Shown here: positions 1-64,000 of the stretch, one piece after another
Layout of the letters: each line of letters begins with the position of its first letter
How positions within the stretch are numbered: position 1 is the stretch's first letter
Origin: Sulfurimonas sp. HSL-3221
GTDB taxonomy: Bacteria; Campylobacterota; Campylobacteria; Campylobacterales; Sulfurimonadaceae
Length of the DNA stretch: 64,000 nucleotides
Reading direction: 5' to 3'
Assembly: GCF_021044585.1 (NCBI RefSeq)
Contig: NZ_CP087998.1
Coordinates: 1,364,001-1,428,000, forward strand
Made by a program: the position numbers and the translations under genes
Notes under the pieces: model-generated
Databases searched by the model: none
What the model saw: only the letters and a program-made list of their open reading frames with translations
Told to the model about the DNA's origin: nothing

Positions 1-77
1 AGCTTGGTATGGGTCCCCTCTTTGAAGAGGTAGATGTCCATGTCACTGAACCGGGAGATATCGTAGTGGATCGTCAT
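1..77 (-). CDS. glgB: 1,4-alpha-glucan branching enzyme, N-terminal fragment (runs off window)
   Basis: Only the first 25 codons lie in the window. The translation begins MTIHYDISRFSDMDIYLFKE, which resembles the N-terminal carbohydrate-binding part of GlgB, the enzyme that makes alpha-1,6 branches in glycogen. A GGAG ribosome-binding site sits eight bases before the ATG at 77. The gene follows glgA by 11 bases on the same strand, so it is the next gene of the glycogen operon. The catalytic GH13 domain is outside the window, so the name rests on the start sequence and the context. Confidence 0.6.
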   Translation of the reverse strand, partial: MTIHYDISRFSDMDIYLFKEGTHTK

Positions 78-88
78 GTTGGCTCCGT

Positions 89-1576
89 TTATTGGTGGCG
101 GCTGCTGCGCCGCCCGCCGATAATGCGGCAGTAGAGGTCGCCGTAGGCTTCGGCGGCGACTTCCCAGTCGAAACGCTGCTGCATCGCATTGAGACGCATC
201 TGGTCGATGGCGTCCGGGTCCCCGTACCAGATCTCCGCCGCCCATTTGACGGTATTGCTCAGCGCATCGGGCGTCGCGAAGTCGAACTTGAACCCGGTAC
301 CGCTTTGATGGTCGTTTCCGTAATTCCGGATCGTATCGTCCAGTCCGCCCGTCGCACGAACGATAGGCAGGGTGCCGTAGCGGAGGCTGTAGATCTGGTT
401 CAGCCCGCAGGGTTCGAACAGGGAGGGCATCAGGAAGAGGTCGCTGCCCGCCTCGATGCGGTGGGCCAGGTCGTTGCGGTAGCCGATGTAGCAGCCGAAT
501 TTGTCCGGGTACTTGGCGGCCACGTCACTGAAAAAGTATTCCGCCCACGTCTCGCCCGTGCCCAGCATCACGATCTGGATGTCCAGCTCCATCAGGTTCC
601 AGATGGCCCCGGCCAGCAGGCCGATGCCCTTCTGCTCCGCGAGCCGTCCGACCAGGCCGATCAGCGGCACGTCCTCGCGTTCGGGGAGGTTGAATTCGCG
701 CTGCAGCTCCTGTTTGCAGAGCGCTTTTCCGGCAAGGTCGTCAACGTCGTAGGTCTTCGGGATCAGCGTGTCGACCGCCGGGCTCCACTCGTCGTAATCG
801 ACGCCGTTGAGGATGCCGTAGAGCTTATGGGCGTTGGTGTCGATGAGCCCCTCCAGCCCCCAGCCGAACTCCGCTGTGCGGATCTCGTTGGCGTACTTGC
901 GGCTGACGGCGTTGACGGCATCGGCGTGCACGATGCCCGCTTTGAGCAGGTTCACCCCGCCGAACTCTTCGAGTTCGTCGGCGTTGTAGTGTTCCCAGCC
1001 GACGCCGAGCACATCCATCGCCCCCTTGTAGAACTTGCCCTGGTGCTGGAGGTTGTGGATCGTCAGCAGTGTCCCGGTGTTCTCGAAGTCGGGATCGAAG
1101 GCGTAGGTCGTGTTGAGCAGCAGCGGGATCGCCGCCGTGTGCCAGTCGTTCGCGTGGATGACGTCGGGTTTGAAGCGCAGCATTTTGGCCAGCTGGAACA
1201 CCGCCTTGGAGAAGAAAATGAAGCGGTTGTCGTTATCGCCGTAGGCCTGGCCGCCCTCGTCATAGAGCCCCTTGCGGCCGAAAAAGCCCTCATGATCGAT
1301 AAAGTAGACGGGGACGTCGCTGCCGGGCAGCACCCCTTCGTACACGGCCGCCCACGCTTCGCCCATGCTTCCCATCGGCACGCCGAGGGAACCGTTGAGC
1401 TTTTTCAGCCCATACTTCTCGATATCAACGATGTAGTAGCGCGGCATGACAACGCGTACATCGTGTCCCAACGCGCGCAGCGCCTTCGGAAGCGCGCCCG
1501 CAACATCGGCGAGACCGCCGCTTTTGGCAAAAGGAACGGCTTCGGAGGCCGCCAGAAGAATATTGAAGGATGTCAT
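89..1576 (-). CDS. glgA: Glycogen synthase (GT5), first paralogue
   Basis: GlgA transfers glucose from ADP-glucose to the growing alpha-1,4-glucan in the cytoplasm. The 495-residue protein has the usual GT5 length. Visible motifs are the N-terminal KSGGLADV loop (Lys18, ADP-glucose binding) and the C-terminal PSLFEPCGLNQ motif carrying the family's conserved Glu and Cys. An AGAGG site precedes the ATG. It lies between a second GT5 gene and the start of glgB, all on the minus strand, so it belongs to a glycogen operon. Two consecutive glycogen synthases are unusual. This copy is the more canonical one by its N-terminal and acceptor-side motifs. Confidence 0.93.
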   Translation of the reverse strand: MTSFNILLAASEAVPFAKSGGLADVAGALPKALRALGHDVRVVMPRYYIVDIEKYGLKKLNGSLGVPMGSMGEAWAAVYEGVLPGSDVPVYFIDHEGFFGRKGLYDEGGQAYGDNDNRFIFFSKAVFQLAKMLRFKPDVIHANDWHTAAIPLLLNTTYAFDPDFENTGTLLTIHNLQHQGKFYKGAMDVLGVGWEHYNADELEEFGGVNLLKAGIVHADAVNAVSRKYANEIRTAEFGWGLEGLIDTNAHKLYGILNGVDYDEWSPAVDTLIPKTYDVDDLAGKALCKQELQREFNLPEREDVPLIGLVGRLAEQKGIGLLAGAIWNLMELDIQIVMLGTGETWAEYFFSDVAAKYPDKFGCYIGYRNDLAHRIEAGSDLFLMPSLFEPCGLNQIYSLRYGTLPIVRATGGLDDTIRNYGNDHQSGTGFKFDFATPDALSNTVKWAAEIWYGDPDAIDQMRLNAMQQRFDWEVAAEAYGDLYCRIIGGRRSSRHQ

Positions 1577-1625
1577 ACATTGCCTCTTGTTGGAATACGA
1601 AATGCCCCGAACACGATAAAGGAGC

Positions 1626-3059
1626 TCATTTTAACGCGCTCCCGCTGATTTTCCGGTACAGCGCGGTGTAGGATGCTGCGCTCCGGCGCCAGGAGACGTC
1701 CGCTTTCATATTGTGCGCCGCGACCCGGCCCCACCCTTTCGCGTCATTGAAGAGCCGGAGGGCCGCCGCAAAGGCGTCCAGGAGCGCCTCGGGGGTTGCG
1801 GCGTCAAAAGCGATCCCGCAGGGGCTCTGCGCTTCGGGGACGTAGGCAACCGGTGCCACCGTATCGGCAAGCCCGCCGACACGGTGCACGACCGGCACGG
1901 CGCCGTAGTGGGCCGCGATAAGCTGGTTCAGCCCGCAGGGTTCGAACAGGGAGGGCATCAGCAGGAAATCCGCCGCGGCGTACATGCGGTGGGCCAGCGC
2001 CTCGTCGTAGCCGAAGAAGAGGTGAATGTTCGGGTGTGCCTCCGCCGCCTTTTCGAAACGCGGGGCATACTGCGGCTCTCCCTCTCCCAGAACGGCGATA
2101 TTGCACGGCAGCGACGCCATCTGCGGCAGTGCCTCGAGGAGCAGGTCTATCCCCTTCTGCCAGGTAAAACGGCCGATAAAGATAAAGAGCGGGAGTTCGG
2201 CTTCGCTGAGGCCCACTTCCGCCAGGTAGTGCTTCTTGTTTGCCTGCTTGCCCCGCGGTGTTTTATAGGGCCGAAAAAGGCTGCTGTCCGACTGCGGGGC
2301 GAAATGCTCCGCGTCGATCCCGTTCGCAATGCCGGTCACTTTGGCTCGGTGGTGCTGCAGATACCCCTCCAGACCGCAGCCGAATTGGTGGGTGAGAATC
2401 TCCTCGGCATAGGTGGGGCTGACCGTCGTGACGGCATCGGCGTACCCTATTCCCGCCTTCATCAGGTTGATCCGGTCGTAGAATTCGATTCCCTCGAGGG
2501 TGAAGTGGCGCTTATCCACCCCCAGAGCCGGGAGCGTACTTTTCGGGAACTCCCCCTGATACGCGAGGTTGTGGATCGTATAGACGGTGGCAGCCTTCAG
2601 GGTGTCGTCCTCTGCGATGATCAGTGCCGCCAGGGCCGTCTGCCAGTCGTTGAGATGGACGATGTCGCTCTGCAGACGCCGGGCAAGTTCCGTGATCGCA
2701 TAGCTGAAAAGGCCGAAACGCTGCGCATTGTCGTCGTACCCCTCGCCCGGCGGGCCGTAGAGGTAATCGCGGTCGCAGAGCTGCGGTTCATAGACGAAAA
2801 AATAGGCGCGCCCTTCGAAGCGGCTCTCATAGACGGAAACGGTACGGCGCTCCTTGCCCAGCATGACGTCAAAGTAGTCCGTCGGCCCTTCGATGCCGAA
2901 GCGCTGCCGGTCCACCGTATCGTAGAGCGGCATCACCACGGTCACGTCGAAGGCGTCTGAGAGAGCCTTCGGGAGGCTGTAGCCGACGTCCGCCAGACCG
3001 CCGGTCTTTGCGAACGGGTACACCTCGCTCGCGGCGAAGAGTACACTCTGCTTACGCAT
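1626..3059 (-). CDS. Glycogen synthase (GT5), second paralogue
   Basis: A second GT5 glycogen/starch synthase of 477 residues. It keeps KTGGLADV with Lys at residue 18, exactly where the first paralogue has it, and the C-terminal PSLFEPCGLNQ motif. I chose the ATG at 3059: AGGGG lies eight bases upstream, whereas the alternative GTG at 3068 would sit directly against that site. The start overlaps the end of the galT-like gene by eight bases, implying translational coupling. Divergence between the two copies suggests different roles, for example priming versus elongation or different sugar-nucleotide donors. That is inference. Confidence 0.88.
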   Translation of the reverse strand: MRKQSVLFAASEVYPFAKTGGLADVGYSLPKALSDAFDVTVVMPLYDTVDRQRFGIEGPTDYFDVMLGKERRTVSVYESRFEGRAYFFVYEPQLCDRDYLYGPPGEGYDDNAQRFGLFSYAITELARRLQSDIVHLNDWQTALAALIIAEDDTLKAATVYTIHNLAYQGEFPKSTLPALGVDKRHFTLEGIEFYDRINLMKAGIGYADAVTTVSPTYAEEILTHQFGCGLEGYLQHHRAKVTGIANGIDAEHFAPQSDSSLFRPYKTPRGKQANKKHYLAEVGLSEAELPLFIFIGRFTWQKGIDLLLEALPQMASLPCNIAVLGEGEPQYAPRFEKAAEAHPNIHLFFGYDEALAHRMYAAADFLLMPSLFEPCGLNQLIAAHYGAVPVVHRVGGLADTVAPVAYVPEAQSPCGIAFDAATPEALLDAFAAALRLFNDAKGWGRVAAHNMKADVSWRRSAASYTALYRKISGSALK

Positions 3060-4077
3060 CAGGTTCACCCCTCAGCAGTCTTGCCGCCGTTTCGGGGGCG
3101 ACGGGGTTGATCATGACCTGCGTCGAGAGCTCGAACCCGCCGTGCCGGTAGAGCCGCGGCTGGATCCGGAGGGTAAAGCGGAACATATCGTCCGTCGTCG
3201 CATAGGGCGCCATGCCCTCGGGGACATGGAACGGGGGCGTGGCGATCTCGACGTTGAAGGCCAGGCATCCCAGCTGCCGTTCCAGCTTCGAGAGGACGTC
3301 CAGCAGCAGCGGTGCCAGGGGCTCGAAATCCTTCGGGCCGAGGGTGTCGATCTGGCCGCGCCGTTTTTCCGAGGCGATGATCACCTCGAACGGGTAGGCG
3401 CTTGCAAAGGGGCAGTATGCCGTGTAGCCCCCCTGCTCGGCGATGATGCGTTCTCCCGCCTGGCGCTCGTGGCTGATGATCGCCGCGACCAGCGGCGTGC
3501 CGTGCTCGCGGAAATAGTGGGCGCTGCGTTCATAATAGGCACGCTGCGCCTCCGGGAGGATCGGCAGGCCGATGAGCTGGGTGTGTGAATGGGGCTGGGT
3601 CGCCCCCGCATCACTCCCCTCGTTTTTGAAAAGGGAGATATAGCCGATACGGATGTCGCGGCGCAGGTCCGCCACCCGCGCCCCCAGGGTCAGGAGCCAG
3701 TCCACGACCTCCTGTTCGCTCCACTGCGTCATGGAGGTGCGGTGCTCCGGCGTGTCGATGATCACTTCGTGGGCCCCGAACCCTTCGTGGTATTCAAAAA
3801 GTCCGTAATGGTGCCGGTGGGGCGTCTCGATCTGTACGGCCTTGTAGAGGTTGGGAACGACACGGGTCTTCCACCCGGGCTCGTTAGCAAAACTCCCCTC
3901 GTCTCTCAGGGCGAAGATCTCCGGCGGCGTCAGGGATTCGTTCCCCTCGCAGAAGGGGCATTTGGCCACATGGTGGAACGCCTTGACGCGTTTGGGGATG
4001 CAGTCGGGACGGTGGAGCCGTTCGGGGGCGATGAGGACATGGACGTCGTGCAGCTTGTCGTACCGGATCTCAGACAT
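3052..4077 (-). CDS. galT: Galactose-1-phosphate uridylyltransferase family protein
   Basis: A 341-residue HIT-superfamily nucleotidyltransferase. It shows the N-terminal zinc-site CPFC (residues about 40-43) and the active-site stretch QPHSHTQLIG, where the central His becomes nucleotidylated. GalT exchanges UMP between UDP-glucose and galactose-1-phosphate; relatives act as ADP-glucose phosphorylases. Because it lies inside a glycogen cluster with no galactose genes nearby, a role in recycling ADP- or UDP-glucose is as plausible as classic Leloir chemistry. The substrate cannot be read from the sequence. Its 3' end overlaps the downstream GT5 gene. Confidence 0.8.
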   Translation of the reverse strand: MSEIRYDKLHDVHVLIAPERLHRPDCIPKRVKAFHHVAKCPFCEGNESLTPPEIFALRDEGSFANEPGWKTRVVPNLYKAVQIETPHRHHYGLFEYHEGFGAHEVIIDTPEHRTSMTQWSEQEVVDWLLTLGARVADLRRDIRIGYISLFKNEGSDAGATQPHSHTQLIGLPILPEAQRAYYERSAHYFREHGTPLVAAIISHERQAGERIIAEQGGYTAYCPFASAYPFEVIIASEKRRGQIDTLGPKDFEPLAPLLLDVLSKLERQLGCLAFNVEIATPPFHVPEGMAPYATTDDMFRFTLRIQPRLYRHGGFELSTQVMINPVAPETAARLLRGEPDA

Positions 4078-4121
4078 TGCCGCCCCTTTGCATCAGATCG
4101 TGTGCCATGTGCTCTTTTTTC

Positions 4122-6155
4122 TTAGACAAACCAGTGCTCCGCGTAAGTTTCATTCATATCGATATGCAGCGATCCGTACCCCGGCAGCGTTTGGATGATC
4201 TCGTCGCCGTGGGTGATCTCGAAACGCAAGTGGAAAACATCGAGCCCGATGAACCCCTCGCGTGAGAGCGCCAGTTCCGGGCGCTCGTCGAAGGCGAAGG
4301 CGAGCCGCTTGTCCTGCAGGGCCTTCGCCATCGGTACCACTGCCCGCTGGCCGTTCTCTTCGATTGTCACGACCAGCATGCACCCCTTGGTGCGCAGCAT
4401 CTCGGTGTCCCCTTCGAAGGCGAGATAGACTTGCTCCTCGTCGTGTCCGTAGTGGATCTTCTCGATGGGGCCGCGGACCCGGTCCATTGTCGAGTACCCC
4501 TTGCTTTCGTCGACCATGCCGCTGCCCAGCCACTCGAAAAAGCTCGACTCTTTCCCGTCGATGATCGGCGAGACCGCGCTCTGCGGGTAGGTCAGGAAGG
4601 CATCGCGCCCCTTCTGGGTGATGATCGGCTCGAAAAGATCGGCCGGGGGCTGCATCCCCAGCAGACGGTAGATGGCGATGAGGTGGTCGCGGAAAAGCGC
4701 GTCAAACTCCTCGGCGAAGTCCGTCGCGTGGTCGTCGCCGTACCACCAGAACCAGTCACTGCATTCGGCGGCCAGGAAATGGAACCGGATCTTTTCCGCC
4801 GTCTCCGGGTCAACCCCGCCCCCGTGATGGTCGGCATCGCGGCGGGTCTGGTAGATCAGTTCCCAGGCGCGGTTCTTTTCGGCGTGGCCGCTCCAGGTGT
4901 CGAAGTTGCCGTAGATCCAGCTTCCCGGCGCCAGATGCGGCAGTGTCGGCTGATCGGGCTGGAGTGCAACCTCGTTCATCGTCACCGTCTGCAGGCCGTC
5001 GCTGCTCTTCAGTCGGGCATAGAGCGCGGTGAAGAAGTCGTAGGCGTTGTTTTCAAAGAACTCCCAGGCGTTCTCGCCGTCCAGGATGACGAAGACGGTG
5101 CGCTCCGCTTTTCCCGCAGCGATGCCGCCGACGGAACGGATAAAGTGCTCCGCCGCTTCGTCCGCCGGTTTGAAACGGTAGGTAAAGCCGATGAGGTCGC
5201 TGAGCCCGTGGTCGCGGAAGCCGATGGTGACGCCGTCGAAACGGTAGGGGCTGTAGAGGTTCCCGCGCTCGTTGTTTTTGAGCGAACGGAACAGGATCTC
5301 TTCGTCCGTCGCGATCCATTTGAGACCGTGCTCCCGGTAGATGCCGACGCTGCGCTCGTCCACCGCGCCCTCTGCCGGCCAGAACCCGACCGGTTCCGTA
5401 CCGAACGTCTTTTGATACAGGGCGATCGCGCGCCGCACCTGCTCCACCGCGTCCCCCTCGAGCGAGAGCGGGTTGGCCGGCAGCTGCGTGTGGGGATTGG
5501 CCTTTTTGGCGTTCCCGACATCGAGCAGCAGCGGCAGGATGGGATGGTTGTACGGCGTCGTCGAGACGGCGATCGTCCCCGCCTTCTGCAGCTGCGCATA
5601 AAAGGGGAGGATCGTTGCGACGAAGGAGGTCAGCTCCTCGAGCAGCGCATGCTTGTCCCGCTGGGAGTAGGCATCCTTCTGCGCCAAAAGCTTCTTGACC
5701 ACGCTGCTGTGCTGGCGCAGGTAGTTGCCGCACCATGCCAGCATGAAGAGCAGCTGCAGCTCCAGCAGCTGGGCGTGGCTGTAATCGTCGCGGTGGAAGA
5801 GCGCCGCGTAGCGCGGCAGCGGACGGACCATCGTCTCGAACTGTGTCGATTTGCACATCTTGACCATCCAGGCACGCTCATGCTCCTCGAGCTGCTCCGT
5901 CGGTTTGATCCAGAGCGCCAAAAAGGCGTCATTGGCGAGCGGGTCGCTGTAAAGGTTCAGCTGTTCGATCAGCGGAGGGGTGACGTTGAACGTCGCCTTG
6001 AGCCCCGGGAACCGCGTCAGCAGCCACGGCATCTCGTAATAGTCTTTTATCGCGTGCAGGAAAACCCACGGCATCGTCATGACACCGCTGCTGTCCCGGT
6101 AGTCGGGCTGGTGCATGTGCCAGATGAATGCGAGGTTCAGCGATGCTCTGCGCAT
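4122..6155 (-). CDS. GH57 family alpha-glucan hydrolase/transferase
   Basis: A 677-residue glycoside hydrolase of family 57. Motif 1 is HMHQPDY (residues 13-19). The nucleophile motif GFWPAEGAVDE follows near residue 260, and the acid motif DGENAWEFF near residue 360. GH57 members act as alpha-amylases, amylopullulanases, branching enzymes or 4-alpha-glucanotransferases on alpha-glucans. The start is the ATG at 6155 that shares one base with the stop of the upstream gene (TAATG); a GTG five codons upstream is less likely. The position in the glycogen operon points to glycogen remodelling or breakdown. The C-terminal 200 residues are a beta-rich region I cannot name. Confidence 0.85.
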   Translation of the reverse strand: MRRASLNLAFIWHMHQPDYRDSSGVMTMPWVFLHAIKDYYEMPWLLTRFPGLKATFNVTPPLIEQLNLYSDPLANDAFLALWIKPTEQLEEHERAWMVKMCKSTQFETMVRPLPRYAALFHRDDYSHAQLLELQLLFMLAWCGNYLRQHSSVVKKLLAQKDAYSQRDKHALLEELTSFVATILPFYAQLQKAGTIAVSTTPYNHPILPLLLDVGNAKKANPHTQLPANPLSLEGDAVEQVRRAIALYQKTFGTEPVGFWPAEGAVDERSVGIYREHGLKWIATDEEILFRSLKNNERGNLYSPYRFDGVTIGFRDHGLSDLIGFTYRFKPADEAAEHFIRSVGGIAAGKAERTVFVILDGENAWEFFENNAYDFFTALYARLKSSDGLQTVTMNEVALQPDQPTLPHLAPGSWIYGNFDTWSGHAEKNRAWELIYQTRRDADHHGGGVDPETAEKIRFHFLAAECSDWFWWYGDDHATDFAEEFDALFRDHLIAIYRLLGMQPPADLFEPIITQKGRDAFLTYPQSAVSPIIDGKESSFFEWLGSGMVDESKGYSTMDRVRGPIEKIHYGHDEEQVYLAFEGDTEMLRTKGCMLVVTIEENGQRAVVPMAKALQDKRLAFAFDERPELALSREGFIGLDVFHLRFEITHGDEIIQTLPGYGSLHIDMNETYAEHWFV

Positions 6156-8662
6156 TAGACTGTGGCCCACTCCGCGATCTTGGCGGTATATTCCGAAAGG
6201 ATCTCCTCGCCGCGTTCATCCGATTCCGCCTGGATATAGAGGTTGAGACTGTCGTTGTACTGGTCCGGGATCATCAGGATCCAGTCGTTGGCATCGAGCC
6301 ATATCTTCACCCCGTCGAGGGTCGACGCGTCTTTGCCCTTGGCATCCTCGAGGAAGCGGCGCATCATCCTGCCCTTGTGGGACTGGCTGCACGGCGCCTG
6401 GGCCGCGCGGTAATAGAATTTCGGCAGCGATGCGATCAGGTCGGAGAGTTTGACGTCGAATTTGATCATCAGCTCCAGGATCTTCAACGTCGCGAACATA
6501 CTGTCGCGGTGCGTCGCGAAGGCGGTAAAGGCGAAGTTCCCCTCCCCCGTCGCCACCAGGTCGTACTGGCGCATCTGCTCGGATTTGAAGTTCGCGTACT
6601 GCCCCCGTTCGATCTCCAACGCGTCGAAGTAGACGATGTCCGCCGCCCAGGTGGGCAGGAAGACTTTCATCTTCTCGCCCCGTTCGCGCGCCTCCATGTT
6701 CAGCAGCGTCAGTACAATATAGAGTGCCGTCTGCTTCTCGAGCACCTTCCCTTCGTCGCACACGATCTCCAGACGCTGGCCGTAGGGGTAGACCAGGAAG
6801 CCCGCATCGAGTTCCATAGAGGTGATCACGGCGCTCAGGTCGCTGACGGAGCGCTTGACGAGGGAGTTGATGTTCGCGAGGCGCTTCTCATCCGCATAGG
6901 CGTTGAAGATGATGTTATCCACCTCCATGTCCCGCAGGATGTCCGGATAGACCTCGTACCCCATCCCGTGCATCACGTCCACGGCGATCCGGTACCCGCC
7001 GCGCTTGAAGAGGTGGGTATCGAAGAGGCGTTCCATCTGCTTCTGATAAGCGGCATACTCTTTGGCGTGGTCTGACTCGAAGATCTGGCCGATCTGGGAG
7101 AAGTCCACCCGGCGGAAGGTCTCTTTGAAAAAGGCCTTCTCCACTTTCTTTGCCACCTCGTTGTTGATCCGCAGCGCTTCATGGTTGTAGAAGGTGATAA
7201 CCGTACTGGTCGGATCGTCGATCTGCTGGCGGAAGTAGACGCCGGCGACGACCCCATTGTCCATAGAGAGACTGCAGCGCAGGACCGAGGAGGGAATGCC
7301 GTTGTAATCCTTGACGTTGACGCCGGACGAGAGCAGGCCCCCGACGAAGGCGCGCTTGAGCATCCGCGATCCCTTGTTATAGTCCCGGGCCATAACGACC
7401 GTCGAACCGATAGGCAGCTGGGCGCCGAACGCCTCGGCAAGCTTCGTCGCCATCTCACAGGAGAGTTCGACGTTGGATTTCCCGATAACGTAGCCGTTCT
7501 CGAAGATGGAGTTCTTGTAGCGGCTCCCGAGGATGACGCTGCGGCTGACGATGGCGGCGTCCTCGATCACCTTGTGCGGCCAGATCGTGACATCTTTTTC
7601 GACGGTAACCAGCTGGCCGATCTCGCACTCTTCGGCCAGGATCATCCCCGCCTTCGCCGTGACGTTCTTGCCGATCTTGTTGTCGTTGCAGATGACGCAG
7701 CCGTCAAAGAGGGCATGTTTGTCCACTTGGACCCGCTCCCACAGTACGCTGTTGCGCACCTTGCTCTCTTTCCCGATCTCGCAGTCGTCGCCGACGACGA
7801 CGTTGTTCAGCTTCGTCCCCTTGCCGATCGTGACGTTTTTGCCCAGGACGACCGTCCCGATGATTTCGACGCTATTGTCGAGTTCGTAGGGCTCGTCGCT
7901 GAAGAGCACGCCGTCAGGGTACTGCCGGCGGACCGGCGGCATCGAAACTTTCACCCTGCCCCCGAGGATATCCTCGTAGACATCGCGGTAGCTCTCCGGG
8001 TTGCCGACGTCGCGCCAGTACCCTTCGGCATTCCCGGCCATCAGGGGCACCCCTTCGCGCATCAGCAGCGGGAAAAGATCTTTGGCGAAGTCGAAGTTCT
8101 CGTTGCTTGGGATATAGGAGAGGATCTCCGGTTCGATGACGTAGATCCCCGTATTGATCGTGTCGCTGAAGACCTCGCCCCAGCTCGGTTTCTCGAGGAA
8201 CTTCTCGATCCGCCCCTCTTCATTCGCGATCACCACCCCGAACTCCAGGGGGTTTTCGACGGACGTGAGCGTAATCGTCAGCTTGGAATCTTTCTGCGCG
8301 TGGTAATCGAAGATCTTCTTGAAATCGAAATCGGTCACCAGGTCGCCGCTGATGATGATGAAGTTGTCGTCGCCGATATGCTCTTCGGCCAGCTTGACCG
8401 CCCCCGCCGTCCCGTAATCGTCGTCGGGCAGCACGTAGGTGATATTGATGCCCAGGTGGCTGCCGTCTTTGAAATAGTCCCGAATGACATCGGGCTTGAA
8501 GTAGAGCAGTACGATAAACTCGGTGATCCCGAGCTCCTTCAGGGTCAACATCGTGTGTTCCATCATCGGACGGTTCACGATCGGCAGCATCGGCTTCGGA
8601 CGCGAATGGGTTAACGGCTGGATCCTCGTTCCAAACCCACCTGCCATTACAACGGCTTTCAT
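6155..8662 (-). CDS. Sugar-nucleotidyltransferase / left-handed beta helix / degenerate phosphohexomutase fusion
   Basis: An 835-residue three-part protein. Residues 1-235 are a nucleotidyltransferase with the signature GGFGTRIQPLTHSRPKPM. Residues about 250-370 are hexapeptide-repeat left-handed beta helix. The rest resembles phosphomannomutase/phosphoglucomutase. The mutase half starts with ARDYNKGSR as expected. It has no TASHNP phosphoserine loop and no DGDGDR metal loop (DAGFLVYPYGQR instead), so it is probably catalytically dead. Such proteins are usually annotated mannose-1-phosphate guanylyltransferase/phosphomannomutase. In this operon the likely job is making or sensing a sugar nucleotide for glucan synthesis. 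A GAGGAG site precedes the ATG. Confidence 0.85.
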   Translation of the reverse strand: MKAVVMAGGFGTRIQPLTHSRPKPMLPIVNRPMMEHTMLTLKELGITEFIVLLYFKPDVIRDYFKDGSHLGINITYVLPDDDYGTAGAVKLAEEHIGDDNFIIISGDLVTDFDFKKIFDYHAQKDSKLTITLTSVENPLEFGVVIANEEGRIEKFLEKPSWGEVFSDTINTGIYVIEPEILSYIPSNENFDFAKDLFPLLMREGVPLMAGNAEGYWRDVGNPESYRDVYEDILGGRVKVSMPPVRRQYPDGVLFSDEPYELDNSVEIIGTVVLGKNVTIGKGTKLNNVVVGDDCEIGKESKVRNSVLWERVQVDKHALFDGCVICNDNKIGKNVTAKAGMILAEECEIGQLVTVEKDVTIWPHKVIEDAAIVSRSVILGSRYKNSIFENGYVIGKSNVELSCEMATKLAEAFGAQLPIGSTVVMARDYNKGSRMLKRAFVGGLLSSGVNVKDYNGIPSSVLRCSLSMDNGVVAGVYFRQQIDDPTSTVITFYNHEALRINNEVAKKVEKAFFKETFRRVDFSQIGQIFESDHAKEYAAYQKQMERLFDTHLFKRGGYRIAVDVMHGMGYEVYPDILRDMEVDNIIFNAYADEKRLANINSLVKRSVSDLSAVITSMELDAGFLVYPYGQRLEIVCDEGKVLEKQTALYIVLTLLNMEARERGEKMKVFLPTWAADIVYFDALEIERGQYANFKSEQMRQYDLVATGEGNFAFTAFATHRDSMFATLKILELMIKFDVKLSDLIASLPKFYYRAAQAPCSQSHKGRMMRRFLEDAKGKDASTLDGVKIWLDANDWILMIPDQYNDSLNLYIQAESDERGEEILSEYTAKIAEWATV

Positions 8663-8732
8663 ACACTCTCCTCACAATTAAATCGACCCCTCCGTTTAAC
8701 GACCGGTAAGGCAGTTACGTCGTCCTTAGTGC

Positions 8733-8738
8733 ATTATA
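8733..8738 (-). promoter_or_regulatory. -10 promoter box for the nucleotidyltransferase-mutase gene
   Basis: TATAAT on the minus strand, about 70 bases before the ATG at 8662. The octamer ATTATAAT is self-complementary, so direction is assigned by the downstream gene. No -35 box is evident, as is usual in this phylum. Confidence 0.5.
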
Positions 8739-8751
8739 ATTCAAAGGGCAT

Positions 8752-9033
8752 TCAAAGCTCCAGCAAAGCGTTGTCGCTGCCGAACGGAGAAGGGACGCAG
8801 GTACAGTCGCTCTCCGCCATCCAGACGCCATCGCCGCCTTTGTAACCGAATTCAAATGAGGTGCCGGCGGGCAAGACCTTTGTCAGATAAAACTCGCCGT
8901 TCTTCTTCTGCTTCATCGGCTCGTCCGACCAGCCGTTCCAGGCGCCGCACAATGCGACCGTTTCCATCTCCGTTTCAGGAGACACCGTAAACGTAACCCA
9001 GACCTTTTGTCCGTTTTGTTTTTTTCTGATCAT
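8752..9033 (-). CDS. Free-standing CBM48-like glycogen-binding domain protein
   Basis: A 93-residue protein that is a single early-set beta-sandwich resembling the isoamylase N-terminal and AMPK glycogen-binding domains. The strand pattern and the aromatic motif GAWNGWSDEPMK, followed by FEFGYK, match that fold. It has no catalytic domain and no signal peptide. It is the first gene of the cluster, behind a -10 box at 9069-9074. I infer that it binds glycogen in the cytoplasm and may recruit or regulate the synthases encoded downstream. Confidence 0.72.
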   Translation of the reverse strand: MIRKKQNGQKVWVTFTVSPETEMETVALCGAWNGWSDEPMKQKKNGEFYLTKVLPAGTSFEFGYKGGDGVWMAESDCTCVPSPFGSDNALLEL

Positions 9034-9068
9034 TACCCACCTCTTATGTTTTGAAATGTGCGTAAAGG

Positions 9069-9074
9069 ATTTTA
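9069..9074 (-). promoter_or_regulatory. -10 promoter box for the glycogen cluster
   Basis: TAAAAT on the minus strand, 35 bases before the ATG of the CBM48-like gene, in an AT-rich stretch divergent from gatC. Confidence 0.45.
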
Positions 9075-9176
9075 CTACAAAATAGTATGCAAAACAGATT
9101 ACAAAGTGATTGCAATTTAATCAATCCTCCCTGCTGCAGGGTCAAAGCAGCCCTCAGATTCTAAGTATCTTTTCGC

Positions 9177-9182
9177 TACAAT
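9177..9182 (+). promoter_or_regulatory. -10 promoter box for gatC-pilT
   Basis: TACAAT, 29 bases before the gatC ATG, with T-rich sequence upstream. It is positioned to drive the coupled genes gatC, arsC/Spx-like and pilT. Confidence 0.5.
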
Positions 9183-9211
9183 TAATATCATTACGTCAAA
9201 AAAGGTATGCC

Positions 9212-9502
9212 ATGCAAATCGACGACGCCCTGTTAAGCCGTCTGGAAAAACTCTCAATGCTCAAAATCGATGAGGCCCATCGCGAGGAAGTGATCGGCCA
9301 GCTCAGCGAGATCGTCTCATTTGTCGACAATCTTAGCGCGCTTGACACAACAGACGTTCCCGACACCTTCGCCATGACCGCGAATGCGACGCAACTGCGC
9401 AAAGATGTTCCCAACTGTGACACCGCCGTCAACGACGACATCCTGGCGCACGCTCCGCACAGCGACGAGCACTTCTTTATCGTTCCGAAGATTATCGAAT
9501 GA
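9212..9502 (+). CDS. gatC: Asp/Glu-tRNA amidotransferase subunit C
   Basis: A 96-residue GatC. It is the small subunit that wraps around GatA and stabilises the GatCAB complex, which converts mischarged Glu-tRNA(Gln) and Asp-tRNA(Asn) to the amide forms. The sequence shows the expected N-terminal helices (MQIDDALLSRLEKLSML) and a C-terminal FFIVPKIIE end. The ATG at 9212 is preferred over an upstream in-frame ATG at 9110, because the extension contains the promoter and lacks homology. It overlaps the next gene as ATGA. gatA and gatB are not in the window. Confidence 0.9.
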   Translation: MQIDDALLSRLEKLSMLKIDEAHREEVIGQLSEIVSFVDNLSALDTTDVPDTFAMTANATQLRKDVPNCDTAVNDDILAHAPHSDEHFFIVPKIIE

Positions 9503-9846
9503 TCACGGTCTACGGCATCAAAAACTGCGACAGCGTCAAAAAGGCCCTCGCCTTTTTCAAAAAGCACGCCATCGACTACACCTTCGTGGATTTCAAAACG
9601 GATCCCGTCGGCGAATCGGACGTCGGCCGCTGGCTGTCGCAGGGTGCCGAAATGCAGCAGCTTTTCAACACCCGGGGCACGACTTACCGCACCCTGAAAC
9701 TCAAAGAGCTGAACCTGGATGATGCCGGGAAACGCACCTGGCTCACCAAAGAAAACCTGTTAATAAAACGCCCTGTTGTCGAAACCGGAAATCATGTTAT
9801 AATCGGTTTCAATGAACCCCTCTACGAAGGAGAATTTCTCTCATGA
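9499..9846 (+). CDS. ArsC/Spx family (YffB-like) thioredoxin-fold protein
   Basis: A 115-residue protein of the ArsC/Spx/MgsR superfamily. It begins ITVYGIKNCDSVKKA, so it has a single Cys (CDSVKK) at the redox position instead of a CxxC pair, followed by the KKHAIDYTFVDFK strand. YffB-like members are thioredoxin-fold proteins of uncertain function; true arsenate reductases share the fold. The start overlaps the gatC stop (ATGA) and its end overlaps pilT in the same way, so the three genes are translationally coupled. An arsenate reductase role is not supported by any arsenic gene nearby. Confidence 0.82.
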   Translation: MITVYGIKNCDSVKKALAFFKKHAIDYTFVDFKTDPVGESDVGRWLSQGAEMQQLFNTRGTTYRTLKLKELNLDDAGKRTWLTKENLLIKRPVVETGNHVIIGFNEPLYEGEFLS

Positions 9847-10919
9847 GTCAGACCCTGGATATCCGTAAACTGTTAAAGAGCGTCGTTGCCTACAATGCAT
9901 CGGACCTTCACCTCGTTTCCCGTTCCGAACCGCAGATCCGTATCGACGGGCGCCTTGTCGCACTGAACCTGCCCATCCTCGACGGCAAAACAATTGAGGA
10001 CATGTCCTACTCCCTGCTGACCGAGAAACAGAAGAAAGAGTTCGAAGAGCATAACGAACTCGACTTCGCGATCCTGCTCCCCGAAGTCGGCCGTTTCCGT
10101 GCGAACTACTATAAGACGATGGGCGATATCGCCTGCGCCTTCCGTATCATTCCGATCGAGATCCCGAGCCTGGACGATCTCAACGCCAAGCCTATCTTCA
10201 AAAAAATCATTAAACGCGAAAAGGGGCTGATCCTCGTCACCGGCCCGACCGGTAGCGGTAAGTCCACCACCCTGGCCGCGATGCTCAACGAGATCAACGA
10301 AACGGAAAACCGCCACATTATCAGTGTCGAGGACCCGGTCGAATTCGTCCACCAGAACAAACAGTGTCTCTTCTCCCACCGTAACGTCGGGACCGATACC
10401 GCCAACTTCGCCAACGCGCTCAAATACGCGATGCGTGAGGACCCCGATGTCATCCTTGTCGGGGAGATGCGTGACAAGGAGACCATCGCCGCGGCGCTCA
10501 CCGCCGCCGAGACCGGTCACCTCGTTTTCGGTACCCTGCACACCAACTCCGCGCCGCAGACGATCAACCGTATCATCGACGTTTTCAGCGGGGACGAGCA
10601 GCCGCAGATCCGCGCCCAGCTCTCCACGTCCATCATTGCCATTATCGCCCAGGCGCTGCTGCCGCGCCTCGGCGGCGGCCGTGTCGCTGCCCAGGAGCTG
10701 ATGATCAACATCCCGGCGATCGCCAACCTGATCCGCGAAGACAAGGTCCACCAGCTCTACTCGCAGATGCAGCTCAACCAGCAGGAGACCGGCATGGTCA
10801 CCCAGACACAGGAGCTCTTCGACCTGGTGCGCAAACGCGTCGTCTCCAAGCAGGACGCTATCCAGTGGTCCAACCGCCCCGACGAACTTATCAAGGCGCT
10901 CGACGCCGCCGCGCTCTAA
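9843..10919 (+). CDS. pilT: Type IV pilus retraction ATPase PilT
   Basis: A 358-residue hexameric secretion-type ATPase that powers pilus retraction and twitching at the inner membrane. The N-terminal PAS-like part is followed by Walker A GPTGSGKST (residues 134-142), Asp- and His-box residues, and the Walker B-like DVILVGEMRD. The C-terminal motif IANLIREDKVHQLYSQMQ corresponds to the AIRNLIRE motif that separates PilT retraction ATPases from PilB. It is coupled to the upstream thioredoxin-fold gene by an ATGA overlap. No other pilus genes are in the window. Confidence 0.93.
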   Translation: MSQTLDIRKLLKSVVAYNASDLHLVSRSEPQIRIDGRLVALNLPILDGKTIEDMSYSLLTEKQKKEFEEHNELDFAILLPEVGRFRANYYKTMGDIACAFRIIPIEIPSLDDLNAKPIFKKIIKREKGLILVTGPTGSGKSTTLAAMLNEINETENRHIISVEDPVEFVHQNKQCLFSHRNVGTDTANFANALKYAMREDPDVILVGEMRDKETIAAALTAAETGHLVFGTLHTNSAPQTINRIIDVFSGDEQPQIRAQLSTSIIAIIAQALLPRLGGGRVAAQELMINIPAIANLIREDKVHQLYSQMQLNQQETGMVTQTQELFDLVRKRVVSKQDAIQWSNRPDELIKALDAAAL

Positions 10920-11012
10920 GCGCACTGCTCCGCACATCCCCGCTCGGGGAAAAATCACTAACTACTTTTCTTGAAATTGTCTAGTATATGAAGGTTGCCG
11001 CAGCGCGTAAGG

Positions 11013-12362
11013 TTACGCGCGGGCTGCTTTGAGGGTATCGGCGATGAGGAACGCCAGTTCGAGGGACTGGTCCGCGTTGAGGCGCGGATCGCAGTGGGTG
11101 TGGTAACGGCTGTTGAGGTCCTCTTCCGTGATCTGGAAGGCCCCGCCGAGACACTCGGTGACGTTCTTGCCCGTCATCTCCAGATGAACGCCGCCGCCGT
11201 AGGTCCCTTCGGATTTGTGGACCTGGAAGAACTCTTTCATCTCGGTGAGGATGTCGTCGACGCGGCGGGTCTTGTAGCCGTTGCCGGACTTGATGATGTT
11301 GCCGTGCATCGGGTCGCAGCTCCAGAGCACCTTTTTGCCTTCGCGCTCGACGGCACGGATCAGCTCCGGCAGGTGGTCACCGACCTTGCCCGCTCCCATG
11401 CGCACGATGACGTTGATACGTCCCGCTTCGTTCTCCGGGTTGAGCGTATCGCAGAGTGTCAGCAGGTCTTCGGTCGTCATGGACGGACCGGCCTTGAAGG
11501 CGAGCGGGTTTTTAACCCCGCGCAGGAACTCCACATGCGCGCCGTCGACCTGGCGGGTACGGTCGCCGATCCAGAGCATGTGCGAGGAGACGTCGTACCA
11601 GTCGCCCGTCAGGGAGTCTTGGCGGGTAAAGGCCTCTTCGTAGTTAAGCAGCAGCGCTTCATGGGAAGTGAAGTAGTCCGTTTCGCGCAGGGTACGGTAG
11701 CTCTGCGACGTCACGCCGCACGCTTCCATAAAGCGCAGGGACTGCTCGATCTGCCCCGCGAAGGCTTCGTACTTCTCGGACATCTCCGTCTGCTTGACGA
11801 AATCAAGGTTCCATTTGTGCACCTGGTGCAGGTCCGCCATCCCGCCCGAGGCGAAGGCGCGCAGCAGGTTGAGCGTCGGGGCCGCCTGGTGATAGGCGTG
11901 GATCATGCGCTCCGGGTCCGGGATACGCGCTGCCTCGGTGAACTCGATGCTGTTGATGATATCGCCGCGGTAGCTCGGTAACGTGACGTCGCCGACGGTT
12001 TCCATGTCCGAGGAGCGCGGTTTGGCGAACTGCCCGCCCATGCGTCCCACTTTGACGACCGGAAGGCCGCTGGCGAAGCTCATGACAACCGCCATTTGCA
12101 GCATCACCTTGAAGGTGTCGCGGATATTATCGGCATGGAACTCGGAGAAACTCTCGGCGCAGTCGCCGCCCTGGAGCAGGAATGCCTTACCGTCGGAGAC
12201 CTGAGCCAGCTGGGCCTTGAGATTGCGCGCTTCGCCCGCGAACACCAGCGGGGGATAACGCCGAAGCTCGGCTTCAACCCGTTTCAGATGATCCTGATCG
12301 GGGTATGTCGGTTGCTGCTTGATCGGAAAACTTCTCCAGCTCGATGGTGACCAGTTGCTCAT
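11013..12362 (-). CDS. 3-deoxy-7-phosphoheptulonate synthase, class II
   Basis: A 449-residue class II (plant/Mycobacterium type) DAHP synthase. It catalyses the first step of the shikimate pathway from phosphoenolpyruvate and erythrose-4-phosphate. Diagnostic stretches include [12 protein letters not shown] (residues about 60-71), [13 protein letters not shown] and CDPMHGN. Class II enzymes are the usual form in Campylobacterota. It is a single gene transcribed against pilT and away from cvpA. The window also carries aroE, trpE and a chorismate mutase, so much of aromatic biosynthesis is scattered here rather than in one operon. Confidence 0.92.
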
Positions 12363-12477
12363 AGCTCTCTATACCTTATAATCAATTTTGGGTGGGAATC
12401 ATACATCAGGAAGCTTTAACAGGGGGTTAATAACGCGCTCCGGGCACTTTGTCAAGCTTTTTTTAGTGAGAGTTGTT

Positions 12478-12483
12478 TATAAT
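12478..12483 (+). promoter_or_regulatory. -10 promoter box for the cvpA-fur-lysS group
   Basis: TATAAT, 30 bases before the cvpA ATG, downstream of a run of seven T's. A strong match in an otherwise GC-rich region. Confidence 0.6.
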
Positions 12484-12512
12484 TCTTCTCAATTTCAAAA
12501 CGGGCGTTCTGA

Positions 12513-13115
12513 ATGGATTTCAACTACTTCGACCTGGTCGTCTCCGTCATCATCCTGCTGCTTGGCCTCAAAGGCATTCTCAACGGCTTCTTCAAAGAGC
12601 TTTTCGGGCTGATCGGCATCATCGGCGGTATCTTTGTCGCTTCGCGTGTCAGCGGCGAGGTCGGCACCTTCCTCAACGACAATATTTTTCATTTCGACAG
12701 CCCGTCACTTGTTGCTTTTTCCGGCTTCCTCCTCACCCTCGCCCTCTTCTGGCTCGTCATGGTCGGTCTGGGGCACCTTTTCAAACGCCTGGGTGCCGCC
12801 AGCGGGCTGGGGGCGCTCGACCGCATCGCCGGCTTCGTTTTCGGGAGCGGGAAGTTTTTCCTGATCGCGGCCGTCATCGCCTACGCGCTCAACAACGTCG
12901 TCACGATACGCGACAACATCAAAGAACCCCTCGAGGGGAGCATCCTCTTCCCGATCCTCGTTGAGACGGGCAGCTATATCATGCACCTCGACACCGAGAG
13001 CCTGAAGCCCGAACCCGCCCCGGCAAACGAGACGAACGACACCGGGATCTCGCTTGAAAAGGCCGGCGAGATCATCGATACGGTAAAATCGCAGTTGAAG
13101 GAGAAGACGCAATGA
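12513..13115 (+). CDS. cvpA: CvpA family inner-membrane protein
   Basis: A 200-residue membrane protein with four predicted transmembrane helices in the first 130 residues. It has the family's start FDLVVSVIILLLGLKGILNG, including the conserved Gly-rich turn. CvpA is linked to colicin V export and envelope homeostasis in E. coli. The C-terminal 70 residues are soluble and variable. Its stop overlaps the start of the fur gene as ATGA. The cvpA-fur-lysS-glyA order matches what I recall of the Helicobacter HP0181-HP0183 region. Confidence 0.87.
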   Translation: MDFNYFDLVVSVIILLLGLKGILNGFFKELFGLIGIIGGIFVASRVSGEVGTFLNDNIFHFDSPSLVAFSGFLLTLALFWLVMVGLGHLFKRLGAASGLGALDRIAGFVFGSGKFFLIAAVIAYALNNVVTIRDNIKEPLEGSILFPILVETGSYIMHLDTESLKPEPAPANETNDTGISLEKAGEIIDTVKSQLKEKTQ

Positions 13116-13594
13116 GCCATGAAAACGACTTTACCGCGAAAACGATCGAGTACGAACAGCTCCTTGAGGACTTCAAACATCTGCTGAAAAAGAACGGCCT
13201 GAAGTTCACGATCCAGCGCGAAGTGATCCTCGAGACGCTCTACAACTCCGACGAACACCTGACCCCCGAAGCGCTCCACAAGAAGATCCAGGAGAACTAT
13301 CCGGACCTCAAAACGGGGATCGCGACGATCTACCGCACCCTGGGGCTGCTGGAGAACGAGGATATCGTCACCTCCCTCTCCTTCGGCGCCCAGGGCAAAA
13401 AGTACGAACTGGGAGCCAAGGAGCACCACGATCATATGATCTGTACCGAGTGCGGCTCCATCACGGAGTTCGTCGACGCGGAGATCGAGAAGCGGCAGCA
13501 CGCCATCGCCGACGCCCTTGGGTTCCTGATGAAGGACCACTCCATGCAGATCTACGGGGTCTGCGCCGAATGCCGGAAAAAATTAAACATCTAA
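13112..13594 (+). CDS. fur: Fur family metal-responsive repressor
   Basis: A 160-residue Fur-type regulator. An N-terminal winged helix (residues about 20-90) is followed by the metal-binding dimerisation domain with HHDHMICTECG and a second Cys pair, CAECRK, near the C-terminus. The two CxxC pairs form the structural zinc site. Fur represses iron uptake when iron is replete. The N-terminus is longer than in E. coli Fur, as in Helicobacter and Campylobacter Fur. It sits between cvpA and lysS in a coupled group. PerR or Zur identity is less likely by length and context. Confidence 0.85.
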   Translation: MSHENDFTAKTIEYEQLLEDFKHLLKKNGLKFTIQREVILETLYNSDEHLTPEALHKKIQENYPDLKTGIATIYRTLGLLENEDIVTSLSFGAQGKKYELGAKEHHDHMICTECGSITEFVDAEIEKRQHAIADALGFLMKDHSMQIYGVCAECRKKLNI

Positions 13595-13609
13595 CAGAGG
13601 AGATCGCTA

Positions 13610-15139
13610 TTGTCTTTTTTTGACAACAAATATATCCAGCAACGTATCGAAAAAGCCGAAGCGCTCAAGGCGGCGGGCATCAACCCCTACGCCAACGACT
13701 CGGCCCGCAATACGACCATCGACAAATTCCTGAACGTCAACTCCGACCTGGCGCACAGCGAAACCAAACGCGACGAGAACCGCCGCTACTGCGTGGCGGG
13801 ACGCATCAAGTTCTTCCGCGTCATGGGGAAGGCGAGCTTCGTCAAGATCGAAGACGAGAGTGCGATGCTGCAGATCTACGTCACCCGCGACAACCTGCCG
13901 GAGGGCTTCTACAACGAGGTCTTCAAAAAGCAGATCGAGGTCGGCGACATCATCGAGGTCGAGGGCTTCCCCTTCGTTACCAAACAGGGTGAGCTCTCCC
14001 TGCACGTTGACGCGCTCAAACTCCTGACCAAGGCAATCGCGCCGCTGCCGGAGAAGTTCCACGGCCTCACCGACAAAGAGATGCGCTACCGCCAGCGCTA
14101 CCTCGACCTGATCATGAACAGCGAAGTGCGCAAGACCTTCAAGATCCGCAGCCAGATCATTTCGCTCACGCGCCGCTTCTTCGAGGACAAAGGTTTCCTC
14201 GAGGTCGAAACGCCGATGATGCACCCCATCGCCGGCGGCGCCAACGCCAAACCCTTCGTCACACACCACAACGCGCTGGGCGTCGACCGCTACCTGCGTA
14301 TCGCCCCGGAGCTCTACCTCAAGCGCCTCATCGTCGGCGGTTTCGAGGCGGTCTTCGAGATCAACCGCAACTTCCGCAACGAAGGGATGGACGCGACGCA
14401 CAACCCGGAGTTCACCTCCATCGAGTTCTACTGGGCCTTCAAGACCTACAAGGACCTCATTGCGCTGACGAAGGAGTACTTCGAGTACCTCTTCGACCAT
14501 CTGAACCTGCCGACGCTGCTGCCCTACGGCGAGCTGGAAGTCGATTTCTCCAAGTTCACGGAGATCCCGCTTGTCGACTCGCTGAGCCAGATCGGCGGCG
14601 TACCGGAGATCATCGTCCACGACAAAGAGAAGATGCTCGTCTACCTGCGTGAAAACGGCTTTGATGTGAGCGACACTCTCAACGTCGGCCAGCTCCAGGG
14701 CGAGATGTTCGACGCCTTCGTCGAGGACAAACTGATCAACCCGACGTTTATCACCATGTACCCGGTCGAGATCTCCCCGCTGGCGCGCCGCAACGACGCG
14801 AACCCGGCGCTTACCGACCGTTTCGAACTCTTTATCGCGGGGCGCGAGATCGCCAACGCCTTCAGCGAGCTCAACGACCCCATCGACCAGCTCGGCCGTT
14901 TCGAGGGGCAGCTCGAAGCCAAAGCCGGCGGCGACGAAGAGGCACACGAGATGGACGAGGACTTTGTCCGCGCGCTCAGCTACGGGATGGCACCGACCGC
15001 CGGCCAGGGGATCGGCATCGACCGTCTCGTCATGCTGCTGACCAACGAGCACTCCATCCGCGACGTGCTCCTGTTCCCGGCGATGAAGCCGCTGAAACAC
15101 GAAACCAATCAATCCAGCGATGGAGATGAGGAAGAGTAA
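13610..15139 (+). CDS. lysS: Lysyl-tRNA synthetase, class II
   Basis: A 509-residue class II lysyl-tRNA synthetase that charges tRNA(Lys). The N-terminal OB-fold anticodon domain (to about residue 150) precedes the catalytic core. The core shows motif 2 ([21 protein letters not shown] region) and motif 3 ([11 protein letters not shown]). The start is TTG at 13610, with GAGGAG eight bases upstream. No ATG lies near the expected N-terminus. It follows fur by 15 bases and precedes glyA, a conserved order in this phylum. Confidence 0.95.
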
Positions 15140-15150
15140 GTGCGGTTTAT

Positions 15151-15172
15151 ACCTGAAGGTACTTCCTTCGGT
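15151..15172 (+). other. Small inverted repeat between lysS and glyA
   Basis: ACC-T-GAAGG, a five-base loop, then CCTTC-GGT gives an eight-pair stem with one bulged base. It is not followed by T's, so it is not a standard intrinsic terminator. It may be an mRNA element or transcript end in the lysS-glyA spacer. Confidence 0.3.
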
Positions 15173-15221
15173 CGTCTGCACAGTGTTAACGTAGGCTGCG
15201 GGACTTTGTTCCGAAGCCGTA

Positions 15222-15227
15222 TTTAAT
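15222..15227 (+). promoter_or_regulatory. Possible -10 box for glyA
   Basis: TTTAAT, 21 bases before the glyA ATG, followed by an AGAGGA ribosome-binding site. The 109-base lysS-glyA spacer could hold a separate promoter. Confidence 0.35.
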
Positions 15228-15248
15228 TCAAAACAAAAGAGGAAAAAA

Positions 15249-16496
15249 ATGAGCTTTCTGCAAGAGTTTGACAACGAAGTCTATGCCCTGTGTGAAAAAG
15301 AGCTGGAGCGTCAGACCGACCACCTTGAGATGATCGCTTCCGAGAACTTTACCCTGCCGGCCGTCATGGAGGCGATGGGTTCCGTATTTACGAACAAATA
15401 TGCCGAGGGTTACCCGCAAAAACGTTACTACGGCGGTTGTGAATTCGCTGACGCCGTCGAACAGCTGGCCATCGACCGCGCCTGCGAACTCTTCGGCTGC
15501 AAGTTTGCCAACGTCCAGCCCCACGCCGGTTCCCAGGCCAACGGTGCCGTCTACGCCGCGCTGATCAAAGCCGGCGACAAGATTCTCGGGATGGACCTGA
15601 GCCACGGCGGTCACCTGACCCACGGCGCGAAGCCGAGCTTCTCTGGCAAGAACTACCAGAGCTTCACTTACGGTGTCGAACTCGACGGCCGCATCAACTA
15701 CGAGCGCGTCATGGACATCGCGCGCATCGTCCAGCCGAAGATCATCGTCTGCGGTGCTTCAGCATACGCCCGTGAGATCGACTTCAAGAAATTCCGTGAG
15801 ATCGCCGACGAAGTCGGTGCGATCCTCTTCGCGGACATCGCCCACATTGCCGGCCTTGTTGCCGCCGGTGAGCACCCGAGCCCGTTCCCGTACGCGGACG
15901 TTGTCACGACAACGACGCACAAGACCCTCGCCGGCCCGCGCGGCGGTCTCATCATGACTAACGACGAAGATATTGCGAAGAAGATCAACTCCGCGATCTT
16001 CCCGGGCCTGCAGGGCGGACCGCTGGTCCACGTCATCGCCGCCAAAGCCGTCGGTTTCAAATACAACCTCTCCGAGGAGTGGAAAGCCTACGCGAAACAG
16101 GTCAAGTCCAATGCAAGCGTCCTCGCCGACGTCATCATGAAACGCGGCTACAAGGTCGTCAGCGACGGTACGGATAACCACCTCGTCCTCGTCTCCTTCC
16201 TCGACCGCGACTTCAGCGGTAAAGACGCCGACGCGGCACTGGGGCGTGCGGGCATCACCGTTAACAAAAACACCGTCCCGGGCGAGTTCCGCTCACCCTT
16301 TGTCACTTCCGGTATCCGTATCGGTTCCCCGGCGCTGACATCCCGCGGCATGAAAGAGGAGCAGTTCGAGATCATCGCCAACCGCATCTGCGACGTCCTC
16401 GACGATATCGAGAACGAAGCCAAGCAGGCCGAGATCAAAGAAGAGCTCAAAGCCCTCGCCCAACAGTTCGTCATCTACTCCCAGCCGACGTATTGA
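15249..16496 (+). CDS. glyA: Serine hydroxymethyltransferase
   Basis: A 415-residue PLP enzyme interconverting serine plus tetrahydrofolate and glycine plus 5,10-methylene-tetrahydrofolate. It is the main source of one-carbon units. The PLP lysine lies in [14 protein letters not shown], and the N-terminal segment [20 protein letters not shown] is typical of the family. AGAGGA precedes the ATG. The stop TGA shares its last base with the ATG of the downstream DUF1882 gene, so the two are coupled. metE, which uses folate-bound methyl groups, lies elsewhere in the window. Confidence 0.96.
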
Positions 16497-17032
16497 TGGA
16501 CAGAGAGGCCCGTTTTTTCGAAGGGATCGTGCGAAACCACTACTGGCAGAAGATGCCGGAGGTGGCCGAGCAGATCCCCTTCGGGAATCGCACCTTCTTT
16601 TCAAAATACAAACACATTGACGCCCCGCTGAGCGATGCGCTGATCAACGCGCACCGCGCCGGGCAGCTCACCCTGGCCCATCCCCTTGTCGACGATGACG
16701 GTAACGTCCCTTTTATCGTGATCGACTACAACGGCGATGCGGCAAAGCACTTCTACCACCATGCGGGAAAAGTCCTTGCCGCCCTGGGCTACGGGGAGCT
16801 GATCACCTTTCAGTCGGCCACTCCCCAGCACCTGCACCTTTACATTCCCTGCGGCAACGCTTTACAACAGGCCGTTGAAATGGGTAAAATCATTTCCCAA
16901 AAACTGGAAGAGAAAATGAACCGGCAATGGCGGGTCTTCCCGACCGATACCCTGCCCGACGCCTACAACATCATCAATCTTCCCTACGCCCTGTTTACAC
17001 CCGGCGGCAGCAAAGGAGCCCAGCATGCCTGA
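16496..17032 (+). CDS. DUF1882 family protein
   Basis: A 178-residue protein of the DUF1882 family, which I know mainly from Campylobacterota and which directly follows glyA in Helicobacter (HP0184). No catalytic motif is evident. It is soluble, with several His and aromatic residues (FYHHAGKVL, QHLHLYIPCG). The ATG at 16496 overlaps the glyA stop (TGATG). A TTG directly before it is an alternative start. The conserved glyA linkage suggests a folate or one-carbon connection, but the function is unknown. Confidence 0.8.
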   Translation: MDREARFFEGIVRNHYWQKMPEVAEQIPFGNRTFFSKYKHIDAPLSDALINAHRAGQLTLAHPLVDDDGNVPFIVIDYNGDAAKHFYHHAGKVLAALGYGELITFQSATPQHLHLYIPCGNALQQAVEMGKIISQKLEEKMNRQWRVFPTDTLPDAYNIINLPYALFTPGGSKGAQHA

Positions 17033-17723
17033 CGAACACCACAACGAACTCAACGATATCATCCTCAACCGGAGCGCGCGGGACGGTACCCGTAAGAAGA
17101 TGCTTATCGGAGTCGGTACGCTGGTGGTCGTCGCCATCGTCATCATTGTCATCATGGGGCGCATGAGCGGTTCCTCGCCCGTGCAGGTGGCCCACCCCGA
17201 AGTTGTCTCCCAGCCCGTTGAGGAACCGGTAACACCTCCGGAATCCGTCAACGCAACGGCCGAAACAGCCGAGGTGCCTGAACCGGCCACACTCCCGGCA
17301 GCCGTCAACGAACCGGCCGCCGCCCCCGACGTTGCCAATCCGGTGCCGATCGAACAAAGCGACATCATCGTCATCGACGAAACGGAACCCGAAGTCGCAC
17401 CGCAGCCGAAACCGGCGCCCGCACCGGTCGCAACGCCCAAACCGACCCCGACGCCTACACCGACAGTCGCCGGCCATCCGGCACCGGGCGACATCTATAT
17501 CCAGGTCGGATCGTTCAGCCGTTACAAGCCCAACCGCACCTTCCTGGACAACATCAAGCGCAGCGGCTTTGAGTACACCTTTCACCGCGTCGTCATCAAC
17601 GGCGCTGCGGTCAACAAGGTTCTCGTCGGTCCGTTCAAAAGCCGCAGCGACGCCAAGGCGCGTCTGCAGGACGTCCGCCGCAAGATCGAGTCCGGCGCGT
17701 TTATCTATACCATCAAACCGTAA
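17025..17723 (+). CDS. SPOR domain inner-membrane protein
   Basis: A 232-residue protein with one transmembrane helix (residues about 26-44) and a long Pro/Glu/Ala-rich periplasmic linker. The C-terminal SPOR domain (about 160-230) begins DIYIQVGSFSRYKPN. SPOR domains bind denuded glycan strands of peptidoglycan at the division septum, so a division or cell-wall role is expected. AAAGGAG precedes the ATG, and the gene overlaps the DUF1882 gene by eight bases. The linker has no structure that I can predict. Confidence 0.85.
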   Translation: MPDEHHNELNDIILNRSARDGTRKKMLIGVGTLVVVAIVIIVIMGRMSGSSPVQVAHPEVVSQPVEEPVTPPESVNATAETAEVPEPATLPAAVNEPAAAPDVANPVPIEQSDIIVIDETEPEVAPQPKPAPAPVATPKPTPTPTPTVAGHPAPGDIYIQVGSFSRYKPNRTFLDNIKRSGFEYTFHRVVINGAAVNKVLVGPFKSRSDAKARLQDVRRKIESGAFIYTIKP

Positions 17724-17735
17724 GAAGCGAGAGTT

Positions 17736-19142
17736 ATGTTCCACCATACCCAGTTTATGCTCGATCAGTTCGCACCGATCGCGCTCTACCAGAAACTCAA
17801 AAACGCCTTCGCGGACGAGATCACCTTCCTGTTCGAGAGTGCCGGAAGCAGCGGCGGCAAGAACAGCATCATCCTGATCGGCGCGCGCGAGCGGCTGCAG
17901 TACCGCGAGGGCGAGACCCGCTACACGAACGGCGCGGGCGAAACCGACGTGTCGGCGACCTCCCCCTTTGATTTTCTCAAATCCTACTATGCCGCAATAG
18001 ACACCGCCCCGTACAAGGCAGTCTGCAAGAGCCTCGACATCGGCTACGCCGACGGCTTTATCGGTTACATCGGCTACGACATGGTCAAGGTGTTCGAACC
18101 GGTACTGAAAAGCTACATGGAGAAGCTCGACGACCCGATGCAGGTACCCGACCTCGACCTGATCCTGCCCAAGCTCGTCGTCGTCTACTCCCACCAGAAC
18201 CACAAGGTCACCCTGCTGACGACCCTGGATGCGATGGCGGAGCGCTTCGGCACCCTCGAGGCCGAGATCAAGGGCGAGTACGACTACACGCCGCTCGTAC
18301 CGATGCATAACGACGAAGGGGGCAGTTTCGCCTTTACGAAGGAGCGCTTCTTCGAGATGGTGGCGGACTCCAAGGAGATGATCAAGAGCGGCGACGTCTT
18401 CCAGATCCTGATGACGAACCGCTACACCCGTAAAGCGAATGTGGACCCCTTCAGCTTCTACCGCATCCTCCGCACCAAGAACCCTTCGCCCTATATGTTC
18501 CTGATGGAGTACGAGGATTTCGCCATCGTCGGAAGCTCACCGGAGGTCATGGTGCGCCTGCAGGAGAACGAACTGCTGCTGCGCCCCATCGCGGGTACCC
18601 GCAAACGCGGTGACACCAAAGAGCGCGACCGTGAACTCGAAGAGGAGCTGCTGGCAGACCCCAAAGAGCTGGCCGAGCACCTGATGCTCATCGACCTGGG
18701 ACGCAACGACATCGGCCGTGTTGCCAAGACGGGGACAGTCAAGGTCGAGGACATGATGCACATCGAGCGCTACTCCCACGTCATGCACATCGTCAGCGAC
18801 GTCACGGCCGAACTGCGCGACGACAAAGATATGTTCGACCTCTTTATGGCGACCTTCACCGCCGGGACCATGACCGGGGCGCCGAAGATCCGCGCGATGG
18901 AGCTCATTGCACAGTTCGAAGGGCTCAAGCGCGGCTTCTACAGCGGCGCCATCGGCTACTTCGGCTTTGACGGGAACATGGATAGCGCCATCACGATCCG
19001 TACCTCCCTCGTCAAACCGGGCGAGGTGATCCTTCAGGCGGGCGCAGGCATCGTCGCCGACTCCCAGCCCGAACTCGAATACCTCGAAGTCCAGAACAAA
19101 CTGGGCGCGCTGATGAGCTCCCTGGAGGACCTGAAGTTTTGA
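17736..19142 (+). CDS. trpE: Anthranilate synthase component I
   Basis: A 468-residue chorismate-utilising enzyme. The C-terminal catalytic part shows IAGTRKRGDT, LMLIDLGRNDIGRV and TAGTMTGAPKIRAMELI. The N-terminal part resembles TrpE, which makes anthranilate for tryptophan using the TrpG glutaminase. It follows the SPOR gene by 12 bases, and its stop overlaps the TTG start of aroE. No trpG or other trp genes are adjacent. PabB (4-amino-4-deoxychorismate synthase) is the main alternative for a stand-alone member, but length and sequence favour TrpE. Confidence 0.87.
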   Translation: MFHHTQFMLDQFAPIALYQKLKNAFADEITFLFESAGSSGGKNSIILIGARERLQYREGETRYTNGAGETDVSATSPFDFLKSYYAAIDTAPYKAVCKSLDIGYADGFIGYIGYDMVKVFEPVLKSYMEKLDDPMQVPDLDLILPKLVVVYSHQNHKVTLLTTLDAMAERFGTLEAEIKGEYDYTPLVPMHNDEGGSFAFTKERFFEMVADSKEMIKSGDVFQILMTNRYTRKANVDPFSFYRILRTKNPSPYMFLMEYEDFAIVGSSPEVMVRLQENELLLRPIAGTRKRGDTKERDRELEEELLADPKELAEHLMLIDLGRNDIGRVAKTGTVKVEDMMHIERYSHVMHIVSDVTAELRDDKDMFDLFMATFTAGTMTGAPKIRAMELIAQFEGLKRGFYSGAIGYFGFDGNMDSAITIRTSLVKPGEVILQAGAGIVADSQPELEYLEVQNKLGALMSSLEDLKF

Positions 19143-19936
19143 CCCCCTCCCTCTTCGCCATCTTCGGCGATCCCGTCCACCACTCCCGCTCACCGCTGAT
19201 GCACAACCACGTCTTCAAACGCCTGGGGTTCCCCGGCTGCTACACGCGGGTACACCTTACCGACGGCACCAAGCTGCGCAAAACCTTCTTTGACCTTGGG
19301 CTTCGGGGCGCAAACATCACCGTGCCCCACAAAGAGGCCGCCTTCAACGCCTGCGACGAGATCCGCGGTTTCGCCCGGGAGGTCGGCGTCGTCAATACGA
19401 TCATCAACGAAAACGGGAAACTCATCGGCTACAACACCGATGCCGACGGTTTCCTCTTCGCCATCCGCAACTTCGACAATGTCAACGACGTGCTGATCCT
19501 CGGCGCGGGCGGCACGGCCCGCGCGCTGGCCTCGCGGCTGCGACAGGAGGGCAAGAGCGTCCATGTGCTCAACCGCTCCGCCGGACGCCTCGCCCCCTTT
19601 GCCGACGACGGCTTCGCGACGATGACCTGGGACGATTTCACCCCCAGAGGCTACGACCTCGTCGTCAACACGACCTCGGCCGGGCTCGAAGACGACAGCC
19701 TCCCCGCCCCCGAAGCCCTGCTGCTCCCGCTGCTGCAGCAGAGCCGCTACGGGGCCGACGCCATCTACGGCAAGGTAACGCCCTTCCTGGCGCTTTGCGC
19801 CGATAACGGCCTCAGTGCCATCGACGGCGCCGAGATGCTCCTGGGCCAGGGGGTCCTGGCCAACCGCCTCTTCACCGAAGAGCGCTACAGTGCCGAGTCC
19901 ATCGAAGAGGTAATGCGTGAAAGTTTTGACTTCTAA
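19139..19936 (+). CDS. aroE: Shikimate 5-dehydrogenase
   Basis: A 265-residue AroE that reduces 3-dehydroshikimate with NADPH. The substrate site NITVPHKEAAF carries the catalytic Lys. The dinucleotide-binding loop GAGGTARAL lies near residue 120. The start is TTG at 19139, overlapping the trpE stop as TTGA. The following transglycosylase gene begins 20 bases before its stop. Coupling to trpE links two steps around chorismate. Confidence 0.92.
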   Translation: MTPSLFAIFGDPVHHSRSPLMHNHVFKRLGFPGCYTRVHLTDGTKLRKTFFDLGLRGANITVPHKEAAFNACDEIRGFAREVGVVNTIINENGKLIGYNTDADGFLFAIRNFDNVNDVLILGAGGTARALASRLRQEGKSVHVLNRSAGRLAPFADDGFATMTWDDFTPRGYDLVVNTTSAGLEDDSLPAPEALLLPLLQQSRYGADAIYGKVTPFLALCADNGLSAIDGAEMLLGQGVLANRLFTEERYSAESIEEVMRESFDF

Positions 19937-20903
19937 GCGCGCTGCCGCCCTCCTGCTCCCCCTGCTCGGCAGCACCCTCTTCGCCTACAGCGACTGCGCC
20001 TTCCGACTGGACGCCTACGAAACCATCTGCAAAAAGGCCGTCTCCAAGGGTGTCAGCATCGACTACGCCAACCGCTACCTCCTCGACCCCCAGACCGCCC
20101 TGCGCGACGGCAAAAGCCTGCGCCTCTTCAGCCCGAAGATGATCACGGTGCACCATGCCAACGAAAAACGCGCCAACAATGCCCTCGTCACCTTCGTGCC
20201 GACGATGGTCGAGAACCTGCGGCAGTATCGGGCCGTCTACGACGAGGCCGAACGGCGCTTCCACGTCAACCGCGAGGTCATCGCCGCCATCCTCGCCAAA
20301 GAGACCCGGCTGGGACGTTTCGGCTCAAAGCACGACGCCTTTACCGTCTTTAACACGCTCGTACGCGAACTCCCGGCTAATACCCCGCGCAACAAGGGGC
20401 TCCTCGCTATGGCCGAGCGCAACATCGTCTCACTGATGGACTTTTGCTACGCCAACGGCATCGCGCCGGCCCAGTGCCGCTTCAAAAGCTCCTACGCCGG
20501 GGCCGTCGGCATCCCCCAGTTTATGCCGCAGAACTTCTATCTCATCGAGCGTTACGGCGAAGGGACGGGCGACCTGGAGCGGATGGAGGACGCCATCCTC
20601 TCCACGGCGCGCTTCCTGAACGAAAACGCCGCGTTTAAAGCATTGATCGACTGGAAGAAGTTCCCGGAGATGCCGACGGTGGAGTCGGCATGGTACGACT
20701 ACGATTTTGCCAACGACAACGCCTCGTTCGCCTTCGACAAAGGCCGCAACGGCCATACCTACAACTGTTTCGCCTGCAAAAAACCGGAACTGGATGACCT
20801 CGCCGGCTACGTCAAAAAGATCATGCGCTACAACAACTCAAGCAACTACGCCGTCGGTGTGCTGCGGCTCGCCTACGACGCCCACCTTCTTTTAAACAAA
20901 TAA
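19917..20903 (+). CDS. MltB-like lytic murein transglycosylase
   Basis: A 328-residue periplasmic enzyme with an N-terminal signal sequence (ALLLPLLGSTLFAYS). The MltB/SLT fold has its catalytic Glu in AILAKETRLGRFGS, followed by SYAGAVGIPQFMP. Such enzymes cut the MurNAc-GlcNAc bond to leave a 1,6-anhydro end. There is no lipobox, so it is probably soluble or loosely attached. The GTG start overlaps the end of aroE by 20 bases. A TTG three codons later is an alternative. A second transglycosylase, MltA, lies at 33364-34461. Confidence 0.87.
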   Translation: MKVLTSKRAAALLLPLLGSTLFAYSDCAFRLDAYETICKKAVSKGVSIDYANRYLLDPQTALRDGKSLRLFSPKMITVHHANEKRANNALVTFVPTMVENLRQYRAVYDEAERRFHVNREVIAAILAKETRLGRFGSKHDAFTVFNTLVRELPANTPRNKGLLAMAERNIVSLMDFCYANGIAPAQCRFKSSYAGAVGIPQFMPQNFYLIERYGEGTGDLERMEDAILSTARFLNENAAFKALIDWKKFPEMPTVESAWYDYDFANDNASFAFDKGRNGHTYNCFACKKPELDDLAGYVKKIMRYNNSSNYAVGVLRLAYDAHLLLNK

Positions 20904-20957
20904 TACGGTATCCGGGCAAAACAAGGGTACCGCTCGCGTAGCGATGTTTCAAATGGC

Positions 20958-21740
20958 CTATGCCCAGTCGTGCAGGTGCGCGTGGGTATGCTCCTTGCCA
21001 CCGTGGGTGTGGCGGTGGCGGTGCAGCAGTCTCGCCTCGTCCAGGATCTCCAGGCGCTCGAACAGCGCTTCGACCGGACCGTCGTAGTGCAGGGTATGAT
21101 CAGGCCCCAGTACCAGGGCCCTTGTCCCCAGTTCGCGGCCGAGGCTGAGATTGTGGGTGCAGAGCAGCGTCGTGATCTTCATCTCCTGCAGCAGCTCCAC
21201 GAGCCACCCCGTCGTTGGCGGGTCCAGGTGCGCCGTCGGCTCGTCCATCATCAGGAACTTCGGCTCGACGGCCAGCAAAGAGGCCAGCAGCACCCGCTGC
21301 TTCTCGCCGCCGCTGAGCCGGTAGGGGGCGCGTTCCAGCAGCTTAGTCACCCCGAAGAGCTCCGCGAAGTGCCGGACCCTTTCATCGACGTCGTCGAAGC
21401 CGAAACTGCGTGGCCCGAAGGCGATCTCTTCGTAGACGCTGGTGTTAAAAAGCATGCTGTTTGGGTCCTGCATCTGCAGCACGTTCTCCCGCCTAAAAGC
21501 CGCCTTGTGCGTCTTGAGAAAACGCTTGTCCATCAAGGCACCGCCGTAGAGGATCTCGCCGCTTTTGGGATACTCCAGCCCGTTAAGGAGTTTGAGCAGC
21601 GTCGATTTCCCCGAACCGTTGATCCCGAAGAGCACGATCTTCTCTCCCTCTCCTATGGAGAATGAGACGTCGCGCAGGAGCGGGAACTTCTCTCCTTCGA
21701 AATCGGTCGCGTCGAAACAGACGTTACGGCACTCAATCAT
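20958..21740 (-). CDS. nikO: ECF nickel/cobalt transporter ATPase NikO/CbiO
   Basis: A 260-residue ABC ATPase of the energy-coupling-factor type that energises metal uptake. Walker A is GINGSGKST, the signature is LSGGEKQRV, and Walker B is KFLMMDEPT. The last 25 residues are His-rich (HRHRHTHGGKEHTHAHLHDW), a probable metal-buffering tail, which favours nickel or cobalt as substrate. It is the last gene of the nik operon, overlapping the upstream nikQ gene by eight bases. Confidence 0.88.
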   Translation of the reverse strand: MIECRNVCFDATDFEGEKFPLLRDVSFSIGEGEKIVLFGINGSGKSTLLKLLNGLEYPKSGEILYGGALMDKRFLKTHKAAFRRENVLQMQDPNSMLFNTSVYEEIAFGPRSFGFDDVDERVRHFAELFGVTKLLERAPYRLSGGEKQRVLLASLLAVEPKFLMMDEPTAHLDPPTTGWLVELLQEMKITTLLCTHNLSLGRELGTRALVLGPDHTLHYDGPVEALFERLEILDEARLLHRHRHTHGGKEHTHAHLHDWA

Positions 21741-22281
21741 CCATCACCCCCCGCGAGCGCATTCCCATCGCATTCTCCTGCGACAGTGACAGCGTCTTGT
21801 ACATGAAAAAATAGAGCTGGGCCAGCAGCGCGTGCAGCCTCGTGCCGCGCTGTCGTCCCGCGTGGCGGCTTCTTAACCCCTCGGAGAATGCCGCGTAACT
21901 GCGCATAAAGGCGATGACCTGCGACACACAGAGGGTATAGAGCAGCGAGAGCGTCTTTGAGAAGGAGAGCGCCCGGGCCATGTTGACGCGCGACACCAGT
22001 GTAAAGGTCATCAACGTCATCGCGAGGGCACGCAGGTTGATCAGCAGCAGTGCCGCCTCCGGGAGGCCGAAAAAATAGTGGGCCAAAAGATAGGTCAGCG
22101 TCACCGTTGCATTAAAGAGCAGCAGGGCCGCGACCGCCCGGCGCAGCAGCAGCCAGCGCCGCCGCCCGCCCAGCGCGACAAGCACGAGCACGACGGCGCC
22201 GACCACGCGGAGGTCATGGACATAGCCGAGCGCAACGATCCCGGCCAGGTACGCGAAGAGCCAGAGACGCTCACGCTGCAT
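21733..22281 (-). CDS. nikQ: ECF transporter transmembrane protein NikQ/CbiQ
   Basis: A 182-residue membrane protein with several hydrophobic helices and the CbiQ-type coupling region SRVNMARALSFSKTL. It links the ATPase to the substrate-binding component. At 182 residues it is shorter than the roughly 220-250 typical of CbiQ, probably through loss of an N-terminal segment, but the cytoplasmic coupling helices are present. It overlaps nikO and nikM, consistent with assembly of one complex. Confidence 0.8.
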   Translation of the reverse strand: MQRERLWLFAYLAGIVALGYVHDLRVVGAVVLVLVALGGRRRWLLLRRAVAALLLFNATVTLTYLLAHYFFGLPEAALLLINLRALAMTLMTFTLVSRVNMARALSFSKTLSLLYTLCVSQVIAFMRSYAAFSEGLRSRHAGRQRGTRLHALLAQLYFFMYKTLSLSQENAMGMRSRGVMDD

Positions 22282-22918
22282 AAAATACCCCTTTGAAGTA
22301 GCGCTTCACGAAACGCACCATCATCACCGTCACGGCCCCCTCGGCGAGCCCCGCGATCAGATGCGGGATAACGATGCTCGGCAGCGTCACTTCCAGGCCG
22401 AAGGGGAAAAAGAGCGGTTTGCCCCAGGCATCATGGGCGATGAGAGGCTGGATGCCCAGCACCGCCGCGACGATCACCGCCGGTACGACGAGGCCTATCC
22501 AGCCTGCCGCAAAAAGGGCAATGGACTCCGAAACGCGTTTGAGGAAATGGTAGATGCCGTAGGCGGAGAGCGTACCGGCGAAGGCGATCGCGATGACGTG
22601 CACCCCGTAAGCGGTGATCCCCCCTTCTCCGAAAAGCAGCGCCTGCACCAGCAGCACCAGGGAGAGCGCGCCGAAGGCCGTCCAGGGTCCGAACAGCACC
22701 GCCATCAGCCCCACCCCGCCCAGGTGCACCGAAGTGCCGCCGGGCATAGGGATCGCAAAGAGCATCGCGACGAAACTGAAGGCGCTGATCGCCGCGACGC
22801 CGGCGATCCTGTCCGCATCCAGCTCGGCACGCTTCAGGGCCAGGATGATCAGCCCCGCTGCCACGGCCGTGGCGGGGAGGTAGGTGGCCGGGGAGAGAAA
22901 TCCGTCGGGTATGTGCAT
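22271..22918 (-). CDS. nikM: ECF nickel/cobalt substrate-binding membrane protein NikM/CbiM
   Basis: A 215-residue integral membrane protein starting MHIPDGFLSP. The invariant N-terminal Met-His motif supplies metal ligands (His2) in the NikM/CbiM family. Six or seven hydrophobic helices follow, with GGTSVHLGG containing a further conserved His. It has no fused NikN, and its partners here are NikK and NikL. It overlaps nikQ by 11 bases and lies downstream of the barrel gene. Confidence 0.9.
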   Translation of the reverse strand: MHIPDGFLSPATYLPATAVAAGLIILALKRAELDADRIAGVAAISAFSFVAMLFAIPMPGGTSVHLGGVGLMAVLFGPWTAFGALSLVLLVQALLFGEGGITAYGVHVIAIAFAGTLSAYGIYHFLKRVSESIALFAAGWIGLVVPAVIVAAVLGIQPLIAHDAWGKPLFFPFGLEVTLPSIVIPHLIAGLAEGAVTVMMVRFVKRYFKGVFYAA

Positions 22919-22928
22919 CTATTTGCCT

Positions 22929-23903
22929 TTAAAAGAGGGTCGAGAACGTAAAGATGAAGCGGTAGCGCTCCTTGCCCTCGGAGCCCTGCTGAAGATCTTC
23001 TTCGTTCAGGTCGGTTGCCGTCGGCAGCTTCACGCCCATCGCGGCAGAGATCGTCTTGTAAGTCACGCGCAGGCTGGGCGTCGTGTAGAGGATAGACCCG
23101 CCCGTCGCTTCGGCGCCGACGCCGTCTTCCTCGTCGCGGCCGAGATAGAGATAGTTTGCCTCAAGAGACGCGTCGACCCGAAGGCGCGATTTCGGCACCT
23201 CGTAGACCCTTGCCGTCACCGCACCGTTGACGCGTATCTCGTCCCCGAACCGCAGCTTGGTTCCGTCATCATAAGTGTGTTCGAAAAAGGTATTGTACGA
23301 ACAGTCGCCCACAAAGGTAAAGGCGTTGCCGAACCACTTGGTCATGCTGGCACCGACCATCAGCGAGGGTTCGCCAAAGCCTGTCTGCATGCCCGGGTCG
23401 ATAAGCGCACCGCCGGCGTCCTTGCGTTCGGAATTGCCCGTCGGCAGGGTACCGTTGGCAAAAATTGTAAAGTGCCAATCCTCCATGTCGTCCAGGCTTT
23501 CATTTTTGCGCGCGAGTTTGAACCCCTCGTCGTAGACCAGGCCGAGAACGACCTGGAAATTGACGTCATGGAAGCCCGATACCATCGTCGAATCGTCCAG
23601 CGCCTTTGTATAGTAGGGCATAAAGACATAGGCGCTCAGGTAGGGGGTCGCCCCGTAGCCCAGACCGTAGAGCCAGTAGTCCGTCCGATCCATCTCGCCG
23701 TCCCTGGCACTCGTATAGGTTTTATACTTCGCGTGGTCGAGTTTCAGGTACCCCAGGAAGGAACCTTCGGGAAGGGTGGACGAGCTGGTCGTCTCCAGCG
23801 GCGCCCCCGGCCCGTCGACCCCTGTCAGGCTAATCGACGGTACGCCGTGATGCCCCCATGCCGCGGCACATGCCAATAATGAACCCCCCAATACCTTTTT
23901 CAT
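22929..23903 (-). CDS. Outer-membrane beta-barrel protein in nickel operon
   Basis: A 324-residue protein with a signal peptide (MKKVLGGSLLACAAAWG), alternating strand-like segments, and a C-terminal Phe (FIFTFSTLF) typical of outer-membrane barrels. The N-terminus of the mature protein carries HHG, a possible metal site. It overlaps nikL by four bases and sits inside the nik operon. I infer that it passes nickel, or a nickel chelate, across the outer membrane, or that it is an unrelated transport-associated barrel. No TonB box or plug domain is visible, so it is not a TonB-dependent receptor. Confidence 0.65.
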   Translation of the reverse strand: MKKVLGGSLLACAAAWGHHGVPSISLTGVDGPGAPLETTSSSTLPEGSFLGYLKLDHAKYKTYTSARDGEMDRTDYWLYGLGYGATPYLSAYVFMPYYTKALDDSTMVSGFHDVNFQVVLGLVYDEGFKLARKNESLDDMEDWHFTIFANGTLPTGNSERKDAGGALIDPGMQTGFGEPSLMVGASMTKWFGNAFTFVGDCSYNTFFEHTYDDGTKLRFGDEIRVNGAVTARVYEVPKSRLRVDASLEANYLYLGRDEEDGVGAEATGGSILYTTPSLRVTYKTISAAMGVKLPTATDLNEEDLQQGSEGKERYRFIFTFSTLF

Positions 23904-24322
23904 TTACTCCTCCTTTTTTTATACAGATACAGCGTGCAGAACAGCGCAAAGATCAGCGCCAGCCCGACAAAGATCTTCTGAAACTTCTCGTACAGCGGCT
24001 GCGCATACCCGCTGAGCGCCAGATGCTCATCGACGGTGATCTCCACCGCCGCGCCGTGCCCGTCCTCGCCGAAGGCTTTCAGGGTCCATACCCCCTGCTT
24101 CGTCGGCCGGAAACAGAGCGAGGAGGATTTATCGGTCCGCCCGACCTGGTAGGGGATCGTCTCCCCCGGGGCGTAGAGTTCATACGCCTGGTAGGAGAAG
24201 TCGCTCTGATCGGCGTAGGCAAAGGAGACGGCGATGCACTCCGAGTGAAACACCCGGTGCACAAGGTCGTGGGCGCCAAGTAACGACACAAGGGCAAACA
24301 GAGCGAGGAACACACGCATCAT
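23900..24322 (-). CDS. nikL: NikL-like periplasmic/membrane accessory protein of nickel transporter
   Basis: A 140-residue protein. It has an N-terminal signal (VFLALFALVSLLGAHD), a beta-rich periplasmic domain, and a C-terminal transmembrane helix ending in KKRRSK. This matches the accessory component NikL of NikKLMQO transporters, which replaces the NikN subunit. It overlaps nikK and the barrel gene by ATGA-type junctions. The mature N-terminus begins AHDLVHRVFHSE, rich in His, which could bind metal. The assignment rests on topology and position more than on a motif. Confidence 0.68.
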   Translation of the reverse strand: MMRVFLALFALVSLLGAHDLVHRVFHSECIAVSFAYADQSDFSYQAYELYAPGETIPYQVGRTDKSSSLCFRPTKQGVWTLKAFGEDGHGAAVEITVDEHLALSGYAQPLYEKFQKIFVGLALIFALFCTLYLYKKRRSK

Positions 24323-24987
24323 TTCACCTCCAGGTTCAGCGTCGCGTTGTAAAGGCGCTCGGCGACGGGTGCGTTTGTCAGCGGCTGCCGCAGGGTGGCC
24401 CGAATCTGCTGCAGTCCCGCATGGCGGATACGGACGTTGATGCGTCCCGCTTCATCCGTCGTGCCGACGACCCGCCCCTCGTAGGCGACGACCGCGCCGG
24501 CTTTCGGCGCGCCGTCATAGGTCGCAAGTACGCGCATCTTGTCTCCCGCTTCCAGGCCGGAGGGGTCCCGGCTGAAACTGAGCTCGAACCCTTTGCCCAG
24601 GGGTGCGAAATCTGACAGCCTGTTCAGGCGCTTGACGCTCTCGATGCTCTCCCAGCTCCCTATCACCATCGCCGGGTTCGCCTCTGAGGCCGCGACGATG
24701 CCGTAGGGGGTTTTGGCGTAGTCGCCCAGGTGCAATATCACCATCATGGTGTCGCAGGCCGCACCAACGCGCTCGGAGACCCCGAACGCCCCTTTCACTT
24801 CGTCCACGCCGCCGCTCTGGCGGCAGTAGCGTTCCGAGGGGTACTGCTTCACTGCTTCGTCCTTGTGCATATGCTCCGATGCGGCTGCGCCCAGGTGACC
24901 GCGCTGCAGCTCCCCCGACGCGTCAATCCAGTACTCGTGCGCCGCGAGCGTTGCCGCCATCGCCAACAGAAGAAAAAGTCTATGCAT
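24319..24987 (-). CDS. nikK: NikK-like DUF4198 periplasmic metal-binding protein
   Basis: A 222-residue secreted protein of the DUF4198 type. The signal peptide is followed by AHEYWIDA, whose His is a conserved N-terminal feature. A beta-sandwich then ends in an Ig-like repeat (GRVVGTTDEAGRINVRIRHAG). NikK is thought to deliver Ni2+ to NikM. It is the first gene of the nik operon. The ATG at 24987 has GGGAGG five bases upstream. The preceding overlapping ATG would stop after three codons. Confidence 0.78.
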   Translation of the reverse strand: MHRLFLLLAMAATLAAHEYWIDASGELQRGHLGAAASEHMHKDEAVKQYPSERYCRQSGGVDEVKGAFGVSERVGAACDTMMVILHLGDYAKTPYGIVAASEANPAMVIGSWESIESVKRLNRLSDFAPLGKGFELSFSRDPSGLEAGDKMRVLATYDGAPKAGAVVAYEGRVVGTTDEAGRINVRIRHAGLQQIRATLRQPLTNAPVAERLYNATLNLEVK

Positions 24988-25013
24988 GCATGCCTCCCGA
25001 TCAGCCCATGCTG

Positions 25014-25034
25014 ATTAAAATGAATCATTATTCA
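25014..25034 (-). promoter_or_regulatory. Putative promoter and palindromic operator of the nik operon
   Basis: On the minus strand a TTTAAT -10 box (25014-25019) directly follows the inverted repeat TGAATCATTATTCA (25021-25034). The arms TGAAT/ATTCA are separated by four bases. The repeat lies where a repressor would block polymerase. It resembles half of a Fur-type box more than the Helicobacter NikR consensus. The regulator is not identified. Confidence 0.45.
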
Positions 25035-25171
25035 CTTGCATCTTAAAGAAGGATCACTAAAGCCGCACTAAACGAAATCATTTCTTATATCGTTTTGGGA
25101 CCAAAAAAGATGAAATATGCTTTTTTCCGCCGCCGTCTCCTCCCCTGAGACGGTACGTTACAAAAAACTGA

Positions 25172-25177
25172 TACACT
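25172..25177 (+). promoter_or_regulatory. Possible -10 box for the DUF4139 gene
   Basis: TACACT, 37 bases before the ATG at 25214, with TTACAA upstream and AAGGAG before the start codon. Confidence 0.35.
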
Positions 25178-25213
25178 GACAGCAGAAAATCCACCCCTTA
25201 CCAAGGAGCCGCC

Positions 25214-26557
25214 ATGCACCCGACCCGTCCGCTTTTTCTGACGCTGCTCGCCTCCCCCCTCCTCCTCGCCGCCACCCTGTCGCCCGCTTCGACGGAGACG
25301 GCCCTCGTCATCTACAACGCCGGCATCGGGCTGGTGCATGAGAAACGGCAGCTCACCGTCGAGAAGGGAAAACAGAGCGTCGTCTACCCCGGCGTCGCGA
25401 CGACCGTGCAGACCGACGCCGTCAGCGTGAAGCTGCCCTCTGGCGTAACGCTCTACTCGCAGCAGTACCGCTTCGACAAGATCACTCTCGCCAAGATCAT
25501 CGAGGCGAACATCGGCAAGCGCGTGCGCTTCAAAACCGGCGACGCCGAGCATCCGGGCATCGGCGGCGGAACGCTTCTGGCGGCGTCGCCCGCCGTCGTG
25601 CGGACCGACCGCGGCATCGAGAGCGGGATCAAAAACGAGGATTTCATCTTCGACGCCATCCCAGACACACTGATCATGAAGCCCTCCCTCGTCTGGAACG
25701 TCGAGGCCTCCAAGCGGGTCCGGGGGGAGATGGCGCTGGACTACCTCATAGGCAGCATCCGGTGGAAAAGCGACTATACCCTCACCATGGACGGCGACAA
25801 AGGGGACCTGACGGGATGGATCACCGTCGACAACCGCTCGGGCAAACGTTTCGAGAACACGAAGCTGCACCTGCTCGCGGGGGAGATCAACAGGCCTGCC
25901 CAGCCGCGTCTCTACGTCGGCAAGGTGATGATGGAGGCCGCGGCGGCGCCAGTGGCGGAGCAGGCCGTCGAGGGGTACCACCTCTACAGCGTCCCCTTCG
26001 AGGTCACCCTCGCCGACAATGAAAAGACGCAAATACGCTTTATCGACCGGCCGTCGCATGCGCTAAAGAGGCGCTACGAGGTGACCATGCCCGCGCCCCT
26101 GCAAAGCGGCGCGGAGCTCAAACGCCCCGTCAGCCAGTTCGTCGACCTCGAAGGCTTCGACATCCCGCTGCCCGCGGGCACGGTGCGCACCTACACCGAA
26201 ACGGACGGGACGACCATCCTGCTGGGCGAGAGCGCGCTGGACAACACCCCCAAAGACGAGATGGTCACCCTGCGCCTGGGGACGAACTTCGACCTCGTCG
26301 CCAAGAGCACGCTGGAGACGCGCCAGGACGAGGGGTCCTACTGGAACGTGAAAGTTGCCTACCGCCTCTCCAACCGCTCCGACAGCGCCAAAGATGTCGA
26401 CGTCCTCGTCCCCGGCGTCTCCTCGGACGGCAAAGCCACCATCAAAAGCACGCTCTCCTACGAACGCCGCGACGGCTACACCATCCGCTTCTCCCCGACG
26501 CTGAAGGCGGGTGAGACCAAAACGTGGCAGGTCTCCTACCGCATCCCAAAACCCTAG
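25214..26557 (+). CDS. DUF4139 domain protein, secreted
   Basis: A 447-residue protein with a signal peptide (LFLTLLASPLLLAA) and a beta-rich body of the DUF4139 type, ending TWQSYRI-like (ETKTWQVSYRIPKP). Function is unknown; the family occurs as periplasmic or envelope proteins in many Gram-negatives. AAGGAG lies six bases before the ATG. Its stop shares the palindrome CTAG with the stop of the convergent gene at 26554. Confidence 0.78.
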   Translation: MHPTRPLFLTLLASPLLLAATLSPASTETALVIYNAGIGLVHEKRQLTVEKGKQSVVYPGVATTVQTDAVSVKLPSGVTLYSQQYRFDKITLAKIIEANIGKRVRFKTGDAEHPGIGGGTLLAASPAVVRTDRGIESGIKNEDFIFDAIPDTLIMKPSLVWNVEASKRVRGEMALDYLIGSIRWKSDYTLTMDGDKGDLTGWITVDNRSGKRFENTKLHLLAGEINRPAQPRLYVGKVMMEAAAAPVAEQAVEGYHLYSVPFEVTLADNEKTQIRFIDRPSHALKRRYEVTMPAPLQSGAELKRPVSQFVDLEGFDIPLPAGTVRTYTETDGTTILLGESALDNTPKDEMVTLRLGTNFDLVAKSTLETRQDEGSYWNVKVAYRLSNRSDSAKDVDVLVPGVSSDGKATIKSTLSYERRDGYTIRFSPTLKAGETKTWQVSYRIPKP

Positions 26558-28092
26558 CTTTTCTGCGTTCCAATAAACGCCGCCAGCGCCTTTACCGGCA
26601 GCGGCACGTCGCACTGCAGCACAAAATGGTGCGCCTGCTCCGATTCTAAAAGCGGCTTGACCCTGCTCTGCTGCATGGCGAGGACCGCTTCGTCCGCTTC
26701 GGAGACGTCGTCGCCCTTCTCGCCGCGCAGCCGTATGCGGCGCAGAAGCTCCGCTTCACCGCACTCAATGTCCAAAATCACATAGGGAACGCCCCGACGC
26801 GCGGCCAGCGCCGCGAAGGGCTCCCGTTGCTGCGCAGAGAGGAAAGTCGCATCGGCGACGGCGCTGCAGCCTGCTTTCAGCACTGTTTCGGCCAGCGTTT
26901 CGAGCCTGCCGTAGGTCGCCGCCGTCGCCGCCGCCGTATAGATGTCCACTTCATCCCCTTCACTGCGGAAAAGGCGCATCCGCTCAATGTCCGAACGCAG
27001 CCGCAGCGCCCCGAACGCCTCGACGGCTTCCAGGGCCAGGGTGCTCTTGCCCGATGCCGAGACGCCGTGCATGATCATCAGAAAAGGCTCGCCCCTCTCC
27101 CCGTAACTTTTTGCCAGCGCAATGTAAGCCCGTACTTCGTCGACGACGCTTTCGCGCTCCTCCTCCGCAATCTCCTGCGCGGCGTGGAGCGCGAGCACCT
27201 TGGCCCGCACCATGGCCCGGTAGGTCTTGTAAAAGGGAAGCAGCGCTACGGCGGCGTAGTCGCCCGTATGTTCAAGGTAGCGGTTGAGGATGCGGCGGCT
27301 TTGGCATGAGAGTCCCCTGTACTCCAGATCCATCAGCAAAAAGGCGAGGTCGCTGATGACGTCGATGTGGTTGAGATAGGGGTTGAACTCGATGGCGTCG
27401 AAGAGCATGGGCCTGCCCTCGAAGAGCGCCATGTTGTGCAGGTGCATGTCGCCGTGGACTTCGCGCACGAAGCCGTCATCGCGTCGCTGCTGCAGCAACG
27501 GGGTCAGGCGTGCATGCTCCACCCGCGTCCACTGCTCCAGCGCCGCGACCTCCGCGGCCAGGTCGCCGTCGCGGTGCAGGGAGGCCATGAGGTCGAAGTT
27601 CTCCTGCATCGGCATGATGACCCTCGCGGGCGTACCGTAGTCGCTCTCGGCGTCGACGATGGGCGCGCCGTCGTGCATGGCGGCGGCCGTGTCGGCGACG
27701 GCGTCGCACTCTTCGTCTGTCAAACCTCTCGCAGCGGCGATGTTGTCGAGCTGCGCCCCGGCATCAAAGCGGCGCATCTTCACGGCGTACTCGATGGCCG
27801 CGCCCTCCCCGTCCAGTTCCGGCGACTCGATGCTGCCCGTCACGGCGACGACCCCCAGGTAGAGCAGCGGCGCGTAACGGCCGTTGATGCGCACCTCTTC
27901 CTGGCAGAATCGCTTGCGCCGCTCCAGGGTAGAGTAGTCCAGGAAGCCGAAGTCGACGGGTTTTTTCAACTTGTAAACGACGTCTTTGGCGATGATGACG
28001 CTGGAGATGTGGGTCTGGATAAGGGAGGATTCCGGCTGCCCCAGCGTCTGCAGCAGGTTGCGCACCAGCCGGTCGTGGTCGCGCTCGGTCAT
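26554..28092 (-). CDS. Fused APH-like phosphotransferase / P-loop kinase
   Basis: A 512-residue two-domain protein. Residues about 1-320 resemble aminoglycoside phosphotransferase/kinase folds, with VHGDMHLHNMALF (catalytic loop) and FDAIEFNPYL (metal Asp). Residues about 340-512 are a zeta-toxin or gluconokinase-like P-loop domain with HGVSASGKSTLALE. Such fusions are common in bacteria and are not shown to give drug resistance; the substrate is unknown. It ends tail to tail with the DUF4139 gene and precedes nothing in its own direction, recR lying six bases upstream. Confidence 0.8.
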   Translation of the reverse strand: MTERDHDRLVRNLLQTLGQPESSLIQTHISSVIIAKDVVYKLKKPVDFGFLDYSTLERRKRFCQEEVRINGRYAPLLYLGVVAVTGSIESPELDGEGAAIEYAVKMRRFDAGAQLDNIAAARGLTDEECDAVADTAAAMHDGAPIVDAESDYGTPARVIMPMQENFDLMASLHRDGDLAAEVAALEQWTRVEHARLTPLLQQRRDDGFVREVHGDMHLHNMALFEGRPMLFDAIEFNPYLNHIDVISDLAFLLMDLEYRGLSCQSRRILNRYLEHTGDYAAVALLPFYKTYRAMVRAKVLALHAAQEIAEEERESVVDEVRAYIALAKSYGERGEPFLMIMHGVSASGKSTLALEAVEAFGALRLRSDIERMRLFRSEGDEVDIYTAAATAATYGRLETLAETVLKAGCSAVADATFLSAQQREPFAALAARRGVPYVILDIECGEAELLRRIRLRGEKGDDVSEADEAVLAMQQSRVKPLLESEQAHHFVLQCDVPLPVKALAAFIGTQKS

Positions 28093-28098
28093 TTTTGC

Positions 28099-28668
28099 CT
28101 AGACCTTGACGCGGTCTTCGAGGGCCCGGGCGAGGGAGAGCATGTCGATGTTCTCCAGGCTCACGCCCGTCGGGACCCCCTGGGCGATCCGGGTGAACCG
28201 CACGTCCATCCCCTGCAGCTTGTCCTCGATGTAGAGGATGACGGCGTCAGTGGCGATGGAGGGCGTCAGCGCAAAGATGATCTCCTCGACGCCGCTGCCC
28301 GCCGTGGCGCGCAGGTGGTCGATGTCGAGGCGATCGAGTGCGTCGAGGACGTAGTAGCGGCCGCCGAAAAGCCCGTTCTCCTCAATGGTAAGGATGTCCT
28401 TCGCGTTCTCGACGATGCACAGCAGCGATACGTCGCGCCCCTCGTCGGAGCAGACGCCGCAGAGTTCGTCCTCGCTCATCCCCCCGCAGGAGCGGCACTT
28501 TTTGATGCTGCCGACGGCATCCTCGATGGCGTGGGCAATCTTCATCGCCCCGAAGCTGTCGTGCATCAGCATGTGGTAGGCCAGGCGCGTCGCCGACTTC
28601 TGCCCGACGGTGGGGAGCTCCTGCAGGGCGTCGACAAGGCGCGTAAACTTCTCAAGGCTGTGTTTCAT
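28099..28668 (-). CDS. recR: Recombination protein RecR
   Basis: A 189-residue RecR, which forms a clamp with RecO and loads RecA at gaps. It shows an N-terminal helix-hairpin-helix (LPTVGQKSATRLAYHML), the zinc finger CRSCGGMSEDELCGVC, and a Toprim domain starting CIVENAKDIL. Length matches the family. The APH/P-loop gene follows six bases downstream, so the two are probably cotranscribed. Confidence 0.94.
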   Translation of the reverse strand: MKHSLEKFTRLVDALQELPTVGQKSATRLAYHMLMHDSFGAMKIAHAIEDAVGSIKKCRSCGGMSEDELCGVCSDEGRDVSLLCIVENAKDILTIEENGLFGGRYYVLDALDRLDIDHLRATAGSGVEEIIFALTPSIATDAVILYIEDKLQGMDVRFTRIAQGVPTGVSLENIDMLSLARALEDRVKV

Positions 28669-28776
28669 AGCGCTATTTTAGCGTAAAGCCGCCCCGGTGA
28701 GGCGCTGCCGCCTGAAAGATTTTTCAGCAATTTCGCCGGGAACGGCGATGATAGAAAACCTTTACCTGTTCCGGTC

Positions 28777-28782
28777 TAGAAT
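28777..28782 (+). promoter_or_regulatory. -10 promoter box for the methyltransferase at 28814
   Basis: TAGAAT, 31 bases before the ATG, followed by an AAGGAG site at 28801-28806. Confidence 0.4.
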
Positions 28783-28813
28783 AAAAGATTACGGCATTAG
28801 AAGGAGCAGCGTC

Positions 28814-29485
28814 ATGGCAGAGTTTGACCCCGAAGCGTACAGGCAGATGGTCCGTTCCTACCAGGAGCGCGAGGACCCGCTGGGGTGGTTCGACAGCATC
28901 TACAGCAGCGCCAACGGCGACCACACCGCCGTCTTCTGGGCCGACCTCGCCCCCAACCCCTACCTGACCGGCTGGCTCAAAGCTCACCCCCTCGACAAAG
29001 GAGAGAAGAAAAAAGCCATCGCTGTGGGCTGCGGGGTCGGTGACGATGCCGAGGAGCTCTCCGCCTTCGGCTACGACGTCACCGCCTTCGACATCGCCCC
29101 CAGCGCCATCGCGCTCTGCAAGAACCGCTATCCCGACAGCAAAGTAGAGTACCTCATCGCCGACCTTTTCGACTACCCCGAAGCGTGGCGTGGGGCCTAC
29201 GACGTCGTCTACGAGTGCAACACCATCCAGGTGCTCCCGGGCAAGTACCGCATCATGGCCCGCGACGCCATGGTATCACTCCTCACCCCCGGCGGCACCA
29301 TCCTCGTCTCATGCCGCAGCCGCCTGGCCGGGGAGCAAACTGACGCCATCCCCCTCCCCCTCGACCGCGACGAGATCGGCGGCTTCGTCCGTGCCGGCCT
29401 GAACGAAGAGAGCTTCGTCGCCTACGACGACGACCAGACTCCACCGGTGCCGCACTTCTTCGCAACTTACCGAAAGCCGCTATAG
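28814..29485 (+). CDS. Class I SAM-dependent methyltransferase
   Basis: A 223-residue methyltransferase. The SAM-binding motif I is KAIAVGCGVGDDAEEL, the acidic residue of motif II is in YDVTAFDIAP, and motif IV is DVVYECNTIQVL. It belongs to a thiopurine-methyltransferase-like group; the substrate is unknown. I use the ATG at 28814 with AAGGAG eight bases upstream, since longer in-frame extension runs through the promoter. It is the last GC-rich gene before the AT-rich island. Confidence 0.8.
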   Translation: MAEFDPEAYRQMVRSYQEREDPLGWFDSIYSSANGDHTAVFWADLAPNPYLTGWLKAHPLDKGEKKKAIAVGCGVGDDAEELSAFGYDVTAFDIAPSAIALCKNRYPDSKVEYLIADLFDYPEAWRGAYDVVYECNTIQVLPGKYRIMARDAMVSLLTPGGTILVSCRSRLAGEQTDAIPLPLDRDEIGGFVRAGLNEESFVAYDDDQTPPVPHFFATYRKPL

Positions 29486-29564
29486 CCGCTTTAATATGAC
29501 ATATATTTTTTCAAACTCAAAGTATACATATATTTATGTTTAATTGTTTTTATTTGCAGCTTTT

Positions 29565-29570
29565 TATAAT
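29565..29570 (+). promoter_or_regulatory. -10 promoter box at the head of the AT-rich island
   Basis: TATAAT, 63 bases before the first island start codon. It could serve all four island genes. The surrounding 140 bases hold no gene and are very AT-rich, so chance matches are likely. Confidence 0.4.
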
Positions 29571-29632
29571 GATAAAAATTCTATAGTTTATAGCTACGTT
29601 TTGATTTAATATTTAAGTATTAAAGGAATTTC

Positions 29633-29941
29633 ATGATGTATTTGTTCGTTTTTGGAACATGGATTATGCTTTTAGCTTGGTTAGCAATAGATCTTCATAA
29701 ACGCGGACCATGGGCTTTATTTTTTGGAACTATTATATTGACTATGTATGGTGCCGTCCCTGCAATTGGATTAACAATGGATGGTGACACCTTAAACAAT
29801 ACAGCAATGAAGTATATAGGTCAGATGTTAATGGTATTCATTTCGGTCCTTGGAGGTGCTTTAATGAGTTTAGCTTTTACAGAATTAAGAAAGATGTCTA
29901 TAGAAAAGCAAAAAGCAAAAGAAATTGCCAAAGAAAGATAA
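29633..29941 (+). CDS. Small three-helix membrane protein, unknown
   Basis: A 102-residue protein with three hydrophobic segments (residues about 3-20, 27-48, 62-84) and a charged cytoplasmic-type tail (RKMSIEKQKAKEIAKER). I recognise no family. AAAGGA precedes ATGATG; either ATG could be used. Codon use is AT-rich, unlike the flanking genome. Small membrane proteins of this kind are frequent in integron cassettes. The next gene begins 16 bases downstream, with no attC-like site between them, so the two would form one cassette. Confidence 0.65.
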   Translation: MMYLFVFGTWIMLLAWLAIDLHKRGPWALFFGTIILTMYGAVPAIGLTMDGDTLNNTAMKYIGQMLMVFISVLGGALMSLAFTELRKMSIEKQKAKEIAKER

Positions 29942-29957
29942 TAGATAAGAGAAGTAT

Positions 29958-30446
29958 ATGAGAATAGAAACACCTTACACAAAGAACTCAGGACGCTTGG
30001 CTGATGTAATCGCAGCAATTCAAGTAATGGGTACTTATAAATTTTACAAGCTTGACTTTGCTACTTGGTCAGATCGCATCAGTGGGGATAAATCAAAAGG
30101 TGAATACTGGAAACATATCTTCGAACAACACCCTGAGTTTTTTCGACTCGATAATGGCCGAGGAAAAGCATCCCTTGTTTGGCGACGCAATTATCAAAAA
30201 CTATATGATGTCGACAAAGAAGAAAAGATTACTCGGGAAGATTATAATGCTCTCACTCCTGATCAAAAAGAGCGAATTTCACGTATTCCTCTAACGAACT
30301 CCGATATTTCAACCTTAGTGAACACTGCCATTAATTTGCATTCTAGAGAGATCGAAAACAAAAAAGACTCCAGATGGTGGATATCGGGTGTAATTGGTTT
30401 GTTAGGTGTTGTACTGGGGGCAATCATTAAAGCGTATGCAGGTTAA
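29958..30446 (+). CDS. Unknown protein with soluble N-terminal domain and C-terminal membrane anchor
   Basis: A 162-residue protein. The first 115 residues are soluble with a mixed helix/strand pattern (RLADVIAAIQVMGTYKFYKL, then LVWRRNYQKLYDVD) that could be a winged-helix-like fold. The last 20 residues (WWISGVIGLLGVVLGAIIKA) are one transmembrane helix. I do not recognise the family. A tail-anchored small protein next to a TIR-like gene could be an effector or sensor, but nothing in the sequence proves it. The stop codon lies three bases before the first attC-like site. Confidence 0.7.
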   Translation: MRIETPYTKNSGRLADVIAAIQVMGTYKFYKLDFATWSDRISGDKSKGEYWKHIFEQHPEFFRLDNGRGKASLVWRRNYQKLYDVDKEEKITREDYNALTPDQKERISRIPLTNSDISTLVNTAINLHSREIENKKDSRWWISGVIGLLGVVLGAIIKAYAG

Positions 30447-30449
30447 AGC

Positions 30450-30521
30450 AGTTAACAACCCAGAGAAGAGCAATCAAAAATTCGTTAGTGGTTTTTTGAT
30501 TGCTTATTTTAAACGTTAGGC
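30450..30521 (+). repeat. attC-like recombination site 1
   Basis: 72 bases with the layout of an integron attC. The 5' box AGTTAAC matches RYYYAAC at six of seven positions. The inner arms GCAATCAAAAA (30470-30480) and TTTTTTGATTGC (30492-30503) are complementary. The 3' box GTTAGGC (30515-30521) matches GTTRRRY exactly. It begins three bases after a stop codon and ends 18 bases before the TIR-like ATG. An AT-rich hairpin acting as a terminator is the alternative. Confidence 0.55.
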
Positions 30522-30539
30522 AATAAAGGAAGTCATAAA

Positions 30540-31724
30540 ATGAAAAGAACAATCTTTTATTCATGGCAGTCTGATTTACCTAATAATACAAATTGGTCAT
30601 TTATTGAAACGTGCTTGTCTTCAGCTACTAAAGAACTCAAAAAAATTCAACCGGTGTCAATTGTGATTGATATTGACAGAGCAACAAGACAAGATACAGG
30701 ATCTCCGGACATAACTGAATCAATATTTACGAAGATAACAAATAGCAGCGTCTTTGTTGCAGATGTATCTATAGTCAATGGAACGAGCAATGGAAGAAAA
30801 ACACCTAACCCTAATGTATTAATTGAACTTGGATATGCCGCAAGAACTTTGGGGTGGGAAAAAATAATCTGTATTTGTAATACTGATTTTGGTGATTTAA
30901 CCAATCTGCCTTTCGATTTGCGAAATCGTAGAATAATGACCTACAGCTTGAAAGACAAAAATAAATCCGATGTAAAAAGAGAAGTGTCTAATGGTATAAA
31001 AAAAGCAGTAATGGAAATGCATTCAAAAGGCATATTGACAGATAAAATCCTTGATTATTTAAAAAAAGAAATTGACCAAGAGATGCTAATATTAATAACA
31101 CATCTGGTTCGATTCATAAACAAATCAAGTGAAAAAACCGACTTCCTTGAAGATGTAACGGCTTTTCTAAATTATGAAAAAAAAGACATCATTGAGATAC
31201 TCAAAAATAAAAAGACTATCGGCTTCTACCTGCTAAAGAGTTTTCATGAGCATGAAAAAAAATTTAATACTTTTATAAATCAAGCAATGGGTTCACAATA
31301 CTATAATCGTGAGATCCTAAATGCTTTAATCGATATTTACGAATGGTTCTCAGCATACAACGATATGCGTTCCAAATATTTTTCAAACCTCTTGATTAAA
31401 CTCGAAAAAACCGAAGACAGACTGCATGTTATAAATAGCTCAGAAGTTACACATAATAGTCCATACTCAGATAGATATTTCCTCATGAAAAAAATCAACG
31501 AAAAAGAAAGTCAAGTTCATAATGTTGGAGATTTTTATCCCGGGAATGTCCCTGACTTGCTAAATTATTATGAATTTAATTCGGAATATCTTGATAAATA
31601 TGCAGACACGATGACCCTTCTCTCTAAGAATTTCAATAATTGGCTTCAATTAACAAACAATGAATTTATTTTGGATTTTGTAAAAACCTTTAGAGTGAAA
31701 CAGACTAATGGTGAGTGGCTATAA
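30540..31724 (+). CDS. TIR-like (SWQSD family) putative NAD-targeting effector
   Basis: A 394-residue protein. Residues 1-140 have the alternating strand/helix pattern of a TIR-like or nucleotide-hydrolase-like fold, with the first strand RTIFYSWQSDLP. The motif NPNVLIELGYAARTLGW follows near residue 100, where a conserved Glu in ELGYA corresponds to the presumed catalytic Glu of TIR-like domains. Residues about 150-394 are helical, with no recognised family. TIR-like domains of defence systems degrade NAD when triggered by infection; that role is inferred here. The gene lies alone between two attC-like sites, in AT-rich DNA, so it is probably a mobile cassette. Confidence 0.68.
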   Translation: MKRTIFYSWQSDLPNNTNWSFIETCLSSATKELKKIQPVSIVIDIDRATRQDTGSPDITESIFTKITNSSVFVADVSIVNGTSNGRKTPNPNVLIELGYAARTLGWEKIICICNTDFGDLTNLPFDLRNRRIMTYSLKDKNKSDVKREVSNGIKKAVMEMHSKGILTDKILDYLKKEIDQEMLILITHLVRFINKSSEKTDFLEDVTAFLNYEKKDIIEILKNKKTIGFYLLKSFHEHEKKFNTFINQAMGSQYYNREILNALIDIYEWFSAYNDMRSKYFSNLLIKLEKTEDRLHVINSSEVTHNSPYSDRYFLMKKINEKESQVHNVGDFYPGNVPDLLNYYEFNSEYLDKYADTMTLLSKNFNNWLQLTNNEFILDFVKTFRVKQTNGEWL

Positions 31725-31725
31725 A

Positions 31726-31791
31726 GCCTCACCAATCAAAGGAGACCAAAAACCCCGAGCAGCGTTTGATTGCTCATTTTAAACGTTTCAC
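31726..31791 (+). repeat. attC-like recombination site 2, partly degenerate
   Basis: Begins two bases after the TIR-like stop. The 5' box GCCTCAC matches RYYYAAC at six of seven positions. Arms CAATCAAA (31733-31740) and TTTGATTG (31765-31772) pair perfectly. The 3' box GTTTCAC fits GTTRRRY poorly. The right half repeats site 1 over 23 bases with one mismatch (30495-30517 versus 31765-31787). Confidence 0.48.
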
Positions 31792-31805
31792 ACAAGGAGA
31801 ACATA

Positions 31806-32390
31806 TTGGAACTGGGCAAAGTCAAAATATCTAAAATGACTGGCAAGGAGTCCTTTCACATCGAAGGGAAAAGTCTCGATTTTGATTTACTATCCTTTTG
31901 GCAATGGTCAAGCTCTGAAATATTGGGAAATGCTCTTAGAGGTGTTTTAGCTGAATATATTGTTGCAAAAGATATTGACTGCCCCTATGAGATTCGAGAA
32001 GAATGGGATGCTTATGATCTATTAACACCGGAAGGTTGGAAAATTGAAGTCAAATCTGCAAGTTATATTCAAAGTTGGGAACAGTCCAAACTATCAACTA
32101 TTTCTTTCGGAATCCAGCCAACAATAATTTGGGAAAATGACACCACAAGAAGTCAAACTCCTAAAAGACAAGCTGATGTATATGTCTTTTGTCTACTGGC
32201 ACATAAAGACCAAAACTCTATTGACCCCCTGAACTTATCGCAATGGGAATTTTATGTACTTCCTACAAGTACACTCAATGAAAAAGTTGGCCATCAAAAG
32301 TCGATAACGTTATCTTCTCTCTTGAAACTCGAACCCAATAAATGTAGCTTTGGTAATATCAAAGACGCAATTAGAAATATACAGAGCTAA
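31806..32390 (+). CDS. PD-(D/E)XK nuclease-like protein, unknown role
   Basis: A 194-residue protein. The stretch WDAYDLLTPEGWKIEVKSAS contains an Asp followed after ten residues by EVK, the spacing of a PD-(D/E)XK nuclease core, with an upstream helix Glu (AEYIVAKD). The C-terminal part (WEFYVLPT) is strand-rich. I cannot name the family with certainty; such proteins may be restriction-type or defence nucleases. The start is TTG at 31806 with AAGGAG six bases upstream. It begins 14 bases after the second attC-like site, as in a cassette. No attC-like site follows it. Confidence 0.62.
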   Translation: MELGKVKISKMTGKESFHIEGKSLDFDLLSFWQWSSSEILGNALRGVLAEYIVAKDIDCPYEIREEWDAYDLLTPEGWKIEVKSASYIQSWEQSKLSTISFGIQPTIIWENDTTRSQTPKRQADVYVFCLLAHKDQNSIDPLNLSQWEFYVLPTSTLNEKVGHQKSITLSSLLKLEPNKCSFGNIKDAIRNIQS

Positions 32391-32402
32391 TCCAAATACA
32401 CT

Positions 32403-33356
32403 TTACGATTGGTGGGAAGACTCGAACGGTGTCGCACTAAGAAAAAGATAGGGCTTACCGGTAAGAGTCACCCGGAACTTCTTCTGTTGCAGGTACTTCT
32501 TGCAGAAATAGACGTCCTTGTAGAGCAACGACTGTTCCGAGAATGCGTAGTTGGGTGCTTTGGCACCGTAGATGAGCTCCCCGTCCATCCAGCGGCTGTT
32601 GGGAAAGCCGAGGATGACGCTGCCGCCAGGAGCAAGGTAGTTTTGTATCAAGGACATAAACAGCGGCTTGAACTCCACGCCGGGGCTTTGCAGGGTTCCT
32701 ATGCTCATAATGAGGTCGAAACGGCCGAGATTGAGGCTGTCGAGGTCGTTGATATCATGGACGTGGAAGCTCACGTTGGACTCGGGAAATTTCGCCTGCG
32801 CTTCGGCGATGGCCGTCGCCGAGTGGTCCACTCCGACGAGTTCCATCTCACCAAAAGAGTCGCCGAGCATCCGGCGGATCAGCTCGAACTCTTCCCCGCT
32901 GTTGATGCCGAGGTTAAGCCCTCGCTTCCGCTGCCCCACTTTTACCCGCTCCAGTGAATGGCGGTAGGCCCAGAGAAAAGCCGGTTCCTCGTTCTTGTTG
33001 ATGGCCGCAAAGGGCGAAGCCGAGCCGTACTTCTCCGTTCTCTCTTCCACCTCTTCCCGGTGGAAGGACGACGCCGTGTCCAGCTTCATAAAACGCAGGA
33101 GGACGGTACCGTTTTCGAGCCGTTCGGGGGTCATCATGCGGCAGAGCAGAAGCTCCGCGAGGTCGGTCCACGCCTTGTAGCCCCGGTAGAGGTACACCGC
33201 ACTGTCAACGGTAATCGTCGCTCCGGCGTAGCTGCCCGCGCCCAGGTCGGGGTCGAGAACGGAAAACTCGACGATCTCCCCGGCACGCAGCTGTGCCACA
33301 TGCGCTTCGAGCAGAGACAAAATCTCCACCATGGGTTCTACTGTAAACGTCAGCAT
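32403..33356 (-). CDS. Class I SAM-dependent methyltransferase
   Basis: A 317-residue protein whose C-terminal half is a methyltransferase (motif I RGLNLGINSGEEFEL, acidic LVGVDHSATA, DLIMSIGTLQSPG). An N-terminal domain of about 130 residues is unrecognised. The glycine-rich loop is atypical (NLGINSGEE rather than LGCGTG). It is GC-rich and convergent with the AT-rich island, whose last gene ends 12 bases away. The final seven residues lie at the island boundary and could have been altered by the insertion. The downstream end of mltA lies seven bases from its start, so the two may be cotranscribed. Confidence 0.75.
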   Translation of the reverse strand: MLTFTVEPMVEILSLLEAHVAQLRAGEIVEFSVLDPDLGAGSYAGATITVDSAVYLYRGYKAWTDLAELLLCRMMTPERLENGTVLLRFMKLDTASSFHREEVEERTEKYGSASPFAAINKNEEPAFLWAYRHSLERVKVGQRKRGLNLGINSGEEFELIRRMLGDSFGEMELVGVDHSATAIAEAQAKFPESNVSFHVHDINDLDSLNLGRFDLIMSIGTLQSPGVEFKPLFMSLIQNYLAPGGSVILGFPNSRWMDGELIYGAKAPNYAFSEQSLLYKDVYFCKKYLQQKKFRVTLTGKPYLFLSATPFESSHQS

Positions 33357-33363
33357 CTGCTCC

Positions 33364-34461
33364 CTACTCCGCTTTCGGCACTAATAACCAAAGTCGCAGC
33401 GGCGACTTCATCCGCCCCGCTTCGGCCTCCGCGTGTTCGCCGTAGCCCCAAAAGAGGTCGGCGCGCACCTGCCCCTTGATGGCGCTGCCCGTGTCCTGTG
33501 CCATGGCCAGGAGCTGCAGCGGCTCGCCCCCAAGGGGTTCGACGGCGTCGACGTAAACGGGGTAGCCCAGAGGGATGCGCGTGCGGTCGACGGCGACGGA
33601 GTGCATCGGCGTCAGCTCCGCGCCGAGGGTTCCCGTCGCCCCCTGGGTACGCTGGCCGAAGAAGATGTAGCTGGGGTTCGATTCCAGAATGCGTTTCTTC
33701 TCTGCCGGGTGGCTGCGAAGGTAGGCGCGGATCGTCTGCAGAGAGATCTCGGCTTTGGGGATGAGCCCTTCCTCGACCATCAGCTTCCCGATGGAGTGGT
33801 AGGGGTGGCCGTTTCTATCGGTATGGCCGACGTAGCGGGTCGTGTTGTCATCGAGCAGGACCCGCCCGGAACCCTGGACATGGAGAAAGAAGCGGTCGAT
33901 GTCGCTGCTGACATAGCACAAAGGCCGCGCGTCGATGTCCCCGGCGTTGATCTGCGCCCGTGAGGGATAAGGCACCACGCGGTTGTCCTGGAGCCTGCCG
34001 CGCAGGTAGCGGTGGGTCAGGTCGGGATAGAGCGAGGCGAGCTCGACGCGCAGCAGGTCCTTCGGCGGCGCGTACAGAGGATAGGGGTAAGCGGCGCTCT
34101 GATTCGCCGAGCCGTGCAGGAGCGGTTCATAGTAGCCCGTCATCAGCCCTTCCTCTTTCCCCTTTTCCGTCAGCATAAAGGGACGAAAGTTCGCTTCAAA
34201 GAAGGCTTTGGCGTCGGCGCTTTTTTCCGCCTCTTCGCAGAGCGTCTGCAATGCAGGCACCTTGTTCAGGCCGCACTGCTTTTTGAAAACGGCCAGCCCT
34301 GCCTCGGCTCTTTGCTCGTTCCACTGCGGCAGCGCGTCGAAGGGGACAAAGACGCCGCTGCTGTCCGCTTCACCGTTCAGATTCAGGTGTGTTTCTTTCT
34401 GCGCACAGCCGCCCAAAAAGATCAGAAAAACGAGGGTAAAAAGGGAATGAAAAATGTACAA
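33364..34461 (-). CDS. mltA: Membrane-bound lytic murein transglycosylase A
   Basis: A 365-residue lipoprotein with lipobox LGGC (residues 16-19). The MltA barrel domain has TGYYEPLLHGS and the catalytic region YVGHTDRNGHPYHSIG. The C-terminal 3D domain (MAQDTGSAIKGQVRADLFWG) contains the conserved Asp residues. It cleaves peptidoglycan at the outer-membrane face. The apparent start is TTG at 34461, with only weak upstream pairing; the lipobox distance supports it. It is divergent from dnaJ. Confidence 0.9.
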   Translation of the reverse strand: MYIFHSLFTLVFLIFLGGCAQKETHLNLNGEADSSGVFVPFDALPQWNEQRAEAGLAVFKKQCGLNKVPALQTLCEEAEKSADAKAFFEANFRPFMLTEKGKEEGLMTGYYEPLLHGSANQSAAYPYPLYAPPKDLLRVELASLYPDLTHRYLRGRLQDNRVVPYPSRAQINAGDIDARPLCYVSSDIDRFFLHVQGSGRVLLDDNTTRYVGHTDRNGHPYHSIGKLMVEEGLIPKAEISLQTIRAYLRSHPAEKKRILESNPSYIFFGQRTQGATGTLGAELTPMHSVAVDRTRIPLGYPVYVDAVEPLGGEPLQLLAMAQDTGSAIKGQVRADLFWGYGEHAEAEAGRMKSPLRLWLLVPKAE

Positions 34462-34486
34462 CTTTATATCACTTCACTCAAGATGG

Positions 34487-34492
34487 TATAAT
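34487..34492 (+). promoter_or_regulatory. -10 promoter box for dnaJ
   Basis: TATAAT, 65 bases before the dnaJ ATG, in the AT-rich divergent region shared with mltA. No CIRCE or HrcA-type repeat is visible. Confidence 0.5.
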
Positions 34493-34557
34493 TCCGAAAA
34501 TTTTTTCGGGGCACTTCATTGTGCCGATCAAAAAAAACAGTATAACAAGGGATTTGT

Positions 34558-35676
34558 ATGGAAGAGATGAGCTATTACGAAATTTTGGAGATCAGCCAGA
34601 GCGCTGAAAAGACCGAGATCAAGAAAGCCTATCGCAAAATGGCCAAGAAGTACCATCCCGACGCCAACCCGGACGACCCGGAAGCGGAACACAAATTCAA
34701 GCTCTGCAACGAGGCCTACCAGGTCCTCAGCGACGACGAAAAACGGAGCATCTACGACCGCTATGGCAAACAGGGGCTCGAAGGCATGGCCGGCGGTGGT
34801 GCGCGCGGCGGCTTCGGCGGGTTTGAGGACCTGGGCGAGATCTTCGAAGAGATGTTCGGCGGCGGGCGCCGCTCGCGCCAGAACCCGGCGGACATGGACA
34901 AATACCCCCTCGACCTCGGCGTCGAGATCGTTCTCAGCTTCAAAGAGGCGGTCTTCGGCTGCGACAAAGAGATCAGCTTCAGCTACAAAAAGGCGTGTGC
35001 GATGTGCGACGGCACCGGCGCCAAAGATGGCAAGCTCGCCCCCTGCCAGCAGTGCGGCGGCAAGGGCCAGGTCTACGTGCGCCAGGGCTTCATGACCTTC
35101 TCCCAGACCTGTCCGGTCTGCCACGGCGCGGGCACGATGCCGGGCGAGCCCTGCTCCGAGTGCCACGGCGCGGGCTTTGAAGAGGTCGAAGAGACCATCA
35201 CCATCAAGGTCCCCGCGGGCGTCGACAGCGACAACCGCCTGCGCGTCTCCGGCAAGGGCAACGTCGGCAAGCGCGGCAGCCGCGGCGACCTCTATGTCAC
35301 CTTCCAGGTCGAGCACGACGAGACCTTCCAGCGCCACGGCAACGACGTCTACGTCGAAGTCCCGGTCTTCTTCACTCAGGCGATCCTCGGCGAGACTATT
35401 ACCATCCCGTCGCTTACAGGCGAGATCGAGCTCAACCTCGACCAGGGAACCCGCGACAAGCAGCAGTACCGCTTCCGCGACGAGGGGATCGAAGACGTCC
35501 ACGGCCACGGCAAGGGCAGCCTGATCGCCCAGGTCAAGCTCATCTACCCGAAAAAACTCAACGACGACCAGAAAGCCCTGCTCGAACAGCTCCAGGAGAG
35601 CTTCGGCATCGAATCGAAACCCCACGAAAGCGTCTTCGAGTCGGCCTTTGAAAAAGTAAAAGGGTGGTTTAAATAA
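34558..35676 (+). CDS. dnaJ: Chaperone DnaJ
   Basis: A 372-residue type I J-protein. The J domain (residues 1-70, HPD in KYHPDANPD) is followed by a Gly/Phe-rich linker. The zinc domain has four CxxCxGxG repeats ([32 protein letters not shown]), and the substrate-binding C-terminal beta domains follow. It stimulates DnaK ATPase. AAGGGA precedes the ATG. dnaK and grpE are not nearby. Confidence 0.96.
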
Positions 35677-35694
35677 GGGGCGGTAAAATACCTC

Positions 35695-35700
35695 TATAAT
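35695..35700 (+). promoter_or_regulatory. -10 promoter box for the chorismate mutase gene
   Basis: TATAAT ending 17 bases before the ATG, with AGGAG at 35707-35711. The 5' leader would be only about 10 bases. Confidence 0.55.
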
Positions 35701-35717
35701 CCCTACAGGAGCGCCCT

Positions 35718-36011
35718 ATGAAAGAGTGCAACTCCCTTGCAGAAGTCCGCGACGAGATCGACCAGCTTGACGATCAGATCGTCGAGCTCATCGCCAAACG
35801 CAACAAGTACATCAAGCAGGCCGCCCGCTTCAAGAACACCATCGACGAGGTCAAAGCCCCCGACCGCATCGATGCCGTCATCCAGCGCCTGCGGCGCAAA
35901 GCCCTCGACCTCGACCTCTCTCCCAACCTCGTCGCCGACCTCTACAAGCTGATGATCGACGAGATGGTCGAGACGGAAATCGCCGAACTGCGCAACGCGA
36001 AGGACCTGTAA
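35718..36011 (+). CDS. Chorismate mutase, AroQ type
   Basis: A 97-residue all-helical monofunctional chorismate mutase that converts chorismate to prephenate for phenylalanine and tyrosine. Visible AroQ features are the first helix EVRDEIDQLDDQIVELIAKR, carrying catalytic Arg, and VKAPDRIDAVIQRLR. There is no fused prephenate dehydratase. An AGGAG site and a strong -10 box lie just upstream. The downstream methyltransferase gene begins directly after its stop codon. PchB-like isochorismate-pyruvate lyase is a distant alternative. Confidence 0.86.
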   Translation: MKECNSLAEVRDEIDQLDDQIVELIAKRNKYIKQAARFKNTIDEVKAPDRIDAVIQRLRRKALDLDLSPNLVADLYKLMIDEMVETEIAELRNAKDL

Positions 36012-36611
36012 ATGTCCCGTTTTGACGCCGCGGCCGCCGACTGGGACAAGGGAGACCTGCGCCAGCAGATCGCCGCGCATACCGCCGACGCCGTCATCGG
36101 CACCATCCCCCTGAACGACACCATGTCCCTGCTCGACTTCGGCGCGGGGACGGGGCTGCTCACCTACCGCGTCGCCCCGCTCGTACACTCCGTCACCGCC
36201 GTCGACACCTCCGAGAAGATGCTGGAGGTACTGCAGAGCAAAAGCACGCCCGAGCACGTTATCAAAACCGTCTGCGCCGACATCACGCAGATCCCCCTCG
36301 AGGAGAACTTTGACGGCATCATCAGCTCCATGGCGATGCACCACGTCGAGGACACCGAGGGGTTCCTCAAGACCCTCTTTGAGCACCTCAACCCCGGCGG
36401 CTTCATCGCCGTCGCCGACCTCGACAAGGAGGACGGCAGCTTCCACTCCCACGGCAATGACGGCGTCTTTCATTTCGGCTTCGATCGGGAAAAGTTGACT
36501 GAGATGGCAAAGAAGTGCGGGTTCGTCGATGCGGCCTTCACGACCGCACTGACCATTGAAAAACCGGAGAAGAACTACCCGGTCTTCCTCTTTACTGCTT
36601 ACAAAGCATAA
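36012..36611 (+). CDS. UbiE-like class I SAM methyltransferase
   Basis: A 199-residue methyltransferase with motif I SLLDFGAGTGLLTYRV, acidic SVTAVDTSEKMLEVL, and post-motif DGIISSMAMHHVED. Substrate unknown; similar small enzymes methylate quinones, metabolites or arsenicals. It begins with no gap after the chorismate mutase stop and has no own promoter, so it is cotranscribed. Confidence 0.82.
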   Translation: MSRFDAAAADWDKGDLRQQIAAHTADAVIGTIPLNDTMSLLDFGAGTGLLTYRVAPLVHSVTAVDTSEKMLEVLQSKSTPEHVIKTVCADITQIPLEENFDGIISSMAMHHVEDTEGFLKTLFEHLNPGGFIAVADLDKEDGSFHSHGNDGVFHFGFDREKLTEMAKKCGFVDAAFTTALTIEKPEKNYPVFLFTAYKA

Positions 36612-36656
36612 AACGACATCCGAGCCAAGCCCGGATATCGACGCTAAAACTTATTT

Positions 36657-36676
36657 CAGCACTGAAAGGTGCTGAT
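36657..36676 (-). terminator. Hairpin at the 3' end of the DUF2892 gene
   Basis: TCAGCAC and GTGCTGA pair perfectly around a six-base loop, overlapping the stop codon of the minus-strand gene. An AATAAGTTTT stretch follows on that strand. The T run is weak, so this is a modest terminator candidate. Confidence 0.4.
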
Positions 36677-36891
36677 CACTCCGCTTCCTCTTTCTTCTCT
36701 TCGTGCTTGCACCCCGTATTGAGCTTCAGCGGAATGTACAGCGGACAGACGCCGAAGACTCCCGTCAGCAGCGGTACGAGCCCGATCACGGCAACTATGT
36801 AGTTCGAGGCGACAAGCCCGTAGGCGATCAGGGCGATGCCCAGAATGATCCGGATGACCTTATCGACGGTTCCCATATTGACACACATCAT
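36676..36891 (-). CDS. DUF2892 (YgaP-like) inner-membrane protein
   Basis: A 71-residue protein with two transmembrane helices around IRIILGIALIAYGLVA and VIGLVPLLTGVFGVCPLY, matching the DUF2892 membrane domain found at the C-terminus of YgaP rhodaneses. It is a stand-alone copy. Cys residues in GVCPLY and near the C-terminus could take part in sulfur chemistry, which is unproven. AAGGAG precedes the start; two consecutive Met codons make the start ambiguous by one residue. Confidence 0.85.
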   Translation of the reverse strand: MMCVNMGTVDKVIRIILGIALIAYGLVASNYIVAVIGLVPLLTGVFGVCPLYIPLKLNTGCKHEEKKEEAE

Positions 36892-36975
36892 ATTCTCCTT
36901 GGTATAGAAAACTTGGATGCGTTCAGTATATACAAATCGGGCAAACGCCGTCAGTAACCTAGGTCACCAAAGGCG

Positions 36976-38748
36976 TCAATGCACGAGCTGTTTCTGCACA
37001 AAGCGCTGGTAGAACCCCTCGCGCCGCAGCAGCTCCTCCGGTGTGCCCGCCTCGACGATGCGCCCGTCGTCGAGGAAATAGACGTAGTCCGCGTGCTCGA
37101 CGGTGCTGAGGCGGTGGGCGATGATGAGGGTCGTCTTGCCCTTGAGGTAGTCGCGCAGGGAGGTGAAGAGGTGGCTCTCCGTCTGCACGTCCAGCGCCGA
37201 GGTCGATTCGTCGAGGATGACGACGCTCGGTGCGTGCAGCAGCATCCGGGCGATGGAGAGGCGCTGACGCTCCCCGCCGGAGAGCCTTATGCCGTCTTTG
37301 CCGATCATCGTCTCCAGCCCTTCCGTGAGCTTGGAGACGACGTCGTCGAGCTGCGCGACGTGCAGCACGTCGTAAAGCTTGTCGTCGGGGAGGTCCCGCC
37401 CGAGGGTCAGGTTCTGCCGCAGGGTGTCGTTGAACATCTTCGGCGTCTGCAGCACCAGGGCGACATGGTCGCGGATGACGTCGAGGCCGATCTGCTCAAC
37501 GGGAACGTCGTCGATGCAGATGCTCCCCTCCTGCGGGGCGTAGAGCCCCAGCACCAGCTGCGCCAGCGTCGTTTTGCCGCTGCCGCTGTGCCCCAGCAGC
37601 GCCACGGTCTTGCCCGCGTGGATCTGCATCGAGATGTCGTGTAGCACCCTTTTCTTGCCGTAGCCGAAACTGAGGTGTTCCACGGAGATGGCGTTCGTCG
37701 CCCTCCCCTCGAAGGGGTTCTGCTCGTGGGGGTATTTGGGCTCCTTCTCGAGCCGCAGCAGCGCATTGAGGCGCTCGAGCGCCGCCGTGGCGTTCTGGTA
37801 GGAGAAGATGATCTGCAGCATATCCTGCAGCGGCGTCACCATGAACCAGAGGTAGCCCAGCACGGCGAACATCTCGCCGATGGAGAGCGACGAGAAGAGC
37901 ACCATCAGCATGGAGCTCGCCCGGAAGAACTCAAACCCGCTCAGAAAGAGCAGCGAAGAGAGCTGCCCCGCCGCCTCGCTCTTCCAGCCGTACTGCGTCG
38001 AGGCGTCGCGGATGGAGCGGGCATCGTCGATCATGCTGTCGATGTAGCGCTGCTCCTGGTTGTAGGTACGGATCTGTACGAAGAGGTCCAGGGTCTCGGA
38101 GAGGCGGTTCTGGAACCGTTCGATCCGCTGGTTCTCCGTCCGTTTGAGCCGCCGCACCTTCTTGCCCAGCCAGGTCGTCAGCGCGACGACGGCGGGATTG
38201 AGCAGCAAAATGATCAGGGCCAGCTGCCAGTTGATGAAGAGCAGTACCAGCGCCACGCCGATCAGGGAGAGGGCCGAGACGAAAAAGCGGCCGATGCTCA
38301 CCCCGATGAAGGCGTCGACGGTGTCGATGTCCGTCACCAGCCGCGCGCTCACGCCCCCGCCGCCCAGGGCTTCGTACTCGGAGACGGAGACATGGCGAAG
38401 GTGCTCCAGGATGCGCCGGCGGATCGTAAAGACGAGGTGCTTGGAGATGATCGTAAAGAGGCGGGACTGGAAGACGTTGGCGACGACAAAGAGCATGCGC
38501 AGGAACAGCGTCGTCAGCAGCACGACGACGATGTAGCCCCAGGGATGTTCGGGCGCGAACAGCAGGTCGATCAGCCCCGTCAGCTGTGCGGGCTTTTCGA
38601 GCAGCACCTGGTCGACGAGCAGCGGGAAGAGCAGCGGGACCGGGAGGGAGATCGCGACGGCCAGCACCGCGACGAGCTGCCCCAGGGTGATCCGCTTGCG
38701 AAAGGGTTTCGTATCGCGCAGCAGCGTGCGCCAGGTCATTTCTTGCAT
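36976..38748 (-). CDS. ABC exporter, fused membrane and ATPase domains
   Basis: A 590-residue half-transporter. Six transmembrane helices (to about residue 310) are followed by an ATPase with Walker A GHSGSGKTT, signature LSGGERQRL and Walker B VVILDESTS. It would work as a homodimer exporting lipids, peptides or drugs; the MsbA-like architecture does not fix the substrate. The start is uncertain. A TATAAT box ends six bases before the ATG at 38748, so that start would be leaderless. The next ATG, three codons later, is an alternative. Confidence 0.88.
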   Translation of the reverse strand: MQEMTWRTLLRDTKPFRKRITLGQLVAVLAVAISLPVPLLFPLLVDQVLLEKPAQLTGLIDLLFAPEHPWGYIVVVLLTTLFLRMLFVVANVFQSRLFTIISKHLVFTIRRRILEHLRHVSVSEYEALGGGGVSARLVTDIDTVDAFIGVSIGRFFVSALSLIGVALVLLFINWQLALIILLLNPAVVALTTWLGKKVRRLKRTENQRIERFQNRLSETLDLFVQIRTYNQEQRYIDSMIDDARSIRDASTQYGWKSEAAGQLSSLLFLSGFEFFRASSMLMVLFSSLSIGEMFAVLGYLWFMVTPLQDMLQIIFSYQNATAALERLNALLRLEKEPKYPHEQNPFEGRATNAISVEHLSFGYGKKRVLHDISMQIHAGKTVALLGHSGSGKTTLAQLVLGLYAPQEGSICIDDVPVEQIGLDVIRDHVALVLQTPKMFNDTLRQNLTLGRDLPDDKLYDVLHVAQLDDVVSKLTEGLETMIGKDGIRLSGGERQRLSIARMLLHAPSVVILDESTSALDVQTESHLFTSLRDYLKGKTTLIIAHRLSTVEHADYVYFLDDGRIVEAGTPEELLRREGFYQRFVQKQLVH

Positions 38749-38754
38749 GGAGGG

Positions 38755-38760
38755 ATTATA
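38755..38760 (-). promoter_or_regulatory. -10 promoter box of the ABC exporter gene
   Basis: TATAAT on the minus strand, ending six bases before the annotated ATG, a spacing compatible with a leaderless transcript. Confidence 0.5.
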
Positions 38761-38835
38761 GACTATAGAGGGTGTATGGAACGTAAAGCGGGGAGGCAGT
38801 GCCCCCGCGTTTACCCGCGTGAAAGGTTGAAGCGG

Positions 38836-39390
38836 TTACTTCGTATCGACGTGCAGGACCGGCTTGAGCATCCACTTGTTGCTGCCGGTGGAGTGGATTG
38901 ACTTGTTCGCGTCGAAGTCGACCGTCATCGTCATGTTTCCATCCGCCGCCATCACGAAGTTGTGGCTCTCTTTGATGACCATGCTAGGGACCGTCAGTTC
39001 GCTGGCGTTGCCGTCGATGACAACGTAGTTGCCGAACGGATGGACCGTAGAGTCGTTGCTCTCTGCGGAGAGGACCAGACGCATCTGCGTATACTTGGCC
39101 GCCGGGATGTTCGTAACGCCGATCATCGAGACGTTGCCGTCGCGCAGTTTCAGCAGGTCGTAGGTACCGTTGACGTCCGCCACGGTGAGCCAGGTTGCGT
39201 TTGACTCGTTGGATTCGTCGGCGCGGTGTACCATGACCTTGTCAATGGTCACATAGACGGCTTGAAAATCAGCCGGTGCGTCCATTAGGGCGACATTCAG
39301 CGTCCCGCTGTTGGATGAACTGCCGCCGCAACCGGCGATCCCGGCCATCAGCACAGCGGCCGCAGCGATACTTGCGTAAAAGCTTTTCAT
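38836..39390 (-). CDS. DUF4382 domain lipoprotein
   Basis: A 184-residue secreted lipoprotein. Signal AAAAVLMAGIAGC ends in a lipobox Cys at residue 21. The beta-sandwich body carries the DUF4382 features ALMDAPADFQAVYVTIDKV and DLLKLRDGN. Function is unknown; the family often occurs as surface or periplasmic lipoproteins. AAGGAG precedes the ATG and a -10 box lies at 39424-39429. Confidence 0.82.
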   Translation of the reverse strand: MKSFYASIAAAAVLMAGIAGCGGSSSNSGTLNVALMDAPADFQAVYVTIDKVMVHRADESNESNATWLTVADVNGTYDLLKLRDGNVSMIGVTNIPAAKYTQMRLVLSAESNDSTVHPFGNYVVIDGNASELTVPSMVIKESHNFVMAADGNMTMTVDFDANKSIHSTGSNKWMLKPVLHVDTK

Positions 39391-39423
39391 TCAGAGCTCC
39401 TTGTTATTTACTGTATATCAAAG

Positions 39424-39429
39424 ATTATA
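39424..39429 (-). promoter_or_regulatory. -10 promoter box for the DUF4382 lipoprotein gene
   Basis: TATAAT on the minus strand, 33 bases before the ATG, which is preceded by AAGGAG. Confidence 0.55.
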
Positions 39430-39473
39430 ACAAAGAAAAGTTACCGGGATCAAAGCCCTATATTCAGGGCTTT

Positions 39474-40673
39474 TCAGGAGATTGTGAAGAGTTTTTCGAC
39501 CGTTCCATGAAGGGTTTCGCCATCAAAGAGCGACTGACGGTTTTCCAGCATGCGGACAGGGCGCGGGTCGAAGAGCACCAGGTCCGTGCTGCCGACGCCG
39601 ATCGTGCCGGCGTCGCGCCCGATGCTGCGGGCCGGTTCGCGCACGCAGAGCGCGATCAGCCGCTCCCAGCCGATCCAGCCCGAAGCGACGAGTTTCGTGT
39701 AGAGCAGCGGCAGCGCATCGGAGATGCTTTCGCAGCCGTAGGCCGCGTCGGCGAAGGCGACCTCTTTATTCACCGGGGAGTTGGGCTGGTGCAGCAGGGT
39801 CAGCATGTCGACCGCCCCGGCCTCGAAGGCTTCGCGCAGTTTTGCCACGTCCGCTTCGGACTGCAGCGGCGGGTCGAGTTTGGCAACGGTGTTGAACCCT
39901 TCGCACGCCGCATCGCTTTTGAGCAAGTGGTGCAGGCTCACTTCGCAGCGCACGTCCACCCCCTCGCGCTTGGCGGCGGAGATCATCTCGAGGGAGCGCG
40001 GGGAGGCGATGCTTTTGAAGACGATGGCGATCCCGAACTCGCGGGCGATCTCGATCATCCGCGCCACGTGGACCGGTTCGCCGAGTGCGGGGATGCCGAC
40101 CAGGCCGAGGCGCTGCGCCACCGCCCCTTCGTTCATCACCCCGTTGGCGGAGAGGTTACGGTCGTAGGCGCGGCAAAAAAGCGTCCCGCCGAACATCTTG
40201 ACGTACTCGGCAACCCGCACGGCCAGGTGGTTGGAGATGGACGTCGTCATATAAGGCGCGATCGCCCCGCGCTTGAGCAGAATGGCGATGTTACTGAAAC
40301 GCTCGTCGTCTATGGTCGCGGCGATGGTCGTTTCGATCCGCGCCCCTTCGCATCCGTCACGCTGGTTCTGGACAAACTCCAGGGAGATCGCATCGTCGAC
40401 CGAAGGCGTGGAGTCCGGGGAGAGCACGACCGTCCCTACACCCCCTTTGCGCGCCGCCTTGGCCAGGTCGACCAGGTGGCGGCCCGTCAGGCGTCCGTCC
40501 TTGAGACGGACGTTCGTGTCCACGAGCGCCGGCAGCAGAACCTTGCCGGTGGCATCGACCCGCTCGTTGCCGGCGATCTGTTCGGCGATCTCGGTGATGC
40601 GCCCCTCCTCGATGCGAACGGAAGCGACGCGTTCGCCGTCGCAGTCGCAAATCGTCACGTTTTCAAAAATCAT
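39474..40673 (-). CDS. Dihydroorotase-like protein lacking the metal-binding HxH
   Basis: A 399-residue member of the dihydroorotase/amidohydrolase family. The metal-binding HxH after the first strand is replaced (LVDTNVRLKDG instead of DPHVHLR). The later TDHAPH motif is also missing (LTLLHQPNSP). It is therefore probably non-catalytic. Inactive dihydroorotase homologues serve as scaffolds for aspartate transcarbamoylase in several bacteria, a likely role here. I use the ATG at 40673, preceded by GAGTGAGG. The longer in-frame extension runs through the divergent promoter. Confidence 0.82.
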   Translation of the reverse strand: MIFENVTICDCDGERVASVRIEEGRITEIAEQIAGNERVDATGKVLLPALVDTNVRLKDGRLTGRHLVDLAKAARKGGVGTVVLSPDSTPSVDDAISLEFVQNQRDGCEGARIETTIAATIDDERFSNIAILLKRGAIAPYMTTSISNHLAVRVAEYVKMFGGTLFCRAYDRNLSANGVMNEGAVAQRLGLVGIPALGEPVHVARMIEIAREFGIAIVFKSIASPRSLEMISAAKREGVDVRCEVSLHHLLKSDAACEGFNTVAKLDPPLQSEADVAKLREAFEAGAVDMLTLLHQPNSPVNKEVAFADAAYGCESISDALPLLYTKLVASGWIGWERLIALCVREPARSIGRDAGTIGVGSTDLVLFDPRPVRMLENRQSLFDGETLHGTVEKLFTIS

Positions 40674-40724
40674 GCCCGTGTCCTCACTCCCGGGCCCCGC
40701 AAGCGTGCAGGAAGGCCCGGATGC

Positions 40725-40742
40725 TATAATGTCGACATTGTA
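40725..40742. promoter_or_regulatory. Back-to-back -10 boxes within a near-perfect palindrome
   Basis: The plus-strand box TATAAT (40725-40730, for the cytochrome-lpxB operon) and the minus-strand box TACAAT (40737-40742, for the dihydroorotase-like gene) flank GTCGAC. The 18-base block is an inverted repeat with one mismatched pair, and its central 12 bases, AATGTCGACATT, are perfect. This could be an operator, or just two facing promoters. Confidence 0.5.
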
Positions 40743-40770
40743 TTGCAAAACCAATAAGCCAGGGGTTAGA

Positions 40771-41139
40771 GTGCGTTTTTTTCTTTTGATTCTTTTCGCA
40801 GCCGTTGCATTCGCGGCGCAAGAGAGCGATGAGACCTACGAACGGGGGAAGACCCTCTACTTTCAAAACGGCTGCAACAACTGCCACGGCTCCCGCGCGG
40901 AGGGAACCGGCAACTACCCTTCTCTCGCCAACCGGGCCAAAGGGTTTCTGGCCTATAAACTACAGACCTTCCGCAAAGGGGTCGCCGATACCCCGATGCA
41001 GGAGATGATGATCGGCTTTGCGTCGCCACTCAGCGACGCGGACATTGATGCCATCACCACCTTCCTGCACGACTTCCACGACGCCCAGACGGATCGCTAC
41101 GACCCGGCCTTCCAGCAGTGGGGAGACGGCGGATCATGA
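40771..41139 (+). CDS. Small c-type cytochrome
   Basis: A 122-residue periplasmic cytochrome c of the class I, c553-like type. The signal peptide (FLLILFAAVAFAA) is followed by the heme motif CNNCH near residue 36 and an axial Met candidate in DTPMQEMM. It carries electrons in respiration. The start is GTG at 40771 with AGGGG upstream and a TATAAT box. Its stop overlaps the lpxB start as ATGA, an odd coupling of respiration and lipid A genes. Confidence 0.88.
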   Translation: MRFFLLILFAAVAFAAQESDETYERGKTLYFQNGCNNCHGSRAEGTGNYPSLANRAKGFLAYKLQTFRKGVADTPMQEMMIGFASPLSDADIDAITTFLHDFHDAQTDRYDPAFQQWGDGGS

Positions 41140-42188
41140 AGCTGCTCGTTTCCGCCCTGGAGCACTCCGCCAACGTCCACCTGAAGGCCCTCAAAGCCGA
41201 ACTCGGCGACGACATCGAGCTGATCGGCATCTTCGACAGCGCCCTGGGCGAGCCCATCGTCGACCTGCGCTCCCTGGCGATCATGGGCTTCGTCGACGCG
41301 CTTAAAAAGCTGCGCTATTTCTTCAAGCTCGCCGACGAGATGGTCGCGCTCGCCGCCGAGGCCGACAAGGTGCTGCTGATGGACTCCTCGGGCTTCAACC
41401 TCCCCCTGGCCAAAAAGATCAAGAAGCGCTACCCCGACAAAGAGATCATCTACTACATCCTCCCCCAGGCCTGGGCGTGGAAACAGAAACGGATCCCCGT
41501 GCTTGAGCGCACTATTGACCGCCTCGCCTCCATCCTCCCTTTTGAGAAGGAGTACTACAGCCCGGAGGCCCCCATCGAGTACGTCGGCCACCCCCTGCTT
41601 GACGAGATTGCGCACTTCAAAACCGAGGCCGCCCCGGTGCTCAAACGCGTCGCCTTTATGCCCGGAAGCCGCAAAAGCGAAATCAGGCGTCTGATGCCGG
41701 TGTTCAGGGAACTGCGCTCCCGCCTCGATGCCGAAGCGGTGATCGTTGTGCCGAAGCATTTTGCGAAAGAAGAGCTGAATGATCTTTACGGTAACCTATC
41801 ACCGTTTATTGTGGCACACGATGCGCATGCGGCCCTCTACGAGAGCGATTTCGCCTTTATCTGCAGCGGCACCGCGACCCTCGAGGCTTCCCTGATCGGC
41901 ACCCCGTTCGTCCTCGCCTACGTGGCGAAACCGCTGGACTACCTGATCGCAAAGACGCTCGTCAAACTCGACTACATCGGCCTGGCGAACATCATGTTCT
42001 CCCGCTTCAAAGGGCGGCCGCTGCACCCGGAGCTGATCCAGAACGACGTGACGGCGGAGGCGCTTTTGGGCGCGATGCAGACCCTCGACCGTCCGGCGTT
42101 TGTCGAAGACGCCAAGGCGCTCCGGGGGTATCTTGAACACGGCAGCAGCGCGCGTGTGGCACATCTTATCGAAGGTGAACAGGAATGA
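41136..42188 (+). CDS. lpxB: Lipid A disaccharide synthase
   Basis: A 350-residue GT19 glycosyltransferase that joins UDP-diacyl-glucosamine and lipid X into the lipid A disaccharide. Family segments include YYILPQAWAWKQKR, YVGHPLLDE, MPGSRKSEIRRLMPVF and ICSGTATLEASLIGTPFVLAY. I use the ATG at 41136, which overlaps the cytochrome stop. Its own end overlaps gnnB by ATGA. The cluster context suggests that its substrates carry 3-amino groups. Confidence 0.94.
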   Translation: MKLLVSALEHSANVHLKALKAELGDDIELIGIFDSALGEPIVDLRSLAIMGFVDALKKLRYFFKLADEMVALAAEADKVLLMDSSGFNLPLAKKIKKRYPDKEIIYYILPQAWAWKQKRIPVLERTIDRLASILPFEKEYYSPEAPIEYVGHPLLDEIAHFKTEAAPVLKRVAFMPGSRKSEIRRLMPVFRELRSRLDAEAVIVVPKHFAKEELNDLYGNLSPFIVAHDAHAALYESDFAFICSGTATLEASLIGTPFVLAYVAKPLDYLIAKTLVKLDYIGLANIMFSRFKGRPLHPELIQNDVTAEALLGAMQTLDRPAFVEDAKALRGYLEHGSSARVAHLIEGEQE

Positions 42189-43282
42189 AAATCAATTTTA
42201 TCGATCTGCAGGCGCAGTATCAGGCATACAAAGAGGAGATCGACCGCGAAGTCGGCGAGGTCATGGCATCGGCCCAGTTCATCGGCGGACCGAAACTGCA
42301 AAAGCTTGAGAGCGACCTGGCCGCCTATACCGGCGCCGCGCACGCCATCGGCTGCAGCAGCGGCACCGACGCCCTGCTGCTGGCCCTCATGGCCCTCGAC
42401 ATCAAAGCCGGCGACGAGGTCATCACCACCCCGTTCACCTTCATCGCCACGGCGGAAGTGATCGCCTTCCTCGGCGCCAAATCGGTCTTCGTCGACATCG
42501 ACGAGGCGACCTACAACATCGACGCCGCACTCATTGAAGACGCCATCACCGAACGCACCAAAGCGATCATCCCCGTCTCCCTCTACGGCCAGTGCGCCGA
42601 TATGGACGCCGTCAACGCCATCGCCGCCAAACACGGCCTCCCCGTTATCGAGGACGCCTGCCAGAGCTTCGGGGCCGAGTACAAAGGCAAAAAGTCCTGC
42701 AACCTCTCCACGATCGGCTGTACCTCCTTCTTCCCGTCCAAACCGCTGGGCGCCTACGGGGACGGCGGTGCCGTCTTTACCAGTGACGACGCTCTGGCGG
42801 AAAAAATCCGCATGCTGCTCAACCACGGCCAGAACGAGCGCTACAAGCACAAGTACATCGGCATCAACGGCCGTCTCGACGCCATCCAGGCGGCGGTCCT
42901 CAATGTCAAGCTCGCCCACTTCGACGATGAAGTCGAGGCGCGGATGCGCATCGGTGCGGCCTACAGCGAAAAGCTCGCCAACGCGAACGTCGTTACCCCT
43001 GCCGTCATGGCAGAACGTACCAGCGTCTACGCCCAGTACTCCGTCCGCGTCAAGCACCGCGAAGCTGTCGCCGCGGCCCTGAACGCCAAAGGAATCCCGA
43101 CGGCGGTCCACTACCCCATGCCGCTGCACCTGCAGGAAGCCTTCGCACCACTGGGCTACAAACCCGGCGACTTCCCCGTCTCCGAGCGCGTCAGCGAAGA
43201 GATCATGTCCCTGCCGATGAGCCCCTACCTTACCGCGGAGCAGCAGGACTTCATCGTCACCGCCCTGGAGGAGAACGCATGA
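42185..43282 (+). CDS. gnnB: DegT/DnrJ aminotransferase, predicted GnnB
   Basis: A 365-residue PLP-dependent sugar aminotransferase. The N-terminal part MKINFIDLQAQYQAYK and the PLP-Lys region FFPSKPLGAYGDGG are typical of the DegT/DnrJ/EryC1/StrS family. Between lpxB and a Gfo/Idh oxidoreductase followed by an LpxA-like gene, the order matches Acidithiobacillus ferrooxidans gnnA-gnnB between lpxA and lpxB. GnnB adds an amino group at C3 of UDP-3-keto-GlcNAc. O-antigen aminotransferases such as WbpE are alternatives by sequence alone. Confidence 0.83.
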   Translation: MKINFIDLQAQYQAYKEEIDREVGEVMASAQFIGGPKLQKLESDLAAYTGAAHAIGCSSGTDALLLALMALDIKAGDEVITTPFTFIATAEVIAFLGAKSVFVDIDEATYNIDAALIEDAITERTKAIIPVSLYGQCADMDAVNAIAAKHGLPVIEDACQSFGAEYKGKKSCNLSTIGCTSFFPSKPLGAYGDGGAVFTSDDALAEKIRMLLNHGQNERYKHKYIGINGRLDAIQAAVLNVKLAHFDDEVEARMRIGAAYSEKLANANVVTPAVMAERTSVYAQYSVRVKHREAVAAALNAKGIPTAVHYPMPLHLQEAFAPLGYKPGDFPVSERVSEEIMSLPMSPYLTAEQQDFIVTALEENA

Positions 43283-44178
43283 TAAAGATCGCCCTGATCG
43301 GCCTGGGTTCCATGGGCCGTAACCACTACCGCATCCTCCACGCCCTGGGCGAAAAAGTCGAGATCGTCGCGCTCTGCGACGTCGTGAAAAACGGCGAGTT
43401 TGCCGAGCCCTTCTTTACCGACGTCGACGAGATGCTCGACACCGCCAAGCCCGATGCCGCCATCATCGTCGTGCCAACCTTCCTGCACAAAGAGGTCGCG
43501 CTCAAGTGTATCGAGCGCGGGGTGCACGTCTTTATTGAAAAGCCGGCGGCCTCGACGATCGAAGACGCGAAACTGATCGCCAAGGCTGTCCAGGAGGCGG
43601 GGCTGAAAAGCTGTGTCGGCCACGTCGAACGCTTCAACCCCGTCGTCCAGGCGCTCAAAGAGGAGCTCGAGGGCAAGGAGATCTACACGATGTCCATTAC
43701 CCGCGTCGGCCCCTTCCCGCCGCGCATCGCCGACGTCGGCGTCCTGACCGACCTCTCGGTACACGACATCGACCTGATGCGTTTCATCACCCACCGCAAC
43801 ATCCTGGAGAAGAACATCTTCAAATCCCGCAAGATCCACAACCACCACGAGGACAACGCGGTACTGAGCTTCGAGCTCGAAGACGCCATCGTCGGCGAGA
43901 TCCTCACCAACTGGCTCACGCCCTTTAAAAAGCGCACCATCGAGGTCGCCTGCAAGGACGCCTACTTCGAGGCGGACCTGATCACGCAGAACCTCACGGA
44001 GTACTCGAACTTCCACGTCAACAACTCCTACGTCGTGCGCGGCTGCCACATCAAAAAGGACGAGCCGCTGCTCAAAGAGGTCGAAGCCTTCGTGACCTAC
44101 CTCGAAACGGGCGAGCGCGGCTCGCTGGCAACGATCGAAGACAGTATCATCACACTGCAGGTGGCAACCGAAGCATGA
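43279..44178 (+). CDS. gnnA: Gfo/Idh/MocA oxidoreductase, predicted GnnA
   Basis: A 299-residue NAD-dependent sugar dehydrogenase. It has the Rossmann motif ALIGLGSMGRNHYRIL and the Gfo/Idh motif EKPAAS (FIEKPAASTIEDAK). GnnA oxidises C3 of UDP-GlcNAc to the keto sugar used by GnnB. It overlaps gnnB and the LpxA-like gene by ATGA. The pairing with GnnB in a lipid A operon is the main support for this specific name. Confidence 0.82.
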   Translation: MIKIALIGLGSMGRNHYRILHALGEKVEIVALCDVVKNGEFAEPFFTDVDEMLDTAKPDAAIIVVPTFLHKEVALKCIERGVHVFIEKPAASTIEDAKLIAKAVQEAGLKSCVGHVERFNPVVQALKEELEGKEIYTMSITRVGPFPPRIADVGVLTDLSVHDIDLMRFITHRNILEKNIFKSRKIHNHHEDNAVLSFELEDAIVGEILTNWLTPFKKRTIEVACKDAYFEADLITQNLTEYSNFHVNNSYVVRGCHIKKDEPLLKEVEAFVTYLETGERGSLATIEDSIITLQVATEA

Positions 44179-44897
44179 TCCATCCTACCGCCGTCATCGC
44201 GCCGGGTGCCGTTATCGCCCCGGACGCCCACATCGGGCCCTTCTGCAGCATCGGCGCCGACTGCGTGATCGGTGCGGGCGTGCGCCTCGAGGCCCACGTC
44301 GTCCTTGAAGGCCCCGTCACCCTCGAAGCGGGCGTGCGCCTCTTCTCCTTTGTCAAGATCGGCAACGGCCTCGCCCCCGTGACCCTGGGGCGTGGTACTT
44401 TTGTGCGCGAGTTCTGCCAGATTGCAACGCAGAACGACACCGCCGACGCCGTCGCCATCGGCGAAGAGAACTTCATCATGGCCTACGTCCAGCTCTTCCC
44501 CGGCGTCACCCTCGGCGCCAACTGCATCCTGACCAACGCCGTGACGATGCAGGCAAGGAGCCGCTGCGAGGAGCGCGTCATCATCGGCGGTCTCAGCACC
44601 GTGGCGGCCGAGTGTACCATCGGCACGGGCGTGATGGTCGGGGGCGCGTCGAACCTGCAATACGACGTCCCGCCCTTCTGCCTCGTCGAGGGGAACCCCG
44701 CCACCGTCCGGGGACTCAACCTGATCGGGATGCGGCGCCGTTTCGAGGACCGCGAGGACATCGAAAGCGTACGCCGCTGCTTCCGCCAACTGCACAAACA
44801 GTTCGACCCACACACCGCCGCCGAAATGAGCGAGGCCCTCGAGAACCCTCAGGCCAAACGTTTTACCGGTTTCATCGCCGCACACCGCTGCGCCTGA
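44175..44897 (+). CDS. LpxA-like acyltransferase lacking the catalytic histidines
   Basis: A 240-residue left-handed beta-helix protein clearly related to LpxA (REFCQIA, FIMAY, DVPPFCLVEGNPATVRGLNL, then MRRRF). Aligned by eye to E. coli LpxA, His122, His125 (the catalytic base), His144 and His160 become Gln, Pro, Arg and Ala. Canonical acyl transfer is therefore unlikely. It may be a diverged acyltransferase, a regulatory paralogue, or an enzyme with a different base acting on the GlcN3N sugar. It closes the coupled lpxB-gnnB-gnnA run. A canonical lpxA would have to lie elsewhere. Confidence 0.82.
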   Translation: MIHPTAVIAPGAVIAPDAHIGPFCSIGADCVIGAGVRLEAHVVLEGPVTLEAGVRLFSFVKIGNGLAPVTLGRGTFVREFCQIATQNDTADAVAIGEENFIMAYVQLFPGVTLGANCILTNAVTMQARSRCEERVIIGGLSTVAAECTIGTGVMVGGASNLQYDVPPFCLVEGNPATVRGLNLIGMRRRFEDREDIESVRRCFRQLHKQFDPHTAAEMSEALENPQAKRFTGFIAAHRCA

Positions 44898-44907
44898 GGA
44901 GAAAAAA

Positions 44908-45375
44908 ATGCTGCAATTCAACACCTATGACAACGACACCCTCGCGGCCATCCGCGAGCAGCTTAACGCCTGCGCCGAAGCCCTCGGCGGTACCGGCCGC
45001 CTGCTCGGCCTGGTGGAGACAATCCTTGGCATGAAGCCCTCGCCCCTGCAGAACAAAACGGCATCGTTTCACTTCGAGCAGGGCAAGGTGAGCTGGAACA
45101 AAGTCCTGTTCTCCGACAAGGTCGAGACGATCGCGCAGATGATCAAGAAGCACGACACGATGGAGAACCTGCTGGAAAAGGGCTCGAAAAAAGAGCAGAA
45201 CGCCGTGCGGACCCTCTTCCCCGTCACCTTTACCATCACGCCCAAAGAGGGCGAACCCTTCACCTTCAAGGCCGTCGACGCCCCCGACGCGAACACGGCG
45301 CGCATCGACCCGCTCTTCGAACTGCTCTTTTTCGCTTCGACGGGGCTGATCAAAAAAGCGCTCAGGGAGGCATAA
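44908..45375 (+). CDS. Hypothetical soluble protein
   Basis: A 155-residue soluble protein without a signal peptide, membrane segment or recognisable motif. It is rich in Lys and Phe in its second half (WNKVLFSDKVETIAQMIKKH). AGGAG precedes the ATG. It lies between the LpxA-like gene and hemF with gaps of ten and three bases, so it is probably cotranscribed with both. Confidence 0.75.
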   Translation: MLQFNTYDNDTLAAIREQLNACAEALGGTGRLLGLVETILGMKPSPLQNKTASFHFEQGKVSWNKVLFSDKVETIAQMIKKHDTMENLLEKGSKKEQNAVRTLFPVTFTITPKEGEPFTFKAVDAPDANTARIDPLFELLFFASTGLIKKALREA

Positions 45376-45378
45376 GTC

Positions 45379-46419
45379 ATGGAACGAATCTATTCGAAAA
45401 CGGCGGAGTCGGAGGCGGCGATCGCCCTGATGGAGAACCTGCAGCTCTACTTCGTCAACCGCCTGGGCGGGCTGAGCCAGATCTTCGGCGGGAACGTCCC
45501 CTTCGAAGCCGTGGAGTGGTTCCGCGACGAGGGACGCCACGGCGGCGGGATGCGCTACGAAGGGCGCGACGAGCGCCTCTTCAACCGCGCCTCCGTCAAC
45601 GTGTCGCAGGTGCACTACGAGGATATGCCCGAAAAGAAACTCGACGCCGCCAGCGCCATCTCGACCATCATCCACCCGCGTAACCCCCATGTCCCCTCGA
45701 TCCATATGCATATCAGCTATACCCGTATGAAGGACGGCGAAGGCTACTGGCGCATCATGGCGGACCTGAACCCCTCCATCTTCTACGAAGAGGATCAGCA
45801 CCGCTTTATCGAACACCTCAACTTCATCACCCCCGACCTCTTTGAGCGGGGCGCGGAACAGGGTGACCGCTACTTCAACATTCCCGTCCTCGGACGCCAC
45901 CGCGGCGTCGCGCACTTCTACCTGGAGCACCATAACAGCGGCGACTTCGGGACGGACTACGGTTTTGCGAAATATTTTGCCGAGCAGGTGATCGACGTCT
46001 ATGTCTCCATCATCGCCGACGCCCTGGCCAAGCGTACGGAGGTGAGCGAAGAGGATGTCGCCGAACAGCTCGCCTACCACACACTCTACCTCTTCCAGGT
46101 CCTCACCCTCGACCGCGGCACGACCTCGGGGCTGCTGATCCACGACCAGAACGACGTCGGCATCATGGGCTCCATCCCCGAGTTCGTCGACAAAGCGCTG
46201 CTGCAGAGCTGGCTGCCGAAGATGGCTTCCCCGCAGGATGCGCTCCTGCAGGCCATTATCGACGCCCTTCCCGAAGCGGACGAGATCGTCCTGGTCGACG
46301 AGCCGGTCAAGGCGCGCCTGGCCGAAGCGGTACGCGCCCATTACAAAGCCCATCCCGAAGCCCTCACCATGCAGGCCGACAGCGCCGTCGTTCCGCCGAC
46401 CGTGGAGAACCACCGCTGA
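45379..46419 (+). CDS. hemF: Coproporphyrinogen III oxidase, oxygen-dependent
   Basis: A 346-residue HemF that decarboxylates coproporphyrinogen III to protoporphyrinogen IX using O2. Family segments are VPSIHMHISYTRM, WRIMADLNPS, HHNSGDFGTDYG and YLFQVLTLDRGTTSGLL. Oxygen dependence fits a microaerobic or aerobic organism. An oxygen-independent HemN is not in the window. The gene follows the hypothetical gene by three bases. Confidence 0.92.
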   Translation: MERIYSKTAESEAAIALMENLQLYFVNRLGGLSQIFGGNVPFEAVEWFRDEGRHGGGMRYEGRDERLFNRASVNVSQVHYEDMPEKKLDAASAISTIIHPRNPHVPSIHMHISYTRMKDGEGYWRIMADLNPSIFYEEDQHRFIEHLNFITPDLFERGAEQGDRYFNIPVLGRHRGVAHFYLEHHNSGDFGTDYGFAKYFAEQVIDVYVSIIADALAKRTEVSEEDVAEQLAYHTLYLFQVLTLDRGTTSGLLIHDQNDVGIMGSIPEFVDKALLQSWLPKMASPQDALLQAIIDALPEADEIVLVDEPVKARLAEAVRAHYKAHPEALTMQADSAVVPPTVENHR

Positions 46420-46427
46420 TTTCAGGC

Positions 46428-46433
46428 TATAAT
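46428..46433 (+). promoter_or_regulatory. -10 promoter box for the small membrane protein gene
   Basis: TATAAT, 29 bases before the GTG of the 47-residue ORF. It overlaps no coding sequence. Confidence 0.55.
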
Positions 46434-46462
46434 GGTCTGAAGACAACCACGAGGAGTTGACA

Positions 46463-46606
46463 GTGGGCCCTCCGAACCTTCCGCCGGACAGTGCCGGCCA
46501 TCTCAATACCGCCGCCCTGCCCGGCTTTATGGTCTGGGCCGGGGTCATCATCTGCCTCGTCGCCTTCGCCTGGTACCTCGAAAGACAGCGCAACGACGAC
46601 GAATAA
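46463..46606 (+). CDS. Small single-helix membrane protein (47 residues)
   Basis: A short reading frame with a promoter box, a GAGGAG site and a GTG start. It encodes 47 residues: a Pro-rich N-terminus, one transmembrane helix (PGFMVWAGVIICLVAFAWYL) and a charged tail (ERQRNDDE). The layout resembles small membrane subunits of respiratory or transport complexes. I do not recognise a family. Expression signals make it more than a chance ORF. Confidence 0.55.
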   Translation: MGPPNLPPDSAGHLNTAALPGFMVWAGVIICLVAFAWYLERQRNDDE

Positions 46607-46699
46607 TCCCCAGGTCGAACCCGGCGCACGGTTTTCACCTCCGCAGACGATTTTCAGCCCCTTCTTTTACAAACCGGAAGCCCTTAAGAAACTGTGTAC

Positions 46700-46705
46700 T
46701 AAAAT
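46700..46705 (+). promoter_or_regulatory. -10 promoter box for trkA-trkH
   Basis: TAAAAT, 18 bases before the GTG of trkA, with AAGGA at 46713-46717. Confidence 0.4.
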
Positions 46706-46723
46706 GCACCTCAAGGACACAGC

Positions 46724-48049
46724 GTGAATATAATCATTGCGGGTGCGGGACGGGTCGGCTACCGCCTGGCGGGTACCCTTTCGCACCGCCACAACGTCAC
46801 CATCATCGACCAGAGACCCTCCGCGCTGCAGCAGCTGCAGGAGAGCATCGATGTCTTCACCATCGCTGGGAACATCGAAGACCCCGACACCTACGCCCCC
46901 CTGAAAAACCGCCGTTTCGACATCTTCATCGCCGTCACCGACAGCGACGAGGCGAACATCCTCTCCACCCTCATCGCCGGGGACGTGATCGTCGCCGACC
47001 GGAAGATCATCCGACTCAAGAACCCCTTCTTCGCCGACAGTACCATCGCCGGGAAGCTCGGGATCAGCACAGCCGTCTTCCCCTTCTCCTCCGCGGCAAA
47101 GTCCATCAGCGCGCTGCTGGATTTCCCCCAGGCGAACAACGTCAAATCCTTCATCTATACCTCCTTTCTTATGATCTCCGTATACGTGGACGACGCCCCC
47201 GAAGCGGGCATTCCGGTGTCGCATTTTATCCATGAAAGCTCCGTCGTCGTGGGGCTTGAGCGCGATAAACGCTTTATCCTCCCCGACAAAGAGACCATGC
47301 TGCAGCGGGGGGACCTCGTCTACTTCTTCGGCGCCCCCGACACCCTTCGCGCCTACTGCGCAAGGCTCAACCCCTCCCTCCCCGACCGGATCAGCCGCGT
47401 CGCCATTTTCGACGCCGACCTGCTGGGGCTGGAGATCGCCAAGGCGCTCATCCCCAAGGGGGTGCAGCTCAAGATCATCGACAACCAGATCGAGAAGTGC
47501 GAGCACGCCTCCGAGCTGCTGCAGGAGAAGGCGATGGTCATCAATAGCCACTACATTGAGCACACCCTCTTCGACAACGAACACGTCGGGCGCGCGGACA
47601 TGGCGATCTTCACGAGCAAGGAGGATGAGGAGAACATCATCCGTTCCCTCGAAGCGAAAGAGCGCGGCATCACGCGGACGGTGGCGATCAACAACGACCT
47701 CGAACGCTACCAGCTGATGCACTCCCTGGGCATCACCGCCATCCGAGGCCCGAAATCGAGCGCCTACTACACGATCCTGGAGAAGATCAGCTCCAGCTCC
47801 ATCATTTCCGAACGCCACTACTGCGGCGGCAAGGGGCTGATCTACTCGCGCAAGATCTTCCCCGATTCGCCGCTGCTGGAGAAGATGGTCAAACCGCCGA
47901 ACCCGAAACGATGCCGCTGTTTTCTCTTCCGCGACGGCATCCTGCTGCCCTGGGTGGCGAAACTGCAGCTGCACCGCGAAGACGTCCTGTTCGTTTTCGT
48001 CCATGCCGATAATGAAGAGGAGATCAAACAGTGGATCTACACACTCTGA
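46724..48049 (+). CDS. trkA: Trk potassium uptake regulator TrkA
   Basis: A 441-residue cytoplasmic NAD(H)-binding protein with two RCK-type Rossmann units. The first has IIAGAGRVGYRLAG near the N-terminus. The second starts about residue 220 (VAIFDADLLGLEIAKAL). It gates the TrkH potassium channel. The start is GTG at 46724. The trkH start lies 19 bases inside its end, so the two are coupled and stoichiometrically expressed. Confidence 0.92.
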   Translation: MNIIIAGAGRVGYRLAGTLSHRHNVTIIDQRPSALQQLQESIDVFTIAGNIEDPDTYAPLKNRRFDIFIAVTDSDEANILSTLIAGDVIVADRKIIRLKNPFFADSTIAGKLGISTAVFPFSSAAKSISALLDFPQANNVKSFIYTSFLMISVYVDDAPEAGIPVSHFIHESSVVVGLERDKRFILPDKETMLQRGDLVYFFGAPDTLRAYCARLNPSLPDRISRVAIFDADLLGLEIAKALIPKGVQLKIIDNQIEKCEHASELLQEKAMVINSHYIEHTLFDNEHVGRADMAIFTSKEDEENIIRSLEAKERGITRTVAINNDLERYQLMHSLGITAIRGPKSSAYYTILEKISSSSIISERHYCGGKGLIYSRKIFPDSPLLEKMVKPPNPKRCRCFLFRDGILLPWVAKLQLHREDVLFVFVHADNEEEIKQWIYTL

Positions 48050-49485
48050 TCAACAGCGCCAAGTTTATCAGTGCCATCGGCATTGGCCTGGCGCTCTTCT
48101 TTCTCATTCCCATCGGCACGGGCATCGTGTACGGCGAAAACATGGCGCCCTTCATCCGCTTCGACCTGCTCTTTTTTCTCTTCAACCTTGTCCTGTTCGC
48201 CGCCCTCTACCGCCGGCGGATGCGGATGACGGTCAAAAGCGCCATCTTTTCGGTTAACCTCGTCTGGATACTGCTCGGCATCGCCGGGGCCGTCCCCCTC
48301 TACATCTACACCGAGGCTACCTTCACCGAATCTTTTTTCGAAGCGATCAGCGGCTTTACGACAACCGGGGCGACGATTTACACGGAAATAGAGCACCTGC
48401 CCAAAAGCATCCTGATGCTCCGCAGCCTGATGCACTGGCTCGGCGGGATGGGGATCATCGTCCTGGGCGTGGGCCTGCTTTCGCTCATCAACCCGACCGG
48501 TTCCATGACGATGTTCCGGGCCGAATCCACCGGTGTGCAGCTGGAGAAGGCGACGCCGAAAATCAGGGATACGGCGCTGCGGCTCTGGGGGCTCTACCTC
48601 TTCTTTACCGCGGCGAACACCGTGCTGCTCCTCGCCGGCGGGATGAACCTTTTCGATGCCGTCAACCACGCCTTTTCGACGATCTCGACGGGGGGCTTTT
48701 CCACGCGCGACCTCTCAATGGGCTATTGGGACGACGCGCCCGTCATCCTCTGGACGACGACCTTTTTCATGATGCTTTCGGGAATCAACTTCCTCGCCCA
48801 CCTCAAAGCGGCCCGGGGCGACTTCAGCGGTTTCCGCGCCGAAGAGGTGCGGTGGTATCTCGGACTCTTCATCCTGCTCGCCTCCGTCCTCACCCTGGTG
48901 CACCTGGCCAACAGCGGCGACAGCATCGTCTACAGTACGACCCACGCCTTTTTCACCGTCGCCTCCCTGCTGACCACCACGGGCTTCGCGACGATCAACT
49001 ACGAGCTCTGGGGCGCCGTCCCCGTCGCGCTCCTGCTCATCGCCATGCTGCTCGGCGGCAACGCCGGTTCGACGGCGGGGGGGATGAAGATCATCCGTTA
49101 CGTCATCCTCTTCAAGAACCTGAAGTCCCAACTCAAACAGATCCTCCACCCCAATGCCGTCGTGGGGGTCTTCGTCGACCGCAAACCCGTCAGCAGCAAA
49201 GTCATCGGCAGCGTCAGCGGTTTCCTCTTCCTCTTTATCACCACCAACGTCCTGCTCACCTTCTACCTCTTTGCCCGCGGCTACGATGCGGTCACCTGCA
49301 TCAGTACCTCGATCGCCTGCGTCGGCAATATCGGGCCGGGCTTCGCCATGACGGGCCCCTCGGAGAACTTCCACTTCTTCAGCGGGATCGACAAAATGAT
49401 CCTCTCGGCGGCCATGATCATCGGCAGGCTGGAGTTCTTCACCGTCGTGCTGCTCTTTACCCGGGATTTCTGGAAACGCTATTAG
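48031..49485 (+). CDS. trkH: Trk potassium channel TrkH
   Basis: A 484-residue membrane protein with about ten transmembrane helices and four selectivity-filter-like loops (AISGFTTTGATIY, STISTGGFSTRDL, VASLLTTTGFATI, CVGNIGPGFA). It imports K+ under TrkA control. The GTG start at 48031 lies within the trkA reading frame end. Its stop overlaps the stop of the convergent gene at 49482. Confidence 0.93.
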   Translation: MDLHTLINSAKFISAIGIGLALFFLIPIGTGIVYGENMAPFIRFDLLFFLFNLVLFAALYRRRMRMTVKSAIFSVNLVWILLGIAGAVPLYIYTEATFTESFFEAISGFTTTGATIYTEIEHLPKSILMLRSLMHWLGGMGIIVLGVGLLSLINPTGSMTMFRAESTGVQLEKATPKIRDTALRLWGLYLFFTAANTVLLLAGGMNLFDAVNHAFSTISTGGFSTRDLSMGYWDDAPVILWTTTFFMMLSGINFLAHLKAARGDFSGFRAEEVRWYLGLFILLASVLTLVHLANSGDSIVYSTTHAFFTVASLLTTTGFATINYELWGAVPVALLLIAMLLGGNAGSTAGGMKIIRYVILFKNLKSQLKQILHPNAVVGVFVDRKPVSSKVIGSVSGFLFLFITTNVLLTFYLFARGYDAVTCISTSIACVGNIGPGFAMTGPSENFHFFSGIDKMILSAAMIIGRLEFFTVVLLFTRDFWKRY

Positions 49486-49997
49486 CGCTCCGGGGAGGTT
49501 TCGTTCCAGAGAGGGTTGTCCCGGTCGTCGGGATGAAGTTTCGCCTTCTCTTCCGGGTAGATATGCCAAAATGAGGCATCTATCGCCCCCTCTTCATAGG
49601 CTGCTTTTTTGTCATGGTAGAAGGGACACCACCAATTCTCCACAACTTTCACGAGATAGGCCAGGTAGCTAAAGAGCGCCACGCTCAAAGGGCAGTAGAG
49701 TTTGCAGTTGAAGAGCCAGAAGAAGCGGAAACGGCTGAGGTGCCATCGCGGCGTCTCCGTCGTGAAAGTGATCTGGTCACGCCGCGTATAGCGGTGGCTC
49801 TCCCAGTCGGGGACGAACTCCCGGTAGGTCTTCAGGTTCTCCGCCCCCATGATCCTGAGGTGCCAGCGCACCAGTATGACCGCCAGGACGGCGAAGGGGA
49901 TCGCCGCCAGGATCGGCAGGTAGATCAGCACCGCGCCCGGCACCGTTTTCCACATAGACTTCGTTTTATGATGCGCCCCGATTCTGACCCGTTCCAT
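49482..49997 (-). CDS. Hypothetical membrane protein
   Basis: A 171-residue protein with two hydrophobic segments, one near residues 18-42 (AVLIYLPILAAIPFAVLAVI) and one near 100-115. It is rich in Trp, Tyr and His, with two Cys residues (FNCKLYCPL, WWCPFYH). I recognise no family. The Cys/Trp-rich middle could bind a metal or sit at the membrane surface. It is convergent with trkH. Confidence 0.7.
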   Translation of the reverse strand: MERVRIGAHHKTKSMWKTVPGAVLIYLPILAAIPFAVLAVILVRWHLRIMGAENLKTYREFVPDWESHRYTRRDQITFTTETPRWHLSRFRFFWLFNCKLYCPLSVALFSYLAYLVKVVENWWCPFYHDKKAAYEEGAIDASFWHIYPEEKAKLHPDDRDNPLWNETSPER

Positions 49998-50111
49998 GCA
50001 ACTCCTTTATGGAGACCCAGTATAAACAAAGCGGCTTGAGGGAGTGATTAAGCTGCCGCTGCCGCGTTTTCTGTGAAAACACCAGACATCGTATCATCAG
50101 CCGTTTGGGAC

Positions 50112-50117
50112 TATAAT
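50112..50117 (+). promoter_or_regulatory. -10 promoter box for the methyltransferase at 50174
   Basis: TATAAT, 56 bases before the TTG start. AAGGAG follows at 50163-50168. Confidence 0.5.
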
Positions 50118-50173
50118 CGGTTTCATTGTTTCTGCATACCCGGGAGAACAGAGACATACGACAAGGAGACACA

Positions 50174-50749
50174 TTGGCGCAAAAAGACAAAGAGAAATGG
50201 GATAAGAAATACACCGAGATGGAGGGGCTGCTCGAACGCAGGCCACCGAGTGAACTGGTCAGTACACATGCCGCCGAAGCCCCTGGAGCGAGGGCCCTCG
50301 ACCTCGCCTGCGGCGGCGGGCGCCACAGCCTCTATCTGGCCGACGAAGGGTTTAGCGTCGATGCCGTCGACATCTCGACCGTCGCCCTTGCGGCCCTGCG
50401 GGAGAAGGCGGACCTTGACAAGATCAACCTGATCGAAGCGGACCTCGACACCTTCGTCCCCGACGCGGAAACCTACGACATGATTGTCAAAACGAACTTC
50501 CTCGACCGCGGCCTGATCGCACGGGCAAAAGCGGCGCTGAAACCCGGCGGTATCATGGTCCTGGAGACCTACATGGCCGATGCGGGCAACGAGAAGCCCG
50601 ACTCCAACCCGGATTTCCTGCTCCAGAAAGAGGAACTCAAATCGCTCTTCGGCGAGGGCTTCAGCGTCCTGGAGTACAAAGAGTTCTGGAACGAACCGCA
50701 CGAAAAATACCGCATGCGCAAACAGGCGATTGCCGTACGCAAAGATTGA
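50174..50749 (+). CDS. TehB-like SAM-dependent methyltransferase
   Basis: A 191-residue methyltransferase with motif I ALDLACGGGRHSLYLA, acidic FSVDAVDISTVAL, and a C-terminal region (LVLETYM-like MVLETYMADAG) resembling tellurite-resistance TehB enzymes. The substrate is unknown. I place the start at TTG 50174 with AAGGAG five bases upstream. An in-frame start at 50126 would include the leader. Confidence 0.78.
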   Translation: MAQKDKEKWDKKYTEMEGLLERRPPSELVSTHAAEAPGARALDLACGGGRHSLYLADEGFSVDAVDISTVALAALREKADLDKINLIEADLDTFVPDAETYDMIVKTNFLDRGLIARAKAALKPGGIMVLETYMADAGNEKPDSNPDFLLQKEELKSLFGEGFSVLEYKEFWNEPHEKYRMRKQAIAVRKD

Positions 50750-50755
50750 TCGCAG

Positions 50756-50761
50756 TATAAT
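50756..50761 (+). promoter_or_regulatory. -10 promoter box for the Cys-rich ORF
   Basis: TATAAT, 30 bases before the TTG at 50792. GGAGAGG (50781-50787) is the ribosome-binding site. Confidence 0.55.
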
Positions 50762-50791
50762 GGCGCAAGATTTTTGAACAGGAGAGGTTCT

Positions 50792-51121
50792 TTGAGAACA
50801 CCCAGAGGCTTCGGCAAGCGTTATTTCACCCTCGCTTCCATCCAGGCGCACAGCGTCGCGCCCGCGCAAAACGCCCTGCGTGTATGCCTCGAAACCTACG
50901 CCACCGTCCTGCAGCACGACCGTGAAAGCGACGAGGCGCCACCGGAAGAACCCCTGGAGGCCCTCACCTGTTTTGCCAGCGACAAGCCCTGCCACTGCGA
51001 CTGTTACTTTAGACGCCGAACCTTCCTGACCCTGCGCACCTGCCGCAAACCATCCGCCTGTACCTGCAACTGCCGATTTTACAGCTTCCGACGTACCGGG
51101 GTCCATCCGCCGTACCTCTGA
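50792..51121 (+). CDS. Small cysteine-rich protein, unknown
   Basis: A 109-residue reading frame with nine Cys residues, eight of them in the last 55 residues in two CxCxC clusters (PCHCDC, ACTCNC). It starts at TTG with a good GGAGAGG site and a TATAAT box. There is no signal peptide or recognised domain. The CxCxC pattern suggests metal binding. It ends 58 bases before metE, whose product needs zinc, so a link to metE expression or metal supply is possible. It could also be a chance ORF in GC-rich DNA. Confidence 0.5.
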   Translation: MRTPRGFGKRYFTLASIQAHSVAPAQNALRVCLETYATVLQHDRESDEAPPEEPLEALTCFASDKPCHCDCYFRRRTFLTLRTCRKPSACTCNCRFYSFRRTGVHPPYL

Positions 51122-51179
51122 TTTTTTCCATCCGACCTTAACAACAATCGAAAAAAGAAAAATATCAAAGGACAGACCC

Positions 51180-53531
51180 ATGTCAAAAAACTACGTCATC
51201 GGCTACCCCCGCATCGGGGAGAACCGCGAACTCAAGTTCGCACTGGAGAGCTACTGGAGCGGCAAAAGCGACCTTGCCGCCCTTGAAGCGTGCGCATCGA
51301 CACTGCGCCGCCGCCACTGGCAGGAACAGCAAGACGCCGGCATCGGCACGATCAGCTGCAACGACTTCAGCTTCTACGACGCGATGCTCGACACCTGTGT
51401 CCTGCTCGGCGCCGTCCCGGCCCGCTTCCGCAATATCGAAGACGACACCATCCGCTACTTCACCATGGCCCGCGGCGACAGCCAGCGCACCGCGATGCAG
51501 ATGACCAAATGGTTCAACACCAACTACCACTACATCGTCCCTGAGTTCGCGGCCACAGACGCCTTTGCACCGAACGCATCGAAAATCGTCGCCGAATACC
51601 AAGAGGCGAAGGCGGCGGGCATCACCCCGAAAATAAACCTCATAGGCCCCCTCACCTTCCTCGGCCTCGGCAAAAGCGTTGAGAAAAACTTTGACCGCTA
51701 CGCCCACTTCGATGCCGTTGTCGCCTGCTACGAAGCAGTGCTTACGGCCATCAGCACCCTCGACGACCTCGTCACCGTCCAGATCGACGAGCCGCTCCTC
51801 GTCACCGGGCCGGATGCCAAGACCCTGAGCCTGCTCAAACGGGCCTACGACCGGCTCGGCAGCACCGCGTCACAGGTGGAGATCATCGTCGCGACCTATT
51901 TCGAACACGCCTGCGAAGCCGTCGAAGTGCTCGCCCATACACCCATCAGCGGGATCGCCCTCGATTTCGTCCACGGCCCGCGCAACATGGAAGCGCTCGG
52001 CACCGTCGCCCAAAGCGGCAAAACGCTCATCGCCGGGGTGATCGACGGTCGCAACGTCTGGCGCAGCGACCTCGATGCCGTCGGCGACACCCTCGAGACG
52101 ATCGCGCAGACGGTGCCAAAATCCCTCATCGTTCCCGCCACCTCCTGTTCGTTGCTGCATGTCCCCTATTCGCTCGAAGCGGAAACGGCACTGGATGCGG
52201 AGGTCATACAGTGGCTCGCCTTCGCGAAGGAGAAACTGGCCGAACTGAACGTCGTCGCCAAACGCTTTACCGGGGCGGCGCTGGACGATGCGGAACTGAG
52301 CCTGATGCAACTCAGCCGGGAAGCGGTGCACACACGGCAATGTTCCCCGCGCATCCACGACGCCGCCGTACAGCAGCGCGTTGCATCGCAGACGGGGACG
52401 GAACGTACCGAGCCCTATGAAACACGGATCAAGGCCCAGCGCGAAGCGCTGCGCTACCCTCTGCTGCCGACGACGACGATAGGTTCCTTCCCCCAGACGC
52501 CGGAACTCCGTACGCTACGCCGGGACTTCAAACGTGGCGACATCGATGTACAGACGTACGACGCGGGCATCAAAGCCTACATCGACGACTGCATCGCCTT
52601 CCAGGAGTCGATCGGCCTTGATGTACTCGTGCACGGCGAGCCCGAACGCAACGATATGGTCGAGTACTTCGGCGAACAGCTCGCCGGCTTCGTTTTCAGC
52701 GCCAGGGGATGGGTCCAGAGTTACGGCAGCCGCTGCGTCAAGCCGCCGCTCATCTACGGCGACGTCAGCCGTCCCCTGCCGATGACCGTGGGCTGGACGA
52801 CCTACGCGCAGAGCAAAACTTCCAAGATCGTCAAAGGGATGCTCACCGGTCCCGTCACGATCCTCAACTGGTCCTTCGTCCGCGATGACCTGCCCCGTGC
52901 CGACGTGGCCGCGCAGATCGCCCTGGCCATCGGCGACGAGGTCGACGACCTCCAAAATGCCGGCATACGCATTGTCCAGGTGGACGAAGCGGCCTTCAAG
53001 GAGGGGTACCCGCTGCGCCGCGAGAACATCTCCGCCTACGAGACCTGGGCCGTCGACGCCTTCCGCCGCAGCGTCGCCTGTGCGCGCAGCGAAACGCAGA
53101 TCCATACGCATATGTGCTACAGCCAGTTCAACGACATCATCCATACCATCGAGGCGATGGACGCGGACGTCATCTCCATCGAGACCGCCCGCAGCGGCAA
53201 CGCCCTGCTGCGCATCTTCAAGGAGGTCGGCTACAAGCAGGAGGTGGGTCCCGGCGTCTACGACATCCACTCTCCCCGCGTCCCGCCGGTGGCGGAGATG
53301 GTCGTGCAGATCAACGCCCTGCTGGAGGTACTGCCCCAAGAGCAGCTCTGGATCAACCCCGACTGCGGCCTGAAAACCCGCAAATGGGAGGAGGTTAAAC
53401 CGAGTTTGGCCAACATGGTCGAAGCCGTCAGCGAGGTGCGCGCCGCATTTGACGCTATAATCGCATCCAAAAAAGGCGATGCAGCATGGACGAATCCCTC
53501 GAGATCCTCTACCGCGACGAGTGGCTTGTAG
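51180..53531 (+). CDS. metE: Cobalamin-independent methionine synthase
   Basis: A 783-residue MetE that transfers the methyl group of 5-methyl-tetrahydrofolate polyglutamate to homocysteine. The C-terminal catalytic half shows TIGSFPQTPELR, GEPERNDMVEYF, the zinc ligands in HTHMCYSQF, and the distal Cys in NPDCGLKTRKW. It is about 25 residues longer than E. coli MetE. The extra C-terminus (residues after AAFDAII) overlaps the promoter and start of the next gene by 46 bases, and looks like read-through into it. No cobalamin or SAM riboswitch is visible upstream. Confidence 0.95.
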   Translation: MSKNYVIGYPRIGENRELKFALESYWSGKSDLAALEACASTLRRRHWQEQQDAGIGTISCNDFSFYDAMLDTCVLLGAVPARFRNIEDDTIRYFTMARGDSQRTAMQMTKWFNTNYHYIVPEFAATDAFAPNASKIVAEYQEAKAAGITPKINLIGPLTFLGLGKSVEKNFDRYAHFDAVVACYEAVLTAISTLDDLVTVQIDEPLLVTGPDAKTLSLLKRAYDRLGSTASQVEIIVATYFEHACEAVEVLAHTPISGIALDFVHGPRNMEALGTVAQSGKTLIAGVIDGRNVWRSDLDAVGDTLETIAQTVPKSLIVPATSCSLLHVPYSLEAETALDAEVIQWLAFAKEKLAELNVVAKRFTGAALDDAELSLMQLSREAVHTRQCSPRIHDAAVQQRVASQTGTERTEPYETRIKAQREALRYPLLPTTTIGSFPQTPELRTLRRDFKRGDIDVQTYDAGIKAYIDDCIAFQESIGLDVLVHGEPERNDMVEYFGEQLAGFVFSARGWVQSYGSRCVKPPLIYGDVSRPLPMTVGWTTYAQSKTSKIVKGMLTGPVTILNWSFVRDDLPRADVAAQIALAIGDEVDDLQNAGIRIVQVDEAAFKEGYPLRRENISAYETWAVDAFRRSVACARSETQIHTHMCYSQFNDIIHTIEAMDADVISIETARSGNALLRIFKEVGYKQEVGPGVYDIHSPRVPPVAEMVVQINALLEVLPQEQLWINPDCGLKTRKWEEVKPSLANMVEAVSEVRAAFDAIIASKKGDAAWTNPSRSSTATSGL
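53456..53461 (+). promoter_or_regulatory. -10 promoter box inside the metE 3' end, for the TruC-like gene
   Basis: TATAAT, 25 bases before the ATG at 53486, lying within the last codons of metE. Confidence 0.5.
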
Positions 53532-54214
53532 CCGTAAACAAGCCCAGCGGGCTGCTCGTGCACCGCTCCTGGATCGATAAGGACGAGACGCGCTTCGCGC
53601 TGCAGCTCGTCCGGGACCAGATCGGGCAGTACGTCTATCCCGTCCACCGCCTCGACAAGCCTACTTCCGGCGTGCTGCTCTTCGCCCTCGATCCCGATAC
53701 GGCCCGCAAAGTCGGCGAGATCTTCGAAGCCGGGAGCGTCCGCAAGGAGTACCTCGCCGTCGTGCGCGGCTACATTGACGAAGGGGGCCGCATCGACTAC
53801 CCGCTCAAAGAGCTGCTCGACAAGATGACCGACGCGAAGGCGCGCACGGACAAAGAGGCCCAGGAAGCCGTCACGCTCTTTGAACGCCTCGCGACCGTCG
53901 AGCTTCCCATCCCCGTCGGGCGCTACCAGACCGCCCGCTACTCCCTGGTACGGCTGCGGCCCGAAACGGGGCGTAAACACCAGCTGCGGCGCCATATGAA
54001 ACACCTGCTGCACCCCATCGTCGGCGATACCAAATACGGCCGGACAGAGCACAACAACCTTTTCCGGGAACATTTCGGCTGCCACCGGCTGCTGCTCGCC
54101 TCGACGAAGCTCGAACTCCCCCACCCCGTCACCGGGGAGCCGCTCTGTATCGAGGCCACCGTCGGGGAGGTCTTCGCGAGCATTCTCACCGCTTTCGGCT
54201 GGGACGCTGAATAA
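53486..54214 (+). CDS. truC: TruC-like tRNA pseudouridine synthase
   Basis: A 242-residue RluA-family pseudouridine synthase. The catalytic Asp lies in HRLDKPTSGVLLFA, and the C-terminal RPETGRKHQLRRHMKHL motif is conserved. TruC modifies U65 of tRNA(Ile1) and tRNA(Asp). There is no S4 domain, and the length fits TruC rather than RluD. It starts inside the end of metE. Confidence 0.86.
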   Translation: MDESLEILYRDEWLVAVNKPSGLLVHRSWIDKDETRFALQLVRDQIGQYVYPVHRLDKPTSGVLLFALDPDTARKVGEIFEAGSVRKEYLAVVRGYIDEGGRIDYPLKELLDKMTDAKARTDKEAQEAVTLFERLATVELPIPVGRYQTARYSLVRLRPETGRKHQLRRHMKHLLHPIVGDTKYGRTEHNNLFREHFGCHRLLLASTKLELPHPVTGEPLCIEATVGEVFASILTAFGWDAE

Positions 54215-54260
54215 TATTTTTTAATTTCTTACTCCCGATCTTCCCTTAACAACACAGTGG

Positions 54261-54266
54261 CATAAT
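54261..54266 (+). promoter_or_regulatory. -10 promoter box for the cytochrome gene at 54297
   Basis: CATAAT, 30 bases before the ATG. AAAGGA follows at 54285-54290. Confidence 0.4.
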
Positions 54267-54296
54267 GAAAAATAACGTCCGTGTAAAGGAGTGCCG

Positions 54297-54689
54297 ATGA
54301 AACCGATAATCCTGCCTCTTCTCCTCGCCGCATCGCTTTTTGGCGCGGACGGCTACAAGATCTACGAGCAGCACTGCGCCTCCTGCCATATGGTCATGCT
54401 CCCGCTTGAAGAACCGGCGCGCGGCCAGCAGAAGGCGAAGATGAAAGCGCCGACGATGCGCATGGTCGCCATGCGGCTGAAGATGATGATCCATATCCAC
54501 AACGAGGATGAAGATATCCAGCGCAAAGTCGTCAAAGCCTTTGTCAAGGAGTACATCGACGATCCCGACGAAGAGTACGTTCTGTGTCTGCCGGAGATGG
54601 TGGAAAAGTTCGGGGTGATGACGCCCGTCAAAGGGTTGACGAACGCTGAAAAAGAGGCAGTGGCCGAATGGCTCTGGGAGCAGTTCTAG
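54297..54689 (+). CDS. Periplasmic c-type cytochrome
   Basis: A 130-residue protein with signal peptide (ILPLLLAASLFGA) and one heme c site, CASCH, near residue 25, followed by HMVMLPLEEP. It is Met-rich (KMKAPTMRMVAMRLKMMIH), which makes the axial ligand hard to assign. It probably carries electrons in the periplasm. I use the ATG at 54297 with AAAGGA six bases upstream. It is convergent with dsbD, a thiol system needed for cytochrome c maturation. Confidence 0.82.
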   Translation: MKPIILPLLLAASLFGADGYKIYEQHCASCHMVMLPLEEPARGQQKAKMKAPTMRMVAMRLKMMIHIHNEDEDIQRKVVKAFVKEYIDDPDEEYVLCLPEMVEKFGVMTPVKGLTNAEKEAVAEWLWEQF

Positions 54690-54699
54690 GCGCTGTGCG

Positions 54700-56502
54700 T
54701 TAGAGCGAGCGCAGGTGTTCCAGGAAAGCTTCGGGCGGCTTGTAGCCGATCAGCGTCTTCTCCTTCATCAGTTTCCCTGTTTCATCAAAGAAGAGGATGC
54801 CCGGAGGGCCGTAAAGTCCGAAGTTTTTCGTCAGCGCCCGTTCGGGGTCGCTGTTCTCCGTCACGTCCGCCTGCACCAGGACAAAATCCTGCAGAGCCGC
54901 CACGACACGCGGGTCGGCGAAGGTGATCTCCGCATACTCCTGGCAGGCCGCGCACCACGTGGCGGAAAAGTCCAGCATCACCTTTTTCCCTTTGTTGGCG
55001 GCGATGACCTGCTCCAGTTCCGCTTCGGAGTGGATCACCTCGAAGGCCACCTCTGTTGCAGCGACAGGCGCAGCAGCGGTGTCCTGCGTGCACATTTTGA
55101 CTTCAAACCCTTTGAGAGGGTGTGTCATCGACGTCCCCCCCGAAAGCGCCCCGACGAGCAGGATCGTGCCGTAAAGCATGAAGACGATGCCGATCGCCTT
55201 GATAAAAGAGTGCATTGAACGGCGGACGCCGCCGTGGATCGGTTCGAAAGCCCCGAGGTAGACGGCGGCGACGATGAAGTAGATCGCCCAGAGCATCATC
55301 GTGATCCAGTCCGGGATCACCCGCGATACCATCCAGATGGCGACACCGATCATCACGGCGCCGAAGACCTCCGTGACAATGTTCATCCAGCCGCCCGGTT
55401 TCGGCATGAACCTGCCGGCGCCCAGGCCGATGAGCAGCAGCGGGACCCCCATCCCGAGGCTCATGACAAAGAGGGCGACGCCGCCGAGAGCCGCATTGCC
55501 CGTCTGGCCGATGTAAATCAGCGCCGCCGCCAGGCCGGGGGCCACGCAGGGGCCGACGATAAGCGCACTCAAAAAGCCCATCACCGCGACGCCGGTAAAT
55601 CCGCCCTTTTCACCCGCCTTGTCCGAAAAACGCGACAGACGCGTCTGCAGCGTCGCCGGGAGCCCGATCTCGTAAAACCCGAACATGGAAAATGCCAGCG
55701 CAACAAAGATCAGCGCGAATGCCCCGATGGCCCACGGGTTTTGCAAGATCACCTGCAGGTTCTCTCCGAAAAGGCCGGCCATGATCCCGGCGATCGTATA
55801 GGCGAAGGCCATCGCCAGGACGTAAACCAGCGAAAGGGTGAACCCGCGACGGGCCGTCAGCCTCTCCCCCTGCGACACGATAATGGAGGAGAGGATCGGG
55901 ATCATCGGAAAGATGCACGGGGTCAGCGAAAGTGCAAGTCCAAAGCCGAAGAAGAGGGCCAGGATCGCCCAGAGGCTGCCGCCTTTGAGCGTATCGACGA
56001 TGATGTCCGTTTCGCTCTCACCCTGCGCGGCGGCCGGAGCCTTCGGCTTTTCAGGTGCTTCGGCAGCCGCCGATCCAAGTTTGGCGAGGTCGACGTCGAA
56101 GGTGTACTCTTTGTTCTGTGGCTCGTAACAGAGCCCGCGCTCCGAACAGCCCTGGAACGCGAGAGCGACGGTGACGGGGACTATGCCCGTTTTCTGCGAC
56201 GATGTGAGGATAATCTCGACGGGTACGTTGTGAAGGTGGACCATGTCGCCGTCATGCTCTTCCGCAACGCTGTTGACCTTCACTTCGGAGATGGAGACCC
56301 CAGAGGGCGCCTTGACTTTGGCATCGAGCTTGTCCGCATAGACATAGATGCCCTCGCCCAGTTCGATGTCGATGGCGATGTGCTGGTTGTCAAGCAGGGA
56401 AGCCTTGGGCTTGAATGCCTCTTCGGGCATCAGGAAACTGCTCTGAAAGGCGAAGAGGAGCGTCGCCGAAAGCAGGGTAAAAAACGCGAGGAACCGTTTC
56501 AC
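54700..56502 (-). CDS. dsbD: Thiol:disulfide interchange protein DsbD
   Basis: A 600-residue three-domain protein that passes electrons from cytoplasmic thioredoxin to periplasmic thiol proteins. The signal peptide is followed by the N-terminal immunoglobulin-like domain with its Cys pair in CSERGLCYEP. The eight-helix membrane domain has Cys in LTPCIFPM and VGPCVAPG. The C-terminal thioredoxin-like domain has WCAACQEY. I use the GTG at 56502 with AAAGG upstream, since the longer ATG version adds residues before the signal peptide. It is needed for cytochrome c assembly, and lies next to a cytochrome gene. Confidence 0.92.
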   Translation of the reverse strand: MKRFLAFFTLLSATLLFAFQSSFLMPEEAFKPKASLLDNQHIAIDIELGEGIYVYADKLDAKVKAPSGVSISEVKVNSVAEEHDGDMVHLHNVPVEIILTSSQKTGIVPVTVALAFQGCSERGLCYEPQNKEYTFDVDLAKLGSAAAEAPEKPKAPAAAQGESETDIIVDTLKGGSLWAILALFFGFGLALSLTPCIFPMIPILSSIIVSQGERLTARRGFTLSLVYVLAMAFAYTIAGIMAGLFGENLQVILQNPWAIGAFALIFVALAFSMFGFYEIGLPATLQTRLSRFSDKAGEKGGFTGVAVMGFLSALIVGPCVAPGLAAALIYIGQTGNAALGGVALFVMSLGMGVPLLLIGLGAGRFMPKPGGWMNIVTEVFGAVMIGVAIWMVSRVIPDWITMMLWAIYFIVAAVYLGAFEPIHGGVRRSMHSFIKAIGIVFMLYGTILLVGALSGGTSMTHPLKGFEVKMCTQDTAAAPVAATEVAFEVIHSEAELEQVIAANKGKKVMLDFSATWCAACQEYAEITFADPRVVAALQDFVLVQADVTENSDPERALTKNFGLYGPPGILFFDETGKLMKEKTLIGYKPPEAFLEHLRSL

Positions 56503-56607
56503 AGAAAGCCTTTGTGACGAAATTGGCCCACATTTTAGCGCAAGAAGCAAAAACAAAACAGTAACACGTCCCCATCTGCGGGGGGTTAAGCTTTCAGCGC
56601 GGGCATG

Positions 56608-58434
56608 TCACTTCAGGATCGGGAGCAGTCGGGCGTAGAAACAGGCGGCATGCTGCACGGCATCGACACGGATCCACTGGCGCGTCAGTTTGAAACGGAA
56701 GCTGCCGACGCTGCGCTCGGGGTAGCGGTGGGCGTACGCGGATTCGGGCGTATTGAAGGTGGCGAGCAGCCCCCGCGCCGCCAGGAGCATGGGACCGAGG
56801 ATGTGCGTCATCTGCGCCTTTTCACCGCGCTGCCGCGCCAGCCGGAAGGCCGCCATCAGCCCTTCGCAGCGTGAACCGTCATGGTAGACGTGGTCACCGA
56901 AACGGTAGTAAAAACCGCCGGCATAATCGGGACAGAGCGCATCATCAGGCGTGTACATATGGCGGATCATCTGAGCCGCGTCCCCGTATACGAAGGCCCG
57001 GTGGGCATCGGTGACGACGCCTTCGATCCCGTCCCAGGCTTCGATCGCCTGCATCAGCCAGCTGTCCGCCGGCAGCGGCTCGAAGAGATCGGCATAGCGC
57101 TTCGGACGGATATGGATGAGAAAATCAAGTGCCCGGCGGCTCTCATGCCGGATGCGCGCTTTCAATTCATCCGACCCGTCGCCGTATGCATGGAAAAGCG
57201 CCAGGCCAAGCAGCGCCTCGCCGGGGTAGTAAAAGGAGAAGAGGCCCCGCTTCGTCTTGTCATCGATGCCGACCAGCGGCGCCCCCTTCCCGAAACGCGG
57301 ATGGCGGTAGTAGCCGATCAACTCCCCCTCCCCGTCGATGCGGCTGAGCAGGTGCCCTACAAGTCCCTCTTCATAGCGCCCGTAACGCCCGTCGCCGCTG
57401 AGATGCCGGTAGCGCATCAGGGCGGCCAGCCCTATGCCGGCACCCCCGAGCTTGGACTTCTTGTTATAGAAGGGGTAGCAGCGATACCCCTCCGCATCTT
57501 CCTCTTCTTGCAGCGTCGTTACGAAATAATCGATGGAGCGGCGCGCCGCCTCCAGCAGACGGCGCTCTTTGAAGAGCGTATACCCCTCGAGCAGGGTGAT
57601 CGTCGCGCCGCTGTGGCGCAGAATGTTGTAATACGCCGGGTTCTTCGGGTGCTGAAAATCGGCTTCGCTGTCGCGCAAGGGATCGTAATAGTAGAGGAAG
57701 CGTCCGTCGCGCCGCATATTGTCCGCCAGCCAGCCGATGCTCTCGCGCAGCACGCTCTCCACGGCGCCGGCCGAAAGGGCAAAAGGCGCCGGCAGCCCCC
57801 GGTACAGTGGAAGGGATTTCTCTTCATAGGTGATGACGGCAACGCTTTTCAGGAGACTGCACTGCAGCGGCACTCCGCGCATCATCGCGGCGCGTTGCTC
57901 CTCATCCTGCCCCTTTTGTGCCAGACCGAAACGCCTGGCAAGGAAGTCCAGCAGTTGCGTCACGCTCATGATGCTGTGGGTCACGGCATCGGAGGGCATG
58001 ACGTAACGCACCTTCCCCTCATACACGCAGCGCACGCCCGTCACCCCGGGCTCATATCGTGCCGGCGACACCTCCATCCACGTCAGCTCTTCCAGACGGC
58101 AGGGCACCTCCTCTGTCACCATCTCGACCATGATCCGACAGACGGAGGGGTCGGAAACATGGAAGGCCTCAAAGCCTTTGCGTTTGCGCACTCCCGCCAC
58201 GGCGCGGCGTATGCCCTCCGCCAGCGAACGGCGCCGCGATCCCCAGCGCAACGGCTTCTCGCCGCGCTGGAAAAGCGTAACATAAAGCTGCGAGCAGGAG
58301 GGATCAAAGCTCCGTGCAAACCGTTTGGGAAGCAGAAATTCCGAGGGCTCTCCCGCTAGCATCTTCCGAAGCGCCCCAAAAAACTGCATCTCATCTGCTG
58401 TTTCCACGCCGGAGACCGCGTGCGGTACCGTCAT
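56608..58434 (-). CDS. Large protein with putative alpha/alpha-barrel domain
   Basis: A 608-residue soluble protein. The N-terminal 220 residues include a strand/helix region (EEVPCRLEELTWMEVSPARY, YVMPSDAVTHSIMSVTQLLD) that weakly resembles AMMECR1-like domains. From about residue 225, repeated helical hairpins with aromatic and Gly-rich turns (FLYYYDPLRDSE, GGAGIGLAALMRYR, LFSFYYPGEALLGLALF) resemble six-hairpin glycosidase or epimerase folds. No signal peptide is present. AAGGAG precedes the ATG. It follows the secretion-linked repeat protein on the same strand, so a role in modifying surface carbohydrate is possible but unproven. Confidence 0.6.
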   Translation of the reverse strand: MTVPHAVSGVETADEMQFFGALRKMLAGEPSEFLLPKRFARSFDPSCSQLYVTLFQRGEKPLRWGSRRRSLAEGIRRAVAGVRKRKGFEAFHVSDPSVCRIMVEMVTEEVPCRLEELTWMEVSPARYEPGVTGVRCVYEGKVRYVMPSDAVTHSIMSVTQLLDFLARRFGLAQKGQDEEQRAAMMRGVPLQCSLLKSVAVITYEEKSLPLYRGLPAPFALSAGAVESVLRESIGWLADNMRRDGRFLYYYDPLRDSEADFQHPKNPAYYNILRHSGATITLLEGYTLFKERRLLEAARRSIDYFVTTLQEEEDAEGYRCYPFYNKKSKLGGAGIGLAALMRYRHLSGDGRYGRYEEGLVGHLLSRIDGEGELIGYYRHPRFGKGAPLVGIDDKTKRGLFSFYYPGEALLGLALFHAYGDGSDELKARIRHESRRALDFLIHIRPKRYADLFEPLPADSWLMQAIEAWDGIEGVVTDAHRAFVYGDAAQMIRHMYTPDDALCPDYAGGFYYRFGDHVYHDGSRCEGLMAAFRLARQRGEKAQMTHILGPMLLAARGLLATFNTPESAYAHRYPERSVGSFRFKLTRQWIRVDAVQHAACFYARLLPILK

Positions 58435-58484
58435 CCCTTCTCCTTCACATGCCCTCGGGCATCCATGCTGTTATCAGCTCTTAC

Positions 58485-58506
58485 AAAAAAATGCCAGATA
58501 GGCACC
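58485..58506 (-). terminator. Possible intrinsic terminator after the retention-module gene
   Basis: On the minus strand TGCC-TATCT-GGCA forms a short hairpin followed by seven T's, 35 bases after the stop codon. The stem is only four or five pairs. Confidence 0.45.
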
Positions 58507-58540
58507 CTTTGGTAAAAGCGGAGCGGGACGAGCCCGCCGC

Positions 58541-59935
58541 TTAGACAACGCTGTCCGGATCCGGATCCACATCCAGATCGTCCAGATCGCTGTCGTCGAA
58601 GAGGTCGAAGTCCTCCGCATCCATCGCACCATGGCCACCGCCGCCCTGTCCGGGGTTACTGTCGTCGTCATGGTCCTCATCGTTGCCGTGACCGTTATCA
58701 TGGTCGTCATCGCTGTCCGTATCGGTGTCAGTGTCAGTATCACTGTCGGTGTCTGTGTCCGTATCGGTGTCTGTGTCCGTATCGGTGTCTGTATCGGTGT
58801 CTGTGTCTGTATCCGTATCGGTGTCAGTATCCGTGTCGGAATCATCGTCCGTATCGGCACCGTGACCGCCGCCGCCCTGACCCGGGTTGCTGTCGTCGTC
58901 GTGGTCATCGTCGTTGCCGTGGCCGTTGTTGCCGTCATCGTCATCCGTGTCTGTATCCGTATCAGTATCCGTATCAGTGTCGGTATCCGTATCGGTGTCT
59001 GTATCCGTGTCAGTGTCGGTATCCGTATCGGTGTCTATATCCGTGTCAGTATCCGTGTCGGAATCATCGTCCGTGTCGGCACCGTGACCGCCGCCACCCT
59101 GACCCGGGTTGCTGTCGTCGTCATGGTCATCGTCGTTGCCGTGGCCGTTGTTGCCGTCATCGTCATCGTCGGAATCATCGTCCGTATCGGCACCATGGCC
59201 GCCGCCGCCCTGACCCGGGTTGCTGTCGTCATCGTGGTCATCGTCATTACCGTGACCGTTGTTGCCATCGTCATCGTCATCGTCGTCATCGTCATCATCG
59301 TTATCGGTGTCAGTGTCGGTGTCTGTGTCTGTATCCGTATCGGTGTCTGTATCCGTATCGGTGTCAGTGTCCGTATCGGTGTCTGTATCTGTATCCGTGT
59401 CTGTATCAGTATCGGTGTCTGTATCTGTATCCGTATCGGTGTCAGTGTCTGTATCCGTATCGGTATCAGCCGCCGGACGGGCATCCGCCGGATTGCCGAT
59501 ATCTGCGCTCGCAAAACCACGGGCACCCACTTCGTCACCCTCCTGATCGGCACCGACGTCACCCCGCGCGTCATCACGCTGTTCATAGATGGCGCCGTTG
59601 CTCAGTCCGCTGCCCTGGCCACCGCCCTGACCTGCTGCAGTCGCACCCATATCGCCACCCATCAGGGCGGTTTCGAGGGCGGTAACATCACCGATCAGCG
59701 CATCGTTTTCCGCCGTATCGACTGTTACGCTGCTGTCGAGTACGACATGTTCGTGTGAGCCGATCTCAACGGTATGGCCGTTATCAAGACTCAGGACGAT
59801 CCCGCCTTCGCCGGTGATCACGATGTCATTTTCGTGGATGATATCCCCGGATACAGCGATCCTTTCGTGGCCGCCCGGTCCAATCACTTTCACAACGCCT
59901 TCAATTGCCGTTACCATTCCGATTGCAGTTGCCAT
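58541..59935 (-). CDS. Miniature LapA-like retention-module protein with Asp-Thr repeats
   Basis: A 464-residue acidic protein. Residues 1-75 form the N-terminal retention module of LapA-type adhesins (GVVKVIGPGGHERIAVSGD, VSLDNGHTVEIG-like strands). This module plugs the type I exporter. A LapG-type cleavage motif, TAAG (residues 99-102), follows. The rest is long Asp-Thr tracts and four GNNGHGNDDDHDDDSNPGQ modules ending GGGGHGA. There are no clear RTX nonapeptides and no recognised type I C-terminal signal. It would be exported by the adjacent transporter, held at the outer membrane, and released by a LapG protease. Acidic repeats probably bind calcium. AAGGAG precedes the ATG. Confidence 0.8.
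   Translation of the reverse strand: MATAIGMVTAIEGVVKVIGPGGHERIAVSGDIIHENDIVITGEGGIVLSLDNGHTVEIGSHEHVVLDSSVTVDTAENDALIGDVTALETALMGGDMGATAAGQGGGQGSGLSNGAIYEQRDDARGDVGADQEGDEVGARGFASADIGNPADARPAADTDTDTDTDTDTDTDTDTDTDTDTDTDTDTDTDTDTDTDTDTDTDTDTDTDTDTDNDDDDDDDDDDDGNNGHGNDDDHDDDSNPGQGGGGHGADTDDDSDDDDDGNNGHGNDDDHDDDSNPGQGGGGHGADTDDDSDTDTDTDIDTDTDTDTDTDTDTDTDTDTDTDTDTDTDTDDDDGNNGHGNDDDHDDDSNPGQGGGGHGADTDDDSDTDTDTDTDTDTDTDTDTDTDTDTDTDTDTDSDTDTDTDTDSDDDHDNGHGNDEDHDDDSNPGQGGGGHGAMDAEDFDLFDDSDLDDLDVDPDPDSVV
58700..59470 (-). repeat. Asp-Thr hexanucleotide tracts with four Gly/His/Asn modules
   Basis: Three long tracts of a six-base unit encoding Asp-Thr (about 59300-59468, 58945-59070 and 58715-58850) alternate with near-identical modules at about 59188-59268, 59080-59157, 58858-58933 and, at the C-terminal end, 58628-58703. 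Units vary only at third positions (GTATCC, GTGTCA, GTATCG types on the plus strand). Slippage would change length by whole Asp-Thr units, so the frame is kept. Confidence 0.85.
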
Positions 59936-59964
59936 CTCATCTCCTTTTGATGTATCTTAGCTGT

Positions 59965-59970
59965 ATTATA
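59965..59970 (-). promoter_or_regulatory. -10 promoter box for the retention-module gene
   Basis: TATAAT on the minus strand, 29 bases before the ATG. It lies in an 80-base AT-richer gap after the LuxR-type gene. Confidence 0.6.
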
Positions 59971-60015
59971 GGCATTAACCGTCCCACAGCTCAATACTAC
60001 TTTCGTATGAATTTG

Positions 60016-60633
60016 TTATCGCCTGGCGTTATTGACCATAATGGCCAGCTCCAGCCGGCTGGCCACGCCAAGCTTCTCATACACCGTCTTCAAATGGGTC
60101 TTGACCGTCTGTTCCGTGATGTCCGCCGTCTGGCCGATCTCCTTGTTACTCATCCCCAGTGCCACCATCTCCGCCAGCTCGCGCTCCCGCGCTGAAAGCG
60201 GGTCAAGCGCCTCGTGATGCTGGGCTGCCATCATACTGTTCTGTCGGATCATCATCTGGATAAACTCCGGGTAGAGCCAGATATTGCCGCCGACGACGGC
60301 CTTCACGGCCTGATTGATATTGTTGGGCGAAGCGTAGGTGTTCAGCAGGGCGCGTGCCCCCTCTTTGAGCAGCAGTATTCCGTCCGAATAGACGGGGCTG
60401 CTGTTCATCGCCATCACGGCGCTCTTCGTCCCCTTGAGAAACTGGAGCAGCTCCTCTATCTCACCGATGTTGCCGTCGTAATCGAACAGCACGACTGTGG
60501 GATGCGCTTTGTCCAACGCGCCGTAGAGCGCTCCCAGATCCTGAAACATCTGCAGATCATACAACCGCGACATCCCGGTTTTCCAGTGTTTAAGCACAGA
60601 ATCCCGCCTTGAATAGAGGTAAAGTCGTTTCAT
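60016..60633 (-). CDS. LuxR-type regulator with atypical receiver domain
   Basis: A 205-residue DNA-binding protein. The C-terminal 65 residues are a LuxR helix-turn-helix (LSARERELAEMVALGMSNKE, TVKTHLKTVYEKLGV). The N-terminal 120 residues resemble a receiver (VVLFDYDGNIGEIEELLQF), but the paired N-terminal acidic residues and the conserved Lys are not evident, so normal phosphorylation is doubtful. I use the ATG at 60633 with AAGGAG seven bases upstream; it begins one base after the hlyD stop. It is likely to control the secretion locus, including the repeat protein promoter just downstream. Confidence 0.84.
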   Translation of the reverse strand: MKRLYLYSRRDSVLKHWKTGMSRLYDLQMFQDLGALYGALDKAHPTVVLFDYDGNIGEIEELLQFLKGTKSAVMAMNSSPVYSDGILLLKEGARALLNTYASPNNINQAVKAVVGGNIWLYPEFIQMMIRQNSMMAAQHHEALDPLSARERELAEMVALGMSNKEIGQTADITEQTVKTHLKTVYEKLGVASRLELAIMVNNARR

Positions 60634-60634
60634 C

Positions 60635-62023
60635 CTATCGCTCCTTGAAGGCATTGTCTTTCGTACGCAGCAGCGGTTGAAGAATATAGTCGAGAATGCT
60701 CTTTTTGCCCGTGATGATCTCTGCGTTGACGACCATACCCGGAATCAGCTTCAACGGATTCTCCACCGTGCCGAGGAAGGTTTTGTCCGTTTCGATCCAG
60801 ACCTGGTAGTAGGTTTTGCCGTCGGCTTCGTTAATGGAGTCCGGGCTGATCCGCACGACCCGGCCGCTGAGTCCCCCGTAGATGGCGAAATCATAGGCCG
60901 TAATCTTGATCACCGCGCGCTGATCGGGGTACAAAAAGGCGATATCGCGCGGATGGACCTTGACTTCGACCAGCAGCGAATCCCCCGTCGGCAGGATGTC
61001 CATCATCTTCATTCCCGGCGTCACGACCCCGCCGATCGTTGTGACATAGAGGCGCTTGACGATCCCGTCGACGGGCGAGCGCACCAACGTCCGGCTCACC
61101 TGGTCCTCGAGTGCCGCCTGGGACTCCTTGATCCGCTGCATCTGTGCCTCGATGCCGTTGAGCTCCTCCTTGGCACGGTTCTGGAAGGCGAGCTCGGCTT
61201 CGTCGCGTTTGCTCTTCGCCTCGTCGATCATCGCCCGCGTCGACGTAATCTGGTGTCTTGTCGTCGTCAGGGACTGCTGAACGTTGTTGGCATCGCGCTG
61301 CAGCTTGATATAGTCGACCTCGGGCACGATCCGCTTTTCGACCAGAGGTTTGTTGATCTCGATCTCCTTCCGGACCAGTTCCATCTCCCGCTCAAGCTCG
61401 ACGTAGTGCTCCCGCGCTTCTTTGAGCTCGCTGCTGCGCTGGACGATCTGCGCGTCGAGCACCGCGATACTCTTTTTGAGCTGTTTCCGGTTGCTCGTGA
61501 AAAGACTGCGCTCCTTCTCGATCAGCACCTTTTGCGCCGGGTCGCTTGTCTCGGGTTCGAGGAAAGCCGTCCCGTGGGCCTCCGCCCGCAGACGGACCGC
61601 GCGGGCATAAAGTTCGTCATACTCCAGCCGGGTCTTCTCCACCGTCGAACTGAAGTAGATGTCCTGCATCTTCAGCAGCGGTTCGCCTTTTTTGACCAGG
61701 TCGCCCTCTTTGATGAGGATCTCCTTGACGATCCCCCCTTCGAGGTTCTGGATCGGCTTGATCTGACTGCTCGGCACGATCTTGCCGTTGCCCTTGACGA
61801 CCTCGTCGATCATCGCGTGATCCGCCCAGACGATGAAAACCGCCACTGTCAGCAGCATGATCCAGAGAAAAAGCCGCGAATGCAGGGCCGTACGCTCCAG
61901 CACCGCCGCGCTGCGGCTGTTGAGATAGGCCAGCTCCTCCTCCGAAACGACCCGGGGACGCAGATCACTCTTGTCGGAAGGCCGCTTCGGCGGCCGGCTG
62001 GAGAGCATGGAACTGTCAAGCAC
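60635..62023 (-). CDS. HlyD/LapC-type membrane fusion protein of type I secretion
   Basis: A 462-residue adaptor. One transmembrane helix (LFLWIMLLTVAVFIVWADH, residues about 50-68) is followed by a lipoyl-like half, a long coiled coil (about 130-310), the second half-domain, and a C-terminal beta-barrel. It spans the periplasm between the ABC transporter and an outer-membrane TolC protein. It overlaps the ABC gene by eight bases. No tolC gene is in the window. Confidence 0.92.
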   Translation of the reverse strand: MLDSSMLSSRPPKRPSDKSDLRPRVVSEEELAYLNSRSAAVLERTALHSRLFLWIMLLTVAVFIVWADHAMIDEVVKGNGKIVPSSQIKPIQNLEGGIVKEILIKEGDLVKKGEPLLKMQDIYFSSTVEKTRLEYDELYARAVRLRAEAHGTAFLEPETSDPAQKVLIEKERSLFTSNRKQLKKSIAVLDAQIVQRSSELKEAREHYVELEREMELVRKEIEINKPLVEKRIVPEVDYIKLQRDANNVQQSLTTTRHQITSTRAMIDEAKSKRDEAELAFQNRAKEELNGIEAQMQRIKESQAALEDQVSRTLVRSPVDGIVKRLYVTTIGGVVTPGMKMMDILPTGDSLLVEVKVHPRDIAFLYPDQRAVIKITAYDFAIYGGLSGRVVRISPDSINEADGKTYYQVWIETDKTFLGTVENPLKLIPGMVVNAEIITGKKSILDYILQPLLRTKDNAFKER

Positions 62024-64000
62024 TGTGCACCTCCGACTTTTTAAGGTAGGCGAGGACCTCCGCCTTCGTACCGTCCATCACGACCTCCCCGCGCTCGAGC
62101 AGGATGATGCGCTCGACCAGTTCCAAAACGGCGTCTTTGTGCGTCACGAAGAGCGCCGTCTTCCCCTTGATCTTCTGGGAGATCCCGAGGATGGCGATAC
62201 GCTCGCTCTCTTCGTCCAGGTGCGAGGTCGGCTCGTCAAAGAGAACCAAGGAGAAATCGTCGATCAGGGCCCGAGCGATCCCGATGCTCTGACGCTGCCC
62301 GCCCGAAACGTTCTGTCCCTTCTCCTTGATCTTCATATTGAAGCCGTCGGGGTTGAGATTGATGTAGCGCAGGGCGCCGCTCAGGCGCGCCGCCTCGACG
62401 ATCTCGTGCGAATCGATGCCGGGATGCTTCAGGGCGATGTTCTCCTTGATCGTCCCCTGCAGCAGAACGATCTCCTGGGGAACGTAGGCGATCTGCTTGC
62501 GCAGCTCCGCCGGGGCGTACTGATCCATCTCGACGTCGTCCGCGAGGATCATCCCCTCCTTGGGGGCATAAAAGCCCATCAGCAGGTTGATGATGGTCGT
62601 CTTGCCCGAGCCCATCTCTCCCATGATGGCGACGTGTTCGCCGGGTTCGATCGTAAACGAGACGTCATGCAGGGCATTGCGTGCCGAATCGGGGTAGGCG
62701 AAATCGACATTGACGAAATCGATCTTTCCCTTGAAATGGCTGGCGCTGATAAACTCCCGCTCTTTGGGGTGTTCGACGGCGCTTCCCATCACCTTCTCGA
62801 TTGCGCGGAAGCCCGCGCGGGCTTTGTTGAACTGCAAAATCAGCATCACCAGTTTTCCGACGGGGTTGACGGCCCGCGACGAAAGGATGTAGGCGACCAG
62901 CAATCCCCCCGTCGTCAGGATACCCTGGTGGATCATGTAGACGCTGGCCACGATCACGGCGACCGTCTGTACGCGGATCAGAAAGGAGGTCGCCGTCGCG
63001 ATGGAGCCGTTGAGGACGCGGGATTTGAGCCCCCGCTGGGCGATGTTCCCCGTTGCCTCCTCCAGCTTCCACTGCATGACGCTGTTGTAATTGAAGGCCT
63101 TGATCGTTTCGATGGCGTTGAGGCTTTCGAGCAGAATGCTGTTTTTCACCGCCGATGCCTGGTTGGAGTTGCGGATGCTCGTCCGGATCGGTCCTTTTAT
63201 AAGGTAGGCGTACACGACGATAAGGACGATCGTCATCAGCGGGATATAGACGACATTGCCGGCGACCCAGTAAACCACCAACAAGAAAAGAATCGAAAAC
63301 GGGAGGTCGACGAGGGTCGTCACGACGGTCGAGGTCAGAAAGTTCCGGATGCTCTCATACTGTTTCAGGTCGCTTGAAAACGCGCCGACGGAACCGATCT
63401 GCTCGGAGAGCTTCATATCCATGACGTGCTCGAAAATCTTCGAAGACATGATCACGTCGCTCTTCTTCGCCGCGATCTCCATAAAGTAGCTCCGCAAAAA
63501 ACGCAAAAAGGCTTCGAGGACGAAGATGGCCACGACACCGTAGGTGAGGACCCAGAGCGTATCGAGGGCCGTGTTCGGGATCACCCGGTCAAAAACGTTG
63601 CGCATATACAGCGGCAATATCAGAATAAACAGATTGACCAGGAAGGAGCCGACCAGAATGTCCATATAGATCGTTCTCGTGCGCGACAGCGTACTCCAGA
63701 ACCAGTGCCTTTCGTCGTCCTCTTCCTTCTCTTCCTGCGCTTCCAGGCTGAACCCGAAATTCTTTTTCATCAGGAAACAGTACCCGAGGTACTCCGCTTC
63801 CAGGTGTTCGATGGGAATCCACCCCTCCTGCTCGGGAACGCCGGGAAGCAGCACGTTCGCATACTCCATCTCTTTGTCAAACTCGAGCAGCACGCAGGCA
63901 CGATCCTCTTTCAGAATGAGGATGCACGGCAGCAGGTGCTGTGCGATTTTGCGCAGGGATTTCTTTTGAAGGGTACTGGCGAAGCCCGCCTTTTCCGCCG
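62016..64000 (-). CDS. Type I secretion ABC transporter, LapB-like (5' end outside window)
   Basis: The open reading frame continues to the window edge, so the N-terminus is missing. The visible part starts in a C39 peptidase-like domain (LRKIAQHLLPCILILKEDRA). Its upstream catalytic Cys region is not in view. Six transmembrane helices and an ATPase follow, with Walker A GEMGSGKTT, signature NVSGGQRQS and Walker B LVLFDEPTS. It exports an unfolded protein through the HlyD adaptor. The substrate is probably the retention-module protein at 58541-59935. Over 660 residues are visible. Confidence 0.92.
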   Translation of the reverse strand, partial: AEKAGFASTLQKKSLRKIAQHLLPCILILKEDRACVLLEFDKEMEYANVLLPGVPEQEGWIPIEHLEAEYLGYCFLMKKNFGFSLEAQEEKEEDDERHWFWSTLSRTRTIYMDILVGSFLVNLFILILPLYMRNVFDRVIPNTALDTLWVLTYGVVAIFVLEAFLRFLRSYFMEIAAKKSDVIMSSKIFEHVMDMKLSEQIGSVGAFSSDLKQYESIRNFLTSTVVTTLVDLPFSILFLLVVYWVAGNVVYIPLMTIVLIVVYAYLIKGPIRTSIRNSNQASAVKNSILLESLNAIETIKAFNYNSVMQWKLEEATGNIAQRGLKSRVLNGSIATATSFLIRVQTVAVIVASVYMIHQGILTTGGLLVAYILSSRAVNPVGKLVMLILQFNKARAGFRAIEKVMGSAVEHPKEREFISASHFKGKIDFVNVDFAYPDSARNALHDVSFTIEPGEHVAIMGEMGSGKTTIINLLMGFYAPKEGMILADDVEMDQYAPAELRKQIAYVPQEIVLLQGTIKENIALKHPGIDSHEIVEAARLSGALRYINLNPDGFNMKIKEKGQNVSGGQRQSIGIARALIDDFSLVLFDEPTSHLDEESERIAILGISQKIKGKTALFVTHKDAVLELVERIILLERGEVVMDGTKAEVLAYLKKSEVHSA

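Follow-up and report, generated by a model that had tools for sequence, protein, structure and literature searches.

The leader reading frame upstream of metE

The window, as we call the whole stretch of 64,000 nucleotides of Sulfurimonas sp. HSL-3221 DNA that was analyzed, carries a short TTG-initiated reading frame, hereafter the leader, which ends with a TGA at 51119–51121 and is separated by 58 nucleotides from the ATG of metE (Table 1). The identity of metE is certain from its family matches. A gene for a TehB-like SAM methyltransferase (50174–50749) lies immediately 5′ of the leader promoter; it was rejected as part of the leader system because, among the loci compared, such a neighbor stands beside the leader only in L001–L005, all from the same genus.

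Table 1. Features of the leader–metE region, in window coordinates
Feature	Position	Strand	Evidence
TATAAT −10 box (predicted transcription start ~50768)	50756..50761	+	Sequence
Shine–Dalgarno site of the leader, AGGAGAGG	50780..50787	+	Sequence
Leader peptide CDS, TTG start, 109 aa	50792..51121	+	ORF, searches for relatives, alignments, dN/dS
N-terminal module codons (residues 5–20), common to metE, btuB, and cbiM leaders	50804..50851	+	Alignments A1, A2, A5; codon variation
CHCDC motif (residues 67–71); His 38 residues before terminal Pro-Pro	50990..51004	+	Sequence, motif spacing
C-terminal motif FYSFRRTGVHPP (residues 96–107), presumed arrest sequence	51077..51112	+	Invariant G, P, P in alignment A1
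G-poor, rut-like spacer from leader stop to metE Shine–Dalgarno site, without intrinsic terminator	51122..51166	+	Composition, fold, terminator scan
metE Shine–Dalgarno site AAAGGA	51167..51172	+	Sequence
metE, B12-independent methionine synthase, presumed controlled gene	51180..53531	+	TIGR01371 (1017 bits), PF08267, PF01717

An earlier interpretation made from the letters alone (the sequence-only reading) had assigned 50756–51121 to the reading frame. The end of this interval holds, whereas 50756 belongs to the promoter and the coding start is the TTG at 50792, which we preferred over the TTG at 50774 (115 aa) because it has the best Shine–Dalgarno placement and because the N-terminal motif of the family starts there. 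The remaining elements that had been pointed out are present as claimed: nine cysteines (residues 32, 60, 67, 69, 71, 84, 90, 92, and 94) with two CxCxC clusters (CHCDC and CTCNC), a TATAAT box, and a GGAGAGG-type site. The TATAAT box at 50756–50761 is absent from the output of a sigma-70 scan of the window. The predicted 5′ untranslated region (UTR) of ~24 nucleotides leaves no room for a riboswitch, and an Rfam search of 48000–54000 returned no matches, in agreement with the earlier remark that none is found near metE. With the frame directly ahead of metE and no riboswitch present, the suggested action on metE is plausible. The leader stops two codons past its C-terminal motif.

Profile searches with the window leader yielded a best Pfam match to DUF4326 (E = 0.067), below the cut-off, and no NCBIfam match, and a PDB search with a profile of 25 relatives did not match the leader to any entry. 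We therefore rejected its assignment to a known domain, structure, or defence protein. The AlphaFold model (pLDDT 66, pTM 0.32) has no compact fold, with low-confidence helices at residues 9–45 and 71–85.

Conservation and genomic context of the leader family

Sequence searches identified relatives of the leader in 72 of 100 related genomes, and a profile built from 32 relatives (A3) matched 216 of 397 Campylobacterota genomes, representing 46 of 68 genera. dN/dS was below 1 in every one of the 703 usable pairs (1033 compared), with a median of 0.27, and no stop codon interrupts the frame in the loci aligned, so that the small protein postulated from the sequence is borne out and a chance reading frame could be rejected. 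All glycine codons (GGN), all six leucine codons, and both TCN and AGY serine codons occur at conserved positions; this freedom of synonymous codons, together with the weak fold of the region, led us to reject an RNA element misread as a reading frame. Judged from these comparisons, the leader is a conserved protein, with the peptide rather than the RNA under selection.

A pattern scan of 84,980 species, one genome per species, confirmed 198 relatives, among which metE leaders are favored because the patterns were derived from them. The 80 relatives that were kept come from records titled Sulfurimonas, Sulfurovum, Sulfurospirillum, Arcobacter and genera split from it, Sulfuricurvum, Epsilonproteobacteria, Helicobacteraceae, or Campylobacterales, and two are titled only “bacterium.” A metagenome-assembled contig with a metE leader (L130) is titled Helicobacter pylori PMSS1, probably wrongly, and at L166:1411-1871 (G066) the C-terminal portion of a metE leader occurs as a tandem pair with a stretch of N between the copies, which may be an assembly artefact. 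By the breadth of these matches the leader family is real and widespread, and no published description was found in a literature search that covered no bioRxiv preprints and only the smaller part of subscription papers.

The loci examined comprised the best-scoring matches (30 per search) and 21 genomes picked for weak matches; pooled, their 219 hits correspond to 173 distinct leaders, the set to which our distinct counts refer, an earlier pool of 185 hits having counted some leaders more than once. Of the distinct leaders, 121 lie ahead of metE, 31 ahead of btuB-like receptors, 9 ahead of the gene for CbiM, and 1 each ahead of another TonB receptor and an OprD-family porin; 8 make up the N-terminal part of a TonB receptor's own frame, and 2 lie at contig ends. 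At metE, a receptor (fusions included), or cbiM, 170 of the 173 are thus placed as a cobalamin-regulated leader would be, and linkage in cis of the family to the B12 regulon is, on this positional evidence, very probable. The porin gene (L206:363-1421, G371) follows a short, btuB-type leader and perhaps represents a further uptake route for B12 or cobalt.

In the first 50 loci, metE lies immediately 3′ of the leader except in a single group of eleven, which precedes TonB receptors, several of them followed by genes for BtuF (L040) or CobU (L036). The best NCBIfam match of the receptors is TonB-B12, at 259 bits in L036, 263 bits in L041, and 59–69 bits in L031/L183 and L040, all below the family cut-off; the receptor of L044 has no such score. 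Three short leaders precede CbiM, a cobalt uptake protein (Pfam E-values of 1e-16 to 1e-19), followed in L179 by CbiK. The genome from which the window derives encodes metH (165419–168874) and has a second leader copy (G000:C1:150432-150770) ahead of a TonB receptor that scores 59 bits against TonB-B12, far under the family cut-off. In four further genomes, the N-terminal module forms the N-terminal, signal-peptide-like part of a TonB receptor (L038:2698-4623, G098; L039:2224-4167, G063; L185:2586-4595, G391; L186:1258-3273, G095), in the latter two with metH directly or nearly directly upstream. These receptors suggest that the leader arose from, or became fused with, the signal region of a receptor.

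Among the 397 genomes, 269 encode metE and 179 metH. Profile A3 detected the leader in 127 of the 128 genomes that encode both enzymes, 43 of the 51 that encode metH alone, 45 of the 141 that encode metE alone, and 1 of the 77 that encode neither, an association with metH of p = 7e-56 (Fisher test, uncorrected for descent). This tabulation relies on A3 alone; profile A5 adds G065 and G280 among the metH-bearing genomes at E ≤ 1e-3, leaving 7 of 179 that match neither profile at that threshold. The association recurs within genera: G403 (genus g43) and G409 (g78) have both metH and the leader, and their congeners G091 and G446 (g43) and G293 and G375 (g78) have neither. One genome with both enzymes, G335, has no leader ahead of metE on inspection (L222, G335:C26); its metE has a short 5′ UTR and provides a natural negative case.

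Nearly all of the 45 leader-bearing genomes that encode metE alone are, in our reading, Campylobacter-like (f11), and 44 of the 45 lack a match to a B12-binding domain. The leaders at L165, L168, L177, L180, and L181 keep the C-terminal half with its Pro-Pro, mostly together with an HCxC motif, and are missing the N-terminal module. We read this as loss of a B12-specific half along with B12 use. Since leaders are kept where metH or a B12-binding domain is not, part of the leader either answers to something else or is a relic; these genomes make the strongest case for sensing of another signal by the C-terminal half.

Anatomy of the peptide and its mRNA

Leaders ahead of metE, btuB, and cbiM have in common an N-terminal GFGKxYFxLxxIxA motif, a Pro-Pro at the C-terminus shortly before the stop, or both. 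Long leaders have an N-terminal module with the consensus M(K/R)xPKGFGKNYFTLxxIxA, and for short leaders the consensus is MKHLRGYxRRYFSLAIIAMYSTLHKL; the module occurs in 99 of 121 metE leaders and is missing in some from metH-bearing, Sulfurimonas-type genomes. Pro-Pro is nearly universal (120/121 metE, 29/30 btuB, and 9/9 cbiM leaders), most often as VHPP (97 of 145 distinct leaders) and otherwise mainly as xHPP, xSPP, or xAPP; the proven arrest type, [RQH][AG]PP, was found in just 2 of the 145.

An HCxC-type motif is present in 105 of 121 metE, 10 of 30 btuB, and none of 9 cbiM leaders, and the median number of cysteines per leader falls to 1 and 0 in the latter two classes. The cysteine clusters emphasized in the sequence-only reading are thus conserved in the metE branch but sparse or lacking in the others. 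Its proposal of a metal-binding or metal-reporting protein is consequently unsupported as a general role, and the coupling of cysteine supply to metE fares no better, because the targets and the association with MetH favor cobalamin over zinc or cysteine; a thiol or metal input in addition to B12 may nevertheless exist, given the frequency of HCxC before metE. Attenuation through cysteine codons was rejected because of the few or absent cysteines in btuB and cbiM leaders, and methionine codon counting because internal methionines (mean 0.54) are absent from 71 of 121 metE leaders, the window leader among them.

The spacing of these elements is nearly constant. In 100 of 120 leaders the His of HCxC stands at a distance of 38 residues from the first Pro, and in 16 the distance is 35. 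In short leaders of ~50 residues, without HCxC, the Tyr of the YF pair stands 37–38 residues before Pro-Pro in 10 of 10 cases, and in a second, overlapping set of 30, four of which the YF pattern did not catch, the distance is 38 in 22 of 26, 39 in three, and 37 in one. The corresponding distance in 114 long leaders is 94–102 residues. The ribosome exit tunnel accommodates ~38 residues; one conserved element, HCxC or YF, would therefore be just emerging when Pro-Pro reaches the catalytic center. Much of this constancy is due to shared descent.

A TATAAT sequence occurs within 60 nucleotides upstream of 62 leaders, mostly 20–35 nucleotides before the start, which leaves little or no 5′ UTR for an aptamer. 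In several cbiM and btuB leaders a TATAAT box is only 5–9 nucleotides from the start, in L171, L176, L178, and L179 a TATAAT-like box stands about 6–9 nucleotides ahead of the ATG, and the short leaders are, judged by this distance, probably translated from leaderless mRNA. Downstream, 60 of the 101 distinct metE leaders are followed by a gap of 40–70 nucleotides before metE. These 60 spacers, excluding the last 14 nucleotides, consist of 52.5% A, 29.5% T, 15% C, and 2.9% G, with C exceeding G in 58; mean G content is 2.8%, versus 14.2% in 179 control upstream regions (Mann–Whitney p = 1.5e-23). The window spacer region has a fold z-score of −0.42 relative to shuffles and no terminator-like site, and attenuation by an intrinsic terminator was rejected there. 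Where btuB leaders are of the L031 type, their stop codon overlaps the start of btuB, so that translational coupling may take the place of Rho there.

A possible nascent-chain mechanism and its alternatives

Several known systems offer points of comparison. The Escherichia coli peptide TnaC (24 residues) undergoes Trp-dependent nascent-chain arrest and blocks Rho at the end of its leader; the small-molecule arrest logic is alike, but we saw no sequence relation to the leader. Cobalamin riboswitches (RF00174) act on metE, btuB, and the genes for transport of cobalt and synthesis of B12 and agree with the leader in targets and logic, but they are RNA, and none matches in the window region (48000–54000). 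The closest analogue is CruR (DUF2946) of Bordetella pertussis, a copper-responsive upstream ORF ahead of a TonB receptor; copper sensed through a CXXC motif, at a distance of 45 residues from the terminal RAPP, frees the arrested ribosome, and Rho then ends transcription in a stretch with more C than G (PMC9426467). The leader resembles CruR in being an upstream ORF with a thiol motif at a fixed distance before a C-terminal Pro-Pro, with TonB receptor targets and a C>G spacer. It differs in lacking a DUF2946 match, in having HCxC at 38 residues rather than CXXC and VHPP or xSPP rather than RAPP, in its targets (metE, btuB, and cbiM), and in its presumed signal, cobalamin. On this comparison, HCxC-38-VHPP/xxPP is analogous to CXXC-RAPP, albeit a different motif. 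CutF of Rhodobacter capsulatus is likewise an upstream ORF, with an N-terminal signal sequence and a Cys motif 45 residues before C-terminal prolines (a proline-rich motif), but copper there induces the downstream gene by way of a stem-loop that covers the Shine–Dalgarno site, and no sequence relation is seen; the opposite sign of a ligand effect is therefore possible (PMC9973294). ApdA, ApdP, and ApcA (RAPP/RGPP, RQH) are small upstream ORFs with a di-proline near the C-terminus (PMC12992588, PMC10987492, PMC10951233), of a type that is rare among the leaders, as given above. An EMBO J. survey describes many RAPP-type upstream ORFs before TonB receptors, and its main text does not mention cobalamin, B12, BtuB, or methionine synthase (PMC12992588). 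A translated ORF also precedes metE of Mycobacterium tuberculosis, within a B12-controlled leader, but there a B12 riboswitch does the sensing (PMC11260477). Leader peptides of Campylobacterota include LeuL, TrpL, and MetL of Campylobacter jejuni, which are codon-counting attenuators of 20–28 aa, unlike the window leader; MetL precedes metBA and has been reported from C. jejuni and close species only (PMC3847290, PMC11955535).

Conservation of the leader, its position before metE, btuB, and cbiM, the Pro-Pro near the stop with its ~38-residue spacing, and the composition of the spacer are the observations to be explained; from these, and by analogy with CruR, we infer an arrest, a ligand, the sign of its effect, and a Rho step. 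We consider it likely that the leader is a cis-acting nascent-chain arrest peptide of the cobalamin regulon, similar to CruR in operation and tuned to cobalamin. As the first part of the metE mRNA to be translated, the leader would, when B12 is short, stall its ribosome at the final Pro-Pro, and the stalled ribosome would shield the unstructured, G-poor RNA past the stop and keep Rho off, so that metE, btuB, or cbiM would be made. Plentiful cobalamin would act on the chain leaving the tunnel, at the N-terminal module and/or HCxC, and release the arrest, whereupon termination by Rho would shut off the uptake genes together with the B12-independent enzyme.

Arrest at Pro-Pro is probable and the likelier part of this scheme. 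Direct recognition of cobalamin by the nascent chain comes close to an even chance without quite reaching it, and the least certain elements are this binding, its sign, and the choice between Rho and translational coupling. The broadest proposal, that such leaders are phylum-wide sensors of cobalamin itself, recognizing it within the ribosome or where the chain leaves it, that have taken over the riboswitch regulon, with HCxC as an optional second sensing element of the metE branch, is tentative and, given what the sequences suggest, somewhat more doubtful than not. Against the scheme as a whole, the terminal motif is not of the proven RAPP/RGPP type, and EF-P can relieve stalling at plain Pro-Pro; the scarcity of G in the spacers could have no other function than to leave the metE start free of structure. 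Also to be set against it are the leaderless metE of G335, the 7 metH-bearing genomes without a profile match, the Sulfurimonas-type metE leaders that lack the N-terminal module, the share of common descent in the constant spacing, and the low TonB-B12 score of the receptor in the window's own genome.

The retention of a metE leader in Campylobacter-like genomes without metH also weighs against cobalamin and, with the C-terminal half kept and no B12-binding-domain match in 44 of the 45 metE-only leader genomes, is what commends a different reading, in which the HCxC/Pro-Pro half senses the status of, or demand for, methionine, SAM, or homocysteine and btuB and cbiM are coupled because MetH needs B12. 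This is unlikely, as cbiM leaders and short btuB leaders dispense with the HCxC half and retain the N-terminal module, and as methionine codon counting finds so little methionine to count. A dual input, with the N-terminal module answering to B12 and the C-terminal half to something else, would fit both patterns. The same module raises the question of export: a basic n-region followed by YFxLAAIxA, and the identity of the motif with the N-terminus of TonB receptors in G098, G063, G391, G095, and others, would suit a Sec signal sequence derived from the btuB signal peptide, making the leader an export-dependent monitor comparable to CutF. We regard this as rather unlikely, because MetE is cytoplasmic with no evident need for export, because the hydrophobic segment is short and in many cases includes a Gln, and because more than a few metE leaders (all but 99 of 121) do without the module.

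Sensing of a metal (Co, Zn, or Cu) or of redox state by the Cys/His cluster, with linkage to B12 genes arising through cobalt or the sensitivity of MetE, would account for the prevalence of HCxC in metE leaders, mostly 35–38 residues from Pro-Pro, a spacing that recalls the one described for CruR (PMC9426467), and CbiM does import cobalt. It is nonetheless quite improbable, since the cysteines all but disappear from cbiM and btuB leaders and neither zinc nor copper accounts for btuB, cbiM, and metE jointly. Least of all do we favor a free-standing, trans-acting small protein that merely adjoins metE; conserved coding sequence is what one would expect of it, but the strict placement before metE, btuB, or cbiM, the existence of 50-residue versions, the lack of a compact fold in the predicted model, and the occurrence within one genome of separate copies for each target operon make it very improbable.

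Should the preferred reading, a cobalamin-tuned arrest peptide, be correct, the leader would be the peptide counterpart of a riboswitch, a large organic cofactor would join the short list of nascent-chain ligands, and B12 control would be explained in members of the Campylobacterota such as Sulfurimonas, Sulfurovum, Arcobacter, and Sulfurospirillum; the natural series of 50- and 110-residue leaders, with and without HCxC or the N-terminal module or fused to receptors, could then show how a sensor of this kind is put together. Control by B12 is nearly always ascribed to an RNA aptamer, and in other bacteria genes of this kind are usually switched by RNA. In this phylum, nearly devoid of the cobalamin riboswitch, a conserved peptide stands in exactly that place: RF00174 was found in none of the 100 relatives and in 3 of another 80 genomes, which encode metH, with 8 of 14 controls positive in both searches, although searches over 40 genomes used stricter filters, with which weak matches are lost. 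The sole riboswitches in these 180 genomes are L217 (G410:C89:242-417), L218 (G421:C1:1925658-1925859), and L219 (G412:C4:90838-90970). No gene was identified immediately 3′ of one of the three; the other two precede a gene for a CobN-like chelatase, in genomes that also have metE leaders, and where both are present, peptide and RNA may share out the regulon.
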